Shown here piece by piece: positions 1 to 42,497 of a stretch of 42,497 nt of DNA; the first letter of the stretch is position 1, and the number at the start of each line of letters is the position of its first letter. The translations under genes and the position numbers were made by a program. Under the pieces are notes generated by a model. It made no database searches, was not told the origin of the DNA, and saw only the letters and a list, made by a program, of their open reading frames with translations. The stretch is from positions 1-42,497 of the forward strand of contig JACPAX010000011.1 in NCBI GenBank assembly GCA_016180585.1, given 5' to 3'. Source of the stretch: Candidatus Omnitrophota bacterium (GTDB lineage Bacteria > Omnitrophota > Gorgyraeia > 2-02-FULL-51-18).

Positions 1-1733
1 TAATTACAAATCACCAAATGTTTCTCCGTCGGCAGATCCTGGGTGATGTTCTTGAGCACTTCCCCCCTCAGGAGTTTTTCAAACGTCCCGCGCCGCGTCG
101 CGCCGATCATCACCGTGTCCACGTTGAGGTCCTTGGCGGTCTTCACGATGACGCCGCCGGGATTATCGCCCAGGCTCCACAGCGGAACGGCCGTGACCCC
201 CTTTTGCTCAAAGGCCTGAAAGGCCCTCTTCAAGATATCGATCGACTGCGGCGACGGTTCGACCTCGGTCGGATACGCCCACCCGGGCGGTTTTTCCTCC
301 ACAAAAAGGGCATACACCACCGACTCGTTCTTCCCCTTCAAATGCAGGGCCGCCTCCTCAATCAGCGACGGGCTGAATGCCTTCATGGGCACGAGCGTGG
401 ATCCCTTGTAAAGCGGCATGAGGTCCCTGGCCTCCTCCGGCGAGAGCACGTTGATCCCCAGCATCTCCGGCATGACCGGCACGCGCGCGGCCTCAAGCCG
501 CTGGGCAAGGGCCCGGGCCAGAAGACCCACCGCCAAAACGATCGAGACGAAAATCACCGCGTTGTGTTTCTGGCAAATGATGGTCGCTTCGACCAAAATC
601 ATCACGAGCGCGGCGGCCGCGAGCATCGCCCGCTCGTGTTTTTTGAGATCCAGGTCCAGATTGGTGCAGCAGGCGCTGATGTTCAGCGTGATCGCGCCGA
701 CGACGCCGATCGCGTAGAGCGCGGCCAGATGCGTCACGTCGTGTTCGACGACAAGCACGGCCACCGGCACCGCCGTTGCGACGGCCAGACCGAACCACGG
801 CATCCCATAGCGGTTGAGCCGGCCGAAAATCGGGGGCAGCTCTTTGTCCTTGGACATCAGAAACATGATGCTGACCAGGTCCATGATCGCCGTATTGCAG
901 GCCGATAGAAGCAGAAGACCCATCACCAGGGCGATGATCCTCCCGAACCAGACGCCGACGTAATGGTCCCCGATCACGCGAATCATGTCTTCGGTATGCC
1001 CCGAAAGTCCCGGGATCGAATTCATCGCCGCGCCCAGAATCAGCGACACCACCGTGACCTCCATCAAAACCGGCAGGATCGCCCTCCGGGCGGTTTTTTT
1101 CACGGGTTCCACCATGATGCCGGTCGCGTTGGCGATGGCCTCCACTCCCGACAAAGCCAGCACGATCCCGACGAACTTGGTCCAGTTCGAAAAAAGAGAC
1201 CCCTCGGGGGGAGCCATCGGGATGTTTTTGAGGTGGGGAATCACCGCGACGCAGAGGACGGCCAGGGTGGAAATCGTGAAGCCCGCGATAATGGCGGCGA
1301 GATTGCCGCTCTTGGTGGGGCCGACGATGTTGATGGCCCCGATCAGAACCAACGCCCCGACGGCCCACCACTGGGGATGCGGCAGTCCCAGATAATGAAA
1401 CGCGTCGAGACTGCTTAAAGACGCCGTGACCACGTAGTCGGCCACCAGAAGGAGCGCGCCGACCACCGCCAGCGTGCGTGAACGCTGACGTACCGCGGAG
1501 TAAACGCCTCCGCCGTCGGGATAGGCCTTGCAGATGACGATATAACAGAGCCCGACGATCGCGGTCAGGGCGCTCATCGCCAGGAGGAAAAACATCGAGG
1601 CGTGCCCGGCGATCGCGAACGCGAGCCCCAGCACGTACGCCTTCGAAGTGCCCCAGTCGCCGTAGAGCATGGCGCTCGCCTGATACCACTTGAGCTCCCG
1701 GGGCCGTTCTACTTTTTTAAGAAGCAAAGCCAT
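1..1733 (-). CDS. APC-superfamily amino acid permease with C-terminal universal-stress-protein (Usp)-like domain; 3' end at or just beyond the window start
   Basis: Manual reverse translation from ATG at 1733 gives MALLLKKVERPRELKWYQASAMLYGDWGTSKAYVLGLAFAIAGHASMFFLLAMSALTAIVGLCYIVICKAYPDGGGVYSAVRQRS..., hydrophobic and APC-like. The C-terminus ...VDTVMIGATRRGTFEKLLRGEVLKNITQDLPTEKHLVICN matches the Usp pattern. No stop is seen in the window, which is why the ORF track lacks it; the overlapping ORF 493..1689 is out of frame. Confidence 0.85.
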   Translation of the reverse strand, partial: MALLLKKVERPRELKWYQASAMLYGDWGTSKAYVLGLAFAIAGHASMFFLLAMSALTAIVGLCYIVICKAYPDGGGVYSAVRQRSRTLAVVGALLLVADYVVTASLSSLDAFHYLGLPHPQWWAVGALVLIGAINIVGPTKSGNLAAIIAGFTISTLAVLCVAVIPHLKNIPMAPPEGSLFSNWTKFVGIVLALSGVEAIANATGIMVEPVKKTARRAILPVLMEVTVVSLILGAAMNSIPGLSGHTEDMIRVIGDHYVGVWFGRIIALVMGLLLLSACNTAIMDLVSIMFLMSKDKELPPIFGRLNRYGMPWFGLAVATAVPVAVLVVEHDVTHLAALYAIGVVGAITLNISACCTNLDLDLKKHERAMLAAAALVMILVEATIICQKHNAVIFVSIVLAVGLLARALAQRLEAARVPVMPEMLGINVLSPEEARDLMPLYKGSTLVPMKAFSPSLIEEAALHLKGKNESVVYALFVEEKPPGWAYPTEVEPSPQSIDILKRAFQAFEQKGVTAVPLWSLGDNPGGVIVKTAKDLNVDTVMIGATRRGTFEKLLRGEVLKNITQDLPTEKHLVICN

Positions 1734-1834
1734 CGCCGCTCACAGACAAAAAGGGAGTCTCTTTTTCAAGACTCCCCTTGAAAAATCCCCGTCATCGCTT
1801 CCCCCGTCGTTCGACGGGGCCGGCAAGGATAGGA

Positions 1835-2455
1835 CTAGTTTCTTCTCTTGCCAAAAATGCGCAACAGCAAGATAAATAAATTGATGAAATCCAGATAAAC
1901 CGTGAGCGCCCCCAGGATGGACGCCTTCTTTTCCATCTCCACGTTTTCAAAACCCATCGCGTGAAGGTTTTTGAGTTTCTGCGTGTCCCAGGCGATGAGG
2001 CCGAGGAAAACGGCGATGCCGATAAACGTCGTGACCCAGTAGAGCGCCGTGCTTTTGAGAAACAGGTTGATGACTCCCGCGATGATGACCCCAAAAAGTC
2101 CCATGATCGCGAGGCTCCCGACCGACGTGAGATCCTTTTTGGTGGTCATCCCGTAGACGCTGAAGAAAAAGAAAGTCCCGGCCGTGATCGCAAACGTCGA
2201 GAGCACCGACACGCCCGTGTAAACCAAAAGCACGGACGTGAGCGTGATCCCGTTGAGAAACGAATACGCGAGAAACACCAGCGACGCCGCGGTGGCGCTC
2301 ATCCTCATCGCGGCCACCGAGAGCCAGATCACCAGCGCGAACTCGGCGACGACGAGGCCGATCAGGATCAGGCCGTTGGTGAAGATCGCCTTGAGAAGCG
2401 CCGGCTGCGTCAAAAGCCAGAAGGCCGCCAGGGCCGAGACGCCCTTGTTTTCCAT
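1835..2455 (-). CDS. Bax inhibitor-1 / YccA-YbhL family membrane protein
   Basis: 206 aa, seven TM-like segments, C-terminal YLDFINLFILLLRIFG typical of the BI-1 family. Confidence 0.9.
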   Translation of the reverse strand: MENKGVSALAAFWLLTQPALLKAIFTNGLILIGLVVAEFALVIWLSVAAMRMSATAASLVFLAYSFLNGITLTSVLLVYTGVSVLSTFAITAGTFFFFSVYGMTTKKDLTSVGSLAIMGLFGVIIAGVINLFLKSTALYWVTTFIGIAVFLGLIAWDTQKLKNLHAMGFENVEMEKKASILGALTVYLDFINLFILLLRIFGKRRN

Positions 2456-2480
2456 GTTCGAATCCTCCTTTTAGAAAAGA

Positions 2481-2598
2481 GCGCCAGAGACCAGGTCACC
2501 TGCGCACCAGAGACCAGAGCACCTGAACACCAAAAATTCTATTTGACTGGTCCCTGGTGCTCTGGTCCCTGGCGCCCTATTCAAGTGCTCTGGTGCGC
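2481..2598. repeat. Intergenic imperfect inverted repeat (CCAGAGACCAGAGCACC family)
   Basis: Left arm gcgccagagaccaggtcacctgcgcaccagagaccagagcacc; right arm ggtccctggtgctctggtccctggcgcc...ggtgctctggtgcgc type sequences are near reverse complements. Confidence 0.7.
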
Positions 2599-2613
2599 TA
2601 TGGATGCGCCCCT

Positions 2614-3744
2614 TTACTCAATCGGTATCTTGATCTTCGTCCCTTTTCTGGGCCGGTCCGGATTGGGGATGAGATCCTTGTTGAACTCGTAGAGCCGTTT
2701 CCACTGCCTGCCGTCGCCGTACTCGCGCTTGGCGATCGCCCACAGCGTGTCCCCGGCCTGAATCGTATATTCTTTGGTGTCCACCCGGATCGCGCTCTCG
2801 ACCTCTTCTTTTTCTTCGATCACCTTGTCCTGAAAAAGATGGGCTTTCGCCGCCGGGATCATCACTTCCTCCACCTCGGCGATCATGAACTGCGCGTTGC
2901 GATCCTTCTGCATGCCGACGAGGTCACCGGTCGGGGCCATCGCGTCAAGTTTCCCGCGGCTCAAGATCCGGATGCGGTCCTCCGGCAGGCCCTGCTCCAC
3001 CATAAAACCCTGGACGGCCGAGGCGCGCCGCTCGCCGAGCTTCAGATTGTATCTCTCGGAGCCGCGCGCGTCGGCGTTGCCGGTGATGAGGATGTCCGCC
3101 TTGGGATTTTTGTGGAGCATCCGCATCGCGTCTTCCAGAATCCCGCGCGCGTCGTCTCTCAACTCCGATTTGTCGAAATCAAAAAGAACCTTCACGTTCT
3201 TCAGCACGCGCTTGATGACGAGCGACGGCTTCATCTCCCCTTCGGAGGACTTGTAATCAAAAATGATTTTGCGGACATAGACGTACCCCTGGTTCCCCCA
3301 GGGTTTGGCCTCGCCCGGGATTTCCGGCCACCACCAGTAGCCGCTGCGAACGCCGTCCTTGACCGGCGAGGGTCTGGCGTCCGTCGGCCACCAGGAAAAC
3401 TTTTTGGCGAGAATCTCGTCCTGGCGGGTCTTGACCTTCGGAAAATCAAGCGTCACGGGGCTGCGGTTTTCGGAGAGAAGCGCGGGACTGCCCTGCTGGG
3501 CGGTCCCCGTTCCTCGAACCCCGTTATCGAGGAACGGGGCTGGAGAAATCGGCGCCACCTCGGCCTGGGGAAACTGGCTGAGCGGCTTGAAACCCTGGGC
3601 ATCCGCCGAAGGCGCCTCCGCGGCCACGACATCACCGGGGTCGTCCCAACCCCCGTCATCGGCCAAAACCGCCGGGGAATACGCCAGACAAAGCGCCGCC
3701 ATACCGATAAACCATGCGTTCTTTTTATTCAAAAACCGTCTCAT
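2614..3744 (-). CDS. OmpA-family cell-envelope protein with C-terminal LysM domain
   Basis: Likely start MRRFLNKKNAWFIGMAALCLAYSPAVLA (signal peptide). OmpA motif FDFDKSELRDDARGILEDA...NADARGSERYNLKLGERRA; LysM YTIQAGDTLWAIAKREYGDGRQWKRLYEFNKDLI. Confidence 0.9.
   Translation of the reverse strand: MRRFLNKKNAWFIGMAALCLAYSPAVLADDGGWDDPGDVVAAEAPSADAQGFKPLSQFPQAEVAPISPAPFLDNGVRGTGTAQQGSPALLSENRSPVTLDFPKVKTRQDEILAKKFSWWPTDARPSPVKDGVRSGYWWWPEIPGEAKPWGNQGYVYVRKIIFDYKSSEGEMKPSLVIKRVLKNVKVLFDFDKSELRDDARGILEDAMRMLHKNPKADILITGNADARGSERYNLKLGERRASAVQGFMVEQGLPEDRIRILSRGKLDAMAPTGDLVGMQKDRNAQFMIAEVEEVMIPAAKAHLFQDKVIEEKEEVESAIRVDTKEYTIQAGDTLWAIAKREYGDGRQWKRLYEFNKDLIPNPDRPRKGTKIKIPIE
3505..3539. repeat. 13-bp perfect inverted repeat with 9-nt loop inside the OmpA-LysM CDS
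   Basis: ccccgttcctcga-accccgtta-tcgaggaacgggg; encodes PFLDNGVRGTG in frame in the linker between the signal peptide and the OmpA domain. Confidence 0.85.
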
Positions 3745-3913
3745 AAAAGCACCCTTGTGATTAATTTTTTGTGGTTGGAGTACCCCTTGGCTTACGAGGT
3801 TCAAGCATATAAGAAACCGCCCCGTTCGTCAAGCGAAAGCGGTAAGCCAAGCGGTAAGCCAAAGCTCCGAAGAGGTAACAAATGGCTTGCGCAACCCGGC
3901 AAGCTTTATGCCT

Positions 3914-3940
3914 CGTAACGCAGACTTAAGTCTGCGTACG
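3914..3940. repeat. Palindrome, core CGCAGACTTAAGTCTGCG (intergenic copy)
   Basis: cgtaacgcagacttaagtctgcgtacg; same core recurs at 14996-15023. Confidence 0.9.
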
Positions 3941-3985
3941 CCTTTGCCCTTTCAGGTGCGTGGATGGGTGTAAAGGGATAAAATA

Positions 3986-4016
3986 GGTGCCAGGGGGGTC
4001 TGACCCCTCTGGCACC
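3986..4016. repeat. REP-like palindrome GGTGCCAGRGGGGTCTGACCCCTCTGGCACC, copy 1
   Basis: ggtgccaggggggtctgacccctctggcacc; preceded by gtaaagggataaaata, also found before the copy at 8804. Confidence 0.9.
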
Positions 4017-4094
4017 GAAGGGAAAGCTTGACGGGTGGCGCGGGATGAAGATGAAACGGAGGTGGAGAGCTCGTGGAGGGCGCGCTAAGCCGAC

Positions 4095-5117
4095 TTACAA
4101 GGTATTCAGGTAGTCGATCAGGCGGCGGAGGCCGGCGTAGCTGGAACGGTCGAAGGAGAAAACCAGACGGCAGAACTTCGGATCCTTTTGGTCGTCCTCG
4201 GTGAGATCCGACAGAATCTCAAATTTTCCGGATTTGAGAATCCCCTTGAAGTCTGTGTTGACTTTCTCCAATTCGCTAACGGACAGAGTTTTACGAAGGC
4301 GAATGAGGTATTTGTCTTTGAAAAAGCGCGAGGAGTCGTAATTGCGATAAAAACGCGCCAGCTCCCCCACCGCCCGGTCGTTGTCCTGAAAGTGGCGGAT
4401 CAGGGACAGGTCGCCTCCGGAGATCAGCCCGCTTTTCTCCATATTTTCCCTGATAAAGCCCAGCGCGGACCGCCAAAAACGGCTTTTCGGCGTGTCGATC
4501 ACGACAATCGGCCGCGGCTTGGCCTTGCCCGTCTGGACCAGCGTGAAAGACTCGAAGCCTTCATCGAAAGTGCCGAACCCCCCCGGAAAAAGCACCGTCG
4601 CCTCCGATTCCTTCAGAAACATGAGCTTGCGGGTGAAGAAATATTTGAAAAACATGAGCTTGGGGTTGCCGCGAATCACCGCGTTGGCCTGCTGCTCAAA
4701 AGGCAGGAGGATGTTCAGGCCAAAGCTGTTCTTGGCGCCGGCGCCGATCATCGCGGCCTCCATGATGCCGCTGGCGCCGCCCGTGATGATCATCCACCCT
4801 TTCCGGGAGAGCTTGCGGCCGAAGTCCCTGGCCATTTTGAAAGTCGGGTCGCCCGGCCGGATGCGCGCCGAGCCAAACACCGCGGCCTTCGGGACGGAGC
4901 GGTAGGACTTGAAGATTTTAAGCGAATAGCGCAGTTCCTTGAACGCGGTATTCAAGAGCCGCAGCTCCGCGACGTCCAGGTCCTCCTCTTTCAAGAGGCC
5001 GATGTTGAAGAGCATTTCGGAATAGAGGCGGTTTTCTTCGCTCGAGGGGATTTCAGCGCCGATAAGGTCGAGGAGGTCTTTTTTATACCGCGAGAAATCG
5101 CGCGCGGGCCGGCTCAT
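4095..5117 (-). CDS. LOG-family (TIGR00730-like, Rossmann-fold) nucleotide-binding protein
   Basis: Real start MSRPARDFSRYKKDLLDL at 5117. Motifs AVFGSARIRPGDP, IITGGASGIMEAAMIGA, FPGGFGTFDEGFE. The extra N-terminal part of the 530-aa track ORF is out of frame over the neighbouring gene. Confidence 0.88.
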   Translation of the reverse strand: MSRPARDFSRYKKDLLDLIGAEIPSSEENRLYSEMLFNIGLLKEEDLDVAELRLLNTAFKELRYSLKIFKSYRSVPKAAVFGSARIRPGDPTFKMARDFGRKLSRKGWMIITGGASGIMEAAMIGAGAKNSFGLNILLPFEQQANAVIRGNPKLMFFKYFFTRKLMFLKESEATVLFPGGFGTFDEGFESFTLVQTGKAKPRPIVVIDTPKSRFWRSALGFIRENMEKSGLISGGDLSLIRHFQDNDRAVGELARFYRNYDSSRFFKDKYLIRLRKTLSVSELEKVNTDFKGILKSGKFEILSDLTEDDQKDPKFCRLVFSFDRSSYAGLRRLIDYLNTL

Positions 5118-6079
5118 CTTCCGAGGACGTAGGAGAAAACCAAAGGGGCCACGATCGAGGCGTCGGATTCGATTACGAAGCGGGGCGTGTCTTTGCCGAG
5201 CTTGCCCCAGGTGATTTTTTCGTTGGGGACGGCGCCGCTGTAAGAGCCGTAGGAGGTCGTGCTGTCCGAGATCTGGCAGAAATACCCCCAGAGCCGGCAT
5301 TTTTCGCGGAGGTCTTGAAGGATGAGCGGCACGACACAGATCGGAAAATCCCCGGCGATCCCCCCGCCGATCTGAAAAAACCCGATCGAGGCGGATTTGG
5401 ACCGCGCCTTGTACCAGTCGATGAGGGCGGCCATCTGTTCGACGCCGGATTTGACGACGTGGAAGTTGGAGAGGTCTTTCCGCAGGACGTTCGCCACGAA
5501 GATATTGCCGAGCGTCGAGTCCTCCCAACCCGGCGTAAAAATGGGGATTTTTTTTCGGCAGGCCGCGACCACCCAGGAGTCTTTGGGGTCGATCTGATAA
5601 TATTTTTTGATGAGGCCGCTCTCGATGAGCTGATACACGTATTCGTAGGGAAAATACCGCTTCCCCCCGCGGTCGGCCTTCTGCCAAAACACCAGCATCC
5701 GCCGCTCGATGCGCCGCATCGCCTCTTCCTCGGGAATGCAGGTGTCGGTGACGCGGTTCAAGTGGTGGTTTAAAAGGTCGACCTCCTCCCGGTCCGAGAG
5801 ATTCCGGTAATGGGGCACGCGCTTGTAGTGGCGATGCGCGACGAGATTGAAGATGTCTTCTTCGAGATTGGCGCCGGTCGAACAGATCCCGTGCACCTTG
5901 TCCCGGCGGATCATCTCCGCCAGTGAGACGCCGAGCTCCGCGGTGCTCATCGCCCCCGCCAGCGTCAGAAACATCCTGCCGCCTCTGTTCAGATGCCGGA
6001 CATACGCCTCGGCCGCGTCGACGACCACCGCCGCGTTGAAATGCCGATAGTGACGCCTGATAAATTCCTTGATCGCCAT
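5114..6079 (-). CDS. Deoxyhypusine synthase-family protein
   Basis: 321 aa; MFLTLAGAMSTAELGVSLAEMIRRDKVHGICSTGANLEEDIFNL..., IGFFQIGGGIAGDFPICVVPL, SYSGAVPNEKITWGKL. ATGA overlap with the downstream LOG gene. Confidence 0.88.
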   Translation of the reverse strand: MAIKEFIRRHYRHFNAAVVVDAAEAYVRHLNRGGRMFLTLAGAMSTAELGVSLAEMIRRDKVHGICSTGANLEEDIFNLVAHRHYKRVPHYRNLSDREEVDLLNHHLNRVTDTCIPEEEAMRRIERRMLVFWQKADRGGKRYFPYEYVYQLIESGLIKKYYQIDPKDSWVVAACRKKIPIFTPGWEDSTLGNIFVANVLRKDLSNFHVVKSGVEQMAALIDWYKARSKSASIGFFQIGGGIAGDFPICVVPLILQDLREKCRLWGYFCQISDSTTSYGSYSGAVPNEKITWGKLGKDTPRFVIESDASIVAPLVFSYVLGR

Positions 6080-6155
6080 GCTGTTACTACTTATAGCACG
6101 ACTTCAATCGAGGACAAAACATTTTTGTGAAAATATTGTGAAAATATTCCTTGAG

Positions 6156-6220
6156 GTTCAGGGTTCGGAGATGCCCTTTCTCCGAACTCAAAGACTCCCT
6201 ACCGTCTCCGAACTCTGAAC
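6156..6220. repeat. Inverted repeat gttcagggttcggag ... ctccgaactctgaac
   Basis: 15-bp arms with one mismatch (6156-6170 / 6206-6220); related TTCGGAGTT-type sequence recurs at 15617-15645. Confidence 0.7.
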
Positions 6221-6230
6221 TCCGAACTAG

Positions 6231-8516
6231 CTAAGGCGCAAACTGCGTCTGTCGGCCTTTCACCAGGTTGAGGGCGCTACCGGCCCTGAACCATTCGATT
6301 TGTTCGGAGGTGAAGGAGTGGCGGAGATCGATTTTCTCCGAGGAGCCGGCCGCATGGGCGAGAATCATCGAGAGCGTTTTGCCGGGGGCAAGCGCCTTCA
6401 GGCCGCGGACCGAGATCTTGTCGGTTTCCCCGATCTTTTCGTAATCGGCGGGATCGGCGAAGGTGAGCGCCAGGATCCCCTGCTTCTTTAAATTGGTCTC
6501 GTGGATGCGCGCGAAGCTTTTGGCGATCACGGCCTTGCAGCCGAGATAACGCGGCGACATCGCGGCGTGCTCGCGGCTCGAGCCCTCGCCGTAATTCTCG
6601 TCGCCGACCGCCACCCACCCCATCCCTTCGCGCTTGAGGTCGCGCGCGACTTCGGCGGGGGTCGCGACCTTGCCGCCTTCGAGCCAGTTTTTCGCCTGGC
6701 CGGCCTGGCCCGTGAACGCGTTCACGGCGCCCAGGAACAGGTTATCCGAGATTTTGTCCAGATGCCCGCGGTACTTAAGCCATGTCCCGGCCGGAGAGAT
6801 GTGGTCGGTGGTGCATTTGCCCCTCGCCTTCAAAAGCACGGGAAGATCTTCGAAATCCCCGCCGGTCCAGGCCGGAAAAGGCTCGAGGATCTGGAGTCTT
6901 TGGCTCTTTCCGTCGATGGCGACGCGGATTTTTTTTCTCTCGGCGAAGGGAAGCGGCGCGCAGGAGGTTCCTTGGCCGCCCCCCGCGTAGCCGTTTTTGG
7001 GAAGCTCCTCGGCCGACGGCGCGGTCAGCCGGAGTTCCCTGCCGTCCGCGGCGCGGATCGCGTCCTTCAGAGGATTGAAGTCGAGGCGGCCGGCGAGCGC
7101 AAACGCGGTGACCACTTCGGGAGACGCGATAAACGAAAGCGTCTCGGCGTTGCCGTCGTTGCGGGCGGGAAAATTGCGGTTGAAAGAATTCACGATCGAG
7201 TTTCTCTCGCCCTTTTTGATGTCGTCGCGTTTCCATTGGCCGATGCAGGGGCCGCAGGCATTGGCGAGCACCGTGCCGCCTATCGCCTCAAGAAGCGCCA
7301 GTTGTCCGTCGCGCTTGATCGTGGAATAAATCTGGTCGGAGCCGGGGGTGATGAGAAAATAACACTTGGCCCGGAGCCCCGCCTGCTTCGCCTGCGCCGC
7401 CACGTGCGCCGCGCGGCCGATGTCCTCATAGGAAGAATTGGTGCAGCTTCCGATAAGCGCCGCTTTGAGCTCGACGGGATACCCTTTTTCCCTCACGTCC
7501 CCGGCGAGCGCGGAGATCGGGCGCGCCAAGTCGGGCGTGTGCGGCCCCACGACGTACGGCTCAAGGGTTGACAGATCGATCTCGATCAGCTCGTCATAAA
7601 ATTTTTGGGGGGCCTTGTCGACCCCGGGGTCGGCCGCCAGAAATTCGCGGTGCCTCTCGGCCAGCGAGGCTATCTTTTCCCGCCCGGTCCTGCGAAGGTA
7701 CGCGGCCATGCGCTTGTCAAAGGGAAATACCGACGTCGTGGCGCCGAGCTCCGCGCCCATGTTGGCGATCGTCCCTTTGCCGGTGCAGCTGATCGACTCG
7801 GCGCCCGGACCGAAATACTCGACAATCTTGTCCGTCCCGCCCTTTACGGTAAGGATCCCGCAGATCTTGAGGATCACGTCCTTCGCCGAGGCCCAACCGC
7901 CCAGCTTTCCTTTTAAATGGACGCCAATAAGCCTGGGGCATTTGATTTCCCAGGCAAGTCCCGACATCACGTCCGCCGCGTCGGCGCCGCCGACGCCTAT
8001 CGCGAGCATGCCCAGGCCGCCGGCGTTGGGGGTGTGGGAATCGGTGCCGATCATGAGGCCGCCGGGAAACGCGTAGTTCTCCAGCACCACCTGATGGATG
8101 ATCCCCGCGCCCGGCTCCCAGAAACCGATCCCGTAGCGCCGGGAGGCCGTCCTCAGAAAATCGTAGACCTCGCGATTGGTTTCGACCGCGTGCTTCATGT
8201 CCTCGGCGGCGCCGACGCGCGCCTGGATCAGGTGGTCGCAGTGGACGGTGGCGGGAACCGCCGTGGATTCGGGGTCCGCCTGCATGAACTGAAGGAGCGC
8301 CATCTGCGCGGTCGCATCCTGCATCGCCACGCGGTCGGGCCTGAGCGAGAGGTAGCTTTGGCCGCGCTCGAAGCCCTGGGTCTTCAAGTCCGCGACATGG
8401 GCGGCAAGAATTTTCTCGGCGAGCGTCAGCGGCCGGCCCAGTTTCTCGCGCAGAAAATCACACTTGGCCGGAAGACTCGCATACAATCCTTCAATGCCGG
8501 TTTCAAACCCGTTCAT
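6231..8516 (-). CDS. acn: Aconitate hydratase
   Basis: About 761 aa from MNGFETG. Aconitase motifs [71 protein letters not shown]. Confidence 0.93.
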
Positions 8517-8716
8517 CCAAGTATCCCTCTCCCCAAAAACACGCAAGCAGTATACCAGAGCCGTCAACCCGCGGCCAGCTTAGGACTTGTCTGGGTGTGG
8601 GTCCGTTTGCCCCTCAGGACCTGGCTCGCATTGTCCCCGCCCGGACGCATAGTTTGCGCCCCGACCTGCAAACGGGGCCTACCGCCTCCGTTTGGCGGAT
8701 GCGCCGGTTGTGAGGA

Positions 8717-8749
8717 CGGTGCCAGAGGGGTCAGACCCCTCTGGCACCG
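8717..8749. repeat. REP-like palindrome, copy 2
   Basis: cggtgccagaggggtcagacccctctggcaccg. Confidence 0.92.
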
Positions 8750-8803
8750 GATGTTCCGGCACTGGGTGTTTAGGGGGTGCGGACGAGGGTAAAGGGATAA
8801 AAT

Positions 8804-8836
8804 AGGTGCCAGGCGGGTCTGACCCCTCTGGCACCT
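8804..8836. repeat. REP-like palindrome, copy 3 (55 bp from copy 2)
   Basis: aggtgccaggcgggtctgacccctctggcacct. Confidence 0.92.
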
Positions 8837-8858
8837 GAAAGGGCGGGGTGGGGAGGGC

Positions 8859-11800
8859 TTAAGCGTTTTGGTCGGTTTGGGCCTGCAGGCGGCGCTGGTT
8901 TTGGTAGAACTGCAGGGCTTTTTGCCAGGGGATCCTTGTGACGGCCTTGAATACGAGGTGCTTAGGGGCCTTGCCCAGAAGATGGGCTTTTAGAATGGCG
9001 GCGTCCAGTTTTTCCTTGACCATATCCGAGCAGAGACTGACAAACCAGTCGGGGATGTTGTCCGGGTCGATTCGGCCCGCCGCGACGGAAAGATGAAGCA
9101 CCGCGTCCGGAAAAATGCAACCCTCTTCCATCGTCTCCATGAAGAGAGTGATCCCGTCAAACCCTGCGCCCCCCTCCGCCGGCGCCAGGGCGACTCTCGA
9201 GGCGCTTTCTTCCACTTCGGGAGGCAGGCTTGGAGAGAAAAGCCCGGTCGCTTCCGCTTTTCGAACTCTCTCCGGATCGCCGACCGCCCGGAAATAGACG
9301 TTTTGGCCGAAAGGCAGACGGCGCAGACGCTCCACCCCGGGAATCAAAAACTCTTCCAGATTAAACCCTGGGAATAAATCGACGTCCACCGTCAAGACCA
9401 CGGGCTTCAAAGGAAGCCGGGCCTCGGCGATCCCCTCGGCGACGCGCCTCTCAAGGGCGGCCGTATCCGTGCGGATCTCCTGAAACGACGGAGACGCCTC
9501 CCCTACAGATACGGCGGATTTGCTCCGTCCGGCGATTCGCGCGGACGGGGAAAGGTCAATGTCGACGCACAGGGCCGGACCCTCAAAGGACGCCTGGGTT
9601 CCCTCGGTCTTCCGGTAGCGGTAGACCGTCGCCGGGTCGGTCTGGCCCCTCTCCTTCAGCGCCAGCCTCGACCCGTCCGCCGGCTCCGCGGCCCAGGCGA
9701 CGCTTACCAGAAAGTTTTTAATGCGCCGAGTATCCACTATTGGAGGAGAAAGGGAAAAGGGGAAAGGTGAAAGGAGGGGCGAAGCGGCTTTCTCTAGTGG
9801 ATTGAGTGAATAAGCCCATTGAGCATAGCGGTGATTTCGGCGCAAAAATGGAGAAGTTGATCCGCCTGGTTTTTGGTAAGATAATTCAGCTCTTGAGATA
9901 ACTTGATCAAAGTAATCGATTCCCATGCGGAGCCGCGGGACACGTAGAGGAATTGAATATATTCTTTCCGGTGGTTCCTGCCTTTGCCTTCGGCTATGTT
10001 TGCCGGAATGGATACCGAGGCTCTGCGAAGCTGGCTGGTTAACCCGTAGTGCTCTTCTGTCGGGAACTTCGAAGTGATCCGATAAACTTCCTTGGAGAAC
10101 CTCATGGCTGTCTGCCAAACTTTTAGACCTTCGAAGTCGTGTTGCATTTTCAACTCCTTTGTTTTCGCTTGTCCTTTCCCCTTTTCCCTTTAACCCTTTA
10201 CCTCTATGCGCCAGCCGCGCGCCTCTGGAAAGGGATTCGATCGCCTTTTCCCCTTTTCCCTTTGGCCTTTTACCTTCGTTTGCCTTCCGCCCCCCGCCGG
10301 TTGTCTCCGCCGTTCGGGCGACGTTTGCCGGAAAGGGTGGGATGGGCTGGATATTCAGCGATGCGGCGGCGGGTTGCGTACCGGCCTCAATGGATTCATG
10401 CCACTTTAGGGCAACGGAGGAGAGTCTTTCCCATGTCACCGTACTGCCGTAAATCACCTTGGGCGAACTTTCCATAAGCCGTCTCAAGGCTTCACGGACC
10501 CTTGCGGAAACAGCCTGATTACCGAGTAGCAATGCCGCCGCCGGAAACAAACGCAGCCCCAGGGAATCATCATAAATAGCCCATGAAAAATAATCGGCAA
10601 GAAACCGGATAGTTGAGTCCCGGGTCTGTGCATCCGCCAATTTTTCGGCGACCGGCCGAAGCCCCCGGGCAATCTTGGCAGACAACATGAATGTTTGAAG
10701 AGAAATCAAATCAACCGGGTACCCGCTGAAATTCCATGGCTTGTTATATCTGTCCAGTTCCTCTTTCGATAGAATGCCAAGCAAAGACTCTCTCAGATCA
10801 GCGTCGATGTCGGTCCTCAGCAATCCATAAGTAACAGCGGCAAGGCCTCTCTTCTCCAATAACGCCGACAAGTTTTTGAAGTACAGCCGATCCGTTTCGT
10901 TCTTATCCCCGGCCGCCGCCCCGGATCGATAATGCACATTTCTTGCTACGATGAAGTGGAACCGGCCATCTTTCGCAAGATCGGCAACCTGGTCCACATT
11001 TAAAATATCCAGTTGTCGGAATTGCATCTCAATCCCCCGCCGGGCAAGGTCCTTTTTGTCGGGTGAATAAGTCCGGGCTTCGGCTTCTCCGGAGGGTTTG
11101 AAAAATCTATAAAATCGGTCCCTGGACTCATCGGGCGTCAAATCGTCCCCTTGATTGGCCAGATACAAAGGCCACCGGGCGGACCGTAGTGAATAGTCGC
11201 CTTGGCGGGCTTTCATAACCAGGCGCGGGTCGATATCGCTGACGACTATTTGCGCCCGTATGTTTTTCCCAGTGCGCCCAAGCTCTTCCGCTAAAGCCAT
11301 CGCGACATCATAGCCTTCATGTCCGGCCGCGCTGCCCACCGTAAGAATACGAAGGCTCGCCCCATCTTCCGATTTTAATAAAACATGCGCAACGGACTCG
11401 TTCAGCATGTGCCCATCCCGGCCAAAATAACTCATGGGATCCGCGTCGGCATCGCCGGCGCCCTCCGCCTTCCGCCCCCCGCCTCCAATCACCGGCCGCG
11501 GGCCGGCCCCTTCATCCATAAGCCGGAGAACGCGATCGACCCTTGGGTGAAAGCGCGCCGGAAATTCCGGGTCTGACAGGGCTCGCAAAAGCGAAGGCCG
11601 GGCAGATGCTCCCGCCGACGCAAGAAGCCCCTGGACCATCTCAAGGTTCTGTCTATCCACGTTGAAATCCGCCAGTACCCGCAGAAGATTTGGGACAATC
11701 GGCCCCAGATTTGCCGGGTTGGTTTTTAAAAGCGCCTGAAGAACGGCTTGTTTGTTCAACACACTCCGCCTCGCGTCCAAACCGGGTCTCTCCAGCGCCC

Positions 11801-14800
11801 GGCCGAGAGCGGCGACCACGCGGGGGTCGTTCGAGGCCACTTTGGCCAGAACGCCCGCGGCGCGCCAGGGAAAAGGATTTTGGGGATCTTGAAGGGCCTT
11901 GAGCGCCGCTCCGACGATTCGCCTTCCCCATGCCGCGAGAGTCTTCTCTGCCTGACGGGCCTTGTTATAGTTGTGCCCCCTCAAGACCTCGATGGCTCGC
12001 TCGACCGCGGTCCCGCCGAAAAATGCCCGACCACCGGCCAACCGCCCGCCCACAGCCGCCGCCCGGGCGCCGGATTCATAAATAGCTTGAACCCTTAACG
12101 CTTCACGGGCCCCATGAATACCGGCCCCCAGAGCATGCCTGCTTCCTTGCAACGCTTTGTTTACTTCGGGCACACGCGCAACAACTTTCGCTAACTTCCC
12201 ACGCATCAACACCCTGGAATCGGAGTTCACAAAGTCAACTCGATCTAGCATTCTCTGGACCGCCTGATACCCTCTTGGATCCAAAGGTTCTGTCGCGGCC
12301 TCCCGGTTCTTTGCTCGAAGGCGTTCCTCGATCTCCCTGACTTGTCTTTGCACCGATTGTCTAAACGCCCGAAGTCTGCGGTTTTCTTCGCCAACCAAAG
12401 ACTCGACGCTGCTTGCCAAACTCAGCAAATCCTTTCTCAAATCGTTGAGCTTATCCAGCGCCTGTCGACGCTGTGGGGACACCACAACCGGGAAATTCTG
12501 AGATTTACCGGAGACGTCTTCCGCCGAGATTTTCGGTGAAACGGACCGTAATGGGTAAAACCGGATCTGATCGCCATTTTTAAGATGGATGTCTTGATAA
12601 GAAACTTTTTCGGCCGCGGAAACCACCTCCCCGTTAAGCTCCACGACCAGATACCGGAAGTCACCGGCCCGATCAAAAAGAATGTCCCACATCGTCACGT
12701 CCGAAGGCACCTTCCGTAAAACACCGTTTAAATGAACCTCTATAGTCTCCGGGACTTTCATCGGGAGTTTCTCAGAAATACCAGAGCTCGGTCTAAATTG
12801 CGCAAGTTTGTTCCGGAAATCTTTGGAGTTGGTGACTGTGAAGTCGGACATAAAGTCGGCTTCGTTTAGAATTTTCATTCCTTCGCCGCTTCCCAACGTA
12901 TCAATGATTTCGGCAAATACATCGATTTCACGGAATGTATACAAAATAAAGTTGAACACAATGCTCGCCAGGCTCACAGATGAATAGACGAGGTTGTCCA
13001 AGTCCACGATAGTGCCAAAGTAGGAGCTTCTGCCTTTTCTTCGAACAACGGCGTTTGGACGTTTCGGATCCTCAATAAAAACGCCGCCCGCGCTGGCCAG
13101 ATAAAGCATAAGGTAAGTTTTAATAATGAACCGGTCGCGGGTGGCCCTGTCCAGAACGGCGCGCGTCGGGGGAACAAAGCCTTCCGCCGATACGAGGCGA
13201 TTTCTTCCAAGCCTGTCCTGCCGGACGTAGTAGGAAGTCACCGGGGGGTAAAGATGCAAAAACCGCTCCCTGATCTGGCGCGCGATCTCCACAATTTTGT
13301 CTCCGTAGGTTTTGTTGTAGTCATAGCCGGAGTCCGTCTTCTGAATCTCAGGCTTCACGACCTTCACGACAAACGTAAAATCCTGAGGTTCCTGGCTCAC
13401 CCTCAGGTGGACCTGGTACACCCTCCTAAACGACCCTTCGCCCAGATGCACGATGTCCCGCGATTTAACCACGTCGGGAGTCAAATCCGGACGTGCGAAT
13501 ATCTCCTCAAACACGTCCTTTAGAAAAACAGTATCTCTCAAAAGATCCTCCACGACTCTTCTGTCCTCTGTCTCTTCTTCGAGCACTTTACGATGTTCGG
13601 CGACCATAGAATCTATTACCTCGAGGTCCACTCCGAAATCGCCGATCAAACTGATAAGATCCTCCCAGCTGGCGCGCCTAAAATCTCCTGTTTGAATCTC
13701 GGCGAGCGAAACAGCGCCAAAAGAAACCCGGCGAGTCCTCGTCGGAGGGTATCCGAGATCTCTCAGCATTTCGGGAAGCCGTTCTTCGTCGCCATATTTG
13801 ACAGTAACCAGAATGTGGCGCGAATCATTATCCGCTGCAAATTTCACATTCGTCGGCCTGAAAATAAACGGCTCTCCGGATCCATCTCGGATTTGTCCGA
13901 CTTCGATGCCTGATTGAATCCTCCGAACATCCTTTTCGCCCAGGTTATGGTCATAAGATAATTCGTAGATCAAAGGAATTGAAGTGCCGGGGTTGTCTTT
14001 CGCCAAACGGTCCAATTCGGAATTCAACGTAAGGATCACAAGACCTTCTTGCTCGTCCGGTAGACCCGCAAGGACATAAGATTCCTTGAAACTGGAGGGT
14101 AACCGGCCCCATAAGGATGACTTTTGCTCTTTGGAAAGCGATTCGCCCGGTCTTTTATAGACGACCATGGTTTCTTCCGGCTTTATCATAAACTTGGGAC
14201 GCCTATTTTCGGCCCACAGGTGGTTATTTTCAGCTCTCCGAACTCCGGAACCTTTACGACGCTCACCGGGTCTCATCCCGAAATCCCGCAGAAGAAGAGT
14301 AAGAGCGCGCCCGCTGGGAGTGATTCCCTCTCTGCCCGGGAGAAGCCCGATCATCGAGCGGCGCGGGGAGCGGGCTTCGGCGGAGGGGCGGATCGGGCCG
14401 GATTGGCCCAGAAGAAGGTTTTCGTATCGGACGGGGTTGGTTTCGTGGAGGATCCGCGGCGTGATCGAAAGATAGGAAATATTTCTTTGCCTAAAGAGCG
14501 CCTTCAAGTGCTCGGTGTGATGGCCGCCGGCGACGAGGACCGCTTTCTTCTGGCCGCTCTCCTCCATCTTCGAGAGCATGTTTCTCAAAAAAGCCTCGTC
14601 GCGGCGCCGCGCGAGCGCATAAAACTCGATCGCGTCCGCGAAGCCCGCCTCATACTGCGGATCGAGAAAAATCGCCTCCTCGTGATGCGAGCCGAGCTCG
14701 AGAATTTTGCGGTTGAGGAGGCCCGCAAGCTCGACGGGGTCGAACGCGGACGGATTCCCGCGTATCGCCTCCTCGTCGCGGCCCCCGAGCTCCAGATTCA

Positions 14801-15815
14801 CGAGCCGCCTTAAGACCTCCAGCGAACGGGAGACCTCAAGGAGCGCCCTCTCATCGGCCGACTCCGCGAGGGCCGCGGCGAGCGCGTCCTCGAGCGCCTC
14901 CTTCTCCTCCAAAATTTTTCCCGCGTCGATTGTTTTGGCAAGCTCGAGATAATCGAGATAGGCGGAGTGACGCAGACTAAAACTGTCCTCCGAGGCGTAG
15001 CGCAGACTTAAGTCTGCGCTACGGGCGGAAGTGAAAGCGAATTCCCCGAAGTCGATCTTTGATTCTTTTTGGCGAAGGGCCTCGAGCCGCCCAAGATGAG
15101 GGAAACGCGCCGCGATCCCCAGCCGGCGCGCCTCGGCGGTCAGCGCCTCCAGGTAAGCGGCAAGCGGGATTTTATTCCGCAGGAAATCTTCCCTGAGGGC
15201 ATCCATCCGGAGAAGCCCGTAGCGGTAAAAGCGGGGTTTGAGCGTCTCGAGCGCGCGGCGGAGCCGGTCCAGACAGGCGTTGAGGTGTCCGCGCTTTTCG
15301 CGGAGACGGCGGTAGCGGTCGAGGCTTTCCCGGTAAAGCGTTTTGTCCTCGACGCCCCAGAGCAAAAAAGGCCGGCTTGAGGTGATGTCCAGATAATCCG
15401 GTCCCTGGATCAACCCGCGCCTCAGGAATTTCCGGGCGACGGATTCTTTTTTCGCGGCGGTCCCGTAATTTCTTAAGAATGAAAGGGAGTCGTCGCCGGT
15501 CCCGGCCTCCAGAAACACATGGCGGACCGGCTCTCTCTCGAGAATCGTCCCGATCGCCCGGGCGATATTTCTCTGGGCGGAGTCGTTGGCGTGCGCGTCT
15601 TGCAAAAGATAAATAAGTTCGGAGTTGGGAGTTCGGTGTTCGGAGAGAAAGACGTCCTCGACCACGGCGACCGAGGGCGGGAACTGAATCCGAAGCGCGG
15701 ATTCCGGGAAGATCCCCGTGACGTCCGGGTCCGGGTTGGCATAGGCCAGATCCTGAATCAAAAACGCCGCGACGAGGACCGAGGCGATGGACCTCAGAAC
15801 CGGTCTTTTTGGCAA
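8859..15815 (-). CDS. Giant secreted multidomain protein (2318 aa): signal peptide, ChaN/TraB-like N-domain, protein-kinase-like domain, ThiS/MoaD-like beta-grasp, HEAT-like region, CheR-like SAM methyltransferase, C-terminal domain
   Basis: N-term MPKRPVLRSIASVLVAAFLIQDLAYANPD (TTG start, AAGGAG upstream). GEGSFRRVYQVHLR...FVVKVVKP; ETIEVHLNGVLRKVPSDVTMWDILF...LKNGDQIRFYPL; LRILTVGSAAGHEGYDVAMALAEELG...VVSDIDPRLVMKARQGDYSLR. Domain names are by pattern only. Confidence 0.75.
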   Translation of the reverse strand: MPKRPVLRSIASVLVAAFLIQDLAYANPDPDVTGIFPESALRIQFPPSVAVVEDVFLSEHRTPNSELIYLLQDAHANDSAQRNIARAIGTILEREPVRHVFLEAGTGDDSLSFLRNYGTAAKKESVARKFLRRGLIQGPDYLDITSSRPFLLWGVEDKTLYRESLDRYRRLREKRGHLNACLDRLRRALETLKPRFYRYGLLRMDALREDFLRNKIPLAAYLEALTAEARRLGIAARFPHLGRLEALRQKESKIDFGEFAFTSARSADLSLRYASEDSFSLRHSAYLDYLELAKTIDAGKILEEKEALEDALAAALAESADERALLEVSRSLEVLRRLVNLELGGRDEEAIRGNPSAFDPVELAGLLNRKILELGSHHEEAIFLDPQYEAGFADAIEFYALARRRDEAFLRNMLSKMEESGQKKAVLVAGGHHTEHLKALFRQRNISYLSITPRILHETNPVRYENLLLGQSGPIRPSAEARSPRRSMIGLLPGREGITPSGRALTLLLRDFGMRPGERRKGSGVRRAENNHLWAENRRPKFMIKPEETMVVYKRPGESLSKEQKSSLWGRLPSSFKESYVLAGLPDEQEGLVILTLNSELDRLAKDNPGTSIPLIYELSYDHNLGEKDVRRIQSGIEVGQIRDGSGEPFIFRPTNVKFAADNDSRHILVTVKYGDEERLPEMLRDLGYPPTRTRRVSFGAVSLAEIQTGDFRRASWEDLISLIGDFGVDLEVIDSMVAEHRKVLEEETEDRRVVEDLLRDTVFLKDVFEEIFARPDLTPDVVKSRDIVHLGEGSFRRVYQVHLRVSQEPQDFTFVVKVVKPEIQKTDSGYDYNKTYGDKIVEIARQIRERFLHLYPPVTSYYVRQDRLGRNRLVSAEGFVPPTRAVLDRATRDRFIIKTYLMLYLASAGGVFIEDPKRPNAVVRRKGRSSYFGTIVDLDNLVYSSVSLASIVFNFILYTFREIDVFAEIIDTLGSGEGMKILNEADFMSDFTVTNSKDFRNKLAQFRPSSGISEKLPMKVPETIEVHLNGVLRKVPSDVTMWDILFDRAGDFRYLVVELNGEVVSAAEKVSYQDIHLKNGDQIRFYPLRSVSPKISAEDVSGKSQNFPVVVSPQRRQALDKLNDLRKDLLSLASSVESLVGEENRRLRAFRQSVQRQVREIEERLRAKNREAATEPLDPRGYQAVQRMLDRVDFVNSDSRVLMRGKLAKVVARVPEVNKALQGSRHALGAGIHGAREALRVQAIYESGARAAAVGGRLAGGRAFFGGTAVERAIEVLRGHNYNKARQAEKTLAAWGRRIVGAALKALQDPQNPFPWRAAGVLAKVASNDPRVVAALGRALERPGLDARRSVLNKQAVLQALLKTNPANLGPIVPNLLRVLADFNVDRQNLEMVQGLLASAGASARPSLLRALSDPEFPARFHPRVDRVLRLMDEGAGPRPVIGGGGRKAEGAGDADADPMSYFGRDGHMLNESVAHVLLKSEDGASLRILTVGSAAGHEGYDVAMALAEELGRTGKNIRAQIVVSDIDPRLVMKARQGDYSLRSARWPLYLANQGDDLTPDESRDRFYRFFKPSGEAEARTYSPDKKDLARRGIEMQFRQLDILNVDQVADLAKDGRFHFIVARNVHYRSGAAAGDKNETDRLYFKNLSALLEKRGLAAVTYGLLRTDIDADLRESLLGILSKEELDRYNKPWNFSGYPVDLISLQTFMLSAKIARGLRPVAEKLADAQTRDSTIRFLADYFSWAIYDDSLGLRLFPAAALLLGNQAVSARVREALRRLMESSPKVIYGSTVTWERLSSVALKWHESIEAGTQPAAASLNIQPIPPFPANVARTAETTGGGRKANEGKRPKGKGEKAIESLSRGARLAHRGKGLKGKGERTSENKGVENATRLRRSKSLADSHEVLQGSLSDHFEVPDRRALRVNQPASQSLGIHSGKHSRRQRQEPPERIYSIPLRVPRLRMGIDYFDQVISRAELSYQKPGGSTSPFLRRNHRYAQWAYSLNPLEKAASPLLSPFPFSLSPPIVDTRRIKNFLVSVAWAAEPADGSRLALKERGQTDPATVYRYRKTEGTQASFEGPALCVDIDLSPSARIAGRSKSAVSVGEASPSFQEIRTDTAALERRVAEGIAEARLPLKPVVLTVDVDLFPGFNLEEFLIPGVERLRRLPFGQNVYFRAVGDPERVRKAEATGLFSPSLPPEVEESASRVALAPAEGGAGFDGITLFMETMEEGCIFPDAVLHLSVAAGRIDPDNIPDWFVSLCSDMVKEKLDAAILKAHLLGKAPKHLVFKAVTRIPWQKALQFYQNQRRLQAQTDQNA
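9749..10276. mobile_element. bIVP-containing element with flanking inverted repeats, inserted in the giant ORF
   Basis: aaagggaaaaggggaaagg (9749-9767) is the exact reverse complement of cctttccccttttcccttt (10173-10191). A second similar copy of the right arm is at 10244-10276. Confidence 0.7.
9794..10153 (-). CDS. Four-helix-bundle protein, 23S rRNA intervening-sequence protein (bIVP/S23) family, nested out of frame inside the giant ORF
   Basis: MQHDFEGLKVWQTAMRFSKEVYRITSKFPTEEHYGLTSQLRRASVSIPANIAEGKGRNHRKEYIQFLYVSRGSAWESITLIKLSQELNYL matches the family hallmark VWQ..., FP..E.YGLT.Q.RRA.VSIP.NIAEG.GR. Confidence 0.92.
   Translation of the reverse strand: MKMQHDFEGLKVWQTAMRFSKEVYRITSKFPTEEHYGLTSQLRRASVSIPANIAEGKGRNHRKEYIQFLYVSRGSAWESITLIKLSQELNYLTKNQADQLLHFCAEITAMLNGLIHSIH
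14996..15023. repeat. 28-bp perfect palindrome CGTAGCGCAGACTTAAGTCTGCGCTACG inside the giant ORF
   Basis: Read directly; same core as 3914-3940. Encoded in frame within SARSADLSLRYA. Confidence 0.93.
15617..15645. repeat. agttcggagttgggagttcggtgttcgga short repeat inside the giant ORF (encodes SEHRTPNSE)
   Basis: Iterated TTCGG/GGAGTT units, similar to the intergenic repeat at 6156-6220. Confidence 0.6.
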
Positions 15816-15960
15816 CGCATACTCCTTCGTAAATACGCCTAATTAGTCGGAGAAGTCAGGGATAAGGGAGTATGCCCGGTGGGATTTCCAAAAACAAGTG
15901 TTTTGAAGAAAAAAATTTTATAAAAATTTTTCTATCTTTAATTAAAACTTGACTTTTCTT

Positions 15961-16656
15961 TCAAATCCCCGCTTTCTTGTACCTGGTCTTATCGAAGACG
16001 CCGGCGGCAAAAAACGCCTTTTTTCGCTCGGTGCATTTGTTGCACTCGCCGCAATGCTCGTACCCCTTGGGGTTGATGCAGGAAAAGGTGATCTCCAGCG
16101 GAAGTTTCCTCCCCAGGACGATCACGTCTTCTTTGAGGAGCTTTTGAAACGGGGCGCGCACGGAGATTTCGGCGCCGAGGCCGAGAGAGAGGACGTCCGA
16201 GATTTTTCTGAAAAAAGTCTTCGAGCTGTCGGGGAACGGATTTCCTTTGAGGACGCCGATTTCTATCGCCGCGATGCCTCGCATCGACGCGAAGCAGGCC
16301 GCCTTGGAGAGAAAAATGACGTTGCGGCCCGGCAGATAAACCGATGCGTCGCGCGATCCGGCGCCGGGGACCTTGATGCCGGTGATGCTCCAGTGGTTCT
16401 CGTAAAGGTCGCGAAGCGACAGCTCCACGATCTTGAGCGGACGCAGGCCCGGCTGCTTCAGGTTTCTTAGGAAGCCCTTGAGCCAGAAAAGCTCGGCGTC
16501 TTCCCACCGGAGGTGATTGCGGACATAAATCGGAGTGACCTCTTCGTAGCGGCCGAGCGCGTCGTTCAGGAGCGTCATGCTCTCCACCCCGCCGCTGGCC
16601 AGAACGCAGGCCTTTTCTTTTGTGGGGTCCTTACTCCCGGGGTCCGGCATTTTCAT
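15961..16656 (-). CDS. queC: QueC-like 7-cyano-7-deazaguanine synthase
   Basis: ACVLASGGVESMTLL PP-loop; C-terminal Cys cluster ITFSCINPKGYEHCGECNKCTERKKAF. Confidence 0.8.
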   Translation of the reverse strand: MKMPDPGSKDPTKEKACVLASGGVESMTLLNDALGRYEEVTPIYVRNHLRWEDAELFWLKGFLRNLKQPGLRPLKIVELSLRDLYENHWSITGIKVPGAGSRDASVYLPGRNVIFLSKAACFASMRGIAAIEIGVLKGNPFPDSSKTFFRKISDVLSLGLGAEISVRAPFQKLLKEDVIVLGRKLPLEITFSCINPKGYEHCGECNKCTERKKAFFAAGVFDKTRYKKAGI

Positions 16657-17308
16657 CCGCGTGGTGCTTGATGTTTTTGCCTTCGACGATGAAGATCACG
16701 TCTTCGCCGATGTTGGTGGCGTGGTCGGCGATGCGCTCAAGATTACGGCTGATGAGCATGAGGTCCACCGCCCGCGTGATGGTCTTGGCGTCGCCGACCA
16801 TCGCGGCCAGAAGTTCCCTGAATATTTCGTCGTTCAAACGGTCCACCTCATCGTCGTCGCGGCAGACCTCCTTGGCCAGGGCCGCGTTTTGATTCACGAA
16901 CGCCTCGAGGCTGTTTTTGATCATCGTCCGGGCGAGCGAAGCGATGCGGGGGATGTCCACCGCAGGCTTGAACGGCGGCTCTTTCAGAAGATAGAGCGCG
17001 GTCTCGGAGATGTTGCAGGCCTGGTCGGCGACGCGTTCGAGGTCGTTGTTGATTTTCAAAATCGCCGTGAGAAGCCGCAGGTCTCCGGCGGCCGGCTGGC
17101 GGAGCGCCAGAAGCCTCAGGACGTCCTCCTCGATCTCGATCTCCATGTGGTTGACTTTTTCCTCGAAGCCGAAGACCTGCGCCGCCAGACTCTCGTCCCG
17201 GTCGCAGAGCAGCTTCACGGCGAGCCCGATCATCTCCTGCGTGATGTCGGCCATGCGGAGAAGCTCCTGCTTGAGGTTTTTTAATTCCTCGTCAAAATGT
17301 CTTTCCAT
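16631..17308 (-). CDS. phoU: PhoU phosphate-signalling regulator
   Basis: MERHFDEELKNLKQELLRMADITQEMIGLAVKLL...NNDLERVADQACNISE...RNLERIADHATNIGEDVIFIVEGKNIKH. Confidence 0.93.
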   Translation of the reverse strand: MERHFDEELKNLKQELLRMADITQEMIGLAVKLLCDRDESLAAQVFGFEEKVNHMEIEIEEDVLRLLALRQPAAGDLRLLTAILKINNDLERVADQACNISETALYLLKEPPFKPAVDIPRIASLARTMIKNSLEAFVNQNAALAKEVCRDDDEVDRLNDEIFRELLAAMVGDAKTITRAVDLMLISRNLERIADHATNIGEDVIFIVEGKNIKHHADENAGPRE

Positions 17309-17323
17309 AGGGGTTAGTATAGC

Positions 17324-18496
17324 CTAGTTTTGCGGCAATGTGACGGTAAAAGTGCTGCCCTGATTCGGCGCGCTGCGCGCCTCGACGCGGCCCGAGTGGC
17401 GCTCGACAATCCGCTTCACGATGGCCAGCCCCAGGCCGGTCCCGCCGGTCTGCCGCGAGCGGCTCTTGTCGGCCCGGTAAAAACGATCGAAGATCCTCGG
17501 CAAATCCCCGGCGGAGATCCCGATCCCGGTGTCCTGGATCTCAAAAGACGTCCAGGCGCCGTCGCCGGACGCCTTCACGCGGATCTCCCCCCCCTCCACG
17601 TTGTATTTGATCGCGTTGTCGAGGAGATTGTTCAAAATTTCCCCGAGCGCCGACGGATCGGCCCGGACCGGAAACGGCCGCGGGGAGAGCTCCGTCCTGA
17701 TTTTCAATTTTTTCATCCGGATCGGCCGCTCAAAGAAGGCCAGGGCCCTCTCCAGGGCTTCGGCGAGGTCGCACGTTTCTTTCCTGAGTTCCGTCCTGTC
17801 GGTGTCGAGCCTCGAAAGACTCAGAAGGTCCTCGATGAGCCGGGTGAGTTTTTTGGAGTGTCCCTCGATAATCCCGAGAAAGTGGTCCCGATCCGCCTTG
17901 TTTTCGACGGCGCCTTCTTTCAGCGTCTCCACAAAGCCGAGGATGGAGGTGAGCGGGGTCTTCAGCTCGTGCGAGACGTTCGCGACAAACTCCGAGCGGA
18001 CCCGCTCGAGCTCTTTGAGTTTGGTGACGTCGTGGAAAATCGCGGCCGCCCCCAGAAAATGGCCGCCGCCGAATACCGGCGAGATGCGGATCTGAAAAAC
18101 CGAGTCCGAGAGGAGGATCGAGTGCTCGCGGCGCACCGGCACGTGCTCCTTCAGGGTCTTGGCGATCATCTCGTTCACGATCGAGTCGCGGAAGATCTCC
18201 CAGAAATACCGCCGCTCGATCTGGCCTTTGGGAAACGAGAGCGCCCTCGTCAGGGCCGGGTTGACGAGCGTAATCCGCTGGTCCGGATCGATCACGGCGA
18301 CCCCCTCGGCCATGCTCTCGAGGATGGCGAGGATGCGGTTCTTCTCTTCCTCGGCGGAGCGGACTTTCTCCCGAAGCGCTTCGGAGACTTTCTCCGCGTA
18401 GCCGGAGACCTCGCGCAGCTTCCGGCGAAGAAAAAACATCCTCCACGCGACGGCCGCCAACGCCACGCCAAAGCAAAGGACGAGCGGACCGGTCAC
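17324..18496 (-). CDS. phoR: PhoR-type sensor histidine kinase
   Basis: GTG start at 18496 overlaps the PhoB stop (GTGA). N-terminal TM, PAS, HisKA FVANVSHELKTPLTSILGFVETL, HATPase QDTGIGISAGDLPRIFDRFYRADKSRSRQTGGTGLGLAIVKRIVERHSG. Confidence 0.92.
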   Translation of the reverse strand: MTGPLVLCFGVALAAVAWRMFFLRRKLREVSGYAEKVSEALREKVRSAEEEKNRILAILESMAEGVAVIDPDQRITLVNPALTRALSFPKGQIERRYFWEIFRDSIVNEMIAKTLKEHVPVRREHSILLSDSVFQIRISPVFGGGHFLGAAAIFHDVTKLKELERVRSEFVANVSHELKTPLTSILGFVETLKEGAVENKADRDHFLGIIEGHSKKLTRLIEDLLSLSRLDTDRTELRKETCDLAEALERALAFFERPIRMKKLKIRTELSPRPFPVRADPSALGEILNNLLDNAIKYNVEGGEIRVKASGDGAWTSFEIQDTGIGISAGDLPRIFDRFYRADKSRSRQTGGTGLGLAIVKRIVERHSGRVEARSAPNQGSTFTVTLPQN

Positions 18497-19194
18497 CGGC
18501 GGCCCCCTCTTTCCTCGGCAAAGCGGTAGCCGCTGCCGCGGACCGTCTCGATCAGATGGCGGCTCTTGCCCATTTTCCGGCGGATGCTCTTGACGTGGAC
18601 ATCGACGGTCCTGTCCGTGATGAACGCCTCCCCCTCCCATGCGCCGTCGAGAAGCTTGTCGCGCGAAAACACCCTGCCCGGGTTTTCCATCAGCACCGAC
18701 AAAATCTTGAACTCGAGCTTCGTGAGCGGGACGGGCTTTCCCTTGATCGAGAAAATCTGCCGTTCTTTGTCAAGCGCAAGCTCCCCGGCCCTCACGACGG
18801 GCGTCCCCTCCGCCCGGGAGATCTGATTTCTAAAGATAGTGCGGACGCGCGCCAAGAGCACCTTGACGCTGAAGGGCTTCGCGACATAATCGGTGGCGCC
18901 GATCTCAAGGGACAGCACCTGGTCCACCTCGGAATCCTTGGCGGTCAGCATGAGAATCGGGGTGTTTTTGACATCCTTGTCGGCGCGAACGAGCTTGCAG
19001 ACCTCCAGGCCGTCCATCCCCGGAAGCATCCAGTCGAGCACCACAAGATCCGGCCGGCCGGCCTTCACGGCGGCAAGGCCCTCCTCGCCGCTGGACACGC
19101 AGCGGACCTGATACCCTTCTCTCTGCAAGTTGTACTGAAGGAGTTTTAAAATATCCTCTTCGTCGTCGACCACGAGAATTTTTTGTTTGGGCAT
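18493..19194 (-). CDS. phoB: PhoB-type response regulator (OmpR/PhoB winged helix)
   Basis: MPKQKILVVDDEEDILKLLQYNLQREGYQV...LVVLDWMLPGMDGLEVCK...SVKVLLARVRTIFRN...HVKSIRRKMGKSRHLIETVRGSGYRFAE. Confidence 0.93.
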   Translation of the reverse strand: MPKQKILVVDDEEDILKLLQYNLQREGYQVRCVSSGEEGLAAVKAGRPDLVVLDWMLPGMDGLEVCKLVRADKDVKNTPILMLTAKDSEVDQVLSLEIGATDYVAKPFSVKVLLARVRTIFRNQISRAEGTPVVRAGELALDKERQIFSIKGKPVPLTKLEFKILSVLMENPGRVFSRDKLLDGAWEGEAFITDRTVDVHVKSIRRKMGKSRHLIETVRGSGYRFAEERGGRR

Positions 19195-19291
19195 TCCGGC
19201 AGGCTCTCCCGGCAACTTTAAGGCGCCATTCTACCACCTAAAAAGAGCCCTGTCCAAACCCTCGGCGCCACAAAATTCATGGATTTATCAT

Positions 19292-19335
19292 TTGACAGCT
19301 TAATATTTAATGTGCATAATCTTACCAAATTGGTA
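19292..19335 (+). promoter_or_regulatory. Promoter and palindromic operator upstream of abiEi
   Basis: TTGACA (19292-19297), 17-bp spacer, CATAAT (19315-19320), then odd palindrome TACCAAATTGGTA (19323-19335). Confidence 0.75.
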
Positions 19336-19358
19336 TAAATTGTACAGAGAATATTAGC

Positions 19359-20168
19359 ATGAAAACCTCCTTATCCACTAAAGAGTCTAAACTGCTTCTT
19401 AAACTTGCCTGGGAGAAAAAGCGCCTGGTGAATTTGCCTGAGATTGTTCGCATTTTAAAGATTTCTAAAAACCATGCCTATAAACTCGCCAGTGTGCTTT
19501 GCAAGAAAAAGTGGCTTGAAAGGCTAACATCAGGAAGTTATCAGGTGATTCCAATGGAGGGTGGGCCCAAACGCGTGACGGAAATGAATCCTTACGTTAT
19601 CGGGCATCTGTTAAAAAAACCTTATTTCTTTTCCTACGCCACCGCAAACACTCATTACGGTTTTTCAGCTCAGGTTTATGGCACCCTTTTTGTGGCTTTA
19701 AAGGGGCGGCATCGCCCCCTTTCCATCCGGTCTACCACCATTCAGTTTGTCACTTTGTCCGAGTCAAAATTCTTTGGGTTCACGGAAGTCGAGGCCATGG
19801 GAGAGAAGGTCAAAATGGCCGAGAAGGAAAAAGCGCTCCTTGACTGCCTGGACAAACCCCAGTATGCCGGTGGAATCGAAGAAGTTTTTTCCGCGTTTAA
19901 CAGGGCTAAAGGAAAGATCGATTACCAAAAATTGATCGAGTACACCATTCGCTTTGAAACAACGGCTCTCATCCAGCGACTTGGGTTTATGGTTGATTTT
20001 CTTAAAGCCCCCATTCCCAGAAAACTACGGCAAAGACTTTTAAGCAAGGCGCAGGAAAGGCAAGTCATTCCTCTTGCCGCCTCTGGCCGATTCGGACGCG
20101 AAGGAAATCTCTTTAAAGAATGGAATATTATCCAGAATATACCCGGCGACATTTTACGTAGCAATTAA
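19359..20168 (+). CDS. abiEi: AbiEi-like antitoxin / transcriptional regulator (type IV TA)
   Basis: N-terminal wHTH-like region; SYATANTHYGFSAQVYGTLFVALKGRHRPLSI...MAEKEKALLDCLDKPQYAGGIEEV typical of AbiEi/COG5340-like proteins. Confidence 0.82.
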   Translation: MKTSLSTKESKLLLKLAWEKKRLVNLPEIVRILKISKNHAYKLASVLCKKKWLERLTSGSYQVIPMEGGPKRVTEMNPYVIGHLLKKPYFFSYATANTHYGFSAQVYGTLFVALKGRHRPLSIRSTTIQFVTLSESKFFGFTEVEAMGEKVKMAEKEKALLDCLDKPQYAGGIEEVFSAFNRAKGKIDYQKLIEYTIRFETTALIQRLGFMVDFLKAPIPRKLRQRLLSKAQERQVIPLAASGRFGREGNLFKEWNIIQNIPGDILRSN

Positions 20169-20184
20169 TCGTGAAGCCCGACGA

Positions 20185-21099
20185 ATGATTTCAAAAGAAA
20201 TAGCCAACCTGTATGCCCGTGACAGCAAAGTAAGTCTCGATATTGCCGAGCGGGATATTCTTTTGACCTATGCTTTAAAACTCCTTGAAGAAAAAGGCTG
20301 GCTTGACCGGATCGTATTTAAAGGCGGAACAGCGCTACGCAAATTTTACCTCGGTAAACTCATGCGTTTTTCCCTGGATCTTGATTTCACCTATCTTGGA
20401 AAAGAAAGCCCGGATGATCTTATCCTTGAAATTGCCGATCTTTTTAACGGCGGGTATCAAGACATCCGTTTTTCGGTGGATTCAAAAGATTTCTATGTGA
20501 GAAATGACGGGACCTCTTGCGGAGCCGTCATTGGTTATTCACACGCCTTTCATGAATCACGGCTTGATTTTGAATTGAGCTTAAGAGAACCCGTTATCCT
20601 GCCTCCTGTGAAAAAGCCCCTCATGAAAACAAGCTATCAAAAATATCTCGAATTTTCTTCGCCGGTTGTTTCCTGTCTTGATCTTCTCGAATTACACGCA
20701 GAAAAAGTCAGGGCCTCTTATCAGCGTCTTCGGTCGCGCGACGTATACGACCTCGGTCTTCTTTCCGGCCAGCCGTTTGATAAAGAGCTTTTGCGTCTTC
20801 TTGTGGTTTTAAAGTTCTGGCATGTGCGCGGAGAGTTTAACCCAAAGGCATATCTTGAGAAGCTCGAGTCTCGCGCTTACGACTGGGAAGACTTGAAACG
20901 CTTATTGCGGAAGGATCAGAAGATCGATCCTAAAAGTCTTGTGAAAAAGTGCGTTCAGAACTACCGTTTTCTTGGAGCGTTATCTACCGAGGAAGAAAGA
21001 ATTCTTTCCGATGTCAAACGGCATCACGAGACTAAAAAGGTTCACGAAATTGAAAAACGTTTGCATTCCGACAGGCTCAAAGAAAAACTATCCCCTTAA
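20185..21099 (+). CDS. abiEii: AbiEii-like nucleotidyltransferase toxin
   Basis: Probable start MISKEIANLYAR; FKGGTALRKFYLGKLMRFSLDLDFTYLG nucleotidyltransferase motif (GG...S.DLDF) and LELHAEKVRASYQRLRSRDVYDLG. Confidence 0.88.
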   Translation: MISKEIANLYARDSKVSLDIAERDILLTYALKLLEEKGWLDRIVFKGGTALRKFYLGKLMRFSLDLDFTYLGKESPDDLILEIADLFNGGYQDIRFSVDSKDFYVRNDGTSCGAVIGYSHAFHESRLDFELSLREPVILPPVKKPLMKTSYQKYLEFSSPVVSCLDLLELHAEKVRASYQRLRSRDVYDLGLLSGQPFDKELLRLLVVLKFWHVRGEFNPKAYLEKLESRAYDWEDLKRLLRKDQKIDPKSLVKKCVQNYRFLGALSTEEERILSDVKRHHETKKVHEIEKRLHSDRLKEKLSP

Positions 21100-21279
21100 A
21101 CGCAAAAGGGACGCCGATGAAGGCGCCCCCGAGCTCTAGAGTTAACGTGGTTTTTCGGCCACGAGCAAAGTTTAGCTTTACTGGTCAGAACACTCAAGGT
21201 ATTTTTGGATTTTTTGGCGTGACATAATTCCGCACAGCGCGCATTTGGGACAAAAACGCTCCTGTGGTAGTATGGGCGC

Positions 21280-22011
21280 ATGGAAATCCGCGGAAAAAAC
21301 GCCCTCGTCACCGGTGCGGCCAAACGAGTCGGGCGCGAAATCGCGCTGGCCTTCGCCAAAAAAGGCGCGAACGTCCTTCTTCACTACCGCTCCTCCCATC
21401 AGGAGGCCCTCGAAACGGCCGCCGCGATCAGGTCCCTCGGAGTGCGCTGCGATCTTTTCTCGGCGGACCTGTCCGCGGCCGGCGGCGCGCTAAAGCTCGC
21501 GCGGGAGATCCGTCACGCGGGCCTCGCCGTCGATATTTTGGTCAACAGCGCCTCGCTTTTCTACAAAACCCCTCTAAACGACACGAACGAGCATGCCCTC
21601 GACGAGCTCATGAGCGCCAACTTCAAAGGGCCTTTTTTTCTGTCGAAGGAAATCGGCAATCAAATGGCCGCGGCCGGCGGCGGGACGATCATCAACATCG
21701 CCGACTGGAGCGGGCTGAGGCCCTACAAAAACTACGCGGCCTATTGCGCCTCAAAAGGCGCCTTGATCACGTTCACCAAATCGCTCGCGCGGGAGCTGGC
21801 GCCCAAAGTGACGGCCAACGCGGTCGCCCCCGGCCCCGTGCTCTTGCCGGACGACTTTACGGAGGAAGAGAAAAAATCCATCGAGAAACTGACGCTTCTG
21901 GGCCGCATCGGCAGCCCCTCGGACGTGGCCAACGCCGCCGTGTTTCTTGCCGGGAGCCGCTTCATCAACGGCGCGGTGCTCGTCGTCGACGGCGGCCGAT
22001 CCATGATGTAG
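21280..22011 (+). CDS. Short-chain dehydrogenase/reductase, pteridine-reductase/FabG-like
   Basis: ALVTGAAKRVGREIALAFAKKGANVLLHYRSS; YAAYCASKGALITFTKSLARELAPKVTANAVAPGPV; NGAVLVVDGGRSMM. Confidence 0.9.
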   Translation: MEIRGKNALVTGAAKRVGREIALAFAKKGANVLLHYRSSHQEALETAAAIRSLGVRCDLFSADLSAAGGALKLAREIRHAGLAVDILVNSASLFYKTPLNDTNEHALDELMSANFKGPFFLSKEIGNQMAAAGGGTIINIADWSGLRPYKNYAAYCASKGALITFTKSLARELAPKVTANAVAPGPVLLPDDFTEEEKKSIEKLTLLGRIGSPSDVANAAVFLAGSRFINGAVLVVDGGRSMM

Positions 22012-22041
22012 CCCGCGTTTAGGCGCGGGGAAAGGAACCGG

Positions 22042-22446
22042 ATGTACAAAGTCACCAAAGAGATCCATTTTTGCTACGGCCACCGGCTGCTGGACTACGA
22101 AGGCCGGTGCGCCCATCCGCACGGCCACAACGGCAAGATCGAGATCGAGCTCGGCGCCGAGACGCTCGACGGCCGGGGAATGGTCTACGACTTCGGCGAC
22201 ATCAAGGAAATCATCCACAAGTGGGTGGACCACCAGCTCGACCACCGGATGATCCTGCGCAAAGGCGATCCGCTGGTCAAAGCGCTGAAAGATTTGGGAG
22301 AGCCTTACTTTGAGATGGAGGAGAACCCTACGGCGGAATCTCTGGCGAGACTCGTCTACGACTACGCGAAATCCAAAAAACTTCCGATCAACAAAGTGAT
22401 TTTCTGGGAAACGACGAGCTCTTCCGCCGCTTACAGCGGGTGTTAA
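22042..22446 (+). CDS. queD: 6-carboxytetrahydropterin synthase family (QueD)
   Basis: CYGHRLLDYEGRCAHPHGHNGKIEIEL; VYDFGDIKEIIHKWVDHQLDHRMIL; PTAESLARLVYDY. Confidence 0.88.
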   Translation: MYKVTKEIHFCYGHRLLDYEGRCAHPHGHNGKIEIELGAETLDGRGMVYDFGDIKEIIHKWVDHQLDHRMILRKGDPLVKALKDLGEPYFEMEENPTAESLARLVYDYAKSKKLPINKVIFWETTSSSAAYSGC

Positions 22447-22718
22447 AAATTCTTCAGAAATCGATGAATCTCATCGTGAGAACCCGCCAGCAAAAATTCA
22501 ATGGCGTCTCTATCTTTTCGAAATAAAACGCGCTCGCTCAGCCCCGCGCGAATTTCCCAAATATCGTGCCCCAATAGTTTAAGTCCAAGTCCATGCGGAA
22601 GATCACCGGTCTCAAAGAAGGCGGTCGCCAAACGAACGGCTTTCTTGACCTGCCTCTTTTTGGCCTCGGACAACTCACGGACACCTTGATCAAAAAGAGA
22701 CGCGGTAAGATAACGCAT
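22443..22718 (-). CDS. RelE/ParE-superfamily toxin-like protein
   Basis: 91 aa from MRYLTASLFDQGVRELSEAKKRQVKKAVRLA...LKLLGHDIWEIRAGLSERVLFRKDRDAIEFLLAGSHDEIHRFLKNF. Start chosen inside the larger track ORF. Confidence 0.75.
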   Translation of the reverse strand: MRYLTASLFDQGVRELSEAKKRQVKKAVRLATAFFETGDLPHGLGLKLLGHDIWEIRAGLSERVLFRKDRDAIEFLLAGSHDEIHRFLKNF

Positions 22719-22726
22719 GCTATGAA

Positions 22727-23011
22727 TTAAAGACTGTCGAGATGTTGGAGGAAATCCTTTGCCGAGGCGAAGGACCCTCCGCCTTTCTGACGGCTGATTT
22801 TTAAAAGCTTTCGGAGCTCTTCTTCGGTGTAGGATTCTTCCGCGGGCTTTACGTCCATCTTGGTCAGACGCACAGCCCCCGATTTCTCCTCCAGCATAAA
22901 CCCGACCAAATCCCCCTTTTCCAGGGCCCCGATCACCAGACGCACCCTCTTGGGAAGAGTGATCTGCCCCTTGGGGCCCAGCGTCGCAGTCAACCAAGTC
23001 ATTCGCTTCAC
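22727..23011 (-). CDS. AbrB/SpoVT-type antitoxin
   Basis: TATLGPKGQITLPKRVRLVIGALEKGDLVGFMLEEKSGAVRLTKMD, 9 bp upstream of the toxin-like gene. Confidence 0.83.
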   Translation of the reverse strand: MKRMTWLTATLGPKGQITLPKRVRLVIGALEKGDLVGFMLEEKSGAVRLTKMDVKPAEESYTEEELRKLLKISRQKGGGSFASAKDFLQHLDSL

Positions 23012-23088
23012 CTCCTAGGTTTCCCTACTTCCTTACTTAAAGGATACATGGAAAACTAGAAAATGTCCACTCCGGAAAAAAACCGCTT

Positions 23089-23565
23089 TCAGCCTCCGTA
23101 ATGCCAGGGCGTGTCGCCCATCACCAGCGTCGGTTCTTCCTTCACCACCCCGGCCTCGACGACCTCGCCGATGACGACCGAATGGTCTCCCGCGTTGACG
23201 ATTTCTTTCACCTCGCACTCGAGGTACGCGATAGCGCGGTCCAGAATGGGCGCGTTGGTCTTCTTGAGTTGAAAAGTCAGCTCGCCGAAGCGGTTGCCGG
23301 CAGAGGGGGTCGCCTTGAAAAACTGCTCGAGAATTTTGCGGTCGGATTTTGCGACGAAGTTCACCGAGAAAACCCGGGCTTTCTCGATCATCTCGAGCGA
23401 ATGCGTGGCGTGGCGCACGCCGAGCATCACGCGCGGCGGCTTCATCGAGCACTGCGAGAGCCAGCTTCCGGTAAACGCGTGATGGAGACTCCCGTCGCAG
23501 ACGCCGATCACATAGAGCCCGTAGGGGATCTTTCTCAGGATATTTTTCTTCGCTTCCTCGTTCAT
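23089..23565 (-). CDS. Flavin reductase-like FMN-binding domain protein
   Basis: IPYGLYVIGVCDGSLHHAFTGSWLSQCSMKPPRVMLGV...FSVNFVAKSD...AYLECEVKEIVNAGDHSVVIGEVVEAG. Confidence 0.88.
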   Translation of the reverse strand: MNEEAKKNILRKIPYGLYVIGVCDGSLHHAFTGSWLSQCSMKPPRVMLGVRHATHSLEMIEKARVFSVNFVAKSDRKILEQFFKATPSAGNRFGELTFQLKKTNAPILDRAIAYLECEVKEIVNAGDHSVVIGEVVEAGVVKEEPTLVMGDTPWHYGG

Positions 23566-23618
23566 AACCGCCCTATGCTAATACAAGTCCCTCCGGTGTT
23601 CAAGCAGTAATCCAACCA

Positions 23619-23647
23619 GTGCCAGAGGGGTCAGACCCCTATGGCAC
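23619..23647. repeat. REP-like palindrome, copy 4
   Basis: gtgccagaggggtcagacccctatggcac. Confidence 0.9.
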
Positions 23648-23676
23648 CGCAATAAATTTTGGGGTATAGTACCGAC

Positions 23677-24750
23677 ATGAGCTTGCAGAAAAATCTGCTG
23701 AAGTGGTTCCAGAAAAACGCGCGGCCGTTGCCGTGGCGAAAGCGCTACGACCCCTACGAAGTGTGGGTTTCCGAGATCATGCTCCAGCAGACCCAGGTCG
23801 AAACCATGCTTCCCTATTTTGAACGGTGGGTGAAGACTTTCCCCACCCTCCAGAGCCTCGCCAAAAGCCCCGAGAAAAAAGTGCTTAAATGCTGGGAAGG
23901 ACTTGGGTATTATTCGCGGGCACGAAATCTTCACTTCAGCGCCAAAGAGATCGTCCGCAAATACGGCGGGGTCTTTCCCTCGGATTACGAGGCGATTCGC
24001 GCGCTCAAAGGCGTCGGGCGCTATACCGCCGGAGCCATCGCGAGCATCGCGTTCAACCGGGAGCGGCCCATCGTCGACGGTAACGTGCTGCGCGTTCTCT
24101 CGCGCGTGTACTCGATCGGGAAGCCGATAGACGTCGAGAAAAACAAGGAGACTTTCTGGACAATCGAAGAGAACCTCATCCCCAGGGGCCAGGCGCGCTT
24201 TTTCAATCAGGCGGTCATGGAGCTCGGCGCGCTCGTCTGCGCGTCAAAAAATCCCCAGTGTTTGGTTTGCCCCATTCAAAGCGACTGCACGGCCTTTCGA
24301 AAAAACCGCGTGCTCGACTACCCGGTACGAAGCCGGCGCAAAACCCGGGTAAAAGTGGATGCCTCGGCTGTGCTTTTTTTCAAAAAAGACAAAGTTTTGA
24401 TTCGCAAACGCCCCCTCGGGGAAATCATGGGAGGGCTGTGGGAATTTCCCGAATGGAAACTCGCCAAAGACGCCGGTCTTGACCCCGGAGAAATCCGGAA
24501 GCGGACCCTGATCGGTCTCCGGTCGGAATTCGGATTTGAGCCGGAAAAATTAAAGCCTCTCGCCACGATTAAGCGCAACTACACCCATCACCTGGAAACT
24601 CTGCACATTTTCTCGGCCCCCGTGCCCGAAGCGGCTGTGTTCACGCTCAAGAACGACTGGCCTTCGCGATGGATCACGCCCCGCGAGTTCTTGCTTTACC
24701 CCTTCTCCTCCGCCCACTCCAAAATTACCAAGCTCATCAAGCCAACCTGA
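23677..24750 (+). CDS. mutY: A/G-specific adenine glycosylase MutY
   Basis: PLPWRKRYDPYEVWVSEIMLQQTQVETMLPYFERW; ALKGVGRYTAGAIASIAFNRERPIVDGNVLRVLSR; Fe-S CX6CX2CX5C: CASKNPQCLVCPIQSDC; C-terminal NUDIX-like. Confidence 0.95.
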   Translation: MSLQKNLLKWFQKNARPLPWRKRYDPYEVWVSEIMLQQTQVETMLPYFERWVKTFPTLQSLAKSPEKKVLKCWEGLGYYSRARNLHFSAKEIVRKYGGVFPSDYEAIRALKGVGRYTAGAIASIAFNRERPIVDGNVLRVLSRVYSIGKPIDVEKNKETFWTIEENLIPRGQARFFNQAVMELGALVCASKNPQCLVCPIQSDCTAFRKNRVLDYPVRSRRKTRVKVDASAVLFFKKDKVLIRKRPLGEIMGGLWEFPEWKLAKDAGLDPGEIRKRTLIGLRSEFGFEPEKLKPLATIKRNYTHHLETLHIFSAPVPEAAVFTLKNDWPSRWITPREFLLYPFSSAHSKITKLIKPT

Positions 24751-24764
24751 CCTCTGACCCCTCC

Positions 24765-24803
24765 GGTCGCCGAAGGCGACCACCTCCCCTTCATAAGGGG
24801 AGG
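24765..24803. terminator. Two adjacent hairpins downstream of mutY
   Basis: ggtcgcc-gaa-ggcgacc (24765-24781) and cctcccctt-cat-aaggggagg (24783-24803). No strong U-tract, so could also be a dispersed palindrome. Confidence 0.5.
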
Positions 24804-24854
24804 AATGTTCACCTATGTGCCGGTTGAACAGAGGTTAAACCTAAGTGAAAAGAA

Positions 24855-25331
24855 CTAAGCAGGCTTTGAGCCGCAGTTGCTGCAGAAACCGAAGAGTTTC
24901 AGGCTGTGGTAGACGATCTTGAAGTGTTGCTTCCTGCCTTCGAGGTTTTGGAGGTTTTCGATCCGGTTGTTTTCGAATTCGATGATTTTGCCGCAGCGGA
25001 TGCAGACAAAGTGGTCGTGGTGCTTCCGGCCTTGCGCCTTCTCGTAAAGTTTTTTGCCGCCGCCGAAGTCGTGCTCCTCGAGGACCCCGCTGTCTTTGAG
25101 GAGCGCCAGCGTCCGGTACACCGTGGCCTTCGAAATCGTGCGGTCCGCCGCTTTGGAAAACCCAAGAAGCTCCTCGGCCGAGAAATGCCCGCGGGCCTTG
25201 AGAGACTCCAGGAGAATGGCCCTCCGCTGGCTGGTCAGCTTGAGGTCCTTTTGTTCCAAAAATTCCGAGAACAGCTTCTCCGCTTCTTGAACCAAACCTG
25301 CCTCCTCACGGGAATAGCAACACGTTACCAA
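24855..25331 (-). CDS. fur: Fur-family metalloregulator
   Basis: LTSQRRAILLESLKARGHFSAEELL...ISKATVYRTLALLKDSGVLEEHDFGGGKKLYE...HHDHFVCIRCGKIIEFENNRIE...CSNCG. Confidence 0.92.
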   Translation of the reverse strand: MVTCCYSREEAGLVQEAEKLFSEFLEQKDLKLTSQRRAILLESLKARGHFSAEELLGFSKAADRTISKATVYRTLALLKDSGVLEEHDFGGGKKLYEKAQGRKHHDHFVCIRCGKIIEFENNRIENLQNLEGRKQHFKIVYHSLKLFGFCSNCGSKPA

Positions 25332-25360
25332 GAGGAGGAGGCCTTGTCAACGGGGCCTTG

Positions 25361-26179
25361 CTAAACGGACTCTTTCTTTCTGAAAAAAAAGAAAAGAATC
25401 ACTCCCAGATACGTCCAGTAGGAGCAGACTTCCGTGAGCGACGGGTTGCCGTTATAGCCGAAGAGCGCTTTGAGAAACGACCCGATCCCCTCTTTTTCGT
25501 TGAGAAGACCGTTGATATTGTAAAGCGGATAAACCACCGGCCAAATCCACCCGGCCTCCTCAAGCTCGTGTACGCCGTACGCCAAAAGTCCGGACGCCAC
25601 GAGAAGAATCAGAAATCCCGTCCCCCGGAAAAGAGGCTTGAGCGGGACATTTCTCCCCCCGGCAAAAATCAGCGCGACGAGCCCCACCGCCACCAGGCAC
25701 CCCGCCAGCCCCCCCAACCAGGAGACCGCGCCCCCGCTCTGGATGGCCACCGCCTTGAGAAAAAGCACGGTCTCCGCGCCCTCGCGAAGCACCGCGAAAA
25801 ACGAAAGCGTCATCATCGCCCAGTCGTCCCGCGAGGAAATAGCGCTCTCCACCTTCGTCTCGATCTCGGACTTGATCCTCCTCGACTGCCGGTCCATCCA
25901 GAAAAACATGTAGGTCAGGACCCCGCAGGCGGCGAGTGAAATGACACCCTCGAGTATCTGCTTTGCTTTTTCCTGTGTCGTGTCCGCCAGCGAACCGAGC
26001 CACAGCCCGACCCCGACGCTCAGACCGACCGCCAACACCGCGCTCCCGATGACATGCGAAAAATAACGGCGCGCGCCGAGCCTGGCGAGCACCGTCAAGA
26101 TGATCCCGATAATCAAACCGGCCTCAAGGGCCTCCCGAAACACCACCAAAAACGTCGCCGCCATGCCCGCCTGATTCAT
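25361..26179 (-). CDS. FTR1-family iron permease
   Basis: FREALEAGLIIGI and LREGAETVLFL REXXE motifs in a multi-TM protein. Confidence 0.92.
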   Translation of the reverse strand: MNQAGMAATFLVVFREALEAGLIIGIILTVLARLGARRYFSHVIGSAVLAVGLSVGVGLWLGSLADTTQEKAKQILEGVISLAACGVLTYMFFWMDRQSRRIKSEIETKVESAISSRDDWAMMTLSFFAVLREGAETVLFLKAVAIQSGGAVSWLGGLAGCLVAVGLVALIFAGGRNVPLKPLFRGTGFLILLVASGLLAYGVHELEEAGWIWPVVYPLYNINGLLNEKEGIGSFLKALFGYNGNPSLTEVCSYWTYLGVILFFFFRKKESV

Positions 26180-26192
26180 TCAGCTCTCCTAT

Positions 26193-27068
26193 TTAAAATT
26201 CAAATCCCACATTCAACCTCACGAGATCATCGCTTGAGCGGGTCAGTCCAATGGCAAAACCGAGGCTTAACATGGCTCTCTCGCCCACATGGACCATGAT
26301 GCTTGGCTGCAGATAATGTTCCTGATTCTCTGGGTCGATCTTTAAACTTTTAGAATCTCCGACACCACCCAAAAGCTCGAGAGCAACGCTGGCAGGACGG
26401 ATCCATGCTCCGTGACCGCCAGAATCATGATGATGGCGCTCTCCCTCTTCTGATCCGGCGGTAAGCGCATAAGAAACGCCCATCGTGTACCCAAAGGCCG
26501 TGACGCCATCATCGGTATTCGACTCATTGATCCAGTTGAACGCGGTATTCCAGCGCTCGAGAAAATCCTGCGAGAGAATAATACGCGTCTCGACGATTCT
26601 TTCCCGGCTCGGCTCTTCGGTCTCTTCTTCCTCGTAGGGCGGTTTGATCCATCCGCTGACTTCCATTTTATACCGCGTTTCGGGGTCCAGGTCCTCGTAC
26701 TCCACGTACACAACGGGATTGAGAGGGACATCCTTTTCAAAGAGCCTGTACCGAGCCTCGTACCGAAAGCCGGTAAATTTCGCCTCATCACCCCCTGTCT
26801 CCTCAAACCACTCCGTCATCCACTCAAGTGCTAACTGACTCGTCGGCGCGTACTCAAGTTCCACCATGTGAGATAGATAGTTCTCTTGCCCCTCCTCCCG
26901 CTTATGTCCTGAGGGAGAAGTGAAATCATTCATGAGCATGAGCTCAAGTTCCCCGGCGTCGATAGGGTGGCCATACGTTGTCAGATAAGCGCCTTCCGCA
27001 TAGCAAGGATTTTGAACAAGCGCTAAAACCGATAGTGTCGTTAAAAGAGCAAAAAACACCCGTTTCAT
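26193..27068 (-). CDS. Predicted outer-membrane beta-barrel protein
   Basis: Signal MKRVFFALLTTLSVLALVQNPCYAEG; alternating beta-rich sequence ending RLNVGFEF; His-rich EGERHHHDSGGHGAW. The track ORF N-terminus is an extension upstream of the signal peptide. Confidence 0.75.
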   Translation of the reverse strand: MKRVFFALLTTLSVLALVQNPCYAEGAYLTTYGHPIDAGELELMLMNDFTSPSGHKREEGQENYLSHMVELEYAPTSQLALEWMTEWFEETGGDEAKFTGFRYEARYRLFEKDVPLNPVVYVEYEDLDPETRYKMEVSGWIKPPYEEEETEEPSRERIVETRIILSQDFLERWNTAFNWINESNTDDGVTAFGYTMGVSYALTAGSEEGERHHHDSGGHGAWIRPASVALELLGGVGDSKSLKIDPENQEHYLQPSIMVHVGERAMLSLGFAIGLTRSSDDLVRLNVGFEF

Positions 27069-27091
27069 GGATCTTCCTCCTCTGTATTTTC

Positions 27092-27607
27092 TTACCTGCG
27101 CAAAACGAAACGGACCGGCACTTCGACCCACGAAGAAAAAACCATGTCGCCGAACCTCGCCGGGGAAAATCTCCAGAGACGGACCGTTTCCAGGGCCGCC
27201 CGGTCCAGGACCGTGTGGCCCGAGCTTTTTTTGACAAGTGTCTTGGAGGCCAGGCCTTCTTTTTCGACCAGGACCTTGAGCACGACCAGGCCTTCCCACC
27301 CCCTTCGTCTGGCAAGCTCGGGGTAAACGGGGGCGGGATTGGCCAGGACCCCGGGCCTCGCCTCCCGAACCGCGCCGCGCCGGACCAAAATCTTTTCGGG
27401 CTTTTTTTCCTCCTTTGGCGGGTCTTTCACGGCCGCCATCTCTTCTTCCGGCGCTCGGATTTCCGTCTCCTTTTCCTCGATCAGGTCGACCTCGACGCTC
27501 GAGGGGGCCTCCTTCACCGCGAACTCAGGCCGCGAATGAAAACCCACGGAACCCGCGCCCGCAAACAGCGCGTGCCCGAGAAGCGACATGGCCAGGAAGC
27601 GCTTCAT
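27092..27607 (-). CDS. tonB: TonB-like energy transducer
   Basis: Acidic/Pro-rich middle; C-terminal PAPVYPELARRRGWEGLVVLKVLVEKEGLASKTLVKKSSGHTVLDRAALETVRLWRFSPAR. Confidence 0.9.
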   Translation of the reverse strand: MKRFLAMSLLGHALFAGAGSVGFHSRPEFAVKEAPSSVEVDLIEEKETEIRAPEEEMAAVKDPPKEEKKPEKILVRRGAVREARPGVLANPAPVYPELARRRGWEGLVVLKVLVEKEGLASKTLVKKSSGHTVLDRAALETVRLWRFSPARFGDMVFSSWVEVPVRFVLRR

Positions 27608-27635
27608 GGCCCATCCCTCCTTAAAAAACTGTTCA

Positions 27636-29753
27636 TTACCAGCGCAGCACTGCGCCGGCGTAATAGTTGCGCCCGTCGGCCGGGTCTATCCCGACGCTCG
27701 TGACGCGCGCGAAGTAGCGCTCGTTAAAAAGATTGTTGATCCCGGCGAACACGCTGACCGAATCCCCGATCAGCTTGCCCTCGAGCATGAGGTCCCACAC
27801 TTTATAGGAGGACAGGTAACGTTGAGGATTGTTGGTGTCTTCCCCGAAGTGGTCGTCCAAAAACGTGCCGCCCAAACGCGCTTTGAATCTTTCCCTGATC
27901 GCGTACTCGATGCCGGCCTTCATCGTGTAATCCGGCGCGTACTGCGGCGTGAGTCCCGTGCTCGGTCCCGCGACAAAGACGGCGTCGAGATACGTCAGAT
28001 TGTAAAACAAATGGACCGATCCCCGCTCCGCGCTTTGGCCGAGCCAATCGGTCAGGTCAAAGTCCATCGCCAGCTCCGCCCCGTCGACCTCGGCGTCGCC
28101 GACATTCTGAATCGTGTTGCCGACGGTCCCCGTCTGTCGGTCGAATTCCATGTGAAAAACGCTCGCGTCCCAGACGAGAAACGACGCCAACCGGCCTCTC
28201 AAACCCGCCTCGCCCTGCCAGGCCTCGCCCTCGTCCAAATCGCCGCTCACCACCTGATTGGTCCCGAGGGGAACGGCGTCGGCGTAGACCTTCGGCCGGT
28301 AGGACTCCGACCAGTTTCCGTAGAGCGCGAGCTCCGGACCGATTTCGTAGGCGGCGCCCACTCCAAAAAGCGGGACAAAATCGTATTCGGACTCGTCCGC
28401 GAGGGGCGCGGTGGTTTTGTCCAGGTTCGTGTTTTCCCGAATCCCCTGCCAGATATTCTCAAGCCGCAGTCCGGGAGTCACCGAAAGCGCGCCGAATTTA
28501 AAGACGTTTTCCGCGAATAAAGAAAAATAATTCATTTGCCGGTCGCTGTCTTTACGGATGGCCCCGTCGAGCGCGTCGCCCGTCGTGCCGCGTTTTTCCT
28601 CCCGCGGCGAATCGGAATGGTAGTAAAACATCCCGGCGCTCAGAACGTGGTCCGCCGAACCGAAGGCCTCGTACCGGCGGCGCAGGCGAAGATCCGTGCC
28701 GGCCGTATAAAATTCCTGACGCTGGATGTCATTGGTCGACGCGTTGGCGCCGGTGGGGATCGTGCCGAAACCGCCGCCCCGCTGGCGCCAGCTCAGGCGT
28801 TCGTAGTCCCCGCCGAAGAGTTTCCAGTCCAGGAAGAGGGCCTCGGAGATTTCTTTTTCGTAGGCAAGCGTGCCGTAGTAGCGGTTGAGCTCGAAGTGGT
28901 CCGACAACCGCGTGGATTTGGAAAGATCGACGTCGAAGTCCGTCCGCGTCAGGCCGCCGGGCTCGCCGTGCGTTTCCTCGTAGAGGTCGAAGGCGACGGT
29001 CCATTTGGCCGTAGGGTCGGGCTTCACCACGACCTTGACGCCGCCGTAATACACCTCAAACTGGCTGTTGAACTCCCGGAAACCCTGGGACTGCCTGTGA
29101 TGAAAATAATCATAATGGCCAAGAATCCCTTGAGTGCCGCCCAGGGCCGTGGTGTGGGAGTAAAAATCGTGGCTTCCCATCGAGTTTTGCGTAAGAAACG
29201 AAAAGGGACCTTCGTAAGGGTCTTGGGTCACGAAATTGATCGCGCCGCCGGGCTCGGGGCCGTACATCAGCGCGGAGCCGCCGCGCACAAATTCGATATT
29301 GTCGACCACCTCCAAAGGCGGCGTGTAATACGCCTCGGGATACCCGAAAAGATCCGCCTGAATGGGCACGCCGTCTTTCAAGACCTGCATGAACTGCGCG
29401 CGGTCGGGATTGAGGCCGCGATAACCGAGACTGAAAAGCGGCGTGGTCTCTTCGCTCAAGACAAGCCCCGGCGTTGTCTGGAGCGCCTGGCGATAGTTGC
29501 TGTTCACGGCCGGCGGAGCGTCCCCAAGGTCCACGACGGACGTTTTTTTGCCCGCGTAGAGCTTCGCCCCCTGCACGTCCGGCAGCGTCGCCTGCCGCTC
29601 TTTCCGGGCCGTCACCACGACTTCTTTGAGCGTGGCCGTGGGGCGGTCCTCCGCCGCGTCGTCCGCGGCCGCCAGAGAAGCGTGCGAGATCAGAACCCAG
29701 GTATAAAAAAGAACCGTTTGTTTTTTGGATAAAACAAATCTCAGCCGATCCAT
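27636..29753 (-). CDS. TonB-dependent outer-membrane receptor (siderophore/ferric-citrate type)
   Basis: TLKEVVVTARKE TonB box; plug domain ALQTTPGLVLSEETTPLFSLGYRGLNPDRAQFMQVLKDGVPIQADLFGYPEAYYTPP...VRGGSALMYGPEPGGAINFVT; C-term GINNLFNERYFARVTSVGIDPADGRNYYAGAVLRW. Confidence 0.94.
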   Translation of the reverse strand: MDRLRFVLSKKQTVLFYTWVLISHASLAAADDAAEDRPTATLKEVVVTARKERQATLPDVQGAKLYAGKKTSVVDLGDAPPAVNSNYRQALQTTPGLVLSEETTPLFSLGYRGLNPDRAQFMQVLKDGVPIQADLFGYPEAYYTPPLEVVDNIEFVRGGSALMYGPEPGGAINFVTQDPYEGPFSFLTQNSMGSHDFYSHTTALGGTQGILGHYDYFHHRQSQGFREFNSQFEVYYGGVKVVVKPDPTAKWTVAFDLYEETHGEPGGLTRTDFDVDLSKSTRLSDHFELNRYYGTLAYEKEISEALFLDWKLFGGDYERLSWRQRGGGFGTIPTGANASTNDIQRQEFYTAGTDLRLRRRYEAFGSADHVLSAGMFYYHSDSPREEKRGTTGDALDGAIRKDSDRQMNYFSLFAENVFKFGALSVTPGLRLENIWQGIRENTNLDKTTAPLADESEYDFVPLFGVGAAYEIGPELALYGNWSESYRPKVYADAVPLGTNQVVSGDLDEGEAWQGEAGLRGRLASFLVWDASVFHMEFDRQTGTVGNTIQNVGDAEVDGAELAMDFDLTDWLGQSAERGSVHLFYNLTYLDAVFVAGPSTGLTPQYAPDYTMKAGIEYAIRERFKARLGGTFLDDHFGEDTNNPQRYLSSYKVWDLMLEGKLIGDSVSVFAGINNLFNERYFARVTSVGIDPADGRNYYAGAVLRW

Positions 29754-29788
29754 GATTTTTTAACCTCTTTTTTTCGTTAAGCGTAAAG

Positions 29789-29876
29789 TTGAGACTGATT
29801 CTCAACCCTATCCCAAAAATAAGCCCAATCGACTCCGCGGATTGGGCACTGGTTGAGACTCTATCTCAATTGAGAA
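29789..29876 (-). promoter_or_regulatory. Two Fur-box-like operators upstream of the TonB receptor operon
   Basis: TTGAGACTGATTCTCAA (29789-29805) and TTGAGACTCTATCTCAA (29853-29869), the latter continuing into TTGAGA; both are TTGAGA-N5-TCTCAA. Confidence 0.75.
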
Positions 29877-29912
29877 GAGCTGTCAAGAATTATTTTTAAA
29901 AAAAGTCACCCA

Positions 29913-29992
29913 TGTCATTGCGAGGAACGCCGTGACGAAGCCATCTATGCGCAGAAAGATTGCTTCGCTCCCTTTGGTCGCTCGCAATGACA
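29913..29992. repeat. 80-bp inverted-repeat element of GTCATTGCGAG type
   Basis: tgtcattgcgag (29913-29924) ... ctcgcaatgaca (29981-29992), with inner arms gaagccatct / agattgcttc. Confidence 0.88.
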
Positions 29993-30012
29993 CCTTGCTT
30001 TGTGTGTTTGCG

Positions 30013-30582
30013 CTAACCAAAAAGCCCGCGGCGGACCATCATCACCGCAATCGCGGCGAGAAAAAGGCTCGCGATCTTCGAGAGCGTGTGGGAACCCGCC
30101 TCCCCCAGAAGCGAGGAGAGCCTGGAGGAAAAATTGAGGATCGCCGCGCAGAGGAGGATGTTCGCGACGATCGCAAAAAGCGTCGGATAAATTCCGTACG
30201 AGTTGAGGAGAATAAGCGAGGTGGTGAGCACCGCCGGGCCCGCGATGAGCGGCACCGCCAGCGGCACGACGCCCACGGTCTGGCCCGGCACGCGGGGGCT
30301 TTTTTCGTCGGACAAAAGGTCGCGGATGGAGATCACAAAAAGAATCACGCCGCCCGCGACGAGAAAATCGCTGATGGTGATCCCGAGCCAAAGAAACAGA
30401 AGCCTGCCGCCGAAGACAAAGAGCACCGCGACGAGGAGCGCGGTAAAGGTCGACTGGATGATGAGGCGCCTTTTCTCCTCGGCCGCCATCCCGCGCGTGA
30501 GGGACATGAAGATCGGGAGCATTCCCACCGCGTCGACCGCGACAAAAACCGGCACAAACGCCAGAAAATAAGCGGACATCAT
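30013..30582 (-). CDS. MarC/UPF0056 family membrane protein
   Basis: FVPVFVAVDAVGMLPIFMSLTRGM...GVVPLAVPLIAGPAVLTTSLILLNSYG. Confidence 0.9.
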   Translation of the reverse strand: MMSAYFLAFVPVFVAVDAVGMLPIFMSLTRGMAAEEKRRLIIQSTFTALLVAVLFVFGGRLLFLWLGITISDFLVAGGVILFVISIRDLLSDEKSPRVPGQTVGVVPLAVPLIAGPAVLTTSLILLNSYGIYPTLFAIVANILLCAAILNFSSRLSSLLGEAGSHTLSKIASLFLAAIAVMMVRRGLFG

Positions 30583-30609
30583 TCCTCCCGCGAATCACCT
30601 GTCATGACG

Positions 30610-31242
30610 CTACCGGGCCTCCCTTTTCAAAACAGCCTCCACGTCCGAGACGAGTTTGGACGTGTAGCCGTGATACTCCCCGACGATCATCCCGTCGGAG
30701 GCGACCAAGAGGCTCGTGGGAATCCCGACGACCCCATAGGCCCGGGCCACTTCCATGTCGTCGTCCAAAAGCAGAGGATAATTGATTCCCATCTTTTCCG
30801 AAAAAGCCCTCACCTTCGCGGCGGACTCTCCGACATCGACGCCGAGGACTGTGAACGAATCGCCCCCGCGCCTGGCCTGAAGCTCGACCAGATCCGGGAT
30901 CTCCTCCCGGCAGGGCGGGCACCAGGTCGCCCAGAAATTGAGAAGCACCGCCTTCTTGCCCTCGAGAACCTCGTCAAAACGGACCGCTTCACCCTCCAGG
31001 TTTCTGAGTGTGAAATACTGGTCTTCCGTAAGCCGTCTCGAAGACACCGCCTCTCCGCTCCCGTCGCTCCCGCCACAGCCGGTAATGAGAACCAACAGGC
31101 AAAAAGAAAAGACCCTCCAGCCACGGGTGACGCCGAAGGGGAGTCCTCTTCCGCTCGCAGCCCGCAGAATGACGGGCGAGAACGGAAGAGTCCCGCAGGC
31201 GGCAGGACCCGTGGCTGGAGGAACCGCGTCATTCTTTTTCAT
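30610..31242 (-). CDS. TlpA/ResA-like thioredoxin-fold lipoprotein
   Basis: LLNFWATWCPPCREEIPDLVELQ; lipobox region WRVFSFCLLVLITGCGG; ATGA overlap with the DsbD-like gene. Confidence 0.9.
   Translation of the reverse strand: MKKNDAVPPATGPAACGTLPFSPVILRAASGRGLPFGVTRGWRVFSFCLLVLITGCGGSDGSGEAVSSRRLTEDQYFTLRNLEGEAVRFDEVLEGKKAVLLNFWATWCPPCREEIPDLVELQARRGGDSFTVLGVDVGESAAKVRAFSEKMGINYPLLLDDDMEVARAYGVVGIPTSLLVASDGMIVGEYHGYTSKLVSDVEAVLKREAR
31114..31221. repeat. 108-bp inverted-repeat (MITE-like) element inside the TlpA signal-peptide region
   Basis: 15-bp perfect arms cctccagccacgggt (31114-31128) / acccgtggctggagg (31207-31221), inner imperfect stem gggagtcctcttccgctcg / cgagaacggaagagtccc. Length is 36 codons. 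Confidence 0.88.
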
Positions 31243-31943
31243 ATGAGCAGTCCCCCCGCCTTGATCAAAAGATACTCCGCGGCCGCTATCAGAAACCACC
31301 CGAAGCCCTGCTTCACCCGCTCAAGCCACGCGCCGGATTTCGGCAGGGACGCGACCAGCCCCGTGAATGTCCCGAGCACGATCAGAAGAAACCCGACGCC
31401 GTAGCCGAACACGAAAAGAAGAAAAAATCCATAGACGACGTCGTGCCTGGCCGCGACATACGCCAAAATCGCGGCCAGCGCCGGCGCGGTGCAGGGCCCC
31501 ACGATGAGCCCCGACACGACGCCGACCCAAAAAACGCTTAAGAAACCGCCGCGGGGGGTCGGCCGCGGCCCTCCCCCCGGCGAAAGCTGGGGAATCGAGA
31601 AAACGCCAAGCATCGAAAGCCCCATCAGAAGACAGACGTTCGCGACAAAAAGGTAGGTCATCGGGTGGGAACCGATCTGCCCAAAAAGCTTGCCGGTGAG
31701 CGAGGCAAAAAGACCGAGCGCCGCGTAGGTCAGCGCCATTCCGAGCACGTAAACGAGCGAAAGAAGGAAACCCTTCCAGCGGCCTCCCGCGCTCCGCGCG
31801 CCGATGGCGCCCAAGGTCAGCGGAATGACGGGATACACGCAAGGCGTGAAGCTCACCACGACCCCCGCGATGAAGACGGCCGCAAACGCGAGAGCCGGGC
31901 TCGTGCGGATGACTTGGTCCATGTTGGCGAAGAGCGATTCCAA
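31239..31943 (-). CDS. CcdA/DsbD-like cytochrome c biogenesis transmembrane protein
   Basis: VVSFTPCVYPVIPLTLGAIGA; GLIVGPCTAPALAAILAYVA; multi-TM. Confidence 0.92.
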   Translation of the reverse strand: MESLFANMDQVIRTSPALAFAAVFIAGVVVSFTPCVYPVIPLTLGAIGARSAGGRWKGFLLSLVYVLGMALTYAALGLFASLTGKLFGQIGSHPMTYLFVANVCLLMGLSMLGVFSIPQLSPGGGPRPTPRGGFLSVFWVGVVSGLIVGPCTAPALAAILAYVAARHDVVYGFFLLFVFGYGVGFLLIVLGTFTGLVASLPKSGAWLERVKQGFGWFLIAAAEYLLIKAGGLLI

Positions 31944-32012
31944 GGGGACGTCCTTTTCGGGCTATTCTACAGGACGCCTCGGGAAAAAGAAACAGGATTA
32001 CCGCGACAAATT

Positions 32013-34108
32013 TTAAACGGAACCCAGCACATAGCGCTCGGCTTTGCGAAAAAACTCGAGCAGGCGCTCGAAGGCGAGCGTGAGCTTCGGAAGGAGCGCG
32101 TAGCGCTCGGCCAATATCCGGGTGTTTGGGTCCGTCTTGCCGTCCAAAAAAGCCCTCAAGGCGCCGGGCAATTCTTCTTCGATCGAAATATCCAGACGCG
32201 ACGCGTAGGCGTTGACGAAGGAATCCGGAAGCTTGTCCGCCGGCAGACGCGCGGCCCACATGAGAAGCAGAAGATCGCGCGCCGCGTTCGGAAGCTGACC
32301 TCTCTCCAACCTGCCGGAGGGCAGATAAGGGCTTCCCTCGGAAAGTTTATCCAATGTGGAAAACGAAATTTCCGGCGCCGGTTTTCCCGAATCGTCCTTT
32401 GGCCTTTCCGCGAGCAAAAGGCCGAGCGAAACTAGTTCCTTGGCCGCCCGCGTCTCCATCAGCGCGGAGAGAAACTCGGGCCTCCCCTCAAGCCTGAAAT
32501 AATAATTCTCGGTGGGCCGCTCGTCGAGTCTGGCCAGGTAAACCGCCCAGGCCAGTTCATTCTCCGCGTAGGCCAGCGCCGTGCCCCGGTCCTGCGCCGG
32601 GAAGCGGCCCAGATCCAAGACCACGCCCCGCAGACCCTCGACCGCCCGCCCCGACACCCGGAAGGACTCGAAATCCCCAAGCGCCTCGTGGACTTCCGCG
32701 ACCTGATTCTGCCAAAGCTCGCTCGTCGAGGGGCCGCCCGCGGCCTTCGCCTGGGCGGCAATCTCCTGTCTGGCCGGCGGCGGCACGCGCAAAAGTTCCC
32801 TGCCTTTCCAGTCCGTCATGACCCCCTCTCCGCCGGCTTCTCTCCTGAGATACACCGCCCGGTCCGTGACCGGAAACGGAAACCTGGGCCCCGTGGGAAT
32901 CCCCGTCAAAACCTGGTTCACGAGCAGTCCTTCTCCTGCCGGCACCGCCGCGAATGTCGTCGGAAAACCAGACACGTCCCTCGCCGGCAAACGCAAACCC
33001 GCCAAAAATGCGTCATTGCGAGCCGGAGGCGCCTGCCCGCCTTCTTTGTGGCGGGAAGCAATCTTTGCCAAGTAAGGTGTCCCCATCACTTGCGGCGCCG
33101 CCCGCCAGCCGGCTGCGCTGTCCCGAGTAAAATTCAGGGATCCGCGGAGACCGGAAGTCCGGCTTGCCAAATCCTTCTCGAGAGTGGTGATGGAGGCTTC
33201 CCGATGGCCGGACCCGAATTCCCTTTGAAGAGATTGAATGGAGGCGTCGGAGACTATCTCTCTCCTCATTTCCTCCGGCAAAGCTTGCAACGCTTCCAAA
33301 AGACCGCGGATGGCTTGCGACCGAATTGCTTCAGCTATCTTTTTTACTCGCGCAACGCTTATCGGTTGATAACCTTCATACCGTTCGGCGACAGACCACC
33401 CTCCGGGGGGCGGCGTTTCCTTTGCCGTCGAGCCTTTAAAAATATCAGGCGCTTTCTGAAACAAAACAAATAGTTCCTCTTCTCCGTCCGAAATGGAAAA
33501 TGAAAAAGCGTGCTCTCTCAGAAAACTTTCCGGATCGGCCAATCTCCGGGCGGCAACCAGGAGCGCTTCTTCGCCCAAAACCACGTCTCCCATGACGGAC
33601 CGAGCGATCTCAGACGGCGGGAGAATCCTCAAATCTTTAAAGAATTGGCTTTGAAAATCTCGGTGACGAGTTTCCAGGGAGATTTCGTATCGGCCGGGCG
33701 TACGGATCAAAATATTCAGCTTGTCCGCCAAGGTTTTTTGATCGGAAATTTTTCGCAACATGCTTTGCAGTGTTCGCAAGTACCGCCGAACTCTCAGGAG
33801 TCTCGTTTGGACATCCTCGCTGCTCATCTGAGGCTCGAGAGCGGCGGCCGGCTCTTCCAAGGCAAGTTTCAAATCCTTGGCAAGCGTTTCCACAGCAGAC
33901 TCCGCTAAAAATGGCTGAGCTCTAATAATATTTGGAAGTTGTGAGCTCCACTGTTCCAGGTGATCCAGGAGCGCCGGACGATAGGTAAATGGTTCCAGAT
34001 AGGACCGCCATGCCCCGAGGTCCGCGGCTGGCCGCCCACCGCCCGCGACCCGGCCGCTAACGGAAGCATCAGCGGACGGGCGCCGGAGATCTTGTGGCGC
34101 CCTTGCCA
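32013..34108 (-). CDS. Giant-protein-like fragment of unknown function (possible start MARAPQDL); track ORF extends to 34526 antisense to another gene
   Basis: Long ORF with GGGRPAADLG linker and no signal peptide. The N-terminal portion of the track ORF (34109-34526) is antisense to a better supported plus-strand gene. Confidence 0.55.
33011..33065. repeat. CGTCATTGCGAG...GGGAAGCAATCT repeat inside the coding region
   Basis: cgtcattgcgagccggaggcgcctgcccgccttctttgtggcgggaagcaatct; related to 29913-29992. Encodes IASRHKEGGQAPPARND in the minus-strand ORF. Confidence 0.75.
33172..33242. repeat. About 70-bp direct repeat, copy A
   Basis: tccttctcgagagtggtgatggaggcttcccgatggccggacccgaattccctttgaagagattgaatgga; copy B at 34426-34499 nearly identical. 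Confidence 0.92.
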
Positions 34109-34113
34109 TGCGC

Positions 34114-34142
34114 TTGACAAAGCCGGCTTGGTTTGATAGATT
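34114..34142 (+). promoter_or_regulatory. Sigma70-like promoter for the small coiled-coil gene
   Basis: TTGACA (34114-34119), 17-bp spacer, TAGATT (34137-34142); ATG at 34149 gives a very short leader. Confidence 0.7.
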
Positions 34143-34148
34143 GCGCGC

Positions 34149-34415
34149 ATGCCCAAAGACAAGACTCCCAAGCCGGGCCCCGAATACTCCAAAGAACGTG
34201 AATGGAGGGCGGTGCTTGAAGAACTCCAAGGCCAGTTTCGCGTATTTGGAGACGGCCTCTCTGACTTGCAAGACAAAGTCGGACAACTTCAAACGGATAT
34301 TTCCACTCTCAAAGAAGATACGTCTTTGATTAAGACCGCCATCCCCACGCTCGCCACCAAGAAAGACCTTGGCGCGCTCGAAAAGCGCCTGACCACGCTC
34401 GAATCCGCCCGGTAA
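34149..34415 (+). CDS. Small coiled-coil protein (88 aa)
   Basis: MPKDKTPKPGPEYSKEREWRAVLEELQGQFRVFGDGLSDLQDKVGQLQTDISTLKEDTSLIKTAIPTLATKKDLGALEKRLTTLESAR; heptad pattern and good upstream promoter. Confidence 0.75.
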   Translation: MPKDKTPKPGPEYSKEREWRAVLEELQGQFRVFGDGLSDLQDKVGQLQTDISTLKEDTSLIKTAIPTLATKKDLGALEKRLTTLESAR

Positions 34416-34425
34416 AAACAAGACC

Positions 34426-34499
34426 TCCTTCTCGAGAGTGGTGATGGAGGCTTCCCGATGGCCGGACCCGAATTCCCTTTGAAGAGATCGAATGGAAGG
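34426..34499. repeat. About 70-bp direct repeat, copy B
   Basis: tccttctcgagagtggtgatggaggcttcccgatggccggacccgaattccctttgaagagatcgaatgga. Confidence 0.92.
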
Positions 34500-34504
34500 T
34501 TTTT

Positions 34505-37500
34505 TTAAAAATCCGGCGGCGCGCAATTCGGAATGTCAAAAACCGCAAGCTCGGCCTTTCCGCCGGCCTCATCGAAACCCAAAATAAAACTACCGTGATT
34601 TTCATCGGCCCTTTTCGCGGCATTGGCGTCATCGTCTTTACTCTTTGACCGGCTCAGCGGGAGCAAAAAATGGTGGGTATGCAGTCTATTGGGCGCGAAA
34701 TGATCCAGGCGCTGGACCGCTACCTCATCGCCCTCCGCCGAAACAAGCATGACATCGCCGAACGATTCCATCCCGATCTCGCGACGGCCGACGGCCTTTT
34801 GCATCCGGTAAATTTCCCGAAGACTTTTAAACGGCGCGCGGACCACGATAGCCGGTCCTTCCCCTTGAAGGCGTTTGATGGGATTCCGGCCGGCAGGAAT
34901 CAGCCTCTCCTTAAGGGCCCGGGTAATCCCATCCGACGCTTTTTGGCGGTCTCCCTCATTTAAAGAACGCCACAGCCAAAACTCCGCCCATCCCGGCGTT
35001 CCCCCAAGCTCGGTTTCTTCCTCCACGCTGTAATCCACAGGAAAGTCCACGGTCAGCCGGGCCAACAACCGAACGTATTCGTTCAATAGCGGTCCTGAGC
35101 CGGTTTCCTCGATTTTATTCGCCAACGCTTGGAAATAAGGCCTTGTTTGGCTAAGCGCGGCGGAAGGCGCGTCCAGCAACGCCTGAATGCGGGCGACCAA
35201 GCTATCGCCCGGCATCCGGTCCGGATTTAAATCCGCCTGCGACTCCAAGGTAAGCTGAGGTCGTATCTGGTCGAACAGGAATGTCTGGACGCTGCCGGGA
35301 GCGTCGTCAAAGCGGATGCCGATTTTATTATTTTCCACGTCAAGGCGAGCCACTTCCCCCGGTCCAAACGAATTATGGCTTATCCTCTCCCCTTTTTTAA
35401 ACAGCCCCGCCGCCGCGCGGATACCGGCTGGGGATTCACCGGCGAGTATTGAATCCGCCATGATTTTTCGGACTTGGCTCTTCAGTCTCAAGACCATCCC
35501 CTCGTCCATGACGTCCCCCGTGGACGGGGAGAAAAAGTCCACGCCCTCCTCCCGATAGAGCTGAATCATGCGCAGGATGATCGGCTTTAAAGTCTCAAAG
35601 TCCTGATTGATCGCCCAGCCCAGCCAGTTGACGACGCTCACGAAATAGTCGATGTCTGTGTGTTTCCAAAGCGCCGCCGTTCCGATGTGCAGGCGCGCCA
35701 CCGCGCCGGTCTCCGCGATGCGGTAGATATCGTAATGTTTGACGTCAAATTTGTCGGTTTCGATCTCTTCCATCAAATACCGGTGCCGGCCCGGCGGGTT
35801 GTTGGGGAAAATAAGAAGATAGGAGAATACGCGCAGGGCGTCTTCGAACGGCGTCCCTTCGATAGCTTGCCTTCTCTCGGCGGTCAAGCCAAGATTCACG
35901 TGAGTATTGGCGGAGCTGATCTCAAATAAAAACTCACCTGTCGGAAGCCGGTAAAGCGCTTCGAGGAAATGCCGAAGAGCGCCGGCTTTCACAAACACCG
36001 GGGAGTTAAGCTCAAGACCATCGGGAGGAACGCGGTCCTGATTGGCAAATTCGGGTTCAAGACCTGCCGAGATAAAGAAGGTTTGAAGAAGCGTCTCCTG
36101 CACCCCCTTCTCCTCGAAATAACGCCGGGCGAGGGCTTCGGCCTGGCGGTAAAGGAGGGCCGCTGCGACAATGGCCAGAAACTCATGGATCCACTCCTGA
36201 AAAGAGTCGTCGTCATCCGCCAGCTCTTTTTTTTTGGCCTCATATTGATCGATAAGCACGGTCAGCGCGGAGACAATGGAGTCTTCATCCCTACTTCCCA
36301 AAGAGAGGGCCAAAAACTGGCTCTCGGCCTTTTCTCCGTGGTTTACGGCATCCTTAAACTGCGACAGAAGCTCTTCGGTGGAGAGGTGGTCGGTTCGGAC
36401 GGAGACCTGGTCGGCGTATTCATAAACCGAACGATGTCGGCTTTCACTCCCCGAAGCAATAGTAAGCCAGGAGGTGGCGGATTGGGCGGAGGGGCCGATG
36501 ACACCGAGGGCCAGAACGGCCTGTTTATAAACGGATGGGCTTTTATCCCCCAACGCGTTGGTGAGCGCAGGGATGGCGGATTGGGCGGAGGGGCCGATGA
36601 CACCGAGGGCCCGGGCGGCGTATTCACGAACGAGCGAGTCTTTATCCTCCAAGGCGCCGGTGAGCTCAGGGACGGCGGATTGGGCGGGGGGGGCAATGAT
36701 ACCGAGGGCCCGGGCGGCGTGTCGACGAACGAGTGAGTCTTTATCCCCCAACGCGTCAGTGAGCGCAGGGATGGCGGATTGGGCGGCGGGACCCATTGGC
36801 CAAATAAAGAGAGGCATTATGGCAGTCACAAAACCATTTGCCCGTTTAGAAAATCTCATCAAACCTTGCACGGTATACGGCTGATCAGGCAATCCGGGCA
36901 GTTGAATCTCCGCCGGCCTCGCCCCTCCCGCTTCCGCTGAGTCTCTTTGAAGAGCCTTGCGGGTCCCGGCGTCCTTTGGGGGCGTCGGACTTGATTTTCC
37001 GGTTTCCTTGCCCGGATAGGAGCGAGGCGTCTCCGCGGGTAAATGGCCGTGCCGGATGCGCCGCCAGAAGTAAACGGCCGGCATCACAAACAGCGTGACA
37101 AAGGCCAATAGCCAGACCCCTAGAGCGGACCCCATCAAAAGCGCTTGTCCGCGTATGTCCTGACTCAAGAACAAAGACAATCGCGTCGGCCAGGCGGGCC
37201 GTTCCTCAAGCCGGATTCCGAAAATCCGGCAGAGATCCTTGGCGGACTCCCATCCGTCGACGGCATAGGCCATGCCGGCGGCCACCGCGAGCGGAACGTG
37301 CTTGTAACCCGATTTCAGGCGGACCGCCGCCGCATCCTCAACCGCATAGGGCAGGAAGCCCGCGGCGAGGGGGTTTTGGGGTTCTTCAAATAAAATCCTT
37401 TTGGCCCCATTTTTTTCCCAACGCTCAAAAGATCCGGGCGAATAAATCCACCAGAGAACCATTCCCTGCTCGACATCCGCGTCGAGGTTGAGGCCTTTGA

Positions 37501-40500
37501 TGGACCGCGGAAACCGGGGGCTGCTTCTCAGGAGGTCTATCGCCTCCCTCATCCGGTCGCTCAAAACCAGATAGCGGTCTTTGGTCGGGAGATTGAGCTC
37601 ATCGGCGATGAGGTCGCCCAAGGGATCGGGCGCCTTGAGATCCCCGCGGTCATAATAAACGCGCGGCGGAAATCCGGCCCTTGCCCGCTCAAGCGCTTTG
37701 TCCAAAGCCAGTGTCAAATCCTCAAAAGAAGCGTCCACGCTCGCCTCCCCCCAGGCTTTTAATACTTCATCCGCTTCGCGGGCGTCCGACGGAGCGGCGG
37801 CGGGGCTGTCTTTAACCGCTCTCAGGCGCTCGACGGCAAGGGGGGTCCGCACCGCCTTCATGGGCTGCAGTCCTCTAAAAGCGCCGACCCTGACCGTTTG
37901 GTCGGCGTCGTTTAACGCGGCATTCAAAAGCGCCTCCATGGATTCCCGCATGCGCAGACGGTAGAGGACCTCCGTCGCCCAAAGGCGCATTTGGGCATCG
38001 CGATCACGCAGCATCTGGATAGCGGCCGGCAGGGCCGCGCTTCCCATCTCGGGAAGTTGGAAGTGGACAATTCGATGGGCTTCTGTTTCTCTACGAGGAG
38101 CGTCGGAAGCGAACCTGGAACTCAGAGCCCTTAACTCTTCAACCAAGTCTTGGGCAAGAGACGGCGTTCTCTGCTCATCCCACGCCTCGGGCGCCTGCGC
38201 CACAGCCGCCCAACCCTGCAAAAAAACCGCCAAAAGAAGTCCCCGCGCATACCCGGCCACGCGCGCCCGCCATTCCCCCGCCGCTTGCCGCGCGCCTCCC
38301 GGGCTTTCTTTTAACTCCAATAACTCCAGCTGAGCGTCGCCAAAGATTTTCTGGCCGGTCCTGGCGTTGAACCAGGCTGCTTTGCCCCGGTTTGGCCCGG
38401 ATTTGAAAGTGATGACGAAGCGACCGGCGGGTTCTTCGGCCTGTGTCCGGAGAATTTCGTCCGGTTGGATCCCGTATTGTTTCAAGGCCTTGATGAACCC
38501 GAGGGCCATCCGGAGAGGGCTGTCAAACGGAATACCGGGGTCTATGGTCATCCGGAAGAGTTCTTGCTGACGGGGCAGGTTCCGGACCTTGCGCAGAAAT
38601 TCGTCCCTCCTGCGCCTAAACTCCCTCGATTGGGCTCTCCGGTCGATTTCATTCTGGATCATCACATCCAGATGGGGGTTTTGCTCGATCATCCGGGGCA
38701 AGGCCGCGAAGGAATCCCGCGCGTCATAAGCGGCCTCGACCTGCCGGATAATAGCCTTCTCTTGGTGATCTCGATACGCCACATAAAAGAACGCGCCGAG
38801 CAGCACGGCCATCAGGCCCGCGATGAGCGCAGGTTTTGTCCAACGACTTGCGGTCTTCGCTCCGCTTTCCCCGGCCCGTGAGTCCTCCGCCAGCCGCCCT
38901 CCGGAGGGCGTGGCTTTCCCCTCCCCGATTAATTGGATAACCGTCTTGATGCTTTCCTTGTGCCCCAAGACCCCCATCGGAGCGTCAAGAATGGCTTTAT
39001 AGACAATCGCCTCCGTTGTTTTGCCGGTTGTAAGCAGTCTGACCATTTCAAAAACCGAGTTGAGCATTCGATAGATTTCAAATGCGTCTTTCTCTTTTCC
39101 GTTTATACCCTTTAACCACGGAATCCCCCACGTTTCATCCCGGGCCAGCGTTTCGAGCGCTTCTTCGCTTAGCCGGCAAACAGTCCCATTCGATTGGGTG
39201 AGCTCATAAGCCCGGGCATCCTGTGAAACTCGGTGATCCGGAATATCCAAAAGTTTTTTAATCTTTCCTTCCGCTTCCTCGCGAAGCGCTGCGCCCTGAG
39301 GTAGCCAATTCTCCAGGATAGGCTCAGAGAGGGATAAATACAGGCAACTGCTTACAATCTCGCCTTGAACCTCATAGAAAATACGGCCGTACCCGGGGCT
39401 AAAACCGATCAGATGAACCGTCTCTCCATTAAGCCGTCTTTCCCGCGCTTGATCCGGAGCCAAGAGAACCCGTTCTTGAGTGTCCCTCCAAACCAATAGC
39501 CCTTCTTTTAAACCCAAAAGATTGTCTTGGATCTCCTCTCCTTCAACCAATGCGATGAATGGAATCTGTCTACGGTCTGATTCTTCGGTATGGGCATCCC
39601 CCACTTCAAAAAAAGAATCCTTGGCTGTCTTTTGAGTCCATTCTTCCATGGACAGGCGCTTGGCAAGAAAGCCCCAGCGGATATTCACCACGGGATTTCG
39701 GTAACCTGATTCAACGGTAGTGAAAGAAGGTCGCCTCAGCTTCTCCTGATGGCGGGCAATAGCTCTTTGATACTGATAAGGCCAATCGCCTTGTCGATAA
39801 CGGCCATCGATATTGAAACTCTCCATAGGCCCATGCCAGCGATCGGACCGGTCTTCACCATATAATGCAAGAGCCAGTTCCGCTATCCCTTGAAACCATG
39901 GCTCGTAATCGGAGGTTTTCTCCGGATCACGGCTCAAGACTTGAATCAGTGCGGTGAGATCGGTGGTCCGGCCGGCCTGGTTCATGATTGGATTGAAATT
40001 CTCAGCTTCCATAAGTTCCGGATGACCGATCAGAAGCAGCCTTAATTCCTGCCTTTCCAAACCTCCCCAATTTTTGGGGATTTGGTTTAACTCGGGAAGA
40101 AGCGCTTCTTCCGTGTAGGGCTGATAACGGGCATCGAAGAAGCTTCTCTCTGCTTTCGCAATCTCCACCAGGGCAAGAAAACGACGGTAAGCACCGTCGA
40201 TTTGCCAGACGAGGGACTTGGCTTCTTCGATTTGCCAGACGAGGGACTTGGCTTCTTCGATCCGGTTGAAACCGGCAAGGGCTTTCACAATCTCCAACCA
40301 GGCAAGAGCACGACGGTCAAAATCGCCGATTTGCCGGGCGAAGGATTGGGCTTCAGCGAGTCCTTCGCGACCTTGAGTGGCTTTCATAATCTCCAACCAG
40401 GCAGGAGGACGACGGTCAACATCGCCGATTTGCCGGGCGAAGGATTGGGCTTCAGCGGGTCCTTCGCGACCTTGAGTGGCTTTCATAATTTCTAACCAGG

Positions 40501-42497
40501 CAAGAGAATAATAGTAAGCATCGTCAATTTGCCGGGCGAGGGACTTGGCTTCTTCGATCCGGTTGAAACCGGCAAGGGCTTTCACAATCTCCGACCAGGC
40601 AAGAAAACGATGGTGATCAATGTTGATTTGCCAGGCGGAGGACTTGGCTTCAGCGAGTCCTTCGCGACCTTGAGTGGCTTTCATAATTTCTAACCAGGCA
40701 AGAGAACGATAGTAAGCAGTGTCGATTTGCTGTAACTTGACATATGCACTATAGTAATCCAGCTCAAATACCTTCATGGCTTCCAGCAAGACCTCTCTTC
40801 TGAGGACCGGTTTATCTTCCGCCTTCCTCGTCCCTACCCCGCCGCCTGTGGCAGGGTCGGTGCCAGGGGGGTCCGGATCCGGCAGAGAAGTGCCGGACAT
40901 CTGATGGTAAACCACCGCGGCGCCGGTCAAAATCTCTGCGGCATGGTCAAAGGCGCGCGGGTCGGCGCTAAGTAATTTGGCCGTTTTAGCCGCATCGAGA
41001 TATTGAGCGCGGGCTTCTGCTCTCCCTTCGTCTCCCGCCTCCCCCGATAAACTCGGCAGGGTTGACGGCCATTGGGATCGATCATCCGCAAATACCGGCT
41101 CACCGGCTCTTGCCGCCTCCCTCGTCCCTACCCCGCCGGCTGTGGCAGGGTGGGCGACGGGGCCGGTGGGGTTGGCTATCGAATCCCCCATGATTTTTTT
41201 GATTTGATCCTTCAGTCTTAGAATTTTTCTATCATTCATCGTGTCTTGGGCGGAAGCGGAGAAAAGATCAACGCCCTCTTCTTCATAAAGTTTGGCAATT
41301 TGCAGGATGATTGGTTTCAAAGTCTCAAAGTCCTGATTGATCGCCCAGCCCATCCAGTTGACGACGCTGACAAAGTAGTCGATGTCGGTGTCTTTCCAGA
41401 GCGCGGCCGATCCGACGTGCAAGCGGGCGACCACGCCCGTTTCTTGGTTGTCGCGGATGTTCTCAGTCTTGATGTCAAACTTGTCGGTTCTGATATCTTC
41501 CATCAGATAGCGGTGTCTTCCGGGAGGATTGTTGGGAAAAACGAGAAGATAGGACAACACCCGCAGGACGTTCTCTAGGCTTGTGCTTTTAATCGCCTTG
41601 TTCCTTTCGACGGTCAGGCCGAGATTGATGTGGGTGTTGGCGGAGCTGATGTTAAACAAGAACTCGCCCGTCGGGAGTTTGTAGAGCGCTTCAAGAAAAC
41701 CCCGGAGCTGATCCGCGCTTGAGAACACCGGCGAGTCGAGCTCAAGGCCCTCCGGTGGATTTCTATCTTGATTGGCAAATTCGGGCTCAAGCCCGGCTGA
41801 GACAAAGAGGGTCTTGAGGAAAGTGGTTCGGGTTACTCTGTCCTCAGAATATCGTTTGGCGAGCTTGCCGGCCTGGTGGTAGAGAAGCGAGGCGACGAGG
41901 ATGGAGAGTTTTTTTTCCACCCAGTCCTCAAACTCGCTGTTTGAAGTGGTTTGTCTTCTTTTTTCCTCGTAAAGAGCGACGAGAAGCTCAAATGCTTCAT
42001 GGATGGAGTCGTCATCCATCCCTCCGATACTTAACGCCAGGGATCGACTTTCCGAAAACCGTTCTTTTTCTACGGCATCACGAAACAAAGAAACCGCTTC
42101 CTTGAGTACAGAGCCGATTTGGCCGAGGGCCCAGGCGGCGTTTTGACGAACGGATGGATTTTCATCACCCAAGGCGGCGATGAGTGATGGGATGGCGGCG
42201 GGGCCGATTTGGCCGAGGGCCCAGGCGGCGTTTTGACGAACGGATGGATTTTTACTACCCAAGGCGGCGATGAGTGATGGGATGGCGGCTTGGGCAGCGG
42301 GGCCGATTTGGCCGAGGGCCCAGGCGGCGCTTTGACGAACGGATGGATTTTTACTACCCAAGACGGCGATGAGTGATGGGATGGCGGCATGGGCAGCGGG
42401 GCCGATTTGGCCGAGGGCCCAGGCGGCGCTTTGACGAACGGATGGATTTTCACCACCCAAGACGGCGATGAGTGATGGGATGGCGGCGGGGCCGATT
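34505..42497 (-). CDS. Giant repeat protein (over 2651 aa, 5' end beyond window): HEAT arrays, duplicated module of about 400 aa, TPR-like array, about 3 TM segments, Tudor/UvrD-C-like patch
   Basis: Open to the right edge. HEAT units AAIPSLIAALGSKNPSVRQSAAWALGQIGPA and SAIPALTNALGDKSPSVYKQAVLALGVIGPSAQ; two copies of the SAGLEPEFANQDR..PP.GLEL.SPVF...FPNNPPGRHRYLME...TDIDYFVSVVNW.GWAINQDFETLKPIIL module. Confidence 0.85.
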   Translation of the reverse strand, partial: IGPAAIPSLIAVLGGENPSVRQSAAWALGQIGPAAHAAIPSLIAVLGSKNPSVRQSAAWALGQIGPAAQAAIPSLIAALGSKNPSVRQNAAWALGQIGPAAIPSLIAALGDENPSVRQNAAWALGQIGSVLKEAVSLFRDAVEKERFSESRSLALSIGGMDDDSIHEAFELLVALYEEKRRQTTSNSEFEDWVEKKLSILVASLLYHQAGKLAKRYSEDRVTRTTFLKTLFVSAGLEPEFANQDRNPPEGLELDSPVFSSADQLRGFLEALYKLPTGEFLFNISSANTHINLGLTVERNKAIKSTSLENVLRVLSYLLVFPNNPPGRHRYLMEDIRTDKFDIKTENIRDNQETGVVARLHVGSAALWKDTDIDYFVSVVNWMGWAINQDFETLKPIILQIAKLYEEEGVDLFSASAQDTMNDRKILRLKDQIKKIMGDSIANPTGPVAHPATAGGVGTREAARAGEPVFADDRSQWPSTLPSLSGEAGDEGRAEARAQYLDAAKTAKLLSADPRAFDHAAEILTGAAVVYHQMSGTSLPDPDPPGTDPATGGGVGTRKAEDKPVLRREVLLEAMKVFELDYYSAYVKLQQIDTAYYRSLAWLEIMKATQGREGLAEAKSSAWQINIDHHRFLAWSEIVKALAGFNRIEEAKSLARQIDDAYYYSLAWLEIMKATQGREGPAEAQSFARQIGDVDRRPPAWLEIMKATQGREGLAEAQSFARQIGDFDRRALAWLEIVKALAGFNRIEEAKSLVWQIEEAKSLVWQIDGAYRRFLALVEIAKAERSFFDARYQPYTEEALLPELNQIPKNWGGLERQELRLLLIGHPELMEAENFNPIMNQAGRTTDLTALIQVLSRDPEKTSDYEPWFQGIAELALALYGEDRSDRWHGPMESFNIDGRYRQGDWPYQYQRAIARHQEKLRRPSFTTVESGYRNPVVNIRWGFLAKRLSMEEWTQKTAKDSFFEVGDAHTEESDRRQIPFIALVEGEEIQDNLLGLKEGLLVWRDTQERVLLAPDQARERRLNGETVHLIGFSPGYGRIFYEVQGEIVSSCLYLSLSEPILENWLPQGAALREEAEGKIKKLLDIPDHRVSQDARAYELTQSNGTVCRLSEEALETLARDETWGIPWLKGINGKEKDAFEIYRMLNSVFEMVRLLTTGKTTEAIVYKAILDAPMGVLGHKESIKTVIQLIGEGKATPSGGRLAEDSRAGESGAKTASRWTKPALIAGLMAVLLGAFFYVAYRDHQEKAIIRQVEAAYDARDSFAALPRMIEQNPHLDVMIQNEIDRRAQSREFRRRRDEFLRKVRNLPRQQELFRMTIDPGIPFDSPLRMALGFIKALKQYGIQPDEILRTQAEEPAGRFVITFKSGPNRGKAAWFNARTGQKIFGDAQLELLELKESPGGARQAAGEWRARVAGYARGLLLAVFLQGWAAVAQAPEAWDEQRTPSLAQDLVEELRALSSRFASDAPRRETEAHRIVHFQLPEMGSAALPAAIQMLRDRDAQMRLWATEVLYRLRMRESMEALLNAALNDADQTVRVGAFRGLQPMKAVRTPLAVERLRAVKDSPAAAPSDAREADEVLKAWGEASVDASFEDLTLALDKALERARAGFPPRVYYDRGDLKAPDPLGDLIADELNLPTKDRYLVLSDRMREAIDLLRSSPRFPRSIKGLNLDADVEQGMVLWWIYSPGSFERWEKNGAKRILFEEPQNPLAAGFLPYAVEDAAAVRLKSGYKHVPLAVAAGMAYAVDGWESAKDLCRIFGIRLEERPAWPTRLSLFLSQDIRGQALLMGSALGVWLLAFVTLFVMPAVYFWRRIRHGHLPAETPRSYPGKETGKSSPTPPKDAGTRKALQRDSAEAGGARPAEIQLPGLPDQPYTVQGLMRFSKRANGFVTAIMPLFIWPMGPAAQSAIPALTDALGDKDSLVRRHAARALGIIAPPAQSAVPELTGALEDKDSLVREYAARALGVIGPSAQSAIPALTNALGDKSPSVYKQAVLALGVIGPSAQSATSWLTIASGSESRHRSVYEYADQVSVRTDHLSTEELLSQFKDAVNHGEKAESQFLALSLGSRDEDSIVSALTVLIDQYEAKKKELADDDDSFQEWIHEFLAIVAAALLYRQAEALARRYFEEKGVQETLLQTFFISAGLEPEFANQDRVPPDGLELNSPVFVKAGALRHFLEALYRLPTGEFLFEISSANTHVNLGLTAERRQAIEGTPFEDALRVFSYLLIFPNNPPGRHRYLMEEIETDKFDVKHYDIYRIAETGAVARLHIGTAALWKHTDIDYFVSVVNWLGWAINQDFETLKPIILRMIQLYREEGVDFFSPSTGDVMDEGMVLRLKSQVRKIMADSILAGESPAGIRAAAGLFKKGERISHNSFGPGEVARLDVENNKIGIRFDDAPGSVQTFLFDQIRPQLTLESQADLNPDRMPGDSLVARIQALLDAPSAALSQTRPYFQALANKIEETGSGPLLNEYVRLLARLTVDFPVDYSVEEETELGGTPGWAEFWLWRSLNEGDRQKASDGITRALKERLIPAGRNPIKRLQGEGPAIVVRAPFKSLREIYRMQKAVGRREIGMESFGDVMLVSAEGDEVAVQRLDHFAPNRLHTHHFLLPLSRSKSKDDDANAAKRADENHGSFILGFDEAGGKAELAVFDIPNCAPPDF
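40201..40260. repeat. Perfect 30-bp tandem duplication in the TPR-like array
   Basis: tttgccagacgagggacttggcttcttcga x2; protein SLVWQIEEAKSLVWQI. Confidence 0.97.
40292..40730. repeat. About 99-bp period tandem coding repeats (TPR/PPR-like helices)
   Basis: Repeats EAQSFARQIGDVDRRPPAWLEIMKATQGREGLA; 'ctccaacca' anchors at 40292 and 40391 are 99 bp apart. Confidence 0.85.
40826..40857. repeat. Linker repeat copy 1 (encodes PATGGGVGTRKA)
   Basis: cctcgtccctaccccgccgcctgtggcagggt; one mismatch to 41120-41151. Confidence 0.88.
41120..41151. repeat. Linker repeat copy 2 (encodes PATAGGVGTREA)
   Basis: cctcgtccctaccccgccggctgtggcagggt. Confidence 0.88.
42113..42497. repeat. Near-identical HEAT-coding tandem repeats with mixed 90/99-bp periods
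   Basis: gccgattt anchors at 42113, 42203, 42302, 42401, 42491: spacings 90, 99, 99, 90. Confidence 0.95.

Follow-up and report, generated by a model that had tools for sequence, protein, structure and literature searches.

A 23S-IVP-family gene between inverted heptamer arms within open protein-coding frames of Omnitrophota and other bacterial phyla

How can a gene of the 23S rRNA intervening sequence (IVS) type lie within a protein-coding gene whose own reading frame remains open? The question is raised by a 42,497-nucleotide stretch of DNA from a Candidatus Omnitrophota bacterium (contig JACPAX010000011.1 of assembly GCA_016180585.1), hereafter the window, in which a 23S-IVP-family gene (IVP gene) lies inside a giant ORF. 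IVS elements, with their conserved ORF, have puzzled rRNA biologists since the 1990s. The IVP element, small and selfish in appearance, had mainly been described in rRNA genes and is found here in protein genes of several bacterial phyla.

The IVP gene and its arms in the window

The features of the locus are as follows, in window coordinates.

8859..15815, minus strand: host, a 2318-aa modular ORF that contains the element
10290..11441, minus strand: host part before the element, a CheR-like methyltransferase domain (PF01739 match) and linker
8862..9746, minus strand: host C-terminal domain, after the element; a 62% identical homologue occurs in the same-genus genome G001
9749..10263, minus strand: element, approximate extent, stop-free in the host −1 frame; outer limits estimated from the arms
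9794..10147, minus strand: IVP (four-helix-bundle) gene, 117 aa, with ATG at 10147 and stop codon TAG at 9794-9796; PF05635 and TIGR02436
10154..10160, minus strand: Shine-Dalgarno sequence AAAGGAG (..AAAGGAGTTGAAAATG), read from the sequence, within the host ORF and 6 nt ahead of the ATG
9749..9767, no strand: inverted heptamer array, arm downstream of the IVP gene; exact 19-bp inverted repeat with 10173-10191
10173..10191, no strand: inner upstream arm, AAAGGGAAAAGGGGAAAGG in minus-strand reading; exact 19-bp inverted repeat with 9749-9767
10245..10263, no strand: outer upstream arm, AAAGGGAAAAGGGGAAAAG in minus-strand reading; one mismatch

In profile searches, the window IVP ORF matched PF05635 (23S_rRNA_IVP) with an E value of 3.1e-40 (137 bits; cut-off, 33.8) and TIGR02436 with 5.5e-40 (136 bits; cut-off, 24), which places the protein above both curated cut-offs and thus in the 23S-IVP family. 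It also matched PDB 2gsc by sequence (E 5e-22). The AlphaFold2 model of a nested relative (G009, modeled with its family) was a four-helix bundle with a pLDDT of 95; its best PDB match was 2gsc (TM 0.97), and it also resembled Avd 4dwl (TM 0.8). A preliminary description of this DNA had placed a 23S-IVP-type gene within the giant ORF, on the same strand and in another frame, and this was borne out (ORF 9794-10153 inside 8859-15815, both on the minus strand). The 119-aa length given there counted from a TTG at 10153; the ATG at 10147, behind the Shine-Dalgarno sequence, is the better start and gives 117 aa. The exact 19-bp inverted repeats on either side of the gene were likewise present, as was the reported second copy of the right arm. 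The host ORF crosses the IVP gene stop-free one base earlier, that is, in the −1 frame and, as had also been noted, reads the element as a low-complexity peptide between the CheR-like domain and the C-terminal domain. Given this IVP protein and its own codons, the probability of an open −1 frame by chance was 0.004.

The preliminary description suggested a search for relatives of the giant protein lacking the segment; this search yielded no exact empty site of the window insertion. The CheR-like half was detected in the window's own genome only, among 13 of the family, and in G001 the homologue of the C-terminal domain also ends a modular ORF but follows a different upstream domain. The giant host protein was not found in viral contigs. 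Two near-perfect palindromes GGTGCCAGAGGGGTCAGACCCCTCTGGCACC lie downstream of the giant ORF, at 8717-8749 and 8804-8836, and a translated stretch resembling them, VPGGSDPSGT, occurs in frame within the linker of the G001 ORF that is homologous to the giant one. A second giant ORF in the window (34505-42460) encodes 2651 aa and is rich in HEAT repeats.

The own genome contains five IVP genes, one other of which is also nested, in a homologous giant ORF and in the same relative frame. When these loci were examined for flanking repeats, as had been proposed, inverted arms were found at each, with a different word at each gene. The arm word AAAGGGAAAAGGGGAAAGG (the AAAGGG word), suggested earlier as a mark of other IVP loci, is specific to this locus; beyond it, the 19-bp word gave weak matches only in the rest of the genome. 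Searches for the AAAGGG word elsewhere fail because the word differs from element to element. Inverted arrays of another type (CCCTCACCC / GGGTGAGGG) occur in the own genome outside an IVP element, around pilin-like genes (L003, G000:C53).

Inverted heptamer arms at IVP loci

Each arm is an array of degenerate 7-nt words, inverted relative to the other arm, and such arms flank about two-thirds of the IVP genes in many phyla, against 3-4% of controls. To score the arms, the 300 nt upstream of an IVP gene were compared with the 300 nt downstream, the score being that of the best inverted match, with a threshold of 13; control windows were taken elsewhere in the same loci and hence are not matched intergenic gaps. 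IVP genes were present in 37 of 59 related genomes. The inverted score reached 13 at 50 of 75 relatives' loci, compared with 10 of 282 control windows (p 4e-32), whereas direct matches reached it at only 5 of the 75. Among named loci from many phyla, the corresponding numbers were 51 of 76 and 13 of 504 (p 1e-41). A best period of 7 was found in 82 of 150 relatives' flanks, with harmonics at 14 and 21, compared with 14 of 134 control stretches, and in 107 of 152 flanks of named loci, compared with 13 of 138 controls.

The flanking repeat is a degenerate heptamer array whose word varies by element. The words follow the lineage of the IVP gene: an arm word was common to 0.7% of locus pairs at low IVP similarity and to 64% at the highest, and none of 1000 permutations reached the observed mean. 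Shared words had the same orientation in 82 cases and the opposite orientation in 4. Arm words common to a genome rather than to an IVP lineage were ruled out, as only 1 of 40 within-genome pairs shared a word. Together, the tracking of IVP similarity, the constant orientation and the rarity of sharing within a genome indicate that the arms and the IVP gene travel as a unit.

The same anatomy was found in an rRNA gene. In Azospirillum lipoferum (AZO_p2), an IVP unit with heptamer arms lies inside a complete 23S rRNA gene, at the helix-45 motif, and the LSU model (1-2925) spans the element. Through this unit, the elements in protein genes are connected with the classical IVS. Within the window, no Rfam family was matched, and the element lies in a protein ORF rather than in a 23S rRNA gene. 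Heptamer-armed IVP elements also occur on cyanobacterial plasmids, between cas6 and cas4 (L258, Anabaena sp. 90) and between two ribonucleotide reductase genes (L259, Nostoc edaphicum); no IVP was found in phage records. In Calothrix brevissima, plasmids 1 and 2 (L256 and L257) carry the same IVP element beside an integrase gene, in a shared segment.

Nested copies and their host frames

Nested IVP loci, each in a longer ORF that is open across the element, numbered 17 in five phyla (the window's own counted as one), and the frame was always −1. Twelve were in 392 genomes of the class, one further in the phylum and four in named genomes (Phycisphaerae, Thiohalocapsa, Clostridia and Thermodesulfovibrio); the wider searches used host-frame peptides as queries, which favour nested copies, so that 17 is a count and not a rate. 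The count omits L187, in which a break in the left arm disrupts the host frame, L213, at a contig end, and L263, which is GC-rich with no host. The earlier proposal that an IVP gene within a coding sequence that keeps the host frame would be a new niche is thus supported by 17 loci in the same frame and by empty sites in known families. No earlier report of IVP elements within protein genes was found in the open-licence PMC literature.

By homology, the hosts include well-known families with clear empty sites, among them BREX PglX at one site in two phyla, the type III Mod protein, further methyltransferases, and giant modular proteins. The host in G183 is a BREX-1 PglX, in which residues 1-985 match residues 1-979 of solved BrxX and residues 1141-1353 match 991-1202; the empty site is thus 985/1141, equivalent to BrxX 979/991. 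A Clostridia PglX, from another phylum, is interrupted at the same place (1001/1149; BrxX 976/993), and the two proteins can be aligned over their full length, both inserts included. The host in G259 is a type III Mod protein; L132, L162 and L205 have further DNA methyltransferases or R-M-related proteins as hosts, and the host at L159 looks by inspection like a COG1743-type methylase. The element of G008 interrupts a domain that both the window's own host and G000:C8 have in one piece. G303 and G025 have the insertion in a homologous surface protein, at the same site; because these genomes belong to different families, the copy is old.

Several hosts have further features. One 2819-aa ORF of G303 (L129) contains two IVP copies, the second truncated, and the G009 host (L135) shows, immediately ahead of the element, a C-terminal motif (..THNFIGNGIVAHNT) of intein/Hint-like type. 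Short solo in-frame heptamer hairpins lacking an IVP gene were observed in the Mod of G259 (L133) and the PglX of G183 (L131, G183a), with two more in the L162 methyltransferase; one solo hairpin, at GLPDV/YQVE, is at the same point as the IVP element of G183b.

All nested loci are from draft or metagenome-assembled genomes, as would be expected if the nesting were an artefact of assembly or binning; ORFs might also overlap by chance. We regard both origins as highly implausible, since the 17 loci come from many independent assemblies, the same host gene and site recur in G303 and G025 and in the PglX of two phyla, and the IVP gene has a family match at E 3e-40 with the Shine-Dalgarno sequence and ATG in place.

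The openness of the host frame was compared with expectation under synonymous codon shuffling. At 6 of 75 relatives' loci, the −1 frame was stop-free into a long ORF, against 0.06 expected, and at 6 of 80 named loci it was open, against 0.86 expected. The +1 frame was open at none, with none expected, and this zero chance of openness accounts for the constant −1 relative frame. The other 69 relatives' loci, which are non-nested, had at least five stops each in the −1 frame; because nested cases are recognised by the open frame, part of this contrast is ascertainment. In GC-rich genomes, an open −1 frame is not a rare outcome by chance (P 0.10-0.30 for L162, L205 and L213), and that of Gemmatirosa L263 is open with no recognisable host. 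Openness is therefore weak evidence in such genomes, and we relied there on host homology on both sides.

These observations are probably best explained by an IVS-type insertion element whose translatability in the host frame lets it survive within coding genes. It would consist of an IVP gene equipped with a ribosome-binding site and flanked by two inverted arrays of degenerate 7-nt words; this would be the unit known as the classical 23S rRNA IVS, here placed in a protein-coding gene. The host ribosome would read through the element in the −1 frame, so that the host protein would gain roughly 125-180 disordered residues, usually within a linker or loop, and the IVP would be translated in the other frame from a start of its own inside the element. 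Host read-through combined with internal initiation at the IVP start appears to account most simply for a host frame that is open around an internal Shine-Dalgarno sequence and ATG. The host protein would then be made through the element, and both frames would be used in the cell.

The arms could instead act at the RNA level, pairing in the mRNA so that RNase III removes the element and the host protein is made in two pieces or not at all. RNase III removal is documented for 23S rRNA elements (PMC4990558), and the inverted arms of the window element are paired in its minimum-energy RNA fold. However, the predicted fold was no better than that of shuffled sequences (z −0.74), an unexceptional hairpin stability, and the C-terminal part of the window host has no evident ribosome-binding site of its own. 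Moreover, excision in the absence of ligation needs no open frame, yet all counted copies are open. We therefore consider RNA-level excision improbable.

A second alternative shares read-through with translation of the element in the host frame and differs only in the origin of the open frame. Elements would land at random, and copies in coding genes would be culled unless the −1 frame happened to be open, with no later maintenance or adaptation. This survivorship is a possible but rather unlikely account. It yields the constant frame with no adaptation, −1 being the only frame realistically open and +1 essentially never, and the nested cases are scattered over several lineages. On the other hand, stop counts at relatives' loci were bimodal, either zero or at least five. 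Nested copies also clustered on the gene tree, indicating that open-frame copies spread as lineages: on a first tree, the six nested copies needed two changes (shuffled mean, 5.8), and on a larger, faster tree, with local support only and many forks open, the 17 needed nine (shuffled, 16.4); none of 500 shuffles was as low in either case. On the trees, one lineage abounds in giant-ORF insertions, and several cases in methyltransferases stand apart. Finally, the host frame is open in four copies whose IVP frame is disrupted, by a stop in G025 and G183b and by truncation in G008 and G303b.

The orthologous copies in G303 and G025 differ at 24 of 115 residues in the IVP frame and at 54 in the host frame. 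Third positions of IVP codons took 46 of the 73 changes, indicating that the IVP frame is the more constrained of the two. No host-frame stop arose between these copies (redraw P = 0.039); with this value alone from the ortholog test, survivorship at insertion is hard to part from later selection. The host-frame peptide, modeled with a pLDDT of 47 and no secondary structure, looks like tolerated filler when set against the confident IVP model.

Related systems, movement and meaning

Palindromes are known from within coding genes, such as the Rickettsia palindromic elements, where they lie in frame and are tolerated as extra peptide. Like them, the elements described here are inserted in frame in conserved protein genes with empty sites (PglX, Mod and the G008 host). 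Rickettsia-type elements have no gene of their own, however, whereas these carry an overprinted conserved IVP gene; the solo hairpins of G259, G183a and L162 behave like the Rickettsia elements and are the closer match. Inteins are also in-frame inserts in a host protein, but the insert here has no splicing domain, and its host frame encodes no known fold.

IVS elements with an S23/IVP ORF are known from the 23S rRNA genes of Coxiella and Leptospira (PMC4990558). They resemble the present elements in having an IVP gene between complementary arms over about 430-500 nt, with heptamer arms in the Azospirillum example, and differ in that the host here is a protein gene and the element is open in the −1 frame. 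Degenerate 7-nt arrays are also familiar as the heptameric repeats of Xanthomonas, Nostoc and Beggiatoaceae and the cyanobacterial STRR, with inverted pairs reported in Xanthomonas, and the available portions of the two sources contain no link to IVP genes or coding-sequence insertions (PMC4692102, PMC4679880).

The unit would be mobile, and by analogy with Avd of diversity-generating retroelements (DGRs), the IVP may bind nucleic acid and help the unit move. A rival on movement only is that a stand-alone IVP acts like DGR Avd, with a reverse transcriptase supplied in trans. The two proteins have the same fold (TM about 0.8), and PF05635 resembles Avd according to the literature (PMC10053308). 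However, the window IVP scored 29.1 bits against the NCBIfam Avd equivalog cut-off of 80, and no reverse transcriptase (RVT_1) was matched in any of ten genomes with nested elements, which are drafts (the own genome being 81% complete), while controls were detected. Such retro-mobility appears improbable. Genes of Y1 (REP-type) transposases, the feature looked for in a REPIN/RAYT-type element, were found in all ten carriers and in 49 of the 59 relatives, namely, 34 of 37 with IVP genes and 15 of 22 without (p 0.03), making the Y1 transposase a weak candidate for an alternative mover of the unit. G259 has at least 15 near-identical Y1 transposase copies (IS200-like) on many contigs.

In a broader reading, to which we give even chances of being right or wrong, heptamer-armed IVP genes would form one broad class of mobile elements of bacteria and archaea, with the 23S IVS as one landing site. 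At least one lineage would have adapted to protein genes through a stop-free −1 frame, one DNA encoding both the IVP and a harmless host insert.

With the unit defined by its heptamer arms and by clean empty sites in PglX, Mod and giant proteins, its mobility and the role of the IVP become testable. The nested loci offer a natural example of overprinting, with a conserved gene lying on host coding sequence. They are also a source of disordered inserts in the methyltransferases of defence systems, which annotation pipelines are likely to misread.
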